From Sipunculus nudus (taxonomy: Eukaryota; Annelida; Sipuncula; Golfingiida; Sipunculidae), in the NCBI GenBank assembly GCA_026874595.1, contig CM049312.1, positions 74,436,429 through 74,500,428 on the forward strand: a stretch of DNA of 64,000 nt, written 5' to 3'. Shown here one piece after another: positions 1 to 64,000 of this stretch. The notes beneath the pieces are model-generated. The model saw only the letters and a list, made by a program, of their open reading frames with translations, was not told the DNA's origin and ran no database searches. Both the position numbers and the translations under genes were made by a program. Each line of letters starts with the position of its first letter. Position 1 is the stretch's first letter.

Positions 1-1239
1 TTCAACAAATCTGTCACCCTCTGAACCAGTAGATATTACATAGGCAGCATATTCTTTCTGAGGTTCTCTGCGTCTTCCCCCAATCAATAGTCCCAACCGT
101 GTATACAGAATAGCGAGCAATTCCTTCCGGTAATACCAGGATGAAAGACTCGCAACTGCAATTAAGAGGAGCAGCCCGCCCGCGGCTGATACCACTATTC
201 CGTATAATGGAAATGGTACACATTTAGGCAGATCTGAAGACCATTCACCACTGTAGTGACATGGCACGTTGTTATTGCCAACAAGTTTGTAGTTCTTCCA
301 GCAAGAGTATAACACCAAAGGTAAGCGACCCTGGTACCGGAGATTGCTATCAGCATATTTAACTTCCGGTATTGGTCCACATTCGACAGGCTTATACCAG
401 CAACGGCCAGTTTCGTATGTCTCGTAAAATAGACAAAATTGAGCTATGTTAGGTACCTGTACTTTTGCAAGACTCTGTGCACAACCAGCAATTAAATCTT
501 CACAAACTTCACGGCATATAAATTCTTTTCTGTCTTTCCTTTTAGGACAGTTTGGTAATTTTATCCTACAGACTGCCTCTTTCCCATGTTGGTAGCAATA
601 TGGTGGTGGAATAGTTCTTGTATCATCAACTATTAATCGCAATGCCTTATCATTGAAAAAATGAAATTTACCATCGTTTGTTTCGTCATCTTTGAGTCCA
701 AAACGTATAATCCCAGAACAAGGAGTTCCTTTTTCAAGTCGTTTGCAAGTGTAATCCAGAAATCTATGTTCCAACGTGTACGTGAAATTATAAGGTCTGC
801 GAAATTTACAGTTCTCAAAACCAATATGGAAGTCAAATGCTATACTGTGCATTGGAAGAACAAGACCAACCGTGCAAGCACATAATGTCCCTTTTTTTAG
901 TAGATTGCACACAAGAGGGAAATAAAAGAATAGCGTATTTCCGTACATTCTTCCATCTGACTTTACATGTTCTTCAATGAAGTTGCATGTAACGTTTTTA
1001 TTTATGAAATCACTTTTCGTCATAGCTAATATCAGTGAAGCAGAACGTTTGTTACACTCATCATTGTCCGTAATGTCATATGTAAAATTATGGAGCATAA
1101 CTTCAATGCCTCTCTTAGTATTCCCGAGATTGAAGTTAAAACCAGTCCAACCATCAGTTGTGTTGACAGTCATATGGTTCACTTTCATACAGACCAACCC
1201 AAACACCTGACACATTAAAAATCCTTTGAGCCAGACCAT
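1..1239 (-). CDS. FZ-like/Sushi/TM/TIR receptor, copy A (3' part cut off by window edge)
   Basis: The minus-strand frame is open from ATG 1239-1237 to base 1 (413 codons) and colinear, without indels, with the complete copy at 13025-11355. I chose this start because an in-frame stop lies just upstream (1281-1279) and the first ~17 residues (MVWLKGFLMCQVFGLVC) look like a signal peptide. Visible in order: a Cys-rich ectodomain with N-glycosylation sequons (NFTY, NVTC), a Frizzled-like Cys module (~165-280, with CREVCED and GC), a Sushi module with four Cys (~287-340), a membrane helix (~346-368) and the start of a TIR domain (EYAAYVISTGSEGDRFV). The rest of the TIR lies outside the window. It is probably a plasma-membrane sensor signalling through TIR contacts; the ligand is unknown. 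No internal stop or frameshift is seen. Confidence 0.85.
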   Translation of the reverse strand, partial: MVWLKGFLMCQVFGLVCMKVNHMTVNTTDGWTGFNFNLGNTKRGIEVMLHNFTYDITDNDECNKRSASLILAMTKSDFINKNVTCNFIEEHVKSDGRMYGNTLFFYFPLVCNLLKKGTLCACTVGLVLPMHSIAFDFHIGFENCKFRRPYNFTYTLEHRFLDYTCKRLEKGTPCSGIIRFGLKDDETNDGKFHFFNDKALRLIVDDTRTIPPPYCYQHGKEAVCRIKLPNCPKRKDRKEFICREVCEDLIAGCAQSLAKVQVPNIAQFCLFYETYETGRCWYKPVECGPIPEVKYADSNLRYQGRLPLVLYSCWKNYKLVGNNNVPCHYSGEWSSDLPKCVPFPLYGIVVSAAGGLLLLIAVASLSSWYYRKELLAILYTRLGLLIGGRRREPQKEYAAYVISTGSEGDRFVE

Positions 1240-1559
1240 TTCAAATTCTGAGTTACGGAATAATACCTTGTCAAATTGTCATATAGTGTACGCATTGTAT
1301 GTATCGGATATTTATAACATTCCAGGACAATGTTTCTGGAGATATAGATGTCATCGTGATTACAACACGACACTAGATGAATGTGTTCATTTAGATTGTG
1401 ATTAATCTATTGACTCGGGAAATATCACTTTAAATAATACTATAATTAACCGATGTCACATCCTCAATTGCTCGACTAAAACCACTATTTCTCCGTGAGT
1501 TTTTTATTATATCGTTCTCGCCATCTACCAGTTTGTTCTATATAGTTAAAAAAATTAAC

Positions 1560-1565
1560 AGGCTG

Positions 1566-1618
<53 letters not shown>

Positions 1619-1620
1619 CC
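1560..1620. repeat. (AT)n microsatellite
   Basis: A run of TA dinucleotides with one interruption abuts the broken receptor 5' fragment, so the duplication breakpoint probably lies in it. Confidence 0.95.
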
Positions 1621-1745
1621 TTATTCCCGAGATTAAAGTTAAAACCAGTCCAACCTTCAGTTGCGTTGACAGTCATATGGTCCACTTTCATACATATCAA
1701 CTCGATCATATGACACAAAAATTCCTTTGAGCCAGACCATTTCAA
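1620..1745 (-). pseudogene. Truncated 5' fragment of a third receptor copy
   Basis: On the minus strand this matches the first ~40 codons of the receptor genes: the segment CMKVDHMTVNATEGWTGFNF corresponds to CMKVNHMTVNTTDGWTGFNF of copy A. The ATG at 1740-1738 (MVW...) is out of frame with that segment because of a one-base insertion in an A run, and homology stops at the AT microsatellite. It is a non-functional duplicate of the signal peptide and first ectodomain residues. Confidence 0.85.
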
Positions 1746-2917
1746 ATTCTGCTTTTTTTTTTAAATGATGCCTTGTCAAATGAAATATATGAACATATAG
1801 TGTATATATAGTTGTATCGGTGGAAATAACATGGACAAAACAAGGTGTTTATGCAGATGAAGATGTAGTCGTGGTTACAACATCTCATTAGATTAATATG
1901 TGTTTATTTAGATTGTGATTAATTTATTGACTACGGAAGTACCTCTTTAAATAATATTATAATTTATCGATGCAACATCATCAATTGGTTGACAAAAACC
2001 ACTATTTCTTCCCGAGGTGGTTTATGATAGCGTTATCACCAAGAATAGAACATAGTTGTAATGCGTAGTTATATAAACTCTACATACTAATTTGTATTGA
2101 TAATGTAAAGTGTTTTCCCCAGGAATAGAACACGATTGCAATGCGTAGTTATATAAACTGTACAAACTAATTGGTATTGATAATGTAAAGTGTGGCTGAT
2201 AATGTAATGTATATTATTTAATATTTCAAATCATCGGGTCAGAAGTCAGTGCTACCAGTTTTTTCTAGGGTTTACAAATTGCCATATAAATTGTATGTGT
2301 GTGTATGCTGGCATTATTATATTCAAGTATAATTATAATATATATTGTAATTATTTATAATAAATAACCCACAGACAACAACACATCACAAAAAAGTTGT
2401 CAGGTACGATTGTCATTTGTGGAACCATAAAATTCTCTTAGTCTATATAAATAGAATGATTGTAGAACTTTAAGACCTAATCATTTGAATGTTTAACGTC
2501 CGGGCAGAAGTAGATGTTGCTCTATAAAGAGCTAAGTTAAATGTTGTCTATAAATAAATGTTCTGTATATTAATAAATATGAATGTGTAACCAAGACAGG
2601 GGAAGATATGCTGTGAGTAGTTAAAGTAGATTTTTTAAGGAAGGATCATTTATTAATATTATCCATTATTGGATTAGACTTTGTCGTGAGTACCTGACAT
2701 TTCGGCTGCTTGACGGACAGGGGCCTTGATTCTGTATGTTGTCGACATTGTCAATGTTATCATTATAATCTGCTGTCCCGTTATAGCCTTGGCTTTCCAA
2801 TCACCGGATTGTATGTGTGGATGTTTGTTTAATGACTAGTTGGCAGTCATGTAATTCCTATCATGGTACGTTTTTTAATGTATTCAGACCCCTTATCATT
2901 CCATATTGTCTATATTT

Positions 2918-3040
2918 TACAGATGGAGTCAGGTATTTCACAGATGGAGTCAGGTATTTCACAGATGGAGTTTGGTATTTCACAGATGGAGTCTGGTATT
3001 TCACAGATGGCTTCGGGTATTTCACAGACGAAGTCGAGTG
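2918..3040. repeat. 21-bp minisatellite upstream of receptor copy A
   Basis: About six tandem units of CAGATGGAGTCAGGTATTTCA with single-base variants. The unit length is a multiple of three, which makes open frames on both strands, but these are repeat artefacts. The same array, with its own variants, lies upstream of receptor copy B at 14390-14512. Confidence 0.9.
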
Positions 3041-3239
3041 TTCTTCAATACTCGCCATATTCACCATTATTCTGATATCTTTACCCAGCCTTACCACAGT
3101 CATTATTCAACTAGGTTTCAGAATTACCAGTTTACCACTCTCATGTTTCATTTAATAAATTTGAGTATTTTTTTCACTCACCTGATACATTATTGTATTT
3201 CAAGGAATTCAAGAATTTGAACAGAGTTGATTTGCATTT

Positions 3240-4621
3240 TGTAATTTCCTATGATGAACTATGAATGAATGCAGACGATGCATGTAGATAGAGGTTTGTT
3301 GTGAGGTAACTGATTATAAATACCCCGCTGTAGTCCTCCGTTGATCCTGGTGGTCCACAGATTATTGTATTTACAATTACAAATTATTTTTACCACGTGT
3401 GATATATTAGACAGTCATAATTGAGTTCATTCCATAGATATGTTGTTAACATGCAGCCGACATATTAGGAAATCCTGAATAACCATGTTCCCATATAAGG
3501 ACATTATAAATATTTATGTATCCACATTTGAAGATATAATTTGTTGTATCTAATTGTGGAGGTTTTGAATATCCATTGTGTTCACAGGTGCAAATCTCGA
3601 AATTGAATTTTTCGTGTATGTATAGATGCATAAATAAATACTTCAAGAATCCAAGGAGAGGAATTTTAAACTGTAAAAAGTATGAACGAGTCCATGCATG
3701 TGATTTTGAATATTCATTATCCCATATATGGGAATATCAAATAAATATGCATAAAAATTTTGGAAATATGAATTGAAAAATGAGCATTATGTACCAGATA
3801 CAAAAAGCAGTCGTTTATACTTATTTTTTATTGATTTATTATTATTTATTGATCCTTGATATATAAACTGTAATTCACGCTCAATCCTCAATGGCTTCGT
3901 CAGTACAAATGTCCAGGAGAATTTATACTATATGGAGACCGCATGTGTACGACCGAATTTGTTGTGTTTATTCTTCATGTGGACGAAGCTTATTTCAAGG
4001 CTGCATGGAGCGCGTGAGATTGCATTTGAGTAGAAAATTCTAGATTTATAATCGTTCTCTAGAGCGTTTGTGGTACAATTCACACCAGTCAATGGCAATA
4101 AAACAATGAATGCAAGAATCTTTTATTTGTTTTCTTTTAAAAATGTCATAAATTTCAACAAGACACACTAGGAAATAATCTGGCTTTTAAGAGGGGCGGG
4201 GCGGCGCTGTTTTGCTTAAAAGGGGATGAGGTTTGATGTTATTCTAAACCTCTAATAGACGAAGGGGAAGTTCATGTCAACTCACGATCTTAGAGAAAAG
4301 GCAGTAATAAGGCCACTGGAAAGGCCTGAAATAATCCTGGAGCACACGCATGGGCACCATAGATGTCCACGAAGCCGCTGTGATGAGACTTAACTTGCCA
4401 TAACCTGGCTCAAGGGTTGGGGGGGGGGATGTTTGCTGTGAATCCTGCGCTCTTTCACACAGACCACAGAAGCCTGTTGAAAAAATCACTGGATGGGACA
4501 GAGTTTTCAACAATTAGGGGCAATGGTATGCTATATACAGGACGTTTATTCAGCCAGACCTATATACATGATCTACATAAATTTATATCTACATTAAATG
4601 TCTAACAATATACACACAAAC

Positions 4622-4673
<52 letters not shown>

Positions 4674-5100
4674 CATTAATACAGGGTTGCCTTTCCGCTG
4701 AAAATGTATCCATCGTATCAAACTTTTAGTCCCACCCTGCTCAGTGAATACCTGATTCTGTTATCTTCCAAGCAATTCGATACATGCGCATTTGCACGCA
4801 AAAAGAACTTTTTCAAAAGAAACACTATTGTGCAGTGAAAAAAAGGAAAATAAATACAGGACATAAAACGCCTAAATGACTGAGAGTGTAAGAGAATATC
4901 GACCATTTTTATAACAAAATATAGGATATATAGGGAGTCGGTGGGAGACCACCTGTACGTTTTTTTTGTCGTATTTATAACTAATTATCAGCTACTGGGT
5001 ACAAAATTAAAAATACCTTTCCGTGCACGTGTTTGCCTGTCTGAGACAGGTTGAAAGGCGTTATACGATCTCTGTATATATTATATATTTTATTGTATGA
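3240..5100. other. Non-coding stretch, no gene seen
   Basis: AT-rich sequence without a convincing coding frame. It contains a G run near 4419-4428 and a long AT microsatellite at about 4624-4671. Confidence 0.7.
4624..4671. repeat. (AT)n microsatellite
   Basis: Uninterrupted TA dinucleotide run of nearly 50 bases. Confidence 0.95.
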
Positions 5101-6850
5101 GCCAGGTAAAGTTTTGCGGGTACCAAGTTTTTGACCTGGTTCCGCCGCCGCCGCAGCGTTCGTTTTTTGAACTCGTCTGAGACCACTGGACCGATTTTTC
5201 TGAAACTTTACACAATTAGCAGGTCACATGTGAACTGGTGCCTAACCATTTGGCGTTGTCCTCTAACTTAACAAACTAAACCACATATCTTCGGACTCGT
5301 TTGACCGATCAGGCTGAAATTTTGCACCACTGTAGCTTTTTTGTAGCTTTATATCATAAAATAAATCTCATGTCTGTGCAGTGGTTGGACTTGTTCACCT
5401 GAAATTTTGTATGCGTGTACATCCTGGACAACTTTCTTGATTTTATGACAGGTGGGGCCATCTACATGCACGTTCACGCTGCAGACATCCATCCTTATAT
5501 CTCGTGACTGGTTCGACGTATCTTAGTGAACTTTTGCACGTGTATAGATCTCATATAACTCTTCATCATATGTAAAACTGGTGGCACCACCTGCCACTAT
5601 TTTTTGCACAGCGTCCATCTGTTCATCTGCCTTGTGTTAAAATCACTTATATCTCTGCAGTGGTTGGACGAATTCGCCTGAAATTGTGCATATGTAAACA
5701 TCTTCGATAGTTTAACTTTCAAATAACAGGGCGCCACCTACAATCATGTTTACGTGGCACACATCCATGCTAATAAGCGTCACATCTCACTCTATTTCCC
5801 CTTGCCACTCAATCCATGCATCACTTCACCCGTTCTGCCCTGATTCTGGCAGATGCACGGAGTTGCTTGTCGACTACCCGTATTCTAGTTAGGGCCCAAC
5901 TTGAAAAGCGAGTGCCCTATAGTAATCGACCTGTCCGTTTGTCTGTCTGTCCGTCCGTGTGTCCGTCCGTCCGTCCACAAATTCTTTTTCGGATGATAAC
6001 TCCAGTAAGGATGGACGGATTTAGTTCAAACCTAAAATATCTATTAACCATCAATTATGGAAGATCCCTATCGATTTTGGGGTCCGGAGGTCATAGGTAA
6101 AAAATTTATTCACAGTTTGGTGTTAAATTTTAGGTCCCTCTTTCAGCAGGGCAGAAATCATAATTGTAACCATAATTGTTTGTTCCACCTTAACAGTAGG
6201 ACAGGTCCTCATGTCAACAGCAACAAGGCATGATATATGGTCATAGTCAGCCATTTTTCTGTAAGTTATGCGGCTAAAAACCATTACTGAACACCTAGTA
6301 AGGTTGCACTCTCTTAGCAAATATGCATGCAAAAGGAGACACATTGTTAACACAGTAACTCTTAAAAGTATTTCATATAAGGTCCCCAGACTTATGGCAG
6401 TGATGGATCTTTAGATGAACTACATCATGTTTGAAGATGGGTGACCTTGATGGATTTTCAAGGGCACAGAGGTAATAATGCTAAAATGATGTTAACCAAA
6501 TAGCTCGCAAACAATTTGACTAACACTCACTGAACTTGCACCAGTAATGTTTGTTATGAAGGGCTAGGTCAAGTACAAAGATGGATGACCTTGACAGAGG
6601 CGATAATTCTCAAATGATGTTAATGCAATAACCCGCAAAGAATTTGATGAACAATGAAATTCGTTTCTGCATAATAACTCCCCTAACATATGATGGATAG
6701 GATTCAAACATAAGATGTATCACCCATGGCCTAAGGGAGAAGCTTATTGATATTTGGGTCAGAAGGAAAAAAAACTTAATTATACACAGTTTGGTATTCA
6801 GTTGCTGGTGTCTCCTTCAGCAGGCCAGAAATGAATGAATTTTTTCGAGT
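5100..6850. repeat. Composite dispersed repeat with quasi-periodic modules
   Basis: The first half repeats, every ~150-200 bases, a degenerate module of the form 'tggttggacgaattcgcctgaaattttgcac'. The second half begins with a (TGTC/CGTC)n tract (~5938-5975) followed by TTCGGATGATAACTCCAGT and AGGTCA/TGACCT-containing modules. A second element of the same type lies at 50400-52080. It reads as a high-copy dispersed repeat; I see no protein in it. Confidence 0.7.
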
Positions 6851-9800
6851 CACTCGTGTACAGCGGCATTACATTTTCACAGCATATTTTGAACAGACAA
6901 TTTGAAGATTCCCCAGAAAAGGATACACTGGCCCAATGCACCACAGTGGCTCTCATTTAGACCATGTTTGGACAAATCTATCTCCACTTCCAACATCTCA
7001 AGGAATTTGGACCTATTATAGTAACCATCCACAAATTTACATTGACATTCATATGTAGCCATTCTACACATCACAACACATCTGTAGACCCAAGCCAAAG
7101 AACAGCTGAATCTCAGTTCAAGAGAATGACCATTTTATCACTACTAACCATCAGCTGACTCTCTCTAATACTACAAGGTTCATGTACAGACTCAAGCCTC
7201 ACATATAATAAGGCCAATTCAACATACAAATACTGGAAACATATTTGACACAGCCCAGCCAAGACTTCAACCAAGAATAATTGGCACAGGTAATACAGAA
7301 ACTAAAAATGCATGCAGTTCTTTTATATCATTATTTTTGATTGCTTTGAACATTTTCACTTTACCATATCTTTTCTTCCAGTTTATACATGTCAGCTGTT
7401 CTTTACAGGTTCTTTAATTTTCAAATATCACTCTATCAGCCAATGCTACCAAAGTACACCAAATTCACAGCACTTCAATTTATGATGACTGCATCTTTTG
7501 CGGGGCCCTTACTGACCTGTCAGTTTTCTAGTTTTATTTTATTTCGTTTGTTAAAAAAAGACAATTCAGCATGACATATGTACATGGTCAAGAGGATCCA
7601 TGATTTCAATTTCTATAACATAATAGATCAACAATCCACTGATATCTGCTCTAAGTTCTTGAAGTATAAATATCACCAGGTTTCATTTCAGGTACTATGA
7701 TGTTATTATTTAACAATATCAAGTATTCACTGACATGGATATCGGAATGGACTTATTCTGAATATAGCATCTAATTAAAAAAATACGCTTAAAATTGCCT
7801 AAGATAATCAGCTTTTCCTTGATCTGACCTAATCTTAAAATCTTGAACAACCCGAACAGCATTTGAAGAAAAAAAAATAAGCTCATTAAATACTGAATCC
7901 CTGATTACATAAAATGTTCCAAATCAGAATTACGACATCTTAAGCATACTTTACCATAAAACCAAATAGTTTAATATTGCGTCATGCCTCTACCAACGAT
8001 CTCGTTAATGAAAACAAAGATTGCGATAGAGGATTTTTATATGTTAATGAAGACAGGCCAATCATTTTTCTAATAATATTAGCTACAGTTGCATTTTTTC
8101 CTACAAAAACTTTTTTGATGGTAAAATATGTGAAAGTAACAGTTCAGATATCAACGACATTAACGTCATCCACAAAGCGCCCACAACTAAGCGACAAGGG
8201 GTATCGGCCATGGCGTGTTAGACCTTGGAAATTAGGTCACGAAGAAAGCAAAAAGAAGGAAAATAATTGTAATCGATGGTTTAGCACAACATTAGGAGAC
8301 CTAAGGGGGCCCATCCATAAAACATTTTGACGCAGGTTTAAGTGTTATAAAGTATATAAAGCCCCCATAAGCCCCCTCTCCATACGGAAAAGATTTATTT
8401 ATGCAATGTATTATCGTGAAGATTTGCGGAGGAAGCGAACAAAAAAAAAAAAAAACCGGGAAAATTGCACCCCTTCCTCTACAACATGCCAAGATAACCC
8501 TCTTACATATATGCATGTTTCGAACCTGAGTAAGACTCAAATATTTTTTTTTATAACATACCCATGATTTGATTCGATCCGTGTAAATCTAATGTATTTA
8601 TAAGTAATTTTCGCTTATCTTAAAATTTAACTTTAATCGCATACATTGGTATATTATTTGTATCAAGGAAACCATTTGTGTAGATTACCATAATTAACAA
8701 TTCCTATCAATATTGCACAGCAAACATAAACTAAATAGTTAAGAACATGGTTCTCCGTACTGATTTTTTCAAACTGTCACATGTTCGAATTAAATTATAT
8801 GACCGGCTTATTAGAATCTCGATGTGTTCTTTTCTTTTTTGACCTTTACCTATATTTTTTTAATGGCGCTATAACAAAGATCAATTTCTTATATGATTAT
8901 AATAATTATAGTGTATCATTTTTAATTAATGGGATAATGTTTCTAATACAAATCCTGAAACCCTCTTCGTAAGTTGAAACTAAAGATCGGGACCATTAAG
9001 TTCGTATTAAAATCTGGCACGTTGCATTTTACCTTAACATGCTGTAAAATAGATGCTTCGGCATTACTGCATTCTGACCAATCAGGGGGTCCGTTTGGAT
9101 GGCGTCACTGCATTCTGACCAATCAGGGTGTTCTTTATGGATCCTCACCAGACAGCATATCTTGCATGAACATAGACCGGTTGTAGAAAAATACTCTCAG
9201 CGGGTTCAATTGATATGGATAAAATCCAGATCTGAAGGCCAGCATTTCACTTTTAAATTTGACATTCATTAAAGAGAAAAAACCATGAAGGACTGAAAGA
9301 TACAAAATGTATTTTTATAGAAATATAGTAAACTGTCCACGATTATTTGCGTTTCAAATTTCTATCAGTGAAGAGCATCAATATATTGTATCGTTTTTGC
9401 TGAACAAACTTGCAGACCCGTTTCTGTTGACTGACCAAACGTAGGTAAATAATAATGATCATCATAAAAGAAATAGTAATAGAAAAACATGACCGGTATA
9501 GAATATATAGAATGAGGCGTAATTGTGGCTGTAGAATAGCCGGTATTAAAGGCTTTTTATTTTTAGCTGACATTTTGTGTGAAATATCTGAAGGTATGTT
9601 TTTCTGTCCCTAAAGATGAGCACAAGAACAAAAATTAAATGACAGTAAATGCAATAATTGAAGAGCCAAGGTTGATTATAGATTAATAACGATAAATGTC
9701 ATTAACAATACTAGAAATTTGCCCCTAGAAAGTGCAGACCTCCTCAAAGGCTGTTCATTACCCCCATATGGTATTGTCAGAAATGGGCAAATTTTATTTA

Positions 9801-10179
9801 AAAAAATTCTTGGATCACGATGGTTATTTAATTAAAAAATCTATTCAACTGTTCCTTCTATCATTGAAGAGCTAACCTGAAAATTTAATCAAAATCCGTT
9901 AATACCTGTTTGAGTAATGTTGATTACAAACAGACAAACAAACTGGTCAACGCCGGAAGAAACATAACTATCGAATATGTAACGGTAACACCCCGTCTTA
10001 CATAGACACGCTGTGGCTCTGTGGTTTATTCTAGTGTCTGCATGGCATTTGTTTGAATGTAATACTATATAGAATCGTACTGCTCAAGCAATCCACTGCT
10101 TAAGCCAAACGCCTACCTTAGTCTCCGCATATCTGATTAAAGTTGGACAATGTTTATTGCAGACTCACGGTCCATATAC

Positions 10180-10245
10180 ATAAATGTATGAGTCAATATA
10201 CACATAATATGCATACACATAACAAATAAAAAAATATAGATCTAC

Positions 10246-10276
<31 letters not shown>

Positions 10277-10525
10277 CATATACATACACACCTATACATA
10301 CATATATACATGTACATACATCTACAAACACACATATATGCGCTTAACATGAATATATATATATATATATACATGTACACATTATACCTGCATTGATATA
10401 TACATAAATATACAAATTTATACACACATATACATAATGAATATATATATACATATACATGTACACATTATACCTGCATTGATATATACATAAATATACA
10501 AATTTATACACACATATACATACCA

Positions 10526-10576
<51 letters not shown>

Positions 10577-10580
10577 CATA
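10180..10580. repeat. TA/CATA-rich simple repeat block with an ~88-bp internal duplication
   Basis: Degenerate (TA)n and (TACA)n tracts. A segment beginning ACATGTACACATTATACCTG occurs at about 10371 and again at about 10458, a tandem duplication. Open frames rich in Tyr and Ile across it are simple-sequence artefacts. Confidence 0.85.
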
Positions 10581-11204
10581 CCAGCAGAACTGAAGCACGA
10601 CAAAGGACATCTTGTCCATTGCATAGACTAAGTATACAACACAGCAAATTTTAAGAGGAAATGACTCTTGCATTTGCCCTTCCTTAGAAATTTATATCGA
10701 CATTTTCACCTTGTCTTAATTACAAAAATGTTTGTTCATATTTTCAAACAAAGCAAGCAGTATCTGAATTAAATACTTGTTCGGGTCACCTATATTGTGC
10801 AATAGGATCAATTACATGCATAGGATATCTGTGGGTTCTCTTATTTACAAAATTAGCACAGAATATGTTAGTCTGGTGCACATTTCAACAAGCTTAAAAT
10901 ATATTCCTTGAAGCAAGTGTATATTGACCTTTTATCTTGATCACTTGAGTTCAGATGTAAATACAGGCTTTTCAGAGATATATATCTTTAAAGATATTGT
11001 GTACTGCATGGTTTTGGTTTTCTCCCAGTTTATTAGACCTGCACCCAATTCTTTTATTGCAGCTTAGTTTTCGAACCAACCTTGCAGTTAATGAAAATAT
11101 TGCAAAATGTTAGAAGACACCACTGTGATAGTGTTATTTCTGATTCTCCGCCGTGTGCTTCATGGTAATATATCAAGGTATAATAATAAAATCAGTAATG
11201 TTAT

Positions 11205-11210
11205 TTTATT
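11205..11210 (-). terminator. Candidate poly(A) signal of receptor copy B
   Basis: AATAAA on the minus strand (TTTATT on plus) about 145 bases after the stop codon of the receptor. The position is plausible, but AATAAA is common in AT-rich DNA. Confidence 0.4.
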
Positions 11211-11354
11211 CATGTTATTATATCCTCATATGAAAATGACGAAAGTTCTCCCATGTAAATCCAAAACAAGTAAATTCATATCGTCTCATTACAAATTAAA
11301 GAAGCAACAGCAATGCTATTTCCTTTGTCAAACACCCGTGTAACGTTTGCTTGA

Positions 11355-13025
11355 CTAACCGTTTACCAGCGGCTCCTCGTCATTATGGTAAGCCAAGTTG
11401 TTTTCCGATTGACTGACGTTACCTGGAAATGGAAGACAAAAGACCAGCCGATCAAAGAAGAAGAGTCGAGAAGGAAGTAGGTAACACCCCGTCTTGATGT
11501 AAGCTGCTAACGCTTTGTTCTCTATGGTCCTATACCTGAGGTCTTTTTCCAGCAAAATCACGATACGGAATCCTTTGATCTGACGTTCATAGTCTTCTGC
11601 CTCTTCGAAGATGTTTGGAAAAGTTCCGTCAGTCAGGAATTCTTCGGTGACAACGAATATGACCCTGGAAGACTGCTTCATCACTTGGTCGCAGTTCTCA
11701 CGAACAGACATCCCGAGATTAGCATCTCTAACAGTAGTATAAAGTGTGAACCGTAACTCACCTTCCAAGAAAGGGATCAGCTCTTCTTCAACAAATCTGT
11801 CACCCTCTGAACCAGCAGATATTACATAGGCAGCATATTCTTTCTGAGGTTCTCTGCGTCTTCCCCCAATCAATAGACCCAACCGTGTATACAGAATAGC
11901 GAGCAATTCCTTCCGGTAATACCAGGAGGAAAGACTCGCAACTGCAATTAAGAGGAGCAGCCCGCCCGCGGCTGATACCACTATTCCGTATAACGGAAAT
12001 GGTACACATTTAGGCAGATCGGAAGACCATTCACCACTGTAGTGACATGGCACGATGTTATTTCCAACAAGTTTATAGTTCTTCCAGCAAGAGTATAACA
12101 CCAAAGGTAAGCGACCCTGGTACCGGAGATTGCCATTAGCATATTTAACTTCCGGTATTGGTCCACATTCGACAGGCTTATACCAGCAACGGCCCGTTTC
12201 GTATGTCTCGTATAATAGACAAGCTTGAGTTATGTTAGGTACCTGTGCTCGTGCCAGAAGGTGTGCACAACCAGCAATTGAATCTTCACAAACTTCACGG
12301 CATATAAATTCTTTTCTGTCTTTCCTTTTTGGACAGTTTGGTAATTTTAACCTACAGACTGCCTCTATCACATGTTGGTAGCAATATGGTGGTGGAATAG
12401 TTCTTGCATTATCAACTATAATTCTCAATGCCATATCATTGAATAAATGAAATTTACCATCATTTGTTTCGTCATCAGAGAGTCCAAAAGGTATAATCCC
12501 AGAACAAGGAGTTCCTTTTTCAAGTCGTTTGCAAGTGTAATCCAGAAATCTGTGTTCCAACGTGTACGTGAAATTATAAGGTCTGCGAAATTTACAGTTC
12601 TCAAAACCAATATGGAAGTCAAATGCTATACTGTGCATTGGAAGAACAAGACCAACCGTGCAAGCACATAATGTCCCATTTTTTAGTAGATTGCACACAA
12701 GAGGGAAATAAAAGAATAACGTATTTCCGTACATTCTTCCATCTGACTTTACATGTTCTTCGATGAAGTTGCATGTTACGTTTTTATTTATGAAATCACT
12801 TTTCGTCAAAGCTGATATCAGTGAAGCAGAACGTGTTTTACACTCATCAGTGTCCGTGATGTCATATGTAAAATTATGGAGCATAACTTCAATGCCTCTC
12901 TTAGTATTCCCGAGATTGAAGTTAAAACCAGTCCAACCATCAGTTGTGTTGATAGTCATATGGTTCACTTTCATACAGACCAACCCAAACACGTGACACA
13001 TAAAAAATCCTTTGAGCCAGGCCAT
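11355..13025 (-). CDS. FZ-like/Sushi/TM/TIR transmembrane receptor, copy B (complete)
   Basis: Single-exon frame of 556 aa. The frame extends 48 codons further upstream, but I place the start at 13025 because that Met is conserved in copy A, where a stop blocks upstream extension, and it opens a signal-peptide-like segment. Order: signal ~1-17; Cys-rich ectodomain with sequons; Frizzled-like Cys module ~165-280; Sushi ~287-340 with Cys 287, 313, 327, 340 and Trp 333; membrane helix ~346-368; basic stop-transfer residues and linker; TIR ~396-535. TIR box 1 is YAAYVISAGSEGDRFV, box 2 RDANLG (no Pro where Toll-like receptors have RDxxPG), and box 3 FFFDRLVF. TIR domains act by protein contact, some as NAD hydrolases; which applies here is not decidable. 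No leucine-rich repeats are present, so this is not a Toll-like receptor. Probably an immune or developmental surface receptor. Confidence 0.9.
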   Translation of the reverse strand: MAWLKGFFMCHVFGLVCMKVNHMTINTTDGWTGFNFNLGNTKRGIEVMLHNFTYDITDTDECKTRSASLISALTKSDFINKNVTCNFIEEHVKSDGRMYGNTLFFYFPLVCNLLKNGTLCACTVGLVLPMHSIAFDFHIGFENCKFRRPYNFTYTLEHRFLDYTCKRLEKGTPCSGIIPFGLSDDETNDGKFHLFNDMALRIIVDNARTIPPPYCYQHVIEAVCRLKLPNCPKRKDRKEFICREVCEDSIAGCAHLLARAQVPNITQACLLYETYETGRCWYKPVECGPIPEVKYANGNLRYQGRLPLVLYSCWKNYKLVGNNIVPCHYSGEWSSDLPKCVPFPLYGIVVSAAGGLLLLIAVASLSSWYYRKELLAILYTRLGLLIGGRRREPQKEYAAYVISAGSEGDRFVEEELIPFLEGELRFTLYTTVRDANLGMSVRENCDQVMKQSSRVIFVVTEEFLTDGTFPNIFEEAEDYERQIKGFRIVILLEKDLRYRTIENKALAAYIKTGCYLLPSRLFFFDRLVFCLPFPGNVSQSENNLAYHNDEEPLVNG

Positions 13026-14640
13026 TTCAAGTTCTGAGTTTCGGAATAATGCCTTGTCAAATTGAAATATATGAACATATAGTGTACGTTTTGTATGTAT
13101 CGGATATTTATAACATTCCAGGACAATGGTCCTGGAGATATAGATGTCATTGTGGTTACAACACGACACTAGATGATTGTGTTCATTTAGATTGTGATTA
13201 ATCTATTGACTTGAGAAATATCTCTTTAAATAATACTATAATTAACCGATGTCACATCCTCAATTGCTCGACAAAAACCACTATTTCTCCGTGAGTTTTT
13301 TATTATATCGTTCTTACAATGTGTGTCTGCAGATGAAGATGTAGTCGTGGTTACAACATCTCATTAGATTAATATGTGTTCATTAAGATTGTGATAAATT
13401 TATTGACTACGGAAGTACCTCTTTAAATAATATTATAATTTGGCGATGCAACATTAACAATTGCTGACAAAAACCACTATTTCTTCCCGAGGTGGTTTAT
13501 GATAGCGTTTTCACCAAGAATAGAACATAGTTGTAATGCGTAGTTATATAAACTGTACAAACTAATTGGTATTGATAATGTAAAGTGTTTTCCCCAGGAA
13601 TAGAACGCAATTGGATTGAGTAGTTATATAAACTGTACAAACTAATTGGTATTGATAATGTAAAGTGTGGCTGATAATGTAATGTATAATACTTACTATT
13701 GCAAAGCATCGGGTCAGAAGTCAGTGGTACCAGTTTTTTCTAGGGTTAACAAATTGCCATATAATTGTATGTGTGTGTATGCTGGCATTATTATATTCAA
13801 GTATAATTATAATATATATTGTAATTATTTAAAATAAATAACCCACAGACAACAACACATCACAAAACAGTTGTCAGGTCCGATTATAATTTGTGGAACC
13901 ATAAAATTCTCTCGGTCTATATAAATAGAATGATTGTAGAACTTTAAGACCTAATCATTTGAATGTTTAACGTCCGGGCAGAAGTAGATGTTGCTCTATA
14001 ATGAGCTAAGTTAAATGTTGTCTATAAATAAATGTTATGTATATTACTGAATATGAATGTGTAACCAAGACAGGGGAAGATATGCTGTGAGCAGTTAAAG
14101 TAGATTTTCTAAGGAAGGATAATTCATTAATATTATCCATTATTGGATTAGACTTTGTCGTGGGTACCTGACGCTTCGTCTGCTTGACGGTCAGGGGCCT
14201 TGATTCTGTATGTTGTCGACATTGTCAATGTTATCATTATAATCTGCTGTCCCGTTATAGCCTTGGCTTTTCAATCACCGGGTTTTATGTGTGGATGTTT
14301 GTTTAATGACTAGTTGGCAGTCATGTAATTCCGATCATGGTACTTTTTTTAATGTATTCAGACCCCTGATCATTCCATATTGTCTATATTTTATGGATGT
14401 AGTCAGGTATTTCACAGATGAAGTCAGGTATTTCACAGATGGAGTTTGATATTTCACAGATGGAGTCTGGTATTTCACAGATGGCTTCGGGTATTTCACA
14501 GACGAAGTCGAGTGTTCTGGAATACTCGCCATATTCACCATTATTCTGATATCTTGACCCAGCCTTACCACAGTCATTATTCAACTAAGTTTTAGGATAA
14601 CTAGTTTACCTCTTTCATGTTTCATTTAATAATTTTAAGT
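13026..14640. repeat. Duplicated 5' flank of receptor copy B
   Basis: Paralogous to the flank of copy A (roughly 1240-3230), including two ~76-bp tandem units (about 13508-13670, each containing TATATAAACTGTACAAACTA) and the 21-bp minisatellite. It lacks the broken receptor fragment and AT tract present in copy A. Homology fades near 14640, marking the edge of the segmental duplication. Confidence 0.8.
14390..14512. repeat. 21-bp minisatellite upstream of receptor copy B
   Basis: About six tandem units of CAGATGGAGTCTGGTATTTCA type, the paralogue of the array at 2918-3040, with its own point differences. Confidence 0.9.
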
Positions 14641-14649
14641 AATTTTTTT

Positions 14650-17200
14650 TTCACTCAGCTGATGCATTATTGTAGTTCAAGGTCTGGGACTAGATATGAT
14701 TGTATTCTCTATCAATTTTTTTATATAAAATTAAATGATAATATATTCGCAACTTGTCTTATCATTTACTCGAAAGTTCCATGCCCTGACGTGTTTCTCT
14801 CAAAAATGAAAGACAACATCACCGGAATTTTCTTTCAAATAACTATTTACAATACTTGCTTTTATGTGACCAAAAGTTACTACACTGTGTTTGGGTAAGA
14901 GCGATACTTAAAGGTCCAGACTGCCACTGTCCCTGCAATTGGGTTCTCCTGTTAAAACATTACCGTGATATATCCTGATTAATGTAAAAATATTACGTTG
15001 AACCATCTGAAATGCACTTTAACATCATGCGGTATTTACATTAAAGGCTCAGAGCTGTATATATTGTCTGTCAACATACCGAGAACAACTTTAGAAAATG
15101 TTGCCGTGCATGCTGACCATACATTTATCAGTTGGACCTGTGTTAAATAATTGATTATTGTAACAGCTTACTGTAAAGAAAGCTTAATTAGTCTGCATAA
15201 TCTGCTGAAGCTGCTTGAACAGGTATTTGGTACGTTTGAATAGATAAATTATGTCTGCTGAAGTTTCACATGGAATGCTCTGATTGGTCAAAATAAAGTC
15301 ACGCGATTCATCTATTCTCCTGCAAGGAAAGATGTGGTCGAATGTCCCATACCTGAAAAAGGACTTTGTTCTCGGTAAGTTCGGTCATTTTAATATTTCA
15401 AGGATTTGTGTTTTTTTCTGCTGGACATTTTGTTGAAAAAAAAGGAATCTTTTGCCACAATCAACAACGCCGTTTTTCCAAATTTTTAAATGGGAACTGA
15501 AAATGATTTCATGTTTGAGAAATATGTCTAAGCATTTAAATATCCCAAAAGATTATTTTTTTGTAATAACTGTTCGCCAATGCCTTCAGTCAGATGTTCA
15601 AACCCAATGGTGACTCTAATTAATCAGTCATTGGCTGATATTGTCACTGTGGCAAAGGTGTGAGAATCTGCTTATATTATTAAGGTATCTAGAATAGAAT
15701 ATTGGATTTCCGTATGATTAGGAATGATCCTGACCTTGAAGCACACACACCTGAAGAAAAGCTTGAGAGACTGAAATATGTGCAATTTGTTGGTATGCAA
15801 AGTGAAATGTATAAATTACATTGGTTAAAGGTATAATCGAAATCCAAATGTTTGACCTTGAAAAATGATAATTAACAAACCTTTTTTTCCGACTGGTGAA
15901 AACTAACGGCGACGAATGATACTTAGTGTTCGGGTGTTGTAGTAAATGGATATTTATGAGATATAATCACTCGTATTTCAAATTATAAAAGAAACGGGTA
16001 GTCCCTGTCTGAGCTCCGTACATGTATCTGAGTTCAACAGACAAGACTGGTGGCTGCAGAGCTGAAAAAGGGTCAGGGCTGGAAGCGGTCACGTTAGTCC
16101 TATAAGGCCCCGCACCGGCACCCTCGTCCAACGACGAGGAGGAAGAATTAGTTTGTTTCCAGGAATTTTGCCTCCAATATCGTAAGGAGAAATAGAAGCG
16201 AAGTCTTCGGAGAGTATTGAAGATACCACACCAAGCCAAGCTCAAAGAGTTCCAAGACGCCGTTCCATGTTAGCTCCAGAACGCCACGCACTGAAGCCAA
16301 GAAGGGAAGTGGGACGAGCTAGCAGAGCAACACCAACCACGCCCACTCCGTGCCGACAACCTGCACACTGCCTCCGCCTGCTACAGACAGTCTGGCGTTG
16401 TCGAGAGCCCTTTTCTGAAAGATAACAAGTTGCTATTAGATTTCGTCATAAGCCGCAGCTGGCAAAATTGACCATTACATAGCACACGGTCATCAAGCAC
16501 ACGCTCATATAAAAGGTGAATCGAAGTAACGATGGCCATGGTTTATGGTTATGCTGATTACCCAATGTAAATACTTTATACCATGGACTCAAATATGTCG
16601 CTGCCTTTAAAACAAGTCCCGAAGTCATGAACGGAATCCCGTGAACTGTTCAGTTTACCTCGGGCCAGTAAAGAATGGATCAGATTTGTGTGTGGGTCTG
16701 GCCAATGATCCAGATGCAGGAAGGACTACCATGAATATTCACGAATGTCAAGTCACATATGTCCTTATGAATATGGGTATTTGGACCGAATAATTGAAAG
16801 CAAACACGTGTGGAGGAACATGCATCAATGAACCTTGCCATATGGGCCAATGAGTAAATTAAAACACGGATTGCGAAGTATCCCACATTGAGGACCGCCC
16901 ATATGGCGGATGCTTGCATTCGGGAGAATGTATATTTCTAGTTATTTTTGCATTAAATCAGAAAAGTGTATTTCCGCTTTTTATACCTTAAACATAGCTT
17001 TGGCTTGAATGATGTTTGATGCTCTTATATAAATAGCCCTAACCCACTCCAATGTAAATATAGATAAATACTTATCATTTAATGATGCTTTAAAGTGCAA
17101 AGAACGAATCTTTGTAAGAATTCAATGAAATATATTTTTTATCACGCATGATTGACATTTCGGAATTAAGGTAGAATAGTCGTATATTTAACCAACATAT
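14650..17200. other. Non-coding stretch with a repeat-family member
   Basis: No supportable gene. Bases ~15040-15400 belong to the dispersed family that also occurs at 29530-30240, 42000-42200 and 53140-53340 (shared: AAAGCTGAATCAGTCTGCA-like and CTGATTGGTCAAAATA-like blocks). A minus-strand frame of 92 codons at 16245-15967 has GC content above its surroundings and an acceptor-like pyrimidine tract, but no recognisable domain. Confidence 0.55.
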
Positions 17201-17935
17201 AAGGCACGGTTTTACTTATCTTTCAGAAACTCCAGGAATTGTTATATTTGAGGGCACTGAATAATAATCCTCATAAATTTCTTATGAGTTCCTTTTAATG
17301 GTTCAGACAACAGTGCTTATGTAACAGATGACGTAATTAATGAAGATGTCATTATTGTAAAAATCTAAAGTCAATCCAAAAGATTGTTTTGAGTTTATTA
17401 ACTTATATTATTTCAAACCTGGTACATAAACATTTCTTCTGGTATACATACTTTTGAATTATCCATTCAATTTAAAAATATTTTATAGCATTAAAAAAAA
17501 TTAAAGGAACGCTATTCTGAGCATCCAGTAACAGTCAGCCATTTTTGGTTGACATATATTAAAATACACAACATTATTAACTTTTCTTTGTTATTCCCCT
17601 TTTCTTTGTGTCTTTCTAATTGTAAAATGATATTTTAAATTTTTTATTGAATCAAAATTAAAAATTAAATTTTAGGAAAGATAGAAATATTATAATAATG
17701 ATACCTTAACATGTTTTACATTTTGCCGGCTTTTTCACATATTCCGTTTAACTGGGTTAATTGCGGGTAGCACACCCAACGGTTCCAATTTTCCCTTTAA
17801 TAGAGAGGACGTTGCCCATCACGGTTGCTGACATTCTGCCTCGGCCTCCTTCAACCAGTACGTGTAACGAACATCCTCTTGTGTGGCATCCCAACACCAC
17901 TTCCTAAAAAAAAAGAACGGACTCTCCGCGATCGA
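17200..17935 (-). pseudogene. Orphan last exon and 3' flank of a C-type-lectin-like gene
   Basis: Minus-strand bases ~17935-17706 match exon 4 of the lectin gene at 56275-58951 (KWCWDATQEDVRYTYWLKEA, then a one-base deletion giving a stop after ECQQ; VCYPQLTQL follows in another frame). The homology continues past the stop codon into the 3' flank of that gene (58952-59400) down to about 17200. No exons 1-3 are nearby, so this is a dispersed dead fragment. Confidence 0.85.
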
Positions 17936-17999
17936 TCACAAGGGAGTTGTCCTTTGCTTCCACGACTCCAAGTCAAGGTCGTACATTGTCATGTATAGA

Positions 18000-18620
18000 G
18001 AATAATAAATCATTTATAGTCCAAAAGAAAAATGAGTCGTGTATGGCCCAAGAGTAAAATGAGTCGTGTATAGGCAGAGAGAAAAAATTGTCGTGTATGG
18101 CCCGAGAGAACAACGACTCGTGTAAAGTCCAAGAGAAAAATGAGTCGTGTATAGTCCAAGAGAAAAATGAGTCGTGTATAATCAGAGAAAAAATCAGTCG
18201 TGTATAGCCCGAGAGAAAAATGAGTCGTGTATAGTCCAAAAGAAAAATGAGTCGTGTATAGGCCAAGAGAAAAATGAGTCGTGTATAATCAGAGAAAAAA
18301 TGAGTTGTGTATAGCCCGAGAGAAAAATGAGTCGTGTATAGCCCCAGTGAAAAATGAGTCTTGTATATCCCGAGAGAAAAAGGAGTCGTGTATTGTCCAA
18401 GAGACAAATGAGTCGTGTATAGTCAGAGGGAAAAATGAGTCGTGTATAGTCAGAGAGAAAAATGAGTCGTGTATAGTCAGAGAGAAAAATGAGTCGTGTG
18501 TAGCCAGAGAGAAATGAATCGTATATAGCCAAAGAGAAAAATGAGTCGTGTGAAGTCAGAGAGAAAAATGAGTAGTGTACAGCCCGAGAGAAAAAGAAGC
18601 AGTGTATAGCCCAAGAAAAA
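18000..18620. repeat. 27-bp minisatellite
   Basis: More than 20 tandem, imperfect units of the form AGAGAAAAATGAGTCGTGTA plus a variable TAGTCC/TAGCCCG/TAATC tail. The ~27-bp period, a multiple of three, keeps long frames open on both strands (repeating ESCIVREKN or DSFFSWTIH), which I do not regard as genes: no start context, no flanking exon and no domain. Confidence 0.95.
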
Positions 18621-18649
18621 ATGTTTGTACGTTGTAGAAGACTTGGATA

Positions 18650-21370
18650 GCCCCATAGTATCGGCCGGGGGTAACTGTCCATTTAATGTAAAACAGGGAG
18701 CACAGCCGGTGATATCAGTCAGTCAGTGGCGTATCACTGTATAAAAATAATTAAGGAAAGTCTACCTTAGCAGTGATAACCACATTAAAACGTTATAATG
18801 TTGCAGTTAATCGTTTTACGTCTGTCATTCAACAAAGCATGTAAATTTATGTTCATTTATTAAATGCCTTCATGGTGAAGAAATTTCTACGTGTTTTGTC
18901 ACTGAGTATAAAATAATAAGGCTGGTATATAGTAGAAAATAGCTTCGAATACCAGAATAAGTACAATATCAATATCGTTGACACGGTCATAGCTGTGGCT
19001 CACAATAAGCTTCAGTCTTGCCCTTTAGCTCATATATTATAAATCTGATGCCTTTACTTGCAAACCGTGAAGTCAATGGTTTAAAAATAAAATGTTATTA
19101 AAGAGATATCATCTTAGCCCTGCCTGGGCTTTTGTGTACTGATGTTTACTGCTAAAATGCTTCAAATGAAACGTGATTTCTTGTAACGATAGACACGACG
19201 TAACTCAGTTATAGCTCTTATCACTAAAGCCCTGTAAAGTCCGTATGGTGAATCCCTGATATCTGCATATTAGGGTGTCACAAGGCTCCTGACGATTCCA
19301 TTGCATTTGCATATCGGGCCGTCACGTCTCCTGTGAATGGCATCGTTCCTATGAAGACGCTAACAGCGGTTCCATTGGCAGCAGACAGCTCAACCCGCTT
19401 GGTAACATTCGCACTGAAATCATGTTTTCAGAAAGTCCATACAATGGCCCTCGTGTCCTAATATATATCTCTGCTGTTCGAACATACGGTCCATGGGCCT
19501 CATTCAAGTGTCTTGTGGACAATTTCACATCGATTTTGTACTGTGTATTTGTTAGTGTTCAAGTTACACTTGAAGGTCTTGCCACTGTTAAGTTGCCGAC
19601 ACGCTGAACGTCGTGATCGTTTCAGTCGACCGGTACATGACGCAGTTTGACTGCGTTCGTCGCGTGTGGACCTGAATATCTCACGCTGATTGGCTGAGAT
19701 AGAGACACATTTTAAAACCGGCCTGCTGCGGTAAGCGATGGTCTGATAAACGGTGACACACTGACTGAATGAGGCTGAGGGTTATATATAGTGTTATATA
19801 TAGTGCTCAAATAGCCAAAGACCTAAACATATTAAGACTGAATAAATGGGAATATATATATAGCAAGCTGGAAGCCCACAATAGGCGGTTACTGAATTAA
19901 CCAAGTTGTTTTTGAAAAAGATTCTGGGAAAGACCACTATAATTACTCCTTACGTCACTGTGGAAAGACTTTAGTTCAGCGAGGCGGTGATGTGTGGCGC
20001 TGACTGTCCGGAACGGCCCAAGTTTATAAGTCGATGAAATAAGAGGGTCAGAGGGTAGTTATTAGTTATGTAAGTTGCCGCGTGGCAGCAGTACCGACAC
20101 TAAGCGCGACACAGTCAAAGCCATTTCATTGACTGGGCCAGTCTAATATCATCTTTACGGCCTATACTATAATAAATTCGTATGGTACCTATACAGTCCA
20201 TGGACCTTTAATGACATTCAGTGAAATGGCAAAATACATATGTATACTATTATGTTTAAACTGTCATTTACCAGGTTCAATACAAACTTAACCTGATTTG
20301 AAAGGATCCAAAAACGTCCACTGTACATTTAGATCGTTGCGCTTGTATCTCACATTCATAGGGTCAACACGTCTGTAATAACCCATTTCAAATGAAGAAA
20401 ATTAAATGTAGACAAATTCATATCATTCGAAATCAAGTATGTTCCAGTATGACAATTTAGAAAATTATGCTTGAAATTTCTACTCGACGGTGTTTGCGAA
20501 ATAAGCCCTATTAGAACAACCTTTTCAGTCCGTTGATAAGCAGACATATATTTCATTTAAACCTATAGGATATTCCATACATCCTTCAATAGATACACAC
20601 TCCTACACTATAAGTGGACTTATCCATTAAAGCCAGTATGATAAAATAAGGCGACCCGATGTGTCAGTGGGGTGCATAGAATTACTTATTAGTTAGCGGG
20701 ATTGGGGTGTAGATCCCGCTTTATATTGCCCGTAGGTAAGTCACTTAGAAGTTATAGGGTCTCCGCACATAAGGAAATGGAGGTAGTTAAGCACCGGCTA
20801 AGTTGAGTGGCCCGGAACCCTCCATATACTTAGTAAAGCGCATACCCCATTGACTGGCAGTATAATGTTTCGGTATATATAAATAAAAACCATTTTAAAT
20901 TCGGACAGACCGTTCGGCAGTTTGGTGATTTAAAACTGAAATTGCTGTGTTTTTGTATTTTAAAGGTAGGAGAAATTATACAAACTGATCATATACACAA
21001 AGTGATATCAGTTTATATTTATCTCTGTGACTACCTTTAGTAGGATTTTGTTTGAGGTAAATACTGAAATAATCTGAATGCATAAACTAAATGAAAAAAA
21101 GGATATGACATTCTAAAATTGGTACTAACATTACAAATAATATAAATTAACGTTTATGAGTTATGTATTACAGGTATGGCTCACTTAACAGCGAGAAGAT
21201 ATTCCATTAATGGTTTTATCTGAAAAAGAAAAAGAATAACTCCCTCGGAAATCTAGTGCAAAAAAAAAACTGTCCAAACATATGGGCATACCAAATTTAA
21301 GGAACACCCTTTAAGCCTTAATTAAAATTCTGATTTTTTTGTACGAGTTTTTCCTCATTTTACAGAGCCT
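18650..21370. other. Non-coding stretch
   Basis: No supportable gene. A SINE-like block is at ~20640-20850 and a short duplicated GTTATATATAGTG motif at ~19783-19806. Confidence 0.6.
20640..20850 (+). repeat. SINE-like dispersed element
   Basis: Contains AGTTAGCGGGATTGGGGTGT followed by AGATCCCGCTTTAT. The reverse-complement block at ~37160-37230 has AGTTAGCGTGCTTGGGTTGT then AGATCCCACTTTAT. The flanks also match in inverted orientation (ATAAGTGGACTTATCCATTA at ~20610 and ~37260). The GATCCC core resembles a tRNA B box, so a SINE origin is likely but not certain. Confidence 0.55.
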
Positions 21371-21381
21371 CCGACCTCTAA

Positions 21382-21383
<2 letters not shown>

Positions 21384-21440
<57 letters not shown>
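21384..21440. repeat. (AT)n microsatellite
   Basis: Uninterrupted TA run. Confidence 0.95.
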
Positions 21441-21442
<2 letters not shown>

Positions 21443-21789
21443 ATAATTTGTTGCAAAAACTGATGGCAGAGTGCTCGATGGGTGACCAGAGCATTTCTAT
21501 GTTGCACAGAAAGAAATAAACTGGTTTTTCTGTAGGCATTTCATGACTAATTAGTTTCGTACCACACGCTCGGAGCGAGTGGCACTCTTCAGATGTTGTA
21601 GCCTAATAGTGCTGGGAATATCAGTTGCGGAGTAAAGTCACTGGGGTCATGATCAGCTGTTTGGTGACATCCATCTTTGTTGAGGGCCGGCATCTGGTAT
21701 TTTCACTGGTCCGAATGCTGGGGGCTGCGTATAAGGAAACCCGAGATTAATATTGTGCTGGTCTGTTGGTTGTCGCTTGTTTGGGGTTG

Positions 21790-22270
21790 TTGTTATATAT
21801 TCCGCAGCAGGAACTTATGTGCGTGTTTACATGCCGTCACAAGTTCATTTCTTTTGTTTAGAGTTGCGAGTTGGGGTTGACATATAATGAAGTATTTCTC
21901 CCAAAGGCACAAATTACATCTGTTTGTTGCCGGAGAGTAGGGTTTTGCACGTTTGAGAATTTTCCATGTTATGTTGTGGCGCACGTTGTTATCTTTTAGT
22001 TTCCAGATGTATTTACTAAGCTCTGTACTTTGTTTGCCGGCTGCATTCTTGAACGAGGTTTTGTGGTTATTAAATCTGGTTTTAAAGGGGCCCTGGAAGG
22101 CATTGTCCGAGTATAGGGCAGTCTGCGGGATTTCTACAGTTGCATTTTTTTGGCTGGTGGTGTTTCGCTGTTTTTGGAGATTATAGTTTTATTGTGCCCA
22201 TCGATCTTCTGTTTTAGGTTAGTCATGCAGCTGTAGCTGATTTTGATTGTGTTGCGCTTGAACAGCTTGT
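21790..22270 (-). mobile_element. Penelope-like element remnant (3' part with GIY-YIG nuclease region)
   Basis: Minus-strand translation gives KLFKRNTIKISYSCMTNLKQ, KIDGHNKTI, a Cys pair region (CNCRNPADCPILG), then FKTRFNNHKTSF, STELSKYIWKLKD, NITWKILKRAKPYSP, CNLCLWEKYFII and LNKRNELVTACKHAHKFLL. This order (SYSCMPN-type motif, Cys-containing linker, GIY-YIG-type endonuclease C-terminal half) is characteristic of Penelope-like retroelements. It is broken by frameshifts and lacks the part between the Cys linker and FKTRF, which would hold the YVG...T core of the nuclease. The reverse transcriptase core is absent. Dead copy. Confidence 0.8.
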
Positions 22271-22275
22271 GTAGT

Positions 22276-22397
22276 ACTACCGAGTCAGTGATATACCAGG
22301 CAACAGTTACCGCTGAAGACAACAGTTATAAAGCAAATCAGACATACGTCGGCTCAACAAAGAAAAACCTTTAAACCAGATTTAATAACCACATGAC
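22276..22397 (+). mobile_element. Inverted piece of the same Penelope-like element
   Basis: On the plus strand, ESVIYQATVTAEDNSYKANQ then TYVGSTKKNL, stop, TRFNNHMT is the beginning of the GIY-YIG nuclease region (the YVG is the GIY equivalent), which is the piece missing from the adjacent minus-strand remnant. The two pieces now point in opposite directions. Confidence 0.75.
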
Positions 22398-22499
22398 CAA
22401 TATTTATATGACATATTATGCATAGATAGACGCTGTAAAAGAGACTTTATTTCAAAATTAAAATTCACGTATAATAACAGCCCACCCTAACACCGGGGA

Positions 22500-22690
22500 C
22501 AAGACGATCGAGTGGTAAAAGTAAAACGCTCGGCTCTTTTCTTTGGCGACCTGGGTTCGAGATCTGAAGGCGCCATGAGAGTGGGTTGTGTAGGCCCTTC
22601 CAAGTTCGGTGGTTTCTGCGGTTACTCTGGTTTCCTTTACCTCTACAGACTATCGAACGCAACCACACGGGCTATGGAAAGTGTCTCGTA
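22500..22690 (+). repeat. tRNA-derived SINE
   Basis: Contains an A-box-like GATCGAGTGGTAAAA and a B-box-like GGGTTCGAGATCT about 45 bases later, followed by a non-tRNA body (CCTTCCAAGTTCGGTGGTTT). A reverse-orientation copy lies at 37025-36840. The mollusc-type tRNA/tail layout is inferred. Confidence 0.7.
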
Positions 22691-22862
22691 TGGTTTGTTA
22701 TTCAGATGTACAAAAAGATATTGGTAGATGTAAAAAAGTAATTCCTAAAGAAAACTATAAAACTCTCCACGGCTGTATGAATTTCTACCAATGCATGGAA
22801 ATGTTGCTTTACAGTACTTTGTACCGTGTAAATTTGCTGAGCAAACTTGCTCAACCACCCTA
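22690..22862 (-). repeat. Dispersed repeat B
   Basis: Reverse complement of the block also found at ~29300-29440, 36310-36480, 41230-41260 and 49660-49810 (shared: TTTGCTCAGCAAATTAACAC, CATACAGCC, CCTTAGGAATTGCTTTTTTT). Non-coding. Confidence 0.65.
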
Positions 22863-22889
22863 GTGATCTATATGTATGCATTACAGACA

Positions 22890-23032
22890 TGGGGTGATTA
22901 CTTAATATATGTAATTGATTACATTACGATTACATTGAAAGTAAATTATGATTATCAAATTAAGTCCATGTAATCGATTACGATTACGATTACTTTATGA
23001 TTACTTCAAAAAGTAATCATGATTACAGCCAC
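22890..23032. repeat. GATTAC-rich block
   Basis: Degenerate repeats of GATTAC and its complement, including TGTAATCGATTACGATTACG and AAAGTAATCATGATTACA. Partly palindromic. It may be a MITE end or a simple hexamer expansion. Confidence 0.7.
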
Positions 23033-23039
23033 GATGACA

Positions 23040-25680
23040 AACCCTCTTATTGTCAAAAGGTAACGCATGAATTGTATAATCTAACCTTTATTCAAATGCA
23101 TCAAACTTACAGAGTATACAGATCCAATAGTTAGTCTCATCAAGATATGATATAAAATAGTCTGAAGAATAACTAAAAAAAGATTTATATATAATTTCAA
23201 ATGATTGTTGCACTTTATAAACTTAAGTATAGATTTCATGACTCGGTGGGTCAAAGACATTTCAACAGCAGGGTGGGGGCGGGTTCGGGCTAAAAGCTGG
23301 CATATGCGGGTAAGGCGGGCTACATGATTAAAAGTGGGTTTTCTGCGAGCCACAAATATGGTTGTAGTAACAGCGATCAACTTTACCAGGATAAAATACC
23401 CATGTCTGTTCATGTTCCTTCGATTATTCCATTTTCTCGAGAGAGTTTACTGTATATAAAATTGTTGAGCTCATGAAATCTTAATTATCTGATTTTTTAG
23501 ACAGATTCGTGTTTTCTGTCACCACTGCATTGATTTATGGAATTAAGTCTAAATAATCTTTATATAATGTGTGTTCATAGCGGTACGGCAAATGCTGAGA
23601 AAACGACCTAATTTTGTGTGAAGTTAGCGAAAATTAATGAAAAACAACTAACATCACGACGCCGAGTTGTTGTTTTTCTTTATGTGAGAACTGCAATATG
23701 CCAACTCAGCGCTGTATGTGAAAAATTTGCCGTCATAATGGAATGACGTAACCGTGACGTCACGGTCGTCGCGTGAAATTTCCTGAATATACACGTTATG
23801 AAGAAGCCAGCAGGTGGCATCGTGGTCAGCAGCCAAAGTTGGCCGATTTTTAAATTGATAGTGTACGGTACACAGAGCCCTGGTCAGGGCTATGCCCGAA
23901 ACTTCATTCATGTAACTTGTGATATATGCGTGAAAAATCGCTTTGCTAGGCCCGTCAGCGTTCAGTTCTGGACTACAAGTTTTCTAGCGACAGCCGGTGC
24001 GAATCTATTCATATTTGTTATGAAAAAGCGAATTTTAATTCCGGTCAGATAAACGAATACAACTTAAACCAAAAAAAAAAAAAAATGCAAAAAGTTTACA
24101 AAATTCCATGCGAATCTACGTATTTCAGGACCCCAAGACACCGGCACTGGCATCTTGTCATCCCTATTTAAAATGAACTGGTCAGAATATTCGCCTAACT
24201 TTTTACCGCTTTGTGTGTACTTGCCTTGAACATGGGCGATCCCATTTCAAGGTTGGGACGACCCCGCACACTTTAGATTATTTTAGATACTAAAGATTTA
24301 TCCTAGTCCGTACACGCAGGTTTGGACTAAATTCAGGCAGAAATAAAACCATTTGTTCAAAATTAACATTTTACACAAATTGTTTTTTTTTGTCATAATC
24401 ACTGGATATGTGTCCCATAAAAAAAGGGTAGTGCATGGTAATGAATACATGTATATGTTTCTGGGATCGCCAATAAATTCAGATTTGGCCTAAACACAAG
24501 AATTTACATCCATTTCCAAGGAAAATCGTACAAAAATCAACGCAAGGCAGACTTGGTACAATGTTAATCAAATACTGTGCTTGCGACAGCTATTATTAGT
24601 ATTAATTTAAACTTTGCCAGAAAATATAATGTACATATATTCAAATGACTGTGTGAGGGCGAACAGAGTTCACTGAAAAAAAATGCCGAGCTTGAAACTG
24701 ACACGAATGGACTGCGCGACCCCCGCTCAGAGAGCCACCGGTGATACATTGTAAAAGAAAATCGCTGGTGCTGCATGCCCGGTACACGTGCCTGGGGGGA
24801 AATCTAGGGCACACAGGCACGGTGTACAAGTTTCTGGCGTTTTATTATTATTGTTATTGCATCGCTTATGACGATTCAAAAGGATATTACCCTTTCATCT
24901 ATATCTAAAATGGGGTGGGGGGGGGGGGGACACTTTATTTAGAAATCGCGTTCTTTTATGATGAATTCGACACTTTTTAGCCGAGATATCAAAATAATTT
25001 AATTGTTAATTTAAAAAAAATAAGCGTCTTGTATTCTCAAACTTAAAAAGGATCTCCTCTGACTCTGAAACAATGTACAGTCGTAGAACACGTGCTAAAT
25101 ACATGTAACTAATGACAGTGATGTACCGCTGCATTTTATTATTGATTGACCATTCCACATCGCCAAACAGCGGGAACCTCCCACCTGCAAAATGGAACAC
25201 CGCTTATGACGTCACGCGCGTGCGAGGCAGAATCAAATCAGTTGACCAGGCACAAAATGTCGTAAACGCCTGCAGAGTTTCTCCTGGATATTGATTTTTG
25301 ATCATTATAGTCTATTCATCTCGGGTATGTGGCATTTTTCCTGTTAGAAAAATTAGGTCGCGTTCAAATTTAACTCCTTACCAAAAATCTTTGTTTTGTT
25401 TTGATTCTGATTCAAAATATCGCGAAAAAACCTAGTTTCACGGTTGGTGGAACGGACTATAGTACCCTGTCCACGACTTTATGCCTTTCTGTCCATTCTT
25501 ATGAAAAATGGGCTTATGCAGTCCCTTTTAGTGTTTTCAATTCATGCATGCCTATTTTAAGTCTACATCCATGCTCTATATCTTATGCATCCATCAATCT
25601 TTTATAATATGGGATACCTGTGTATTGATAGTGTAATTATTTTAAATGGTGAAATTGCTATAATATTACACAGCATAAAT
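23040..25680. other. Non-coding stretch with CRE-like sites and homopolymers
   Basis: No supportable gene. Features are a palindromic CRE (23752-23765), another TGACGTCA at ~25207-25214, an A run at ~24069-24084, a G run at ~24911-24929 and a hairpin at 24782-24827. Confidence 0.6.
23752..23765. promoter_or_regulatory. Palindromic CRE-like site
   Basis: CCGTGACGTCACGG is a perfect 14-base palindrome around the CREB/ATF consensus TGACGTCA, and a further TGACGTAA lies seven bases upstream. No adjacent gene start is recognised, so function is unproven. Confidence 0.45.
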
Positions 25681-25840
25681 TCTTTATCTTTTTAAGTTCC
25701 CTCGAAATGTCAGGTGATCTCTACGCGCTTTTAAAACCATGGCGAGAATAAGTATTCTAAATTGGAATATGTATTTATTGTAGATATTGGCGCTTTATAA
25801 CTGTTTGTAAATAAATATTTAAAGAACATGACGTCAATAT

Positions 25841-27708
25841 TTAACATGTTTTACATTCTGTAGGTCTTTCACATATTCCTTTTAACTAGGTAATTTGCGG
25901 GTAGCACACCCAACGGTTCCCCATACATGTTCGCTTTAATAGAGAGGACGCTGCCTATTGAGGTTTGCTGACATTCTGCCTCGGCCTCCAAGTGTAACTA
26001 ACATACTTAAAACTTAAAAGTGGCGCGCCTAAACCAAATCTTAAGAAAAAGAATGAACTGTCCGCTGGTCCAATAGTCGTATTTCTTTCCATCTAAAATA
26101 AAAACAAATGTGTGTAAAAATATTTGAACCAACATTTCCAGCTAGCTTATATACATGCCGGTTTATGTATATGTTGTCATGATGGATTGCCCTTAGTTAA
26201 AACTGATCAGGTTTAAAATACAACAAGGACTTTTTTTTACTTTTAATTTGTTCAAATATATATAATTTTAACATAATAACGTGGCCATTTATTTGTGTGT
26301 GCCTCCAAGACTTAGTCTGCGAGTCCATGAACGCGATATTTCTTCGTGCGATGGCTTTGCGTTGGCGTTGCTGGGCGGAATATACCTAAAGCGGAGGGCT
26401 GAACGCCTGTCGCATCAATCGCTACCTGCGCGATTTTGGATGCTTGGCATAGAAACCTCGCGTTCCTCCCTCTGAAACCCACGCACATGGAAAGCCTACA
26501 TGCATTTAACACTATAACGATTTTGGCCGCCAAAGAAACATCATCGCACCGCTGAGGAAAACGCGTTCATGGAAAGGTTCTGGAGGCGTGTTTACTGAGC
26601 GGGGTGTATAGTGTTTAGTAAGTATGTCCAATTATTTTAAAATCTATAATGTGTTTTTTATACAAGTATTTTCATCAACCTACCTACCCTCAACACCATG
26701 TCCATATGTGCCTGCTCCTCTTCAGTCTCTATGCTGACAAGGTCACCTCCTGCCGTTTTGCACGTTCTACGTGAGCTTGCCCGAACTATTTTCTCGGAAA
26801 CGATCATGTAGCAAGATCTTACTCCCATCCTTTCTAATGGGAGTGGGTGGCTCCATATAGGTGGACATGGGTCTGTAACAGAGTATACCAACAGATCTAG
26901 CTTATTTTATTATGCAATTCAATTATTCAATTTACCTTAACAAATAACCTTAAATTATTCATTATTGTTGAATATTAGTAACAAATAATAACTTGCTTAG
27001 AAATACATTATATATTTTATGGATCTTTTAAATAATAAGAATTAATAGCCATCAAGATTTTTCCAAAGGAGACATCCGTAAACTGAATAATGTTTTCTCA
27101 CTTTAAACTATTCCTTGTACAAAATTAATGTGGTCCAAATAATTTTGTCTTAGGCGGGCTCATTTTTATTTAGAACCTTGTAGAGAACAGATAAGTATCG
27201 GACTGTCATATTTATTTGTAATTTTGGGCAAGTAGATAACGCACCAGTTCTCTTCAATAATAAACACAACTTTGAGCTATGGCTTTAACCTGGATAAATA
27301 TATGGGTTGAGAAAAAAACTTAAAGGAATATTTTTCATATTCTTGACGTGTATTTACTCACTTTGGAATAAACCTGTTCTTGGTGTTTTAGACATGAGGG
27401 CCATGACTGAATCTAAATTTGTCTGTAGCATGTGGTGGTTGCAGCTACAAATGGCATTGCAGCGTAGAACTCCTATGGTCTCATTCCTGTCCTGTCCCGC
27501 CCTTGTCTTTGCCATCATGACTACAGCTGGACACATCAAAATGAAAAGGAAATATATATTTATTGAAACAATTATATACAATTATGTTAATACATGTTAC
27601 TTTGATTAAAACAATTTAAAGTAATGTTATAAATGTGTGAGTACAGTGAACTTATTTTCGTAGGTGCATAACCCTAAAAAGTAGCGCGATCTTCCAGTTG
27701 GTCCACAT
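25841..27708 (-). pseudogene. C-type-lectin-like gene L1, decayed
   Basis: Four exons are recognisable on the minus strand: exon 1 from ATG 27708 (MWTNWKIALLF), exon 2 27526-27362, exon 3 26872-26684, exon 4 26092-25841. Exon 2 keeps 165 bases, AG acceptor and GTGAGT donor; exon 3 (DPCPPIWSHPLPLERMGVRS, CKTAGGDLVSIE) keeps 189 bases and its splice sites. The exon 1 donor, GTAAGT in the other copies, is replaced by GTTATG. Exon 4 starts normally (DGKKYDYWTSGQF), then diverges into a stop, and near its end a TAG replaces the CAG codon before LKGICERPTECKTC. Probably non-functional. The GC-rich intron-3 element is present at ~26281-26600. Confidence 0.85.
26281..26600 (-). repeat. GC-rich intron-3 element, L1 copy
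   Basis: Reverse-orientation copy of the element also in L2 (34395-34740), L2b (39880-40010), L3 (47605-47945) and L4 (57550-57900). It includes GCGACAGGCGTTCAGCCCTC and GAACGCG/GTTCATGGAAAGGTTCTGG blocks. Confidence 0.7.
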
Positions 27709-29228
27709 GACCTACTGAAGAAAAATTTCACTGAAACTACAGTACTCCCATTTCTTATGATTCTGACCAAGCTGTTCCACTGAAATAGAGTGAACAACCA
27801 GTGGGGCAAGATTTTGTTTGAATAAACAAACTTGCATATAAACAGTCGAGTGTGGTATACTTTCACGGAATTAATGTGCTATTCCCATACTGGTTATGGA
27901 AATTTGGGATCTGCGCAAGGTTAAATCACACTCAAGCGAATGTTTAGTACCTCATTTACAGCATGTCAGCATGTTCAATATGCTTAAATCATCGACGACT
28001 ATCTCTGTTCAGGAAACTTTGAAATCACCTGTAAAGAAGTATGATAATTGATTACAAACGCACGTTATGATGTGGCTTGAAGACTTCATGACAGTATGTA
28101 AGTACACCAGTTTTGCAGCATTATATACCCAATCAATGGAGCACTATATAAGCGACTTTGAAACTATGTCGCCTTAAATATCACTTCCACTTGACATATA
28201 AGCAGATCTTATCCTAAGACATAACCACACGGAGCGAAATCATTGATCTATCCTGTGTCTATAGTCTCCAACACAATAACACAGGAACCTTTTTGTTGTA
28301 GTTGCGTACTCCTACAGAAAACGATTGTTACTTAATTTAAAAAAGATAAACATGAGGTATTAACAATGCCAAAATACATTTAATGAATGAACAAGTTATT
28401 TGATTTAATAATTATTTAAATAGTTTTGTAAGTTGTCTTCATGATCACCATACTTCTGCCCGTTTGCCATCATCTAGGTCAAACAGTTGCTAACCGCTAT
28501 TTTTAATCACACAGACTATTGAACACATTATCATGTCGGTATCAGTGTTTTGGTTTAAATTAAATTACTTGTTTTGCCGCAGGTAAGAGTCTTCATTCAA
28601 CTGCACTCGCCGACGATTACCTCATTTCAGGACACATGGCACGCTGGACCATACCTTACAATGTAGGGAATAGATAAATCTGTATGGCGTGACTGTATTT
28701 GAAACAGTCAGAGGGATCCATGTGGATGGCGTGACACTGTTTGGACCAATCAGGTTGTTCCATGTTCAGCTTCGTCAAACATAGTTTTAACCATATATCC
28801 TGCTCCTGCCTATGCACCAAGCCATAGAGATTCAATTAGTTGCCTTTGCTATAATAAGTTACAAAAGTCAATGGTTAGTGAATGAACTAGTAAAAATAAG
28901 GGTAAAACTGACATGTTTATGTAGAACTGTCTAATGTAGTTCTCTGTCTGTTAATGTATAGTATTTGGATGGGTTGTCAACATGACACTTGTGCATAACT
29001 TAATGTGGTCGAAATTTTATTTTTGTTTTATTTAGGCGGCCCATTACAATAATGTAAGGTTTAGACAACATCCATACATTTTTTCATTCCATAGTTGAAC
29101 CTGTCTGAAAAACCACCTGTTTAATAAGACCACATTAGCTATTAGTCAAACTTTTAGATTAAGACAAATTTTGGCCAGTCCCAGGGGTTGTCTTATTTCA
29201 CAATTTTCTATTTTTATGGAGTTAATTC

Positions 29229-29230
<2 letters not shown>

Positions 29231-29301
<71 letters not shown>
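29231..29301. repeat. Compound (AT)n-(GA)n microsatellite
   Basis: About 40 bases of TA repeats switch directly into about 30 bases of GA repeats. Confidence 0.95.
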
Positions 29302-29303
<2 letters not shown>

Positions 29304-30633
29304 GGTAGCGCAAGTTTTTTCCCAGCAAATTAACACACTACAAAACCCTAAACAGCAACATATTTTCGTATGATTCGTAGAAATGCATACAGCCGAGGAG
29401 AATTTTCTATTTTTCCTTATTAATAATTTTTACATTTATCCATGCCTCATGATTCTCCAATCTCTATAAGAAAAACAATGTAAACGAAGAATCATCGTTT
29501 GTAGATCTTGTTAATATGAAAGTGTGAGGTTGAAACATCAGGCAGTTTACAGTTAAAAATATATTAATATATTATCAACAGGCAGACAGAAAGTATTGAT
29601 GTGCATGGTGAGCATACAGTCAACACATGGACCTGCATTCTATAATAATTGATCATTGTTATTGCTTATCATAGAGAAAGCTGAATCAGTCTGCAAAGCT
29701 TTTTGAAGAAATATGAATAGCTGTATAGCAGGTCAAATTGAAATGAACTGTTGTCTGGTGAAGCTCCACAGAATAGAGTCACGCCACACAGCTTTTATCC
29801 CATAATTAAAATATCCCATAATATTTATTCTCCTGCATGGGAATATACGATCGAACGTCATATACCTTTATAGACAAATAGCTCACGATGAGATCGGTCT
29901 TTTATAAGGTGTGAGGTTGAAACATCTGAAAGGCAGTTTATAATAAAAGTATATTAATTTCCTATCAACAGGCAGACAGAACGGTAACAATTTCAGAAAG
30001 TATTGCAGTGCATGGTGAGCAGACAGTTAACACATGGACCTAATTCAATTATAATTGATCATTGTAATTGTTTATTATAGAGAATGCTGAATCTGACACC
30101 ATAACCTATTGAAGAAACATGAATGGGTTTATGGTAGGTTAAATTGGAATGAACTGTTGTCTGGCGAAGCTCCACAGAATAGAGTCACGCCACACAGATT
30201 CTATCCCATAATAGATATGGGATAGTTTTTTAGAGGTACATTGCTCACGGTGAGATCGGTCTCATATTATTTATGAAAGGATTTGTTTATTTCTTTTTAC
30301 GAAACCTATTTAGATAAACCATATATCATAACCATTATATAATAAACAGCTAAGTAGTATATTTGTATTATAGCATCAGAAGCATCATATTCAGGTCACC
30401 ATTGTGTATGTATTACACAATCATAGGTCACCAGCCTCGCCAGTGTGTTAAAATATTATATCATTATAATCATCACACCCCGATTACCAGTGTGTGTATT
30501 ATAACGTATATAATTATCTGAATGTTATTGTAACATAATAATCATCATAATCAGGTCAACCAAACATTTGCTTGATTATTTCCCATTTATATCATATCGA
30601 TGTCTCTGTTGAGCAAAAACATGTACCAGTAAG

Positions 30634-30890
30634 AACCTTTGGTCTAGAGGTAGGGCAAAGGATTCAAAGCTAGATGGTGTTGAGTTCGAATCTCAGCCTT
30701 GGGGAAGGTGGGGTTTGTCAAGGTTGCCTTGAACCAGGGTAAAACGCACTGCAAGCTTAGTGGCAACGCTGTATTCCAAAACAATGTGCCATGAACAAAC
30801 AAGTGCGAACACTTGCGGTAGTTCCCGGTTCTAGATGAAACAGGGAGGAGTGTGGGATATGGCCTTCACATGCAGTTCTACTACAAATTA
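30634..30890 (+). repeat. tRNA-derived SINE, copy 1
   Basis: A-box-like TGGTCTAGAGGTAG and B-box-like GAGTTCGAATCTC are about 35 bases apart, followed by a body with GGTTGCCTTGAACCAGGGTA and CAGTTCTACTACAAATTATA. Copies 2 and 3 occupy equivalent places upstream of L3 and L4 and were carried along by segmental duplication; their B boxes are mutated (TGATTTCAAATCTC). Confidence 0.75.
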
Positions 30891-31523
30891 TATTAAAGCA
30901 GATGTATTTACCGGTTAAAATCAGTTACGTTAGTATAACACTATGTAGGCATGCACCTCTGTTGAAACAACACATAAGACTCACATGAAAGAAAATGAAA
31001 CAATTAATGCAGAAATTATCTTTAAATTCACCAAAGTGGCGTAGAGAAGAGCATTAACGTATTATAATGAAGGAGAACGATTATATTCTAGCCTTTTCGT
31101 TGCATTTATTTATTGTCTCCAAACAAATTACCTGAACACTTTTAATGCCTAATGGGTCTTTGTTAACAATAATATACATTTATAAATGAAAAAGTCGTAT
31201 CCATGACTAGTTAAATTCATTTAAAGGGTTAATATAAACCTGCTCAAAGGCAGTTTCCAGCAACAATATATTAATTTCCACCAGCGGTTGACAACCCATC
31301 AGAGGACTAAATGATTGCATTATCAACATACAGAGAACTACATTAGACAGTTCTACATAAACATGTCAGTTATATCTTTATTTTTACACGTTGGTTTACC
31401 AACAACTAATTTTTGTATCTCCTTGTTGAAAAGGAAGCTAATTGAGTCTCCATGCTTTGTAAACAAGCAGGATCAGGGTATATGGTTTGAAGTTTGTATG
31501 TTGAAGCTGCACATTGAACGACC

Positions 31524-31572
31524 TGATTGGTCCAAACAGTGTCACGCTATCCACATTGATCCCTCTGATTGG
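31524..31572. promoter_or_regulatory. Paired ATTGG (inverted CCAAT) motifs upstream of L2
   Basis: CTGATTGGTCCAAA occurs twice about 43 bases apart, ~1.55 kb before the L2 ATG. The pair recurs at the same distance upstream of L3 (43616, 43659) and L4 (54719, 54760). It lies in a dispersed repeat family, so a regulatory role is only a possibility. Confidence 0.35.
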
Positions 31573-33894
31573 TCCAAATACAGTCACACCATACAAATGT
31601 GTCTATTTCCTAAATTGTAAGGTATGGTCGGGCGTGACATATTTTAAATTGCTATACATTTTGTCCCCAGGATTAATGTTGCTTTAATTTTTAATTGAAA
31701 CGGCTTAGACATATCCTCTGACAGGTATCAGATGCAACTGAACTTTTTTTGTCTTTTCTTGAGGCATTATGGGTCCTTAACAGAGGTAACGGTCGGCGAG
31801 TAAAGGTGACGGAAGACACTAATCTGCGGCAAAACAAGTAATTTAACTTCAACCAAAACACTTAATACCGACAAGATAATGTGTTCAATATATGTGTGAT
31901 TAAAAGTAAAGGTTAGCAACTGTTTGAGCTAGATGATGGCTTAGGGGCAGGAGTATAGTGACCATGAAGAAAACTTACAAAACAATACATATTATTTAAA
32001 TAACCTGTTCATTCATATAATGTATTTGGGCAATGTCAATAACTCATGTTGATCTTATTTGGAATTCAGTAGCAATAATGTTTTGGAGGTGAAATATGCG
32101 ATAAAAAAAGCGGGTCCCCCACTTCAGTTCATGCAGCTATAAATATAGTTTTTAAAATTATAGACACAGAATAAATCAATGATTTTGCTCCTTGTGGTTA
32201 AGTGATAGGATTAGATCTGCTTTCATGTAAGTCGAAGTGATATTAAAGGCGACAGAATTACCAAGTCGCTTTTAAAGTACTCAATTGATTTGGTATTTAA
32301 TGCTGCAGAACTCGTGTAGTTAAAGACTTCAAGCCACAACATGACGTACGTTTGTTATCAATTATCATACATCTTTACAGGTGATTTTACAGTTTCCTGC
32401 CGACATAGTCGTCGATGAGTTAAGCATATTGATCATGCTGACATACTGTAAATTGTGTACTTAACTTTCGATTCCGTTATTAATGTACAGAACTTGTTAA
32501 AGTATTTTGGAAAAAGGGAAAGGATGTGTGATTATGATGTCTGGTGGAACTTTTGTGACCTTGAGCAAAATTTAGCCTTTAAATAAGCAAACAATTACCA
32601 TATTTTAAAATAAAAATGTCATAAACTCACATTCAACCTGCGATTTCTTTATTTGAAAATGAAAATATGCAGGTTTCAATGAAGAGAGGTTGTTTTAGCT
32701 TAAGTTTTGATCGGATGATTTTGCATGAATCAAATAATGACAATTTTATGTGATCTGATTTATCCTTGCGCAGATCCTAAATTCCGTATACAGTTTGATA
32801 AAAGTATATTAAAGATAAACAAGATTAACGGACAACGCTCCCGGGAGAGTATATTACACTCAAAGCATTTATCCGAAAGTTTGTTTATTCAAACGAAATC
32901 TTGTCTTACAAGTTGTTCAGATAAACGAGGCGCCACTGTATTTCAGGGGAATAGCTTGGTCAAAATTATATGAAACGCGAGTACTGTTGCCTAAGTTGAA
33001 TTCTTCTTCAGTATTTTATCTTCATTAACAACTTTGTTTTTAACTTAGTCTTAGTCTTCATTTTGTCATTGGTAGTCATGTGGACCTATCGGAAGATAGC
33101 GCTACTTTTTAGTGGTAAGTCCCTACCCAAATAAGTACACAGCACTGACACAATTTACTTTAGACGATTTTAATTAAACTATAAAAATAATAACTTTATA
33201 TGATGGTTTCTATAAATGAATATTTTCTTTTCATTGGTGTGTGTCCAGCTGTAGTTTTGGTGACAAAGACAAGGGCTGGACAAGACTGGAATGAGACTAT
33301 AGGAGTTCCACACTGCAATGCCATTTGTAACTGCAACGACCCAATGCTACAACAAAAAGTTAGATTCAGTCATGGGCCTCATGTATAAAACACTAAGAAC
33401 AGGTTTATTCCGAGGTAAGTAAATAAACATCAAGTTTATGTTAAATACTCCTTTAAGTTTGTTCTCCAAAAATATATTTATCCAGATATAAGCCATAGCT
33501 CAAAGTTGTGTTTACTGTTGAAGAGAACTGGTACATAAACTACTTGCCAAAAAAATTACAAATAAGATTGACAGTCCAACACGTTTCTTTTGACGAACAA
33601 GGTTCTTAACAAGAATGGGCCCGCCCAAATAAAAACAAAATCATATCCACTATATTAATTTTTGTACGAAGGATAGTTTAAGGTTAGAAAACATTATTCA
33701 GTTCATGGTTATATATCCTCTGGAAATATCTTGGTGGCTGTTAATTCTTATTTAACATTTAAACAATCAAAGATATATATATATAATGAATTTCTAAGCA
33801 AGTTATATATAAGTTATTATTTGTCACTTATATTCGACAATAATGAATCGTCTAAGTTCATGTGTCAAGGTAAATTAAGTAATAATGTAAGCTG

Positions 33895-34120
33895 AATCTG
33901 CTGGTATACTCAAGAAGCGGATCCGGGGGGGGGGGGGAGGAGGTTCCAGGGGGTCCGGATCCCCCCCCCCCTTTTCCTGTTGCCGCAACCTTTCTTAAGG
34001 CGTTCAGACCAAAGTTTACGGCCTTGGACCCCCTTATCCAGACTTAGGGACCCTTTTTATTAGGAATTTTATGAGTCCTCCTGAGTTTGACCCCCACTTT
34101 TTTAATCATTATTCCTCCAC
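33895..34120 (+). repeat. Poly-G/poly-C block before exon 3 (L2 copy)
   Basis: G and C runs flank a GGACCC-rich segment (GGCCTTGGACCCCCTTATCC). Paralogous blocks precede exon 3 of L3 (47108-47315) and L4 (57085-57260). Run lengths differ between copies, so this is prone to slippage. Confidence 0.7.
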
Positions 34121-34394
34121 TATAACTTTGTTACAGACCCATGTCCACCCGGATGGAGCCACCCATTCCTATCAGAAGGGAGGGGAGTAAGATCTTGCTA
34201 CATGATTGTTTCCAAGACATATTTTGGGAAAGCTCACGTAAAACGTGCAAAACTGCAGGAGGTGACCTTGTCAGCATAGAGACGGACAAGGAGCAGGCTC
34301 ATATAGACATGGTGTTGAGGGCAGGTAGGGTGATGAAAATACACATTATAGATTGTAAATTACTTTGACACGCTAATAAAACATTATACATTCC

Positions 34395-34740
34395 GCTCAT
34401 TGAACGCGCCGCCAGAACCTTTCAATGAACGCGATTTTTTCTGCGGTGCGATGGTGTTGCGTTTGCGGTCAGAATCGTTCTAGTGTTTTATCCATGTTAC
34501 CTTTCGATGTACGTGGGTACCGGGTTTCCACGTGAGGTACTGCGAACATCGCACATGAAGCGATTTCTGCGGCAGGCGTTCAGCGACGGCGTTGCTTTGG
34601 TGGTCAAAATCGTTCCTGTGTTATGCATGTTACCTTAACACGTACGTGTGAACGCACGGTTTCTATGCCGAGCGGCAATATCGCGCAAGTAGCGATTTCT
34701 GCGACAGGCGTTCAGCCCTGCGCTTTAAATAGATAAATAT
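34395..34740 (+). repeat. GC-rich intron-3 element, L2 copy
   Basis: Two to three diverged internal units, each starting GCGATTTCTGCGRCAGGCGT and containing TTACCTTTCNATGTACGTGG. Markedly more GC- and CpG-rich than the surrounding intron; probably an ancestral insertion. Confidence 0.65.
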
Positions 34741-36309
34741 TCCACCAGGCAACGATTTTAACAGCTTATGGTCGCTTAGCTAGACTTGACCAAAGCACTA
34801 AACACGAGGCATGACCGGAAACCAACTGTATTGCATGATTACCCTAATGACGGTATACAAATATTAGTGTGCTTGTTGGGCGTTGGGTGACAGCACCCAT
34901 CAGCCTATATATGTCACACACCCCTTCTTTGGGTGTAAACCCAGGATAATAACCATATAGAAATATTATCATTAAATGAATAAACTGTCACTGTTGTGTT
35001 ACTCACGCTTGTTACTATTTTAATTCAGATGTTTCAACTGAACTGTTAAACTTAAAGGTTTTAACTTTTTACGGATTTTATATAATTCGGTAACTAAGTC
35101 TTGGCATCGCAGAAAAATCAGATTAACGGAAAGGCAGACTGAGAGTCTGAGAGGCAGACATGCATATATATGGCCACGTTATTAAATTTATATTACATAT
35201 ATTGAACAACAAAACTAAAGAAATATTCATGGCACTTCGGGACCAAAGACATGTTTATTCTCTACTTGTTGTATATTGTTGTTATTTTTAAACCTGTACA
35301 GTTTTACCTGTGGGCAGGATATGACGACAACACATGCAGAAACTGGCATGTGGGTGTGTTTATAAGCTGAGAATGTATGTTCAGATATTGTACACAGAAT
35401 TTATTCAACAAAGTGAATAAGTTGGGCAAGAGATAATATCTATTCAAAATGTCCATCTGTTGTATAAACAAGTAATATAAATTGAAGCAATAAATTATAA
35501 TTTGAAGTGATACATGTACTACTGTTTTTGTTCAGTTTCAGATGGAAAGAAATACAACTATTGGACCAGATGACAGTTCGTTCCTTTGCATCAGTAGTGG
35601 TTTTGGGATGCCATTCTTGAGGATGTTCCTTACACGTACTGGTTGAAGGAGGCCGAGGCAGAATGTCAGCAAACCATGATAGGCAACATCCTCTCTATTA
35701 AAGGGAACATGGGGAACCGTTGGGTGTGCTACCCGCAGTTTGCCCTGTCAAAAGTAATATGTGAAAGACATACAGACTGTAAATCATGTTGAATATTGAA
35801 GACTTATTCTTTAAATATCTATATACCAACATTATTAAAGCGCCAATATCTACAATAAATACATATCCAAATTTCGGATACTGTTTTTCCAAGGTGTTAA
35901 AAGCGCGTAGAGATCACGTGACATTTTGAGGGAATTTAAAACGATAAAGAGTACATGCCGTGTAATATTATAGCAATTTCACCATTTAAAATAATCACAC
36001 GATCAATACATTAGTATCCCATATTATAAAAGATTATTCGAAATATAAGATATAGAGCATGGGTGTAGAAGTAAAATCAACAAGGATTGAAAACCCTAAA
36101 AGGCACTGCATAATCCCATGTTTTCATATGAATGGACATAGAGTCGTGGACAGGGGACTATAGTATACCATAAAAATTATTTTTTCCCAACAATTATATA
36201 AATAATACATTCTATGGCGGATTTATATCATTATTTTCCAGTATTTGCTTTTCCTAAGTCCATTAAATCTATATAAAGATTATTTAAACTCAATCCATAA
36301 TACATACAT

Positions 36310-36660
36310 ATAGATCACTGGGGGTGGTTGGGTAAGCTTGCTCAGCAAATTAACACTACGAAGTACAGTAGAGCAATAGTTTCATACATTGGTAGAAAAG
36401 CATACAGCCTTGCAGAGTTTTTTTAGTTTTCCTTAGGAATTGCTTTTTTTTTACATCTATCAATTTCTTCTAGTTCACCGGTTTCTATAAAAAAGTAACA
36501 CAATGTTAACGAGTTTTTTAAAGGTCCTCTTTAATGTTGAGGTGTTACATTGAAATATCTGAAAGGCAGTTACCAAAAGCAGTATATTAAGTTCCTATTA
36601 ACACACGGATAACAACTTCGGAAAGTGTTGCCTTGCATGGTAATAATGGCATTATAATGT
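36310..36660 (+). repeat. Dispersed repeats B and A downstream of L2
   Basis: GCTTGCTCAGCAAATTAACA (family B) followed by CTGAAAGGCAGTTACC and GAAAGTGTTGCCTTGCATGG (family A). The same order is seen downstream of L3 at 49660-49990. Confidence 0.65.
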
Positions 36661-36839
36661 CTGATTTTGCAGTTTGAACATTTCACCCTTGGTTACATTT
36701 TTCTCATGCACCAGTTGGAGAAGCTATTATTTTCACAGATTACTAAACGTTTTCGTAGTTTTTTTTATAAGGCAACGTGTTGAAACTATAATATATATTT
36801 ATATTACATTTATTCTATAACAATATAACAAATGATACG

Positions 36840-37025
36840 AGTCCCTGTCCATAACCCAGGTAGTGACGTTCGAGAGTCTGTAGAGATGAAGAAAACCGGA
36901 ATACTCCGAGAAAACCACCGAACTAGGAAGGACCTTAATAACCCATTCTTATTGCAACCCGTGGATCGAACCCAGGTCGCTCGAGGAGAGAGCCGAGCGT
37001 TTTACTACTCGACCGTCCAGGCCCG
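36840..37025 (-). repeat. tRNA-derived SINE, reverse copy
   Basis: Reverse complement of the SINE at 22500-22690: the B box reads GGTTCGATCCAC and the A-box region CGAGTAGTAAAACGCTCGGC on the minus strand. Confidence 0.7.
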
Positions 37026-37159
37026 GATGTTCGGGTGTCCTGTATTTTATAAGTGAAATTTGAAATAAAGAATCTCTTTTTACAGGGTCTCTTTTTTTAT
37101 AAACGTTACATATATTTTATTTATAATGTTAATACCAATTTTGGAATGTCATATAATTT

Positions 37160-37290
37160 TTTTTTCTTTAAGTTTATGGACTCAGATGCAAAATAAAGTG
37201 GGATCTACAACCCAAGCACGCTAACTAGATAAGTGATTCTCTGACACATAATTTATAATCCTGGCATTAATGGATAAGTCCACTTATACA
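37160..37290 (-). repeat. SINE-like element, reverse copy
   Basis: Reverse-complement partner of 20640-20850 (see there). Confidence 0.5.
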
Positions 37291-37300
37291 GTAGGAGGAT

Positions 37301-37302
<2 letters not shown>

Positions 37303-37357
<55 letters not shown>
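37303..37357. repeat. (AT)n microsatellite at LINE 3' end
   Basis: TA run adjoining the 3' end of the LINE remnant. Confidence 0.9.
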
Positions 37358-37358
<1 letters not shown>

Positions 37359-37449
37359 TTATTCGTACAAGGAAGTAAAGTACATTACATGGAATGAATA
37401 GAAATATGAAATTAATGAAAGATATACAGAAAAAAGGAAAGATAAAATG

Positions 37450-38830
37450 AAAGTTCAGTTATACCTACTACAAAATCGGCTGATAATAAATCAATTAACC
37501 TCATCGGAGGTAAAATGTGAGGTACATATTCCATCTTTGCATTCTATTAATTCTGACAGTAAATCTAAATTAATGGATGTTGTTACCATCATGAACTGTC
37601 TCTTAAGTATCTTTATATTTCTAATGTCGCGTTTTATTCCATGGTTGCGTATCTGACTTTCCAGTTATCTTAAGTTGCCTCCAAGTACACCAATTGAGGT
37701 ATAATGAGGTCTCTTTGTCAGAAAATTTGCAAAGTCATTTGCAACATCCTGCATGTTCAGAAATAAATGTAAAAAGCGTGAGCTGATTATATTTATCAGA
37801 GCCAGCGAGCCCGCCAATCCATGTACGATATTCTTGTGCGATCATAGGTGGCATGTTATATGACGTACTTGATCGATCAATTGATTTACGCTTTAATAAC
37901 TAGGTTTGACAGCCGTAAAAAGAAACAACAATAGATGTGAAATAGCCTGTTCTTAACCTTGCAAGAATGACGTCCGAAATTCGACGTTAAGATGTTAAAG
38001 GTTGCAATAAATTTGACTCTTTTACCGAAAACGTCATTGTTATCTGACAAGTTCCAAGTTACTGTATTCCCAAAGTTCTGTACAGAAACCTGCCAAACGA
38101 TATTATCTGATCTGATCTAGTGTTAAATACCACATTTTGTTTTTTATGCGTTATGTAGCATATCAAATTCTTCAACAAACGTTTCACTCTTTAACCATCT
38201 GTTGAAGCCCCGTCCGAGTCGGATATAAGAGCGCAAGATCACCAACAGCACCAGCAAATTAATTTCCAATAAAACATCCTATTCCCTTATTTGTGAGACA
38301 AACGTTTTATGGTCCATATAAATATTAAACAGAAGGGGGGGGGGGGGGATAATACACCCGTTAAGCCTACACCATTATTAGCACCAAACTGTTCAGATTC
38401 AACATCATTTCATTCTGTCTTAATAACAGGTCTCTGGTAGATATCTGCTAGTATTCTTACGACAGTAGGTGAAACATTGCGTTTCACGATTAAATGGCAC
38501 AACTTGGGAATATTAATTCTGTCAAAAACGCGTGACGCATCAACAAAACAACTGTATAATGATGACCCGTTCCATATGTAACGTGCAATAACCTCCTTCA
38601 GCACTACTTTGCACATGTTAGTCGAATGCCCCATCAAAAAGCATATTGCAGTGGAGAAGAGCCAATTTTATCAACTTGTTTTTAAATAATAACCCTACCA
38701 AGTAATTTGCTGAAACAACTTGTCAATGAAATACCCCTGTAGATATCACAACGGGCAAGGTCACCTCTTAGGTCTTTCGGTGTGGGAATAATTACGTAAG
38801 TATTCATATGTGCTGGGACATGTCCATATA
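37450..38830 (-). mobile_element. Non-LTR retrotransposon (LINE) remnant, reverse transcriptase C-terminal half
   Basis: Minus-strand translation in broken frames gives reverse-transcriptase blocks in order: PKDLRGDLARCDIYRGISLT, SPLQYAF, YSCFVDASRVFDRINIPKL, NNGVGLTGVLSP with FNIYMD, then AGAVG-DLALLYPTRTGLQQ, and a thumb/C-terminal part (FGRHSCKVKNRLFHIYCCFF, EYRTWIGGLAGSDKYNQLTL). The catalytic YADD motif is missing: the sequence passes from AGAVG straight to DLALL, as if three codons had been lost. Several stops and a C run in the GVLSP region also disrupt it. Lineage among LINEs is not assigned. Confidence 0.85.
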
Positions 38831-38851
38831 AAATCATTCAATAAAAATAAT

Positions 38852-38904
<53 letters not shown>
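38852..38904. repeat. (AT)n microsatellite
   Basis: Uninterrupted TA run next to the LINE remnant. Confidence 0.95.
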
Positions 38905-38906
<2 letters not shown>

Positions 38907-39009
38907 AACGGTGTGTTCCTCTTATTATATGGTCAGACTGTAGAATAGATATTCCTTCGGATTTACCAGTTTTTAAATGATTTACAGCCCACAGCCGTGT
39001 ATCACTCAG

Positions 39010-39170
39010 AAATTAGTGCGTCTTTATGGGGTTCCTCGGTTTTATGACCGAGCAATGGGGATGATTACACACCCAGGACCCGCAGGTGCGGTAGAAACTG
39101 GGCCTGTGTGAAACCAGGATACACAATTATATGATAGGAAGCGAGTGCTACCGCTCTGTCACGTAGTCCC
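39010..39170 (-). repeat. SINE-like element with A-box-like motif
   Basis: On the minus strand GTGACAGAGCGGTAGCACTC resembles a tRNA A-box region, but I do not find a clear B box. Tentative. Confidence 0.4.
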
Positions 39171-39796
39171 AAACCCAAATGGAACTCTGCAAATGTACAT
39201 ACTCAGATTAAGAATTAGATAAGAGAGCATAAAATGGAGTCAGTTACCTTAAGAACAAAAATTATAAAAAAAGACCGGTAGGTTTGCGTCCGATAAGTTA
39301 CATGTTTATCTGAATATAGGGGCGGGGAGATGCGGTCAAGAAAATGTAACGGTTAATGTCTTTCATTGAATACAAAAGGTGTTGGCAGACTCGAGTTCGT
39401 ATTATTGTGTTTTATCCAAAAAGGTGTTTTATAAATCAACCAGTGCCAAATGCATATATACGGTGATTTTTTATGAGGAAAATGGTGAAGGAAAAATGTA
39501 CCGCCAAACAATATTGCATTGTCAGTCATTTAAGCTAGTTTAATTTAACCATGCACAAATCATAGATAATTGCTGAAAAGGCATTGTGAATGTTCATTAC
39601 AATTTACTTAACATGGTCCTGATGTTCAATATGATTGATTTCTTTGAATTTCTGCTATAATCAGTTAAAATGTAACAATATCGGCAATATCAATTTTCAG
39701 TTATAATTAGAACTGATATAGTTGAAGGCTATATGTATATTATCAACTGTTTGAACTGTACAGCTGAATCTGTTGGTATACTCTGATAGAGAACCA

Positions 39797-40667
39797 TGTC
39801 CACCCAGATTTAGCCACCCATTCCTATCAGAAGGGAGGGGAGTAAGATCTTGCAACATGATCGTTTCCAAGAAACTAGAACGCGCGGTTTCTACATCGCG
39901 CGGCGAAAACCGCGCATGTGTCGAATTTTTGCGACAGGCGTTCAGCCCTTAGGGATATTCCCGCCAGGCAACGTCGACGCAACGCATTCGCACCGAAGAA
40001 AAGTCAAGTTTATGGAAAGGCACAGTAAGTCTGGGAGGCACCCATATAAACAAATATATGGCCGCGCAATTTTATGTAAATTATATTTATTTAACAAAGT
40101 AAAAGTAGAAAAATCCTGGACCTTCGGGACCAAAGACATTTTGTTTATTCTCTACTTGTTGTATATTGTTGTTATTTTAAACCTGTACAGTTTTACCTGT
40201 GAGCAAGCTATCATGACAACACGTGCAGAAACTGGCACGTACGTTTATTTATAAACTGAGAATATAGATTCAAATATTGTACACGCATTTGTTTTAATTT
40301 ATACAGATTTTATTCAAGAAAGTAAATATAATTGGGCAAGACACATTGTCTATTCAAGTAACATAAATGGAAGCCATAAATAAATACATGTAGTTCTGTT
40401 TAGTTTCAGTTTTAAATGGAAAGAAATACGACTATGAGATCAGGGGAAAGTTAGTTCTTTTTCTTATGAGGTGGTTTTGGGATGCCACTCTTGAGGATGT
40501 TCGTTTCACGTACTTGTTAAAGGAGGCCGAGACAGAATGCCAGGAAACGACGATGGGGAACGTCCTCTCTCTTAAAGGAAACATGTGGAACCGTTTGGTG
40601 TGCTACCCGCAATTAACCCAGTTAAAAGGAATATGTGAAAGGCCAACAGAATGTAAATCATGTTAAA
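39797..40667 (+). pseudogene. C-type-lectin-like relic L2b (exon 3 truncated, exon 4 kept)
   Basis: The first ~85 bases match exon 3 (CCATGTCCACCCAGATTTAG to ATCGTTTCCAAGAAACTA), then the sequence jumps into the GC-rich intron element (from ~39880), so the second half of exon 3 and its donor are deleted. Exon 4 (~40424-40667) is fairly well preserved (MRWFWDATLEDVRFTYLLKE, GNVLSLKGNMWNRLVCYP, ERPTECKSC), but its acceptor is followed by an inserted TTTTAA that brings a stop. Exons 1 and 2 are absent. Dead copy. Confidence 0.85.
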
Positions 40668-41209
40668 TATTGACGACTTATTCCTTAAATTACCAACATA
40701 TTATATTCCAACATTTATGAAGCGCCAATATCTACAATAAATATTTATCCAAATTTAGAATCCTTTTTTCTCTCCAAGGTGTTAAAAGCGCATAGAGATC
40801 ACGTGACATTTTGACGGAACGTAAAACGATAATGTGTACCTGTCATGTAATATTATAGCAATTTAACCATTTAAAATAATCACACGATCAATACACTGGT
40901 ATCCCATATTATAAAAGATTGATCGATAAATAAGATATAGATCATGGGTGATAACGTAAAATCAGCATGAACTGAAAACACTAAGAGGCACTGTATAATC
41001 CCATGTTTTCAAATAAATCGATAGACAGGCTGAAGTCTTGGACAGGGTATTAATATTCCATAGGAATATTTTTTTCCAACTATTGTATAATTAATCCGAT
41101 AAATCTATGGCGGATTTGAATCGTTATCTGCCAGCATTTGCTTTTCATAAATCTATTTAATCTATATAAAGATTATATAAACTCATTCCATATAACATAC
41201 ATATAAATC

Positions 41210-41234
41210 ACGGGGGGGGGGGGGGGGGGGGGGT
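41210..41234. repeat. Poly-G run
   Basis: More than 20 consecutive G after ATCAC, inside dispersed repeat B. The length may be unreliable in any assembly. Confidence 0.85.
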
Positions 41235-41339
41235 TTGTTTAGCAAATTTACACACTACAAAGTACAGTAGAGCCCCATTTTTATGCATTGATTTTCATAT
41301 GCTCGTTTAATTTTAAAATGGCTACCGAGTAAGATCTAT

Positions 41340-42003
41340 AATTGACTATAAATTTATGCCCATGTCAATTCCTGATATACATAATCCAATGCAAATTCCC
41401 TCAAATCTGGGCTTTTTTGGCGCTATGTTTATACATCTTCTTATGATGATTTCTTCTACTCCATCATGGATGATTATTGGAATGCCAAGATTAAAATGCA
41501 AGTAATAGCTGCTGACAAACTTCAGGAAATAAACTTGTAATTTTAGGGTGAAAATGTGTGGTTTCATTTTGAGCATTATAAAATCAAGGTTATATCCTAT
41601 TGCTGCGGTACTTTCACTTTCCTTGAGAGAATGGAAGAGCAGTGAATTTTCTACCGATTAATGTCTCAGTCTTGTTTGTTTCTACACTCCTGCTGACTGT
41701 TGTATGCATATGGACACCCATCTGGGCAGGTTAGCTTTGCCTTTCTACAACTGCAATTGCCAAGTGCACAACCTTTGCAACCTCTCCCGGCATGCCATGG
41801 GAATAGGAGGTAGCGTTATCAGCTTCGGAACCAAGTTCCCATCGACATATGTCATATGTCATATCCCAATATCTGTTACTTGCGGGAGTACTATAGTATC
41901 GACGACTGTCTCCTTCAAAATAAAAGCCTGGAAATTTGCACACCTTGTGTGCAACCTTACTGCATCCTAATTTGGTGGCAGAGTCTCCTGAATCTGCTAG
42001 CAT
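41340..42003 (-). pseudogene. Decayed Cys-rich (CXC-like) coding fragment, copy 1
   Basis: Paralogue of 52440-53143. Minus-strand frames give MLADSGDSATKLGCSKVAHK and later LHFNLGIPIIIHDGVEEIII. Part of the Cys cluster seen in copy 2 is deleted here, and the frames do not join. It marks the left end of the duplicated unit that carries L3. Confidence 0.6.
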
Positions 42004-42200
42004 AACTTATTGAAGAAACAAGAATGGGTGCACGGCAGGTTAAATTGGAATGAACCGTTGTCTGTTAACTTTGAAGCTCCACAGAATAGTGTCACGCCAC
42101 ACAGATTCTATCCCATAATAATAGCTATTCTCCTGCATGGGAATATACGGTCGAACGTCACATACTTTTACAGGTAAATAGCTCACGATGAGATCGGTCT
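42004..42200 (+). repeat. Dispersed repeat A, copy at left end of the L3 unit
   Basis: Matches 30100-30240 and 53140-53340 (AGCTCCACAGAATAGNGTCA, GCTCACGATGAGATCGGTCT). Confidence 0.7.
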
Positions 42201-42574
42201 TTTATATTATTTATGAAAGGGATTTGTTTATTTCTTTTTGCGACACCTATTTAGATAAACCTTATATCATAGCCAATATATAATAACAGCTAGGCAGTAT
42301 ATTTGTATTATAGCATCAGAAGCATCATATTCAGGTCACCAGTGTGTTTGTTTTACACAATCATAGGTCACAAGCCTCACCAGTGTATTAGTATAGTATA
42401 TCATTATAATCATCAAACTCCGATCACTAGTGTGGGTATAAAATTGTGTATTATTATCACAGTGTAAATAGGGTCAACGATGTGTTTCTATTGTGACATA
42501 ATCATCAAAATCAGGTTGGTTGATAAAATATTTACAGCACTTCGATGTCGATGTTTAAGAATGATTTCACCAAC

Positions 42575-42850
42575 CAGAACCTGTAGTCTAGAAGTAGAGC
42601 ATAGGACTCAAAGCTAGATGATGTTGATTTCAAATCTCAGCCTTGGAGAGGTGGGATTTGTCAAGGTTGGCTTGAACCAAGGTAAAACGCATTGCTAGTT
42701 TAGGGGTCCTTTTGTGTTATGATCCAGCTGTTAGGACAATTACACATATGGAACCAACAATTGCGGTAGCTCCCGGGCCCTGATGAAAATGGGAGGAGTG
42801 TGTGAAGTGGCCCTTACATGCAGTTCTACTCCAAATTATATTAAAGCAGA
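42575..42850 (+). repeat. tRNA-derived SINE, copy 2
   Basis: Paralogue of 30634-30890 with a mutated B box (TTGATTTCAAATCTC). Confidence 0.7.
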
Positions 42851-45595
42851 TTATTTACAGGTTAAGATCAGTTACACTATGGAGGCATTCACCTCTGCTG
42901 AAACAACATATACAAGACTCACAAGAAAGAAAATGAAACAATTAATGTAGACATTATCTTTTAATGCATCAAAGTGGCGGAGAGAACAATATTAACGTAT
43001 TATGATAAAGAAGAACGATTATATTCTGGCCTTTTCGTTGCATATATTTATTAAAGATAATCAGAGAATTCATGGAATCGATATATGACATGGTAGTATA
43101 CAGAGCACGGGGATGCAATTCCACTCAGTAATAAAGTACTGCAAAAACCAATGGTTTTTTTGAAGAATTGATGGACAGGCAATGACTCTTCATGAATAAT
43201 TTACTATGTCTCCAATGATTTTTTTTTAACAATTGTGATCCCTAATGGGTTTTGTTAACAATAATATACAATTTATGAATCGAATAGACGTATCCAGGAT
43301 TAGTTAAATTCATGAAAAGAGATGATATGAATCTGCTCAAAGGCAGTTTCCAGCAACAATATATTAATTTTCACCGGCAGTTGACAACCCATCAAAGGAC
43401 TATATCCTTGCATTATCAACTGACAGAGAACTACATTAAACATTTCACCGAATATGGCAGAAATACCTTTATTTTTACACGTCCATTAACTAACAATTGA
43501 TTTTTGAAACTTCTTATAGCAAAGGTAGCTAATTGAGTCTCCATGGTTTGGTAAACAAGGGGATCAAGATATATGGTTAAAACTATGTTTGTTTAATCTG
43601 CACATGGAATGACCTGATTGGTCCAAACAGTGTCACGCTATCCACATTGATCCCTCTGATTGGTCCAAATACAGTCACACCATACAGATGTATCTGTTTC
43701 CTACATTGTAAAGTATGGTCGGGTGTGCCATATTTTAAATTGCTATACTTATTGTCCCCAGAATTAATGTTGCTTTAATTTATAATTGAAACGGCTTAGA
43801 CATATCTTCTCACAGGTATCAGATAAAACTGAAATTCTCTTTGTCTTTTCATGAGACATAATGGGTCCTTAGCAGAGGTAACGGTCGGCGAGTATTGGTG
43901 ACGGAAGACACTAAACTGCGGCAAAACAAGTAATTTAACTTCAACCAAAACACTTAAACACAACACAATAAACACAACCAAACACAACCAAAACACAATA
44001 ATGTGTTCAATATATGTGTGATTAAAAATAAAGGTTAGCAACTGTTTGACCTAGATGATGGCTTAGGGGCAGGAGTATAGTGACCCTGAAGAAAACTTAC
44101 AAAACAATACATATTATTTAAATAACTTGTTCATTCATATCATGTATTTTGGGCAATGTCAATAACTCATGTTTATCTTATTTGTAATTCAGTAGCAATA
44201 ATGTTTTGGAGGTGAAATATGCGATTAAAAAATAAGCGGGTCCTCAACTTCAGTTTATGCAGTAATAAATACTGTTTTTAAAATTATAGACACAGAATAA
44301 ATAAATGATTTCGCTCCTTGTGGTTAAGTGATAGGATTAGATCTGCTTTCATGTAAAGTCGAAGTGATATTTAAGGCGACAGAATTACCAAGTCGCTTTT
44401 ATAGTACTCCATTGATTTGTTATTTAATGCTGAAGAACTGGTGTAGTTAAAGTCTTCAAGCAACAACATGACGTACGTTGAGTAATCAATTATCATACTT
44501 CTTTACAGGTGATTTTACAGTTTCCTGCCGAGATAGTCGTCGATGAGTTAAGCATATTGATCATGCTGACATACTGTCAATGGTGTACTCCGTGATTAAT
44601 GTACAGAACTAGTCAAAGTAATTTGAAAAAAGGGAAAGGATGTGTGATTATGATGTCTGGTGGAACTTTTGTGACCTTGGGCAAAATTTAGCCTTTAAAA
44701 AAGCAAACAATTACCATATTTTAAAATCAAAATGTCATAAACTCATATTCAACCCTACGATTTGTTTATTTGAAAATGAAAATATGCAGGTTTCAATGAA
44801 GAGTGGTTGTTTAGCTCAAGTTTTGATGATTTTGCATGAATCAAATTATGACAATTTTATGTGATTTGATTTAACCTTGCGGAGATCCTAAATTTCCGTA
44901 TACAATTTGATAAAAGTATATGAAAGATAAACAAGATTAACGACAACACGCCCTCGAGATTATAATACACTCAAAGCGTTTATCCTAAAGTTTGTTTATT
45001 CAAACGAAATCTTGCCCCACTAGTTGTTCGGATAAAAGAGGCGCCACTGTATTTAAGGGGTCAGCTTGGTCAGAATTATATGAATCGCGAGTACCGTTGT
45101 CTAAGTTGAATTCTTCCTCAGAATCTTATCTTCATTAACAACTTTGTTTTTAACTTAGTCTTAGTATTAATTTTATCATTGGTAGTCATGTGGACCAATC
45201 GGAAGATAGCGCTACTTTTTAGTGGTAAGTCCCTACCCAAATAATTACACAGCACTGACAAATTTTCAACATTACTTTAGTCTATTTTGATTAAACTGTA
45301 TAAAAATAATAACTTTATAAAATGGTTTCTATAAATGAATGTTTTCTTTTCATTGGTGTGTGTCCAGCTGTAGTTTGGTGACAAAGACAAGGGCTGGACG
45401 GGACTGGAATGAGACTACAGGAGTTCCACACTGCAATGCCATTTGTAACTGCAACGACCCAATGCTACAACAAATGTTAGATTCAGTCATGGGCCTCATG
45501 TATAAAACACTAAGAACAGGTTTATTCCGAGGTAAGTAAATACACATCAAGTTTATGTTAAATACTCCTTTGAGTTTGTTCTCCAAAAATATATT

Positions 45596-46675
45596 TGTCA
45601 CAGGACAAACTCCGATCCAGTAGAATCGTTGATCTTACTAGGACAAAGTCAGATCGGACTTTCTACTAGGAGAAACTCCGATCAGACTTTCTACTTGTAG
45701 GATCGGCGATTCTACTAGGACAAACTCCGATCATAGCCTCTACTAGGACAAACTCCGATCAACCAGAGATCACAACATAATTAAACTTTCTACTAGTAGA
45801 ATAGGACAAACTCCAATCATATATAAATGTACTAGTTGGATCAAAGCTTCTACTAGGACAAACTCTGATTGTATTTTCTACTAGGACAAACTTGCTTGTA
45901 CTTTTATTTGTATTTTTTTGAATATGAACTTGTATGAATTGTACCTAACCAAGGGATGTGTATTTCTGAGAATCACAGTTCTTTCTTGAAAATACCTACA
46001 TTCTGTATCAGTGGTTTAATTGATAAACATAAGTACAGGTGGATGTTTTAGAACAATATTCAGTAATTTTACATATATACAAGCAGATAAACGGTTTGTG
46101 CTTACATGTGCTTGTGCTTATATTTATAATTTTTTTTATCAAATAAAATTGTATGAATATGTTTGAATGAAACATTTAGATGTATATCTGCGAATTGTAT
46201 ATATAATCGTAGGATATTGTGTTTTATCATATGTGCTTGTATTTATTTTTCTTTATTTTTTTTCATATACAGAAATATTACTTTGTTTTATTCATTTTTA
46301 ATCTCAGGTTTCAGAAATTAGGTAAATTATGGTGAGTTTCTCCTTGTAGAGACAATAATTGGAGTTTGTCCTAGTAGAGACTACGATCAGAGTTTGTCCC
46401 AGTAGAGACTACGATCAGAGTTTGTCCCAGTAGAGACTATGATTGGAGTTTGTCCTAGTAGAATCGTCGATTCTACTAGCAGAAAGTCTAATTATTTTGT
46501 GGTCCTGGTTGATCGGAGTTTGTCCTAGTAGAGGCTATGATCGGAGTTTGTCCTAGTAGAATCGCCGATCCTACTAGTTGAAAGTCTGATCGGAGTTTCT
46601 CCTAGTAGAAAGTCCGATCTGACTTTGTCCTAGTAGGATCGACGATTCTACTGGATCGGAGCTTGTCCTGTGACA
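45596..46675. mobile_element. Foldback-type non-autonomous DNA element in L3 intron 2
   Basis: 1,080 bases absent from the same intron in L2 and L4. The ends are inverted: TGTCACAGGACAAACTCCGA on the left and TCGGAGCTTGTCCTGTGACA on the right. Inverted arms of roughly 300 bases consist of repeated ~20-22-bp subunits (CTACTAGGACAAACTCCGAT) and flank an AT-rich ~430-base centre without coding potential. The target duplication is at most a few T/A bases and cannot be set precisely. It fits MITE/foldback elements. Confidence 0.9.
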
Positions 46676-47107
46676 TTTTTATCCAGATATAAGCCATAGA
46701 TCAAAGTTGTGTTTACTGTTGAAGAGAACTGGTACATAAACTACTTGCCAAAAAAAATTACAAATAAGATTAACAGTCCAATACGTTTCTTTTGACGAAC
46801 AAGGTTCTTAATAAAAATGGGCCCGCCTAAATAAAAACAAAATTATTTCGACTACATTAATTTTTATACAAGTGATAGTTTAAGGTTAGAAAACATTATT
46901 CGGTTCATGGTTATATCTCCTTTGGAAATATCTTGGTGGCTGTTAATTCTTATTTAACATTTAAACAATCCATAATATATATAATATATTTCCGAGCAAG
47001 TTATAAGTTATTATTTGTCACTTATATTCAACTATATTGAATCATCTAAGTTCATGTGTTAAGGAAAATTGAATAATAAGGTAAGCTGAATCTGCTGGTA
47101 TACTCAA

Positions 47108-47315
47108 GAAGCGGATGGGTGGGGGGTGGGGGGTGGGGAAGGTTCCAGGGGGTCCGCAGCCCCCCCCTTTTTTTTTCCTGTCGCTGCAACCTTTCTTAAG
47201 GGGTTCAGACCAAATTTTACGGCCTTGGACCCCTTATCCAGACTACGGGACCCTTTATTTAGGAATTTTATGAGTCTTCCTGAGTTGGACCCCCCCCCCC
47301 CCCTTTTTTCTGAAT
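47108..47315 (+). repeat. Poly-G/poly-C block before exon 3 (L3 copy)
   Basis: GGTGGGGGGTGGGGGGTGGG, C runs and GGCCTTGGACCCCTTATCCA, paralogous to 33895-34120 and 57085-57260. Confidence 0.7.
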
Positions 47316-47604
47316 CCTTATTCAGCCTCTATAACTTGGTTACAGACCCATGTCCACCCGGATGGAGCCACCCATTCCTATCTGAAGGGAGGGGTGTAGG
47401 ATCTTGCTACATGATCGTTTCCAAGAAACTATTTTGGCAAAGCTCACGTAAAACGTGCAAAACTGCAGGAGGTGACCTTGTCAGCAAAGAGACGGGCGAG
47501 GAGCAGGCTCATATAGACATGGTGTTGAGGGCAGGTAGGGTGATGAAAATACACATTATAGATTGTAAAATAATTTGACATACTAATTAAACATTATACA
47601 TCCC

Positions 47605-47945
47605 GCTCATTGAACGCGCCGCCAGAACCTTTCAATGAACGCGATTTTTCTGCGGTGCGATGGCGTTGCGTTTGCGGTCATTCTAGTGTTTTATCCATGT
47701 TGCCTTTCGTTGTACGTGGGTACCGGGTTTCCACGTGAAATACCGTGAACATCGCGCATGAAGCGATTTCTGCGGCAGGCGTTCAGCGACGGCCTGGCTT
47801 TGGTGGTCAAAATCGTTCTTGTGTTATGCGTGTTACCTTTCCATGTACGTGGGAACGCGCGGTTTCTATGCCGAGCGGCGAAAATCTCGCAAGTAGCGAT
47901 TTCTGCGACAGGCGTACAGCCCTGCGCTTTAAATAGATAAATATT
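47605..47945 (+). repeat. GC-rich intron-3 element, L3 copy
   Basis: Same internal-unit structure as in L2 and L4 (GCGATTTCTGCGGCAGGCGT followed later by GCGATTTCTGCGACAGGCGT). Confidence 0.65.
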
Positions 47946-48464
47946 CCGCTAGGCAACGATTTTAACAGCTTATGGTCGCTTAGCTAGACCTGACCATAGG
48001 ACTCAACACGAGGCATGACCGGAAACTAACTGTTTTGCATGATTACCTTAAAGAGGGTATACAAATATTAGTGTGCTTGTTGGCCCGTTGGGCGGCAGTA
48101 CCCATCAGCCTATATATGTCACATCCCCGTTCTTTAGATGTAAACCCAGGATATTAACCATATAGAAATATTATCATTAAATGAATAAACTATCACTATG
48201 GTGTTACTCACGCTTGTTACTATTTGAATTCAGATGTTTCAAATGAACTGTTAAACTTAAAGGTTTTAACTTTTTCCGGATTTTAAATTATTCGGTAGCT
48301 AAGTCTTGGCATCGCAGAAAAATCAGATTAACGGATAGGCAGACTGAGAGCCTGAGAGGCACACAAACATATACATGTATATGGCCACGTTATTATACTT
48401 ATATTACATATATTGAACAAAAAACTAAAGAAATATTCATGGCCCTTCGGGACCGAAGACTTAT

Positions 48465-48600
48465 TGTTTATTAGTCCATGGGCTAGGAGGGGTCACCGTG
48501 CACCCCTCTGGGATTTTATGGCATAGGTATTTTTAGATACCTAAGTATGTCCAATTAATAAATAAAGATGTTAACATTGATCATTTTGGGATACTTGATG
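48465..48600 (+). repeat. ~115-base insertion in L3 intron 3
   Basis: Between GACCGAAGACTTATTGTTTA and ACTTGATGTATATTG, L3 has extra sequence absent from L2 and L4, with a small hairpin (GAGGGGT...ACCCCTC). AAGTATGTCCAATTA in it recurs at ~26620. Confidence 0.55.
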
Positions 48601-49142
48601 TATATTGTTGTTATTTTAAAACCTGTACAGTTTTACCTGTGGGCATGATATAACGGGAACACGTGCAGAAACTGGCACGTGCTTTTGCTTATAAGCTGAG
48701 AATGTAGGTTCACATATTGTACACGCATTTGTTTTAGATTACACAGATTTAATTGAACAAAGTGAAAACAGCTGGGCAAGAGATAATATCTATTCAAAAT
48801 GCCCATCTTTTCCATAAAAAAGTAATATTATTTGAAGCAATAAATAATCATTTGAAGTGATACATGTACTACTGTTTGTTTTCATTTTTAGATGGAAAGA
48901 AATACGACTATTGGACCAGCGGACAGTTCGTTCCTTTTCATTTGAAGTGGTTTTGGGATGCCATTCTTGAGGATGTTCGTTACACGTACTGGTTGAAGGA
49001 GGCCGAGGCAGAATGTCAGCAAACCATGATAGGCAACATCCTCTCTATTAAAGGGAATATGGGGAACCGTTGGGTGTGCTACCCGCAGTTTGCTCTGTCA
49101 AAAGGAATATGTGAAAGACATACAGATTGTAAATCATGTTGA

Positions 49143-50400
49143 ATATTGAAGACTTATTCATTAAATATCTATATACCAACATTATTAAAGCGCCAATATC
49201 TACAATAAATACATATCCAAATTTAGGATACTTTTTTCCAAGGTGTTAAAAGCGCGTAGAGATCACGTGACATTTTGAGGGAATTTAAAACGATAAAGAG
49301 TACATGCCGTGTAATATTATTGCAATTTCACCATTTAAAATAATCACACGATCAATACATTGGTATCCCATATTATAAAAGATTATTCGAAATATAAGAT
49401 ATAGAGCATAGGTGTAGATGTAAAATCAACGAGGATTGAAAACCCTAAAAGGCACTGCATAATCCCATGTTTTCATGTGAATGGACCTAGAGTCGTGGAC
49501 AGGGTTATAGTTTACCATAGGAATTATTTTTTTCCAACAATTATATAAATAATAAATTCAATGGCGTATTTATATCATTATCTTCCAGCATTTGCTTTTC
49601 AATAAATCCATTTAATCCATATAAAGATTATATAAACTCAATCCATAATACATACATATAGATCACTGGGGGTAGTTGGGAAAGTTTGCTCAGCAAATTA
49701 AGTATAGTAGAGGAATAATTCTATGCATTAGTAGAAAAATCATACAGCCTTGGCGAGTTTTTTTTTTTTTGTTTTCCTTAGGAATTGCTTTTTTTTTTAC
49801 ATCTATCATTTTCAACGTCTCATGTTCTCTGGTTTCTATAAAAAGTAACATATTTTCAACGAGAAAGCTGAATCGTTTTGTTTAAAGGTCTTGTTTTATA
49901 TCTAGGTGTTACATTGAAACATCTGATAAGCAGTTACAAATAACAGTATATTAATTTCCTATCAACACTCAGAAACAACTTCAGAAAGTGTTTCCTTGCA
50001 TGATAATAATGCCAAGACAAGTTAACAATTGGAGATATGTGCTGGAGACATTTTATGTTAAAAGTAGTAAATCAAGTGTTTTAGGTATTTCTAGGGCGCT
50101 AAATCCGAAAATGACTGTTTACAAGTGTGCCGATGCTGTCTTCATGATTCGAAAGAACAAAATGGCCGCCATTTCAACACAATTTGTAATCTAACTTTGG
50201 CTTAATGCAACATAGGTTAGAAGTGGTGTCAATTCCTATGTTTGTGATACTGATAAATCCATGTTGACTACTACAAAACCTTTAGCTAGATAGGTTTTGC
50301 TGCCAAGATGGCTGCCATATTGAATTTCAAGATGGTTACCATATATTCGAATTCTTTGCTTATTGCCATGTATTTTCATCTTTAGCTCAGCTGACTGTAA
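49143..50400. other. 3' flank of L3, dispersed repeats, no gene
   Basis: Continues the homology to the L2 3' flank (35793-36660), including repeat families B and A, then unique AT-rich sequence. A TGGCCGCCATTT / AAGATGGCTGCCATATTG pair near 50162-50325 suggests further repeat sequence. Confidence 0.6.
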
Positions 50401-52080
50401 GTCAACTGAGGTATAGGAATGGCGCTTTGTCCGTCGTCCGTCCGGCCGTCCGTTAGCAGGGCACAAATCGTAACTGCTGGACCTAGAAACTTCTAAGTAA
50501 AAATCCAGGGAGGTCAATAAAAAATATCCTTGGAAACCTGAATTTAGGTCACTGAGACCTATATCCTCCGAGCTATGGGGCTTGAACGTACCCCCCCCCC
50601 AGAATAATCAAAAATATAATACAAAACCTCCAATCTCTTGATAATTAATGCATGGATTGTCATAAATCTTGCCTTGAATATTGACCATGACTAGTTTTGT
50701 CAGTTCCCGAAAAGTGGTGGCGCCACCTGTATTTTTTTGTTATTTTAACGAATATTTTTTTAATTTCTTTTACCATTAAATGACAACAATCATGTCAGTT
50801 TCTCAGCTGTAATTACATCTAGTGTCCCAAAACCTGGTGTGTTTATTGATCATAAGTGGATGTCATATAGTTATCACCCCCTCTGTCTGTCTGCTTGTCT
50901 GTCTGTCTGTCCATCCGTCCATCCACACAAATTTGTTTCCGGATGATAACTCTAGGTTGTATTGACACATGGATTTCAAACTTGACCTACACATGGCCCA
51001 CCACTTAAGCAAGAACCTATATTATTTTTGGGTCATGATGTCAAACGTCAAGGTCACAGGACTCACTTTTTTAAAAAGATTATCGCTGCATTTATGCCAA
51101 GCTTTTCATCCCAAACTTTCCATTTTGCACATTTAGCTGACTTGCTAAATGAGAGCATAAATGAATTTGGGGTCACATGGTCAAAGGTTAGGGTCACAGG
51201 GGCCATCTGTTCACAAATTAGTTTCCAGATGATAACTCCAGTTTAGTTTGACATATTGGTTTCAAACTTAACTTATATAGACTCACCACTAAAGTAAGAA
51301 TCTTGTCGATTTTGGGGTCCAATGGTCAAAGGTCACAGGACTCATTTCCTTAAAAAGAATGCATATGCATTTGAAGCCAAACTTTTCATCCAAAACCTAC
51401 CATCTTCAAGATATTGCTAACCTGCCAATAGGGGAAGATTCTGTTCAATTTTGGGGTCATGAGGTCAAAGGTCGAGGTCACAGTGCCCACTTCTTTAAAA
51501 AGATTGTTCATGTATTTTTAGCCAAATTTTTTGTCCCAAACATTCTATCTTCCAGATGTTGCTCACCTGCCAGTAGTGAAAGTGACTGATGAATTTTGGG
51601 GCCACAAAGTCAAGGTCATAAAAGCCATCAATCCACAATGAGTTTCCAGATGATAACACCAGTTTAGTTTGAAATATTGGTTTCAAACTTAACTTATATA
51701 TGGCCCACCACTTAAGTAAGAACTGTTGATTCTGGGGTCATGAGATCAAAGGTAAAGGTCACAGGACCCACTACTTAAGAAAGATTGTTGATTTTAAGCC
51801 AAACTTTTCATCTCAATCCTTCAATCATCAACATGTGGCGCACCTGCCAATAGGGGAAGTTTCCTTTTCATTTTGGGGACATAAGGTCAAAGGTTAAGGT
51901 CACAGGGTCCATCCTTTCACAAATTAATTTACGGGTGATAACTTCAGTTTGGGTAGACAGGTTGGCTTCAAACTGATCACAGGACCAATATTTTGGAAAA
52001 CCTCATAAACATATATCCTTATACACAAATGCAGCTGAGCGTCTAGACCCATGGGTACCTAGTTTATTACGTGCAATCAC
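50400..52080. repeat. Composite dispersed repeat with AGGTCA-rich modules
   Basis: Starts with CCGTCGTCCGTCCGGCCGTC, then a (CTGT)n tract (~50881-50925), then at least four ~250-300-base modules. Each has TTTCCAGATGATAACTCCAG, CCAAACTTTTCATCC, CACCTGCCAATAGGGGAAG and GGTCAAAGGTNAAGGTCACA. The same family occurs at 5930-6850. High-copy in appearance; no coding capacity seen. Confidence 0.8.
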
Positions 52081-52439
52081 ATAAAATACTAAGAGACATT
52101 TATTTTGGAAACTTTATGTATTAAGTTTTTTGAATTCATTTTGTAAGCAAGTTGGCTAACTAGTGGTGGGTGATCAAAAGAGGGCGCATTTTTAAAAAAA
52201 TGGCCGCCAGTAACACTTAAATCGTCATCACTAGGTGAATGAAGCTACAAAGCACTACATGTTTTCAGGGTCAAGAAATCTAGTAAAATTACTAAAAAGA
52301 GTCCAGGACATATTCCAAGATGGTTTCCAAAATTCAAAATGGCTTCCACTTAAAATGAATTCTGCCTATATTTCTGTTCCAGAAGCTCGTAGAAGTATGA
52401 TTCTAATGTCTATACCCATGTTTTCAAGGTCAAGGAATT

Positions 52440-53143
52440 CAATAAATACTTTGAGAGGAGTCATTGATCATACTTGTCCATGCCCATGCCCATGCCCATG
52501 TCAATTCCTGAGATACATAGTCCAATGCAAATTCCGTCAAATTTGGGCTTTTTGGCGCCATGTTTAAACATCTTCTTATGATGATTTCTTCTACTCCATC
52601 ATGGCTTATTACTAGAATGCCAAGATTCAAATGCAAGTAATAGCTGCTGACAAACTTCCGGAAATAAACTTGTAATTTTAGGGTGAAAATGTGTGGTTTC
52701 ATTTTGAGAATTATAAAATCAAGGTTATATCCTATTGCTGCGGTACTTTCACTTTCTTTGAGAGAATGGAAGAGCAGTGAATTTTTTACTGATTAATGTC
52801 TCAGTCTTGTTTGTTTCTACACTCCTGCTGACTGTTGTATGCACATGGACACCCATCTGGGCAGCTTAGCTTTGCCTTTCTACAACTGCAATTGCCAAGT
52901 ACACAACCTTTGCAGCATCCACATATCACTATCTCCCGCAATACCATGGGAATAGGAGGTAGCGTCATTAGCTTCGGAACCAAGTTCCCATCGAGATATG
53001 TCCACCCAATATCTGTTACTTGCGGGAGTACTATAGTATCGACAATTGCCTCCTTCAAAATAAAAGCCTGGAAATTTGCACGCCTTGTGAGCAACCTTAC
53101 TGCATCCTAATTTGGTGGCAGAGTCTCCTGAATCTGCTAGCAT
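52440..53143 (-). pseudogene. Decayed Cys-rich (CXC-like) coding fragment, copy 2
   Basis: On the minus strand (53094-52801) one frame reads VTDIGWTYLDGNLVPKLMTL then PPIPMVLREIVICGCCKGCV, LGNCSCRKAKLSCPDGCPCA and CRNKQD. The C-G-C...C...C-S-C-R-K...L-S-C...C-x-C spacing is that of a Cys-rich CXC-like motif which, from memory, ends many repetitive uncharacterised proteins of marine invertebrates. The upstream residues (TKLGCSKVAHKA) are in a different frame, so the fragment is frameshifted. A short (CATGCC)n tract lies at ~52478-52500. It marks the left end of the L4 unit. Confidence 0.6.
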
Positions 53144-53345
53144 AACTTATTGAAGAAACAAGAATGGGTGTACGGCAGGTTAAAATTGGAATGAAACGTT
53201 GTCTGTTAACTTTGAAGCTCCACAGAATAGAGTCACGCCACACAGATTCTATCTCATAATAATATCTATTCTCCTGCATGGGAATATACGGTCGAACGTC
53301 ACATACTTTTACAGGTAAATAGCTCACGATGAGATCGGTCTTTTA
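53144..53345 (+). repeat. Dispersed repeat A, copy at left end of the L4 unit
   Basis: Near-identical to 42004-42200. Confidence 0.7.
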
Positions 53346-53699
53346 TATTATTTATAAAAGGGATTTGTTTATTTCTTTTTGCGAAACCTATTTAGATAAA
53401 CCATATATCATAGCCAAAATATAATAACAGCTAGGCAGTATATTTGTATTATAGCATCAGAAGCATCATATTCAGGTCACCAGTGTGTTTGTTTTACACA
53501 ATCATAGGTCACAAGCCTCACCAGTGTATTAGTATAGTATATCATTTGATCATCATACTCCGGTCACCGGCGAGGGTATAAAAGTGTGTATAATTTTCAC
53601 AGTGTTAATAGGGTCAACGATATGTTTCTATTGTGACATAATCATCAAAATCAGGTTGGTTGATAAAATATTTACAGCACTTCGATGTCGATGTTTAAG

Positions 53700-53990
53700 A
53701 ATGATTTCACCAACCAGAACCTGTAGTCTAGAAGTAGAGCATAGGACTCAAAGCTAGATGATGTTGATTTCAAATCTCAGCCTTGGAGAGGTGGGATTTG
53801 TCAAGGTTGGCTTGAACCAAGGTAAAACGCATTGCTAGTTTAGGGGTCCTTTTGTGTTATGATCCAGCTGTTAGGACAATTACACATATGGAACCAACAA
53901 ATGCGGTAGTTCCCGGGCCCTGATGAAACTGGGAGGAGTGTGTGATGTGACCCTGACATGCAGTTCTACTCCAAATTATATTAAAGCAGA
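53700..53990 (+). repeat. tRNA-derived SINE, copy 3
   Basis: Paralogue of 42575-42850, sharing its B-box mutation, so it was duplicated with the unit rather than newly inserted. Confidence 0.7.
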
Positions 53991-53999
53991 TTATTTACA

Positions 54000-56270
54000 G
54001 GTTAAGATGAGTTACACTATGGAGGCATTCACCTCTGCTGAAACAACATATACAAGACTCACAAGAAAGAAAATGAAACAATTAATGCAGACATTATCTC
54101 TTAATGCACCAAAGTGGTGGAGAGAACAATATTAACGTATTATGATAAAGAAGAACGATTATATTCTAGCCTTTTCGTTGCACATATTTATTAAAGTTAA
54201 TCAGAGAATTCATGGAATCGATATATGACATGGTAGTATACAGAGCACGGGGATCCACTCAGTAATAAAGTACTGCAAAAAACAATGGTTTCTTAAGAGC
54301 TGATGGACAGGCGATGACTCTTAATGAATAATGTACTTTGTCTCCAACGAATTTTTTTAACAATTGTGATGCCTAATGGGTCTTTGTTAACAATAATATA
54401 CAATTTATGAATGGAATAGACATATCCCCTATTAGTTTAATTCATGAAAAGAGATGATATGAATCTGCTCAAAGGCAGTTTCCAGCAACAATATATTAAT
54501 TTTCACCGGCGGTTGACAACCCGTCAAAGGACTATATCCTTGCATTATCAACAGACAGAGCACTGTATTAAATATTTCACCGAATATGGCAGAAATACCT
54601 TTATTTTTACACGTCTTATAGCAAAGGTAGCTAAGTGAGTCTCCATGGTTTGGTAAACAAGGGGATCAAGATATATGGATTAAACTATGTTTGTTTAAGC
54701 TGCACATGGAATGACCTGATTGGACTAAACAGTGTGACGCTTTCCACATTGATCCCTCTGATTGGCCAAAATACAGTCCAGTATACAGATGTATCTATTT
54801 CCTACATTGTAAGGTATAGTCGGGCGTGCCATATTTAAAATTGCTATACTTATTGTCTTCAGAATTAATGCTGATTTAATTTATAATTGAAGCGGCTTCG
54901 ACAAATCCTTTAACAGGTATCAGATGAAACTGAAGTATCTTTAGTTCTTAAGTGTCGAATTTCTTTTTGCCTTTTCATGAGACATTATGGGTCCTTAACA
55001 TCGTCAGCGATTACAGTTGAAGACACTAATCTGCGACAAAACGAGTAATTTAATTTAAACCAATATACTTAATACCGACACGATAATGTGTTCAATATAT
55101 GTGTGATTAAAAGTAACGGTTAACAACTGTTTGATCTAGATGATCGCTTAGGGGCAGAAGTATAGTGACCATGAAGAAAACTTACAAAAAATACATATTA
55201 TTTAAATAACTTGTTCATTCATAAAATGTATTTGGACAATGTCAATAACTCATGTTTATCTTATTTGTAATTCAGTAGCAATAATGTTTTGGAGGTGAAA
55301 TATTCGATTAAAAAATAAGCGGGTCCTCAACTTCAGTTTATGCAGTTAAAAATATTGTTTTGGAAATTACAGAATAAATCAATGATTTCGCTCCTTGTGG
55401 TTAAGTGATAGGATTACATCTGCTTTCATGTAAAGTCGAAGTGATATTTAAGGCGACAGAATTACCAAGCTGCTTTTATAGTACTCAATTGATTTGTCAC
55501 TGAATGCTGCAGAACTGGTGTAGTTAAAGTCTTCAAGCAACAACATGACGTACGTTTGTAATCAATTATCATACTTCTTTACAGGTGATTTTACAGTTTC
55601 CTGCCGAGATAGTCGTCGATGAGTTAAGCATATTGATCATGCTGACATGCTGTCAATGGTGTACTTAACATTCGATTCCGTGATTAATGTACAGTACTAG
55701 TCAAAGTAATTTGAAAAAAGGGAAAGGATGTGTGATTATGATGTCTGGTTGAACTTTTGTGACCTTGGGCAAAACATTGCCTTTTAATAAGCAAACAATT
55801 ACCATATTTTAAAATCAAAATGTCATAAACTCATATTCAACCTGCGATTTGTTTATTTGAAAATGAAAAGATACAGGTTTCAATGAAGAGTGGTTGTTTA
55901 GCTTAAGTTTTGATCGGATGATTTTGCATGAATCAAATTATGATAATTTTATGTGATTTGACTTAACCTTGCGCAGATCCTAAATTTCTGTATACAGTTT
56001 GATAAAAGTATATTAAAGATAAACAAGATTAAAGACAACGCTCCCGCGAGAGTATATTACACTCAAAGCGTTTATCGGAAAGTTTGTTTATTGGAACAAA
56101 ATCTTGCCCCACTAGTTGTACGGGTAAACGAGGCGCCACTCAGGGGAACAGCTTGGTCAGAATTATATGAAACGCAAGTACTGTTGTCTGAGTTGAATTC
56201 TTCTTCAGTATTTTATCTTCATTAACAACTTAGTTGTTAACACAGTCTTAGTCTTCATTTTGTTATTGTA
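54000..56270. other. Upstream region of L4, paralogous to L2 and L3 upstream regions
   Basis: Colinear with ~30890-33070 and ~42850-45180 with small indels. No other gene seen. ATTGG motifs at ~54719 and ~54760 are part of the conserved pair. A possible 3' splice site (TTTTGTTATTGTAG) lies three bases before the L4 ATG and could end a 5' UTR intron. Confidence 0.6.
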
Positions 56271-56274
56271 GATC

Positions 56275-58951
56275 ATGTGGACAAATCAGAAGATAGCGCT
56301 ACTTTTTAGTGGTAAGTCCCTGACACATTTTCAACATTACTTTAGACTATTTTAATTAAACTGTATAAAAAGAATAACTATATATAATTGTTTCTATAAA
56401 TGAATGTTTTCTTTTCATTGGTGTGTGTCCAGCTTTAATTCTGGTGACAAAGACAAGGGCTGGACGGGACTGGAATGAGACTACAGGAGTTCCACACTGC
56501 AATGCCATTTGTAACTGCAACGACCCTATGCTACAACAAAAGTTAGATTCAGTCATGGGCCTCATTTATAAAACACTAAGAACAGGTTTATTCCGAGGTA
56601 AGTAAATACACATCAAGTTTATGTTAACCACTCCTTTAAGTTTGTTCTCCAAAAATATATTTATCCAGATATAAGCCATAGCTCAAAGTTGTGTTTACTG
56701 TTGAAGAGAACTGGTACATAAACTACTTGCCAAAAAATTACAAATAAGATTGACAGTCCAATACGTTTCTTTTGACGAACAAGGTTCTTAATAAAAATGG
56801 GCCCGCCTAAATAAAAACAAAATAATTTCGACTACATTAATTTTTGTACAAGTGATAGTTTAAGGTTAGAAAACATTATTCAGTTCATTTTTCCTTTGGA
56901 AATATCTTGGTGGCTGTTAATTCTTATTTAACATTTAAACAATCCATTATATATATAATGTATTTCTAAGCAAGTTATAAGTTATAATTTGTCACTTATA
57001 TTCAACAATAATGAATCATCTAAGTTCATGTGTTAAGGAAAATTGAAAAATAAGGTAAGCTGAATCTGCTGGTATACTCAAGAAGCGTTTGAGGGGGTCC
57101 GCACCCCCCCCCCCCCCTTTTTTTCCTGTCGTCGCAACCTTTCTTAAGGGGTTCAGATCAAATTTTACGGCCTTGGTCCCCTTATCCAGACTACGGGACC
57201 CTTTATTTAGGAATTTTATGAGTCCTCCTGGTTAGGATCCCCCCCCCCATTTTTTTCTGAATCCTTATTCCGCCACTATAGCTTTGTTACAGACCCATGT
57301 CCACCCGGATGGAGCCACCCATTCCTATCAGTAGTGAGGGGTGTAAGATCTTGCTACATGATCGTTTCCAAGAAACTATTTTGGGAAAGCTCACGTAAAA
57401 CGTGCAAAACTGCAGGAGGTGACCTTGTCAGCATAGAGACTGGCGAGGAGCAGGCTCATATAGACATGGTGTTGAGGGCAGGTAGGGTGATGAAAATACA
57501 CATTATAGATTGTAAAATAATTGGACATACTAATTAAACATTATACATCCCGCTCATTGAACGCGCCGCCAGAACCTTACAATATACGCGATTTTTCTGC
57601 GGTGCGATGGTGATACGTTTGCGGTCAGAATGGTTCTTGTATTTTATCCATGTTGCCTTTCGATGTACGTGGGTACCGGGTTTTCACGTGAGGTACTGCG
57701 AACATCGCACATGAAGCCATTTCTGCGGCAGGCGTTCAGCGACGGCGTTGCTTTGGTGGTCAAAATCATTCTAGTGTTATGCACGCTACCTTTCCATGTA
57801 CAAGAGAACGCGCGGTTTCTATGCCGAGCGGCGAAAATCGCGCAAGTAGCGATTTCTGCGACAGGCGTACAGCCCTGCGCTTTAAATAGATAAATATTCC
57901 GCCAGGCAACGATTCTAACAGCTTATGGTCGCTTAGCTAGACTTGTCCAAAGGACCAAACACGAGGCATGACCGGAAACCAACTGTAATGCATGATTACC
58001 TTAAAGACGGTATACAAAAATTAGTGTGCTTGTTTGCCGTTGGGTGGCAGCACCCATCATCCCCCTTCTTTAGCTGTTAACCCAGGATTTTAACCATATA
58101 GAAATATTATCATTAAATGAATAAACTGTCACTCTTGTTTTACTCACGCTTGTTACTATTTTAATTCAGATGGTTCAACTGAACTGTTAAACTTAAAGGT
58201 TTTAACTTTTTCTGGATTTTATATTATTCGGTAACTAAGTCTTGGCATCGCAGAAAAATCAGATTGTAAGCAGACTGAGAGTCTGACAGGCACACATACA
58301 TATATATGGCCACGTAATTATATTTATATTACATATATTGAACAACAAAACTAAAGAAATGTTCATGGCCCTTCAGGACCAAGGACATATTGTTTATTCT
58401 CTACTTGTTGTATAATGTGGTTATTTTAAATCCTACACAGTTTACCTGTGGCCAGGATATAACGACAACACGTGCAGAAACTGGCACATACGTGTGTTTA
58501 TAAGCTGAGAATGTAGGTTCACATATTGTACACGCATTTGTTTAAGATTACACAGATTTGATTGAACAAAATGAATACAGCTGGGCAAATGATAATATCT
58601 ATTCAAAATGCCTATCTGTTGTATAAACAAGTTATATAATTAGAAGCAATAAATAATCATTTGAAGTGATACATGTACTACTGTTTGTTTTCAATTTTAG
58701 ATGAAAATAAATACGACTACTGGACCAGCGGACAGTTCGTTCCTTTTCTAATGAAGTGGTGTTGGGATGCCACACAAGAGGATGTTCGTTACACGTACTG
58801 GTTGAAGGAGGCCGAGGCAGAATGTCAGCAAACCATGATGGGCAACGTCCTCTCTATTAAAGGGAACATGGGGAATCGTTGGGTGTGCTTCCCGCAATTT
58901 ACGCAGTTAAAAGGAATATGTGAAATTACTGCAGAATGTAAAACATGTTAA
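56275..58951 (+). CDS. Secreted C-type-lectin-like protein L4 (intact, four exons)
   Basis: Exons 56275-56311, 56433-56597, 57293-57481, 58701-58951 join, all at phase-1 GT-AG introns, into a 642-base frame (213 aa). Exon 1 plus the start of exon 2 encode a signal peptide (MWTNQKIALLFSALILVTKT, cleavage likely after RAG). A short Cys module (HCNAICNCN) and a likely helix follow. Exons 3-4 form a C-type-lectin-like domain: CPPGW, SCY, SSRKTCKTAGGDLVSIE, EEQAHI, YDYWTSGQF, YTYWLKEAEAECQQ, GNRWVCFP and GICE. The usual EPN/QPD and WND calcium-sugar motifs are absent, so sugar binding of the classic type is doubtful. No stop, frameshift or bad splice site is seen. Probably secreted into haemolymph or mucus as a recognition protein; that role is inferred. 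Confidence 0.8.
57085..57260 (+). repeat. Poly-C block before exon 3 (L4 copy)
   Basis: C runs and GGCCTTGGTCCCCTTATCCA, paralogous to the L2 and L3 blocks. The G run seen in L2 and L3 is nearly lost here. Confidence 0.7.
57550..57900 (+). repeat. GC-rich intron-3 element, L4 copy
   Basis: Same structure as in the other lectin copies; ends GCCCTGCGCTTTAAATAGAT. Confidence 0.65.
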
Positions 58952-59410
58952 AGTATCAATATTATGAGATTTCTATCATTCCTAAAACTGAAATTTAAAA
59001 TTTGATTTAATAAAATATTTAAAATATCCTTTTACAATAAAAAAAGACACACAGTAGAGGAAAAATCAACAAAGAAGTTAATAATGTCGTGTATTTAATT
59101 ATATGTAAAAAAAATGGCTTACTGTTATTGGATGCTTTGAATAGCGTTACTTTTAATTTTTTAATGCTATAAAATATTGTATAAATTAATGAAAATTCAA
59201 AAGTATGTATAATAGAAGAAATATTAATGTACCAGGTTTGGATTGACTTTAGATTTTTACAATAACGATACCTTAATTATTGAAGTCGACTGTTTAATAA
59301 GCCCAGCTGTCTGGACCATTGAAAGGAACATATGAAATTTATGAGGATTATTTGTCCTCAAATATAACAGTCCATCGAACTTTTGAAAGATAAGTACAAC
59401 CGCGCCTTAT
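58952..59410 (+). other. 3' flank of L4 of the L0 type
   Basis: Unlike L2 and L3 (CGCCAATATCTACAATAAAT), L4 continues with ATTATGAGATTTCTATCATT and, further on, ATGAGGATTATTTGTCCTCA, matching the orphan fragment at 17200-17700 in reverse. AATAAA at 59009-59014 is the likely poly(A) signal. Confidence 0.75.
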
Positions 59411-60596
59411 GTTGTTTATTATTTATTTACAATACTGTATACATCTTCAACAGCTTATATTAAAATACAAATATAATTCTTTTGTATTCAACATTTGCAT
59501 TCTTAACAACTCTTAACACTTTTAACTGATTTTATCTTATCAAGATTTTCAGACAGCTCATAAATGTATTACAATGAGCTGCCTGAGAAATAATTTTTAA
59601 ATATGCAACATAATACGGAGGACATCTCTTTAAGGGGTTTTTAATACTGTTGCTAATATATAATGTGATGTTATAAAAATATATAAAATAAACTGCCATT
59701 CTTACCATAATGGGCCTACTGACCAAATCAATACACCCAGTCATACAATCTCAAGGCTATATATAGGGTGCCCCAATAGAATTCTTTCTATGAACTGATA
59801 CCAAAAATGTATCTTAAAGTAGGACCTCTTGAAGAATGTCTTTAGAGATAGAAATAGGTGCAATTTGTTGGTTAAACAAAAGACTAGGAATGATATGTCC
59901 AGTAGTGGATTGCAGGATATGGTAGAGGCTTGCTACTACATATATATCCTCACTGAAAGATGAATGAATAAAATATTTTGGTAATAATATGTACTCTGCA
60001 ATGTACAAGAACTATCAGTTTTACTACAGCTATATTTTAATCAAGCGGGGGCGGGGGGGGGGGGGGGGTTACATTGTGTGCGTGTGTCTGTAAAGAAGAG
60101 ATGTAAAGAATGAATTTGATTGATATTTGACACATAGGGAGTTCAAACATCTCACAGTGATTAAATTTTGCTGAGAATCTTCTCTTAGATGACCCAAGAA
60201 TGAGTGTTTTACCGCTTCTGGCAGCATAGATTTTACTTCTGTGGGTTATCACGTGACCATACATCCCATTTATTTATCAGAATTCATGACGACAATGAGG
60301 ATTGATTTCAATCCATGGGCAGTGTGCAGTTTAGTTTAAAGGTGACAGCTGCTCAGCATACGTGAGCTTTGTATCAGATTTGAACTGATGTATATAATCC
60401 AGGGCAGGAAAATCACAATGCCCCAGGACTGTCTTTCTAGATTTGTTTCATTCAGAAAAGCTCTAACAACACAGACGTATGTCTCACATTCAAATCACGA
60501 TCTCTGCAGCCAACAGGATTTGTGTCCCTGTATCATATACCTTTCAAATATGATTGTCCTGTCATTTCACACATTCCACATGTTCATTTTTCAAAA
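59410..60596 (-). other. Probable 3' UTR side of the downstream gene; no other gene
   Basis: No coding frame is supported. Contains a G run at ~60044-60068. AATAAA on the minus strand occurs just after the stop codon (about 60606) and further down, so the 3' end cannot be fixed. Confidence 0.45.
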
Positions 60597-62204
60597 TCAC
60601 TTCATTTTATTTTTAAAGTACTGTAAAACCTGGTGCATCATTTCTCGGTTTCCTTCGTCTAACATTATCATTTCCATGACAACAGCAGTGTCCTGCTTGC
60701 GCACTACCATCCTGCACTTAAACAAACAGTCGCCCTCAAATTTGTGAAGATCTGCACATTTACAGGAGTCTTTCATTAAAGCTAGATCTCTCTCATCAGT
60801 TGATTTTGCTTCTGGATTTTGGGCCCCTGCATCTGGATCGGAGGCCCCTGCATCTTTATCAGAGGTCCCTGCATCTGGATCATTAATAGCATCAGTAGTC
60901 ACATCTGACTGAACCTTTTCGGATGCTAGGGATGGTTCTTGAAGGTCTTTATTCTCAATTACTAACACATCTATGTGCCCTATTGAAGTCCTTTCACTTG
61001 TACCAGGTGCTTGAACTTGTGCTGCCATCTGTACCTCACTATCCTCATTAAAATGTGTCTTGGTGATTTCAGCTTCCTCCTTGTTCACTCCCTCACCACC
61101 AGATGTCTCTGATGGCTGATTAACCTCACCTGAATTTGGAACTGGTGCTGAATGTGTTGATTTAGTTGCTGTATCATTTTTAGAAAAATTTGTGGCCCCT
61201 GAATCAGGATTTTTTAGAGGCCCCCCTGAAACTGGATTTTTTACAGATGCCCCTGAATCTGGATATTCTATTGATTTTCTGTTACTCTCACTTGTGTCAC
61301 CAGATAACCTTGGAGACTTGCTCCTCGTTTCCTCTCTCATCTGCTGTCTGCGTTTTCTCCGTTGGTGTGACCAAGTGTTTTCCTTAGCTATGGTCAGCAG
61401 TGATATCTTATATTTTGACTTCTTTTCAACTTGGTATAAAATCTGAAACAAAATAGGTTAAAATGTTGTGAAGGAAAGATGTATCTAAAATATGGATCCC
61501 TGATTGTTTATGTCTCCTACATGTAGACAAGCAAAATAGGACAAAAAAAAATAAATAAATTGAAAAGCCAATGAAAGCCACCTTAAAATTAACATAAAGT
61601 GCCACTCACTCTTTCTCTCAAGATAAATTTTCAATTAGGCCACTGCAAAAATAAATTTGTTGCAGACTATGGTGAAAAATGGATAGAACAGGCTTTTTTA
61701 ATTAACTGATTTAAAGAAGAAATAAAAATGATTTAAACATACATGAAATTATGCACTTTATAGGACAAATAAAAAATGTGCTTCTTTGCTGGAAATGTTG
61801 AATATATGAACAACATAAAATGTAGTAAATTTTCTATCATAATTATATAATAAATTGAATTATAAAATTCCATTATAACTTTATTAATACCTAATATACT
61901 TAATTAATACTAAACAAAAGCTATGATTATCAACATTACTGAGGACTTCCTGCTCATCCTTGGCCTAAATATAAAATGTTCATCTATAAAAATAGGAGCA
62001 GCTATTGGAGATTCTCAACAGTATCATATTAGGCCACAAATGTGTCATGATACAATTTCATCTCACCTTCAGTTCCTCAAGCAAGTTGATTATTTTGTCT
62101 CCTGCATCCTTAACTGCATTGTCCTCGTCCAAGATCCTTTCACATAGGGTCAAGGTCATGGGAACCTTCTGTTTTGGTTTTCTAACCCCTTTACTTGGAG
62201 GTTT
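60597..62204 (-). CDS. Last two exons of an unrecognised gene, low-complexity C-terminal protein
   Basis: The penultimate exon 62204-62067 (46 codons) is flanked by TTTTTCTCAG and GTGAGA and reads VPMTLTLCERILDEDNAVKD then AGDKIINLLEELK. The last exon 61442-60597 (281 codons plus stop, acceptor TTTTGTTTCAG) continues in phase 0 with ILYQVEKKSKYKISLLTIAK and a basic stretch (QRRKRRQQMREE). A Ser/Thr/Glu-rich linker with PDSGA/PDAGA repeats follows, then a compact C-terminus (CKCADLHKFEGDCLFKCRMV, MHQVLQYFKNKMK). The splice signals and phase agreement support a real gene; the basic cluster suggests a nuclear protein. Earlier exons are not seen and probably lie beyond the window. I do not recognise the family. 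Confidence 0.75.
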
Positions 62205-63400
62205 CTGAGAAAAAAATCAAGAAAAAATATATGAAGAACAAGGGACCCATGGGTCACGTCACTCAGCTGAATTTTGAAAAATTTTGGCAAATGCAAAATG
62301 TACATATTTCTTTTGATTTTAATATATATATATTAGCATTTGAAAAGCTGGGAGGAAATGGCCATGCTATTTGGTGATAATCAAATATTAAATAAATGTT
62401 TGCTGAACTAATACTGTGCACTTTTATTGACTATATCAAAGATGCAGGAGCCTCCCATGATCAAATATATTTCTAGAAGTATCATTACTTCAGCTATGTA
62501 ACAGTAATATGTGCATAAAATAACCATGATAATGTATGATCACCTGTCAATTAAAGAACAAGGAAGAAAGTGGAGCATAATAATACACATTTAATTTATT
62601 AATTGAAATAAAATGCTGTAAAAATATTTCGATTTTACAAATAAGCATAAACTAAATCTGATAAGTATATATTATACTTTGTAATACATGAAAATTGTGG
62701 CCTGAAACCATTAAATAATACAAGAAGTTAAATCATTATGCGCCTGAGAGTAATTTGAAAGGATACATTTGACCAACAAAAAATGTGTTAATGTTATTTA
62801 TAATTTTGAAAACAGGTTTATCATTTCCATATGTAAATTCAAAACAATTTAATCATGGCATCATCAAATCCTTATTTATACATACTGTGAAAATTAAATC
62901 AAAAGTGCTTATAAGAAAGAAAATGTGCCATGGTCAAAGTTGGACACATTTAAGGTTCTAATTTTATATTTATGCTAATAACTTTAAAAAATTTACAGAA
63001 TTCTGATCAGATTTCTGATATACAATTATATCTTGCTTAAATAAAGATATATTCTTAGGAAAAAAGTCTCTAGCTTCAACAATTATCTTGTTAGGTGAGT
63101 AAATATTTTCCTGATTTTTGACAAGGTGCATTATCTTTGAGCCAATAACTTCAAAGAATTATGCAATATTTACCTAATTTCTGGCATGTACATAAGAAAT
63201 ATTTGCATGAATGGCTATATTAAACATGAATACATGAACACCAGTGGTTTTCATAGTGGGCAGTTTTGAAGTGTAACAATAGGTTTTTACTTAAAAGGTT
63301 TTCCCTTCATTTCTTGACAAAAGGAAGCTGCAGTGACCCAGTTTCTGGTTTAGTAGGAGAACTTGGTGGACATCTAACTGTCCAATGGTATCAAAATGTG
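62205..63400. other. Intron or upstream non-coding sequence
   Basis: AT-rich, no further exon of the minus-strand gene recognised. Confidence 0.5.
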
Positions 63401-63405
63401 CCTTA

Positions 63406-63739
63406 GGCCAAAATAAAAAAAGGTATGGTTCTCAGGCACTTTTTTCAGAAATCAATGCGGGCGGGCGCTTTTTTTATTTTTAATTTTTTTGTATGTTTCG
63501 ATAAAATGTCAAATGATAAGGGAAAAGCATGAAAATAACAGTTTTATTTTGCTAAATAAGTAAAAGCACTACAAAACAAAGGAAATTGTATGGTTTTATC
63601 TTCTTGAAAGAAATGTCGGAGCGGCAGCAGGTCAAAATTGGAAAGTTTTTATTGAAAATCAAAATAAAAAGTTTTGATGCGGGGGTTTAAAATTGATGCG
63701 GGCGGTGCCTGAGAACCATACCTTTAATTTTTTTTGGCC
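63406..63739. mobile_element. Harbinger-type MITE
   Basis: 334 bases flanked by TTA direct repeats (63403-63405 and 63740-63742). Terminal inverted repeats start GGCCAAAA and share GGTATGGTTCTCAGGCAC on both sides. Internally the motif ATGCGGGCGG occurs near both ends. The 3-base TWA-type target duplication and TIR layout fit PIF/Harbinger non-autonomous elements. No transposase frame. Confidence 0.85.
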
Positions 63740-63814
63740 TTATAATGGACAGATGGCAGACAAAGGACCATCACTATAGCTCACATGACTTATAAATTGT
63801 TTTTAAGGATATCT

Positions 63815-63965
63815 GTATTGGACTCAGATTTGGACTTGAGTTCCTAATGACCCAGACTTGAAAAAGATGGACTTGGACTCTAACCTTAAGGACTCCCACT
63901 TGGACTTAGACTGGAGTGGCCTGGACTCGGACTTGGACTCAGATGGCATGGACTCAACTACATCA
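63815..63965. repeat. GGACTT/GGACTC simple repeat
   Basis: Degenerate hexamer repeat (GGACTTGGACTC, GACTTAGACTGG, GACTCGGACTTGGACTCAGA). Non-coding as far as can be seen. Confidence 0.8.
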
Positions 63966-64000
63966 TAGCACAATATTCTAGCTTTAAGTCCAGTACTCTC

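Follow-up and report, generated by a model that had tools for sequence, protein, structure and literature searches.

The best-known animal TIR receptors carry either LRR (Toll) or Ig (IL-1R) ectodomains. In the parts of the published surveys considered here, amphioxus has 28 TIR combinations, including 20 specific to it (PMC2575513), the oyster has ARM-TIR, IG-TIR, TIR-TPR and EGF-TIR proteins (PMC4346834), and Aplysia has Armadillo-, EGF- and COR-TIR proteins together with 17 TIR-only ones (PMC9334734). We found no description of a protein joining a Frizzled-type cysteine-rich domain (FZ) and a Sushi module to TIR in the literature searched, which included parts of these sources and, of the principal paper on bivalve TIR proteins (Gerdol 2017, Dev Comp Immunol 70:145), the citation.

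Here we describe such a gene in a 64,000-nucleotide stretch of the Sipunculus nudus genome (GCA_026874595.1, contig CM049312.1, positions 74,436,429 to 74,500,428), referred to below as the window. Judging from its sequence, we suggest with a probability of roughly 60% that the product is a receptor that spans the membrane once, belongs to an expanded family, signals through TIR and is used in innate recognition.

Architecture of the window gene

The minus strand of window positions 11355-13025 contains a complete frame of 556 amino acids plus stop in one exon; the first frame of the plus strand over the same positions has many stops. The frame is open over 615 codons from stop to stop, and about 3e-16 frames of this length are expected in the window by chance from base composition alone. 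The window gene is real and intact.

All parts of the gene lie on the minus strand. The hydrophobic N terminus (residues 1-24; 12954-13025) is a probable signal peptide, weak by hydropathy (19-residue mean 1.39). It is followed by a putatively extracellular N-terminal domain (residues 25-160; 12546-12953) with six cysteines (62, 85, 111, 120, 122 and 144), which are present in 25 of 25 aligned genes of the window type, called type I below. The FZ domain (residues 161-283; 12177-12545) has all ten cysteines of the FZ span, at 165, 174, 215, 224, 231, 242, 246, 253, 269 and 280, and the Sushi/CCP module (residues 284-342; 12000-12176) has four, at 287, 313, 327 and 340. The transmembrane (TM) helix (residues 343-366; 11928-11999) has its hydropathy peak of 2.37 at residue 347. 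Next come a divergent TIR domain (residues 393-533; 11427-11849) with the box 2 motif RDANLG and a C-terminal tail (residues 534-556; 11358-11426) ending in DEEPLVNG.

In the hydropathy profile a single strong peak lies near residue 347, and the N terminus shows a weaker one. A single segment exceeds the threshold, and the seven-helix membrane domain of Frizzled is not found; matches to 7TM, netrin and kinase domains are likewise absent from the window protein by Pfam and hydropathy. A helix at residues 343-363 also appears in the single-sequence structure model, which carries no confidence (mean pLDDT 36.9); the two-sequence model of residues 158-345 carries none either (35.5). The product is probably a cell-surface receptor, with FZ and Sushi outside the cell and TIR inside.

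The first-pass annotation had read the locus as a single-exon frame with a Frizzled-like module, a Sushi module, one membrane helix and a TIR domain, which is borne out by Pfam, hydropathy and paralogs. It had also set the product apart from both Toll-like and IL-1 receptors, in agreement with the Pfam scan, where neither LRR nor Ig is among the five families matching the window protein at E<=10. Taken alone, the 556-aa product confirms one of the three domain assignments: Sushi scores 23.3 bits over a Pfam cut-off of 20.7, whereas Fz (26.7 against 32.1) and TIR (15.3 against 21.3) fall below theirs. Thus, the call of the architecture needed evidence from relatives, which supply the rest.

A family probably expanded in tandem

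Relatives were sought in one genome, that of the window (1.43 Gb, 153 contigs). The search with the window protein gave 82 matches, pieces as well as genes, and 40 stretches were taken around the better ones. In 27 of the 40 there is a complete gene in a single frame that aligns along the full architecture; these genes comprise 25 of type I and two of a second type, type II (L047, L048). TIR and Fz searches of the genome yielded ten more type II candidates (L049-L058), six of them intact (L049-L054) and four broken or cut short (L055-L058). The genome thus holds at least 33 intact single-frame FZ-Sushi-TIR genes on 9 contigs, 25 of type I and 8 of type II, which is a lower bound because the better matches were taken and the best candidates scored. 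The earlier suggestion of a receptor class, possibly a mollusc-specific one, is borne out as regards the class, which has many genes in this genome.

Of the 33 intact genes, 23 are clustered (at least two genes, neighbours less than 200 kb apart), and we suggest that tandem duplication of an intronless gene accounts for most of the family's growth. No relatives were found in collections of plasmids, bacteria/archaea and viruses, and an origin in a prokaryote, virus or plasmid was rejected on this ground.

The window itself contains one such duplication. A tandem duplication covers the gene (L009) and its upstream DNA; the two copies lie 11.8 kb from each other and are about 94-95% identical in DNA sequence. 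Residues 1-413 of the paralog L010 lie inside the window (1-1239, minus strand; 92% amino acid identity); the paralog runs past the window edge, and its full 556-aa ORF is intact in the genome. The upstream part of the duplicated unit (13026-14682, minus strand) matches 1240-1518 and 1840-3205 at 94-95% DNA identity. A relict fragment of receptor residues 8-40 (1623-1721, minus strand; 73% match) lies upstream of the first copy, where a local duplication encloses it.

Elsewhere in the window, positions 33500-58900 are occupied by large tandem repeat units in three or four copies, 5-13 kb apart. Seven other ORFs of the window were tested, and the one match obtained was a weak C-type lectin match in one of these repeat units (47126-47575, plus strand). 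Two overlapping ORFs at 17973-18682 (minus strand) read as repeated peptides such as LYTTHFSLG, and this segment looks like a minisatellite. No tRNA was found in the window.

Two further observations concern the genome at large. At G000:C9:17944503-17992572 one strand carries three tandem copies, similar to each other, of a type I relative, the first of them covered by L046; they match piecewise in shifting frames and are apparently duplicated broken genes. Of 299 genome-wide TIR candidates 150 were scored, and all 150 exceed the Pfam cut-off, giving at least 150 TIR matches; tandem arrays on C11, C12, C1, C9 and C14 hold many of them, and the TIR repertoire of the genome is very large.

Domain assignment from the relatives

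An alignment of the 27 intact genes (25 type I, plus L047 and L048) was scanned row by row, and at E<=1 Pfam finds Sushi in 27/27, TIR_2 in 25/27, Fz in 23/27 and TIR in 20/27. Type II has canonical Fz, Sushi and TIR: seven of the eight intact genes exceed the Pfam cut-offs for all three together, and Fz of L053 scores 28.4 bits in the protein scan (cut-off 32.1) and 33.6 in the genome search. The Fz cut-off is also passed in the genome search by seven intact type I genes (L014, L019, L027, L028, L029, L030 and L031), and by L011 and L021 when neighbouring pieces are added.

The profile of the 27-gene alignment matches 166 PDB sequences, including CR1 (E 1e-131, summed over Sushi repeats) and the TLR2 TIR domain (1e-18). 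Sushi proteins and TLR TIR domains make up the best 60 of these 166, with no Frizzled among them. With a profile built from the FZ region of ten members (8 type II, 2 type I), 52 PDB sequences are found at E<=0.1, all of them Frizzled, secreted FZ-related, Smoothened or ROR2.

Profile-profile comparison joins type I FZ with its type II counterpart at 97.3% over 70 columns of the C-terminal part, and type II FZ with Frizzled CRDs encoded in this genome at 97.2% over 101 columns; the direct comparison of type I FZ with these CRDs is weak (28%). With TLR TIRs the type II TIR aligns end to end (hhalign 100%) and the type I TIR at 98.7% over 139 columns, both with a TLR set that excludes L067. Between the two types the N-terminal domain is linked weakly (27%), and in L051 residues 96-171 of this domain match TMEM145_N weakly, below the cut-off (E 1.5e-4). 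At the level of sequence, the FZ-Sushi-TM-TIR architecture is settled by these relatives.

The type I TIR domain and tail

Box 2 reads RDxxLG or RDxxIG in all 25 type I genes, as opposed to RDFxPG in the eight intact type II genes. For several TIR groups, RDxxPG is given as the typical motif in the part of the source considered here (PMC7075850). The helix-C Trp and, by alignment, Glu are absent in type I, and both are present in all eight intact type II genes; in TLRs of the same genome Glu is found in 6/6 and Trp in 5/6. Immediately before the invariant Phe473, the alignment places Ile in the window protein and Glu in the eight intact type II genes. In SARM1-like NADase TIR domains the catalytic glutamate is on helix C. 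In the TIR tree type I is monophyletic with a support of 72 (100 in the tree with another stretch of L067), and so is type II (10 rows, support 100), while the TLRs are not monophyletic. The stem leading to type I is long, 1.83 substitutions per site.

Type I members might be regulatory or decoy receptors, whose diverged TIR competes with or dampens signalling by TLRs or type II. The altered box 2, the missing helix-C residues and the long stem all fit such a role. So does L068 (G000:C2:23602500-23607500, 1798-3126, minus strand), a 443-aa paralog whose frame has the FZ/Sushi ectodomain, a TM helix and a short, basic end but lacks a TIR, possibly itself a decoy or co-receptor. However, the box-2 Pro is present in just two of six aligned TLRs of this genome (L062, L067), the others (L063, L064, L065 and L066) having V or I. 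A receptor without this Pro is therefore nothing unusual; its absence alone is no mark of a dead TIR, and its loss as a sign of an altered TIR is weakened. Moreover, no other part of type I is as conserved as the TIR, on which purifying selection acts; this fits active signalling too. We consider the decoy role unlikely, though it fares better than the other alternatives discussed below; since type I lacks the helix-C Trp and Glu, the usual signalling is not certain.

The tail carries the acidic dileucine motif [DE]xxxL[LI] in 13 of the 27 aligned genes, all of type I. Shuffled tails give 0.47 such genes, to be compared with the 13 observed, in which related copies count several times. The window protein has a near-match only, DEEPLV. 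The acidic dileucine is an endosomal/lysosomal sorting signal.

The FZ module and its ligand

From its Frizzled-type module the receptor had earlier been proposed to bind a Wnt or Wnt-like lipidated ligand and to couple this ligand to TIR signalling. The matches of the FZ profile are indeed led by Frizzled CRDs, and type II keeps the MPG..G segment of these domains. However, type I is devoid of this segment, which type II has in common with Frizzled CRDs, and FZ modules of other proteins are known to bind other things. The ectodomains also diverge, with a mean identity of 34% in type I. The genome contains 36 Wnt exon matches, which group by position into about 11 loci, against at least 33 receptors. 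A Wnt ligand is therefore improbable, and a one-to-one pairing of Wnts with receptors is rejected. One cluster of Wnt exons (G000:C16:12085538-12284944), about four genes by position, lies on a single contig. As to the complement-type partner that was also proposed for Sushi, nothing in the analysis points to one.

In the FZ domain, Cys215 and Cys253 are the third and eighth FZ cysteines, which pair in Frizzled structures; both are absent in 6 of the 27 aligned genes and both present in 21, and no gene lacks just one. In the TIR tree the six genes are monophyletic (support 83), and the joint loss of the two cysteines is therefore probably one event, yet it concerns the expected pair. At the position of Cys165, neither of the two type II rows has a cysteine; their alignment there, in the N-terminal part of FZ, is difficult.

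Divergence and selection

The ectodomain is more diverged than the TIR domain across the family. Mean pairwise identity of the 25 type I genes rises inwards, from 29% in the N-terminal domain to 36% in FZ, 41% in Sushi, 45% in TM and 51% in TIR. Omega of the ectodomain and of TIR was compared in 15 close pairs, of which 13 gave both ratios and two gave none; pairs within a cluster are not independent. The ectodomain ratio is clearly above that of TIR in 7 of the 13 (for example, 0.53 against 0.15, 0.52 against 0.20 and 0.65 against 0.28) and near equal in L018/L026 (0.14 against 0.12). In five pairs the ectodomain is not faster: L009/L010 (0.58 against 0.63), L019/L021 (0.30 against 0.35), L030/L031 (0.22 against 0.29), L029/L030 (0.37 against 0.36) and L034/L037 (0.69 against 0.69). 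Omega is below 1 in nearly every segment, with the exception of the TM of L029/L030 (1.29, on two synonymous changes). Hence, the coding frames are maintained under purifying selection, and weaker constraint on the ectodomain, rather than diversifying selection, may suffice to explain its divergence.

The two window copies differ at 43 amino acids over their full length. The impression that these changes are nearly all extracellular was rejected: it holds for residues 1-413, where 31 of 32 changes are extracellular, but over the full length 10 of the 43 fall in TIR. FZ, with 123 of the 556 residues, takes 18 of the 43. Its non-synonymous excess in this pair (p = 9e-5, from approximate site counts without signal peptide and tail, FZ having been chosen as the test region after the counts were seen) is accompanied by no synonymous excess.

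A variable head could also serve self/non-self, gamete or cell-cell recognition instead of pathogen recognition, with the conserved TIR used for adhesion or developmental signalling. Allorecognition families are typically tandem and divergent too, and adhesion proteins contain Sushi and FZ modules; against this, animal TIR proteins are mostly immune, and we regard such a use as no more probable than a Wnt ligand. A spurious join, pseudogene or chance ORF has a nearly negligible probability: Fz and TIR are under the Pfam cut-offs in the window protein alone and several broken relatives exist in the genome, but 33 intact one-frame paralogs, omega below 1 and invariant cysteines contradict it, and both a chance ORF and a wrong join were rejected on these grounds.

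Proposed mode of action

For the innate receptor that we favour, the following sequence of events is suggested. The extracellular N-terminal domain, the FZ domain and the Sushi module would bind a ligand, which may be microbial, a product of damage or non-self rather than a conserved Wnt. Ligand binding would bring receptors together, and their cytoplasmic TIR domains might then assemble with each other or with TIR adaptors and start the signal, as in Toll-like and IL-1 receptors. The tandemly expanded family would present a variable FZ/Sushi head on a conserved TIR, as innate recognition families do, and its role would accordingly be immune.

We also put forward, tentatively and at slightly less than even odds, that these genes form an undescribed class of animal innate receptors with FZ-Sushi-TM-TIR architecture and two subfamilies. 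Type II would be the canonical one, with a Frizzled-like CRD and a TLR-like TIR, and type I the radiated one, in which the FZ head diversifies, the TIR is strongly diverged and 13 of 25 members have the acidic dileucine tail. If so, this tail would point to endosomal sorting of type I, and the class would represent variable recognition based on the fold of Wnt receptors in place of LRR or Ig. An FZ-CRD and a Sushi module on TIR, in at least 33 intact genes of one genome, would add another type of head to those known and would show the FZ fold in use in a diverging recognition family. The single-exon genes are directly expressible in a search for ligands and signalling output.

Comparison with known receptors

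Lineage-expanded TIR proteins with unusual partner domains are also found in amphioxus (PMC2575513) and in the ecTIR-DC families (Gerdol 2017), as far as these sources are considered here; no FZ or Sushi partner is named for the amphioxus proteins in the compared part of the former. The IL-1 receptor family and other Ig-TIR proteins likewise have a non-LRR ectodomain, one TM helix and TIR, but their ectodomain is Ig, to which the window protein has no match. With Frizzled, sFRP, Smoothened and ROR the window protein shares an FZ-type CRD with ten cysteines; unlike them, it combines this domain with one TM helix and TIR and has no 7TM, netrin or kinase match. The Sushi/CCP module is common to complement regulators and receptors (CR1, CR2, factor H). 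However, unlike in these proteins, it occurs in the window protein as one module joined to TIR. The Toll-like receptors, including L062-L066 of the same genome, are similarly single-pass proteins with a cytoplasmic TIR. However, they have LRR, whereas the window protein, with no LRR match, carries FZ and Sushi instead.
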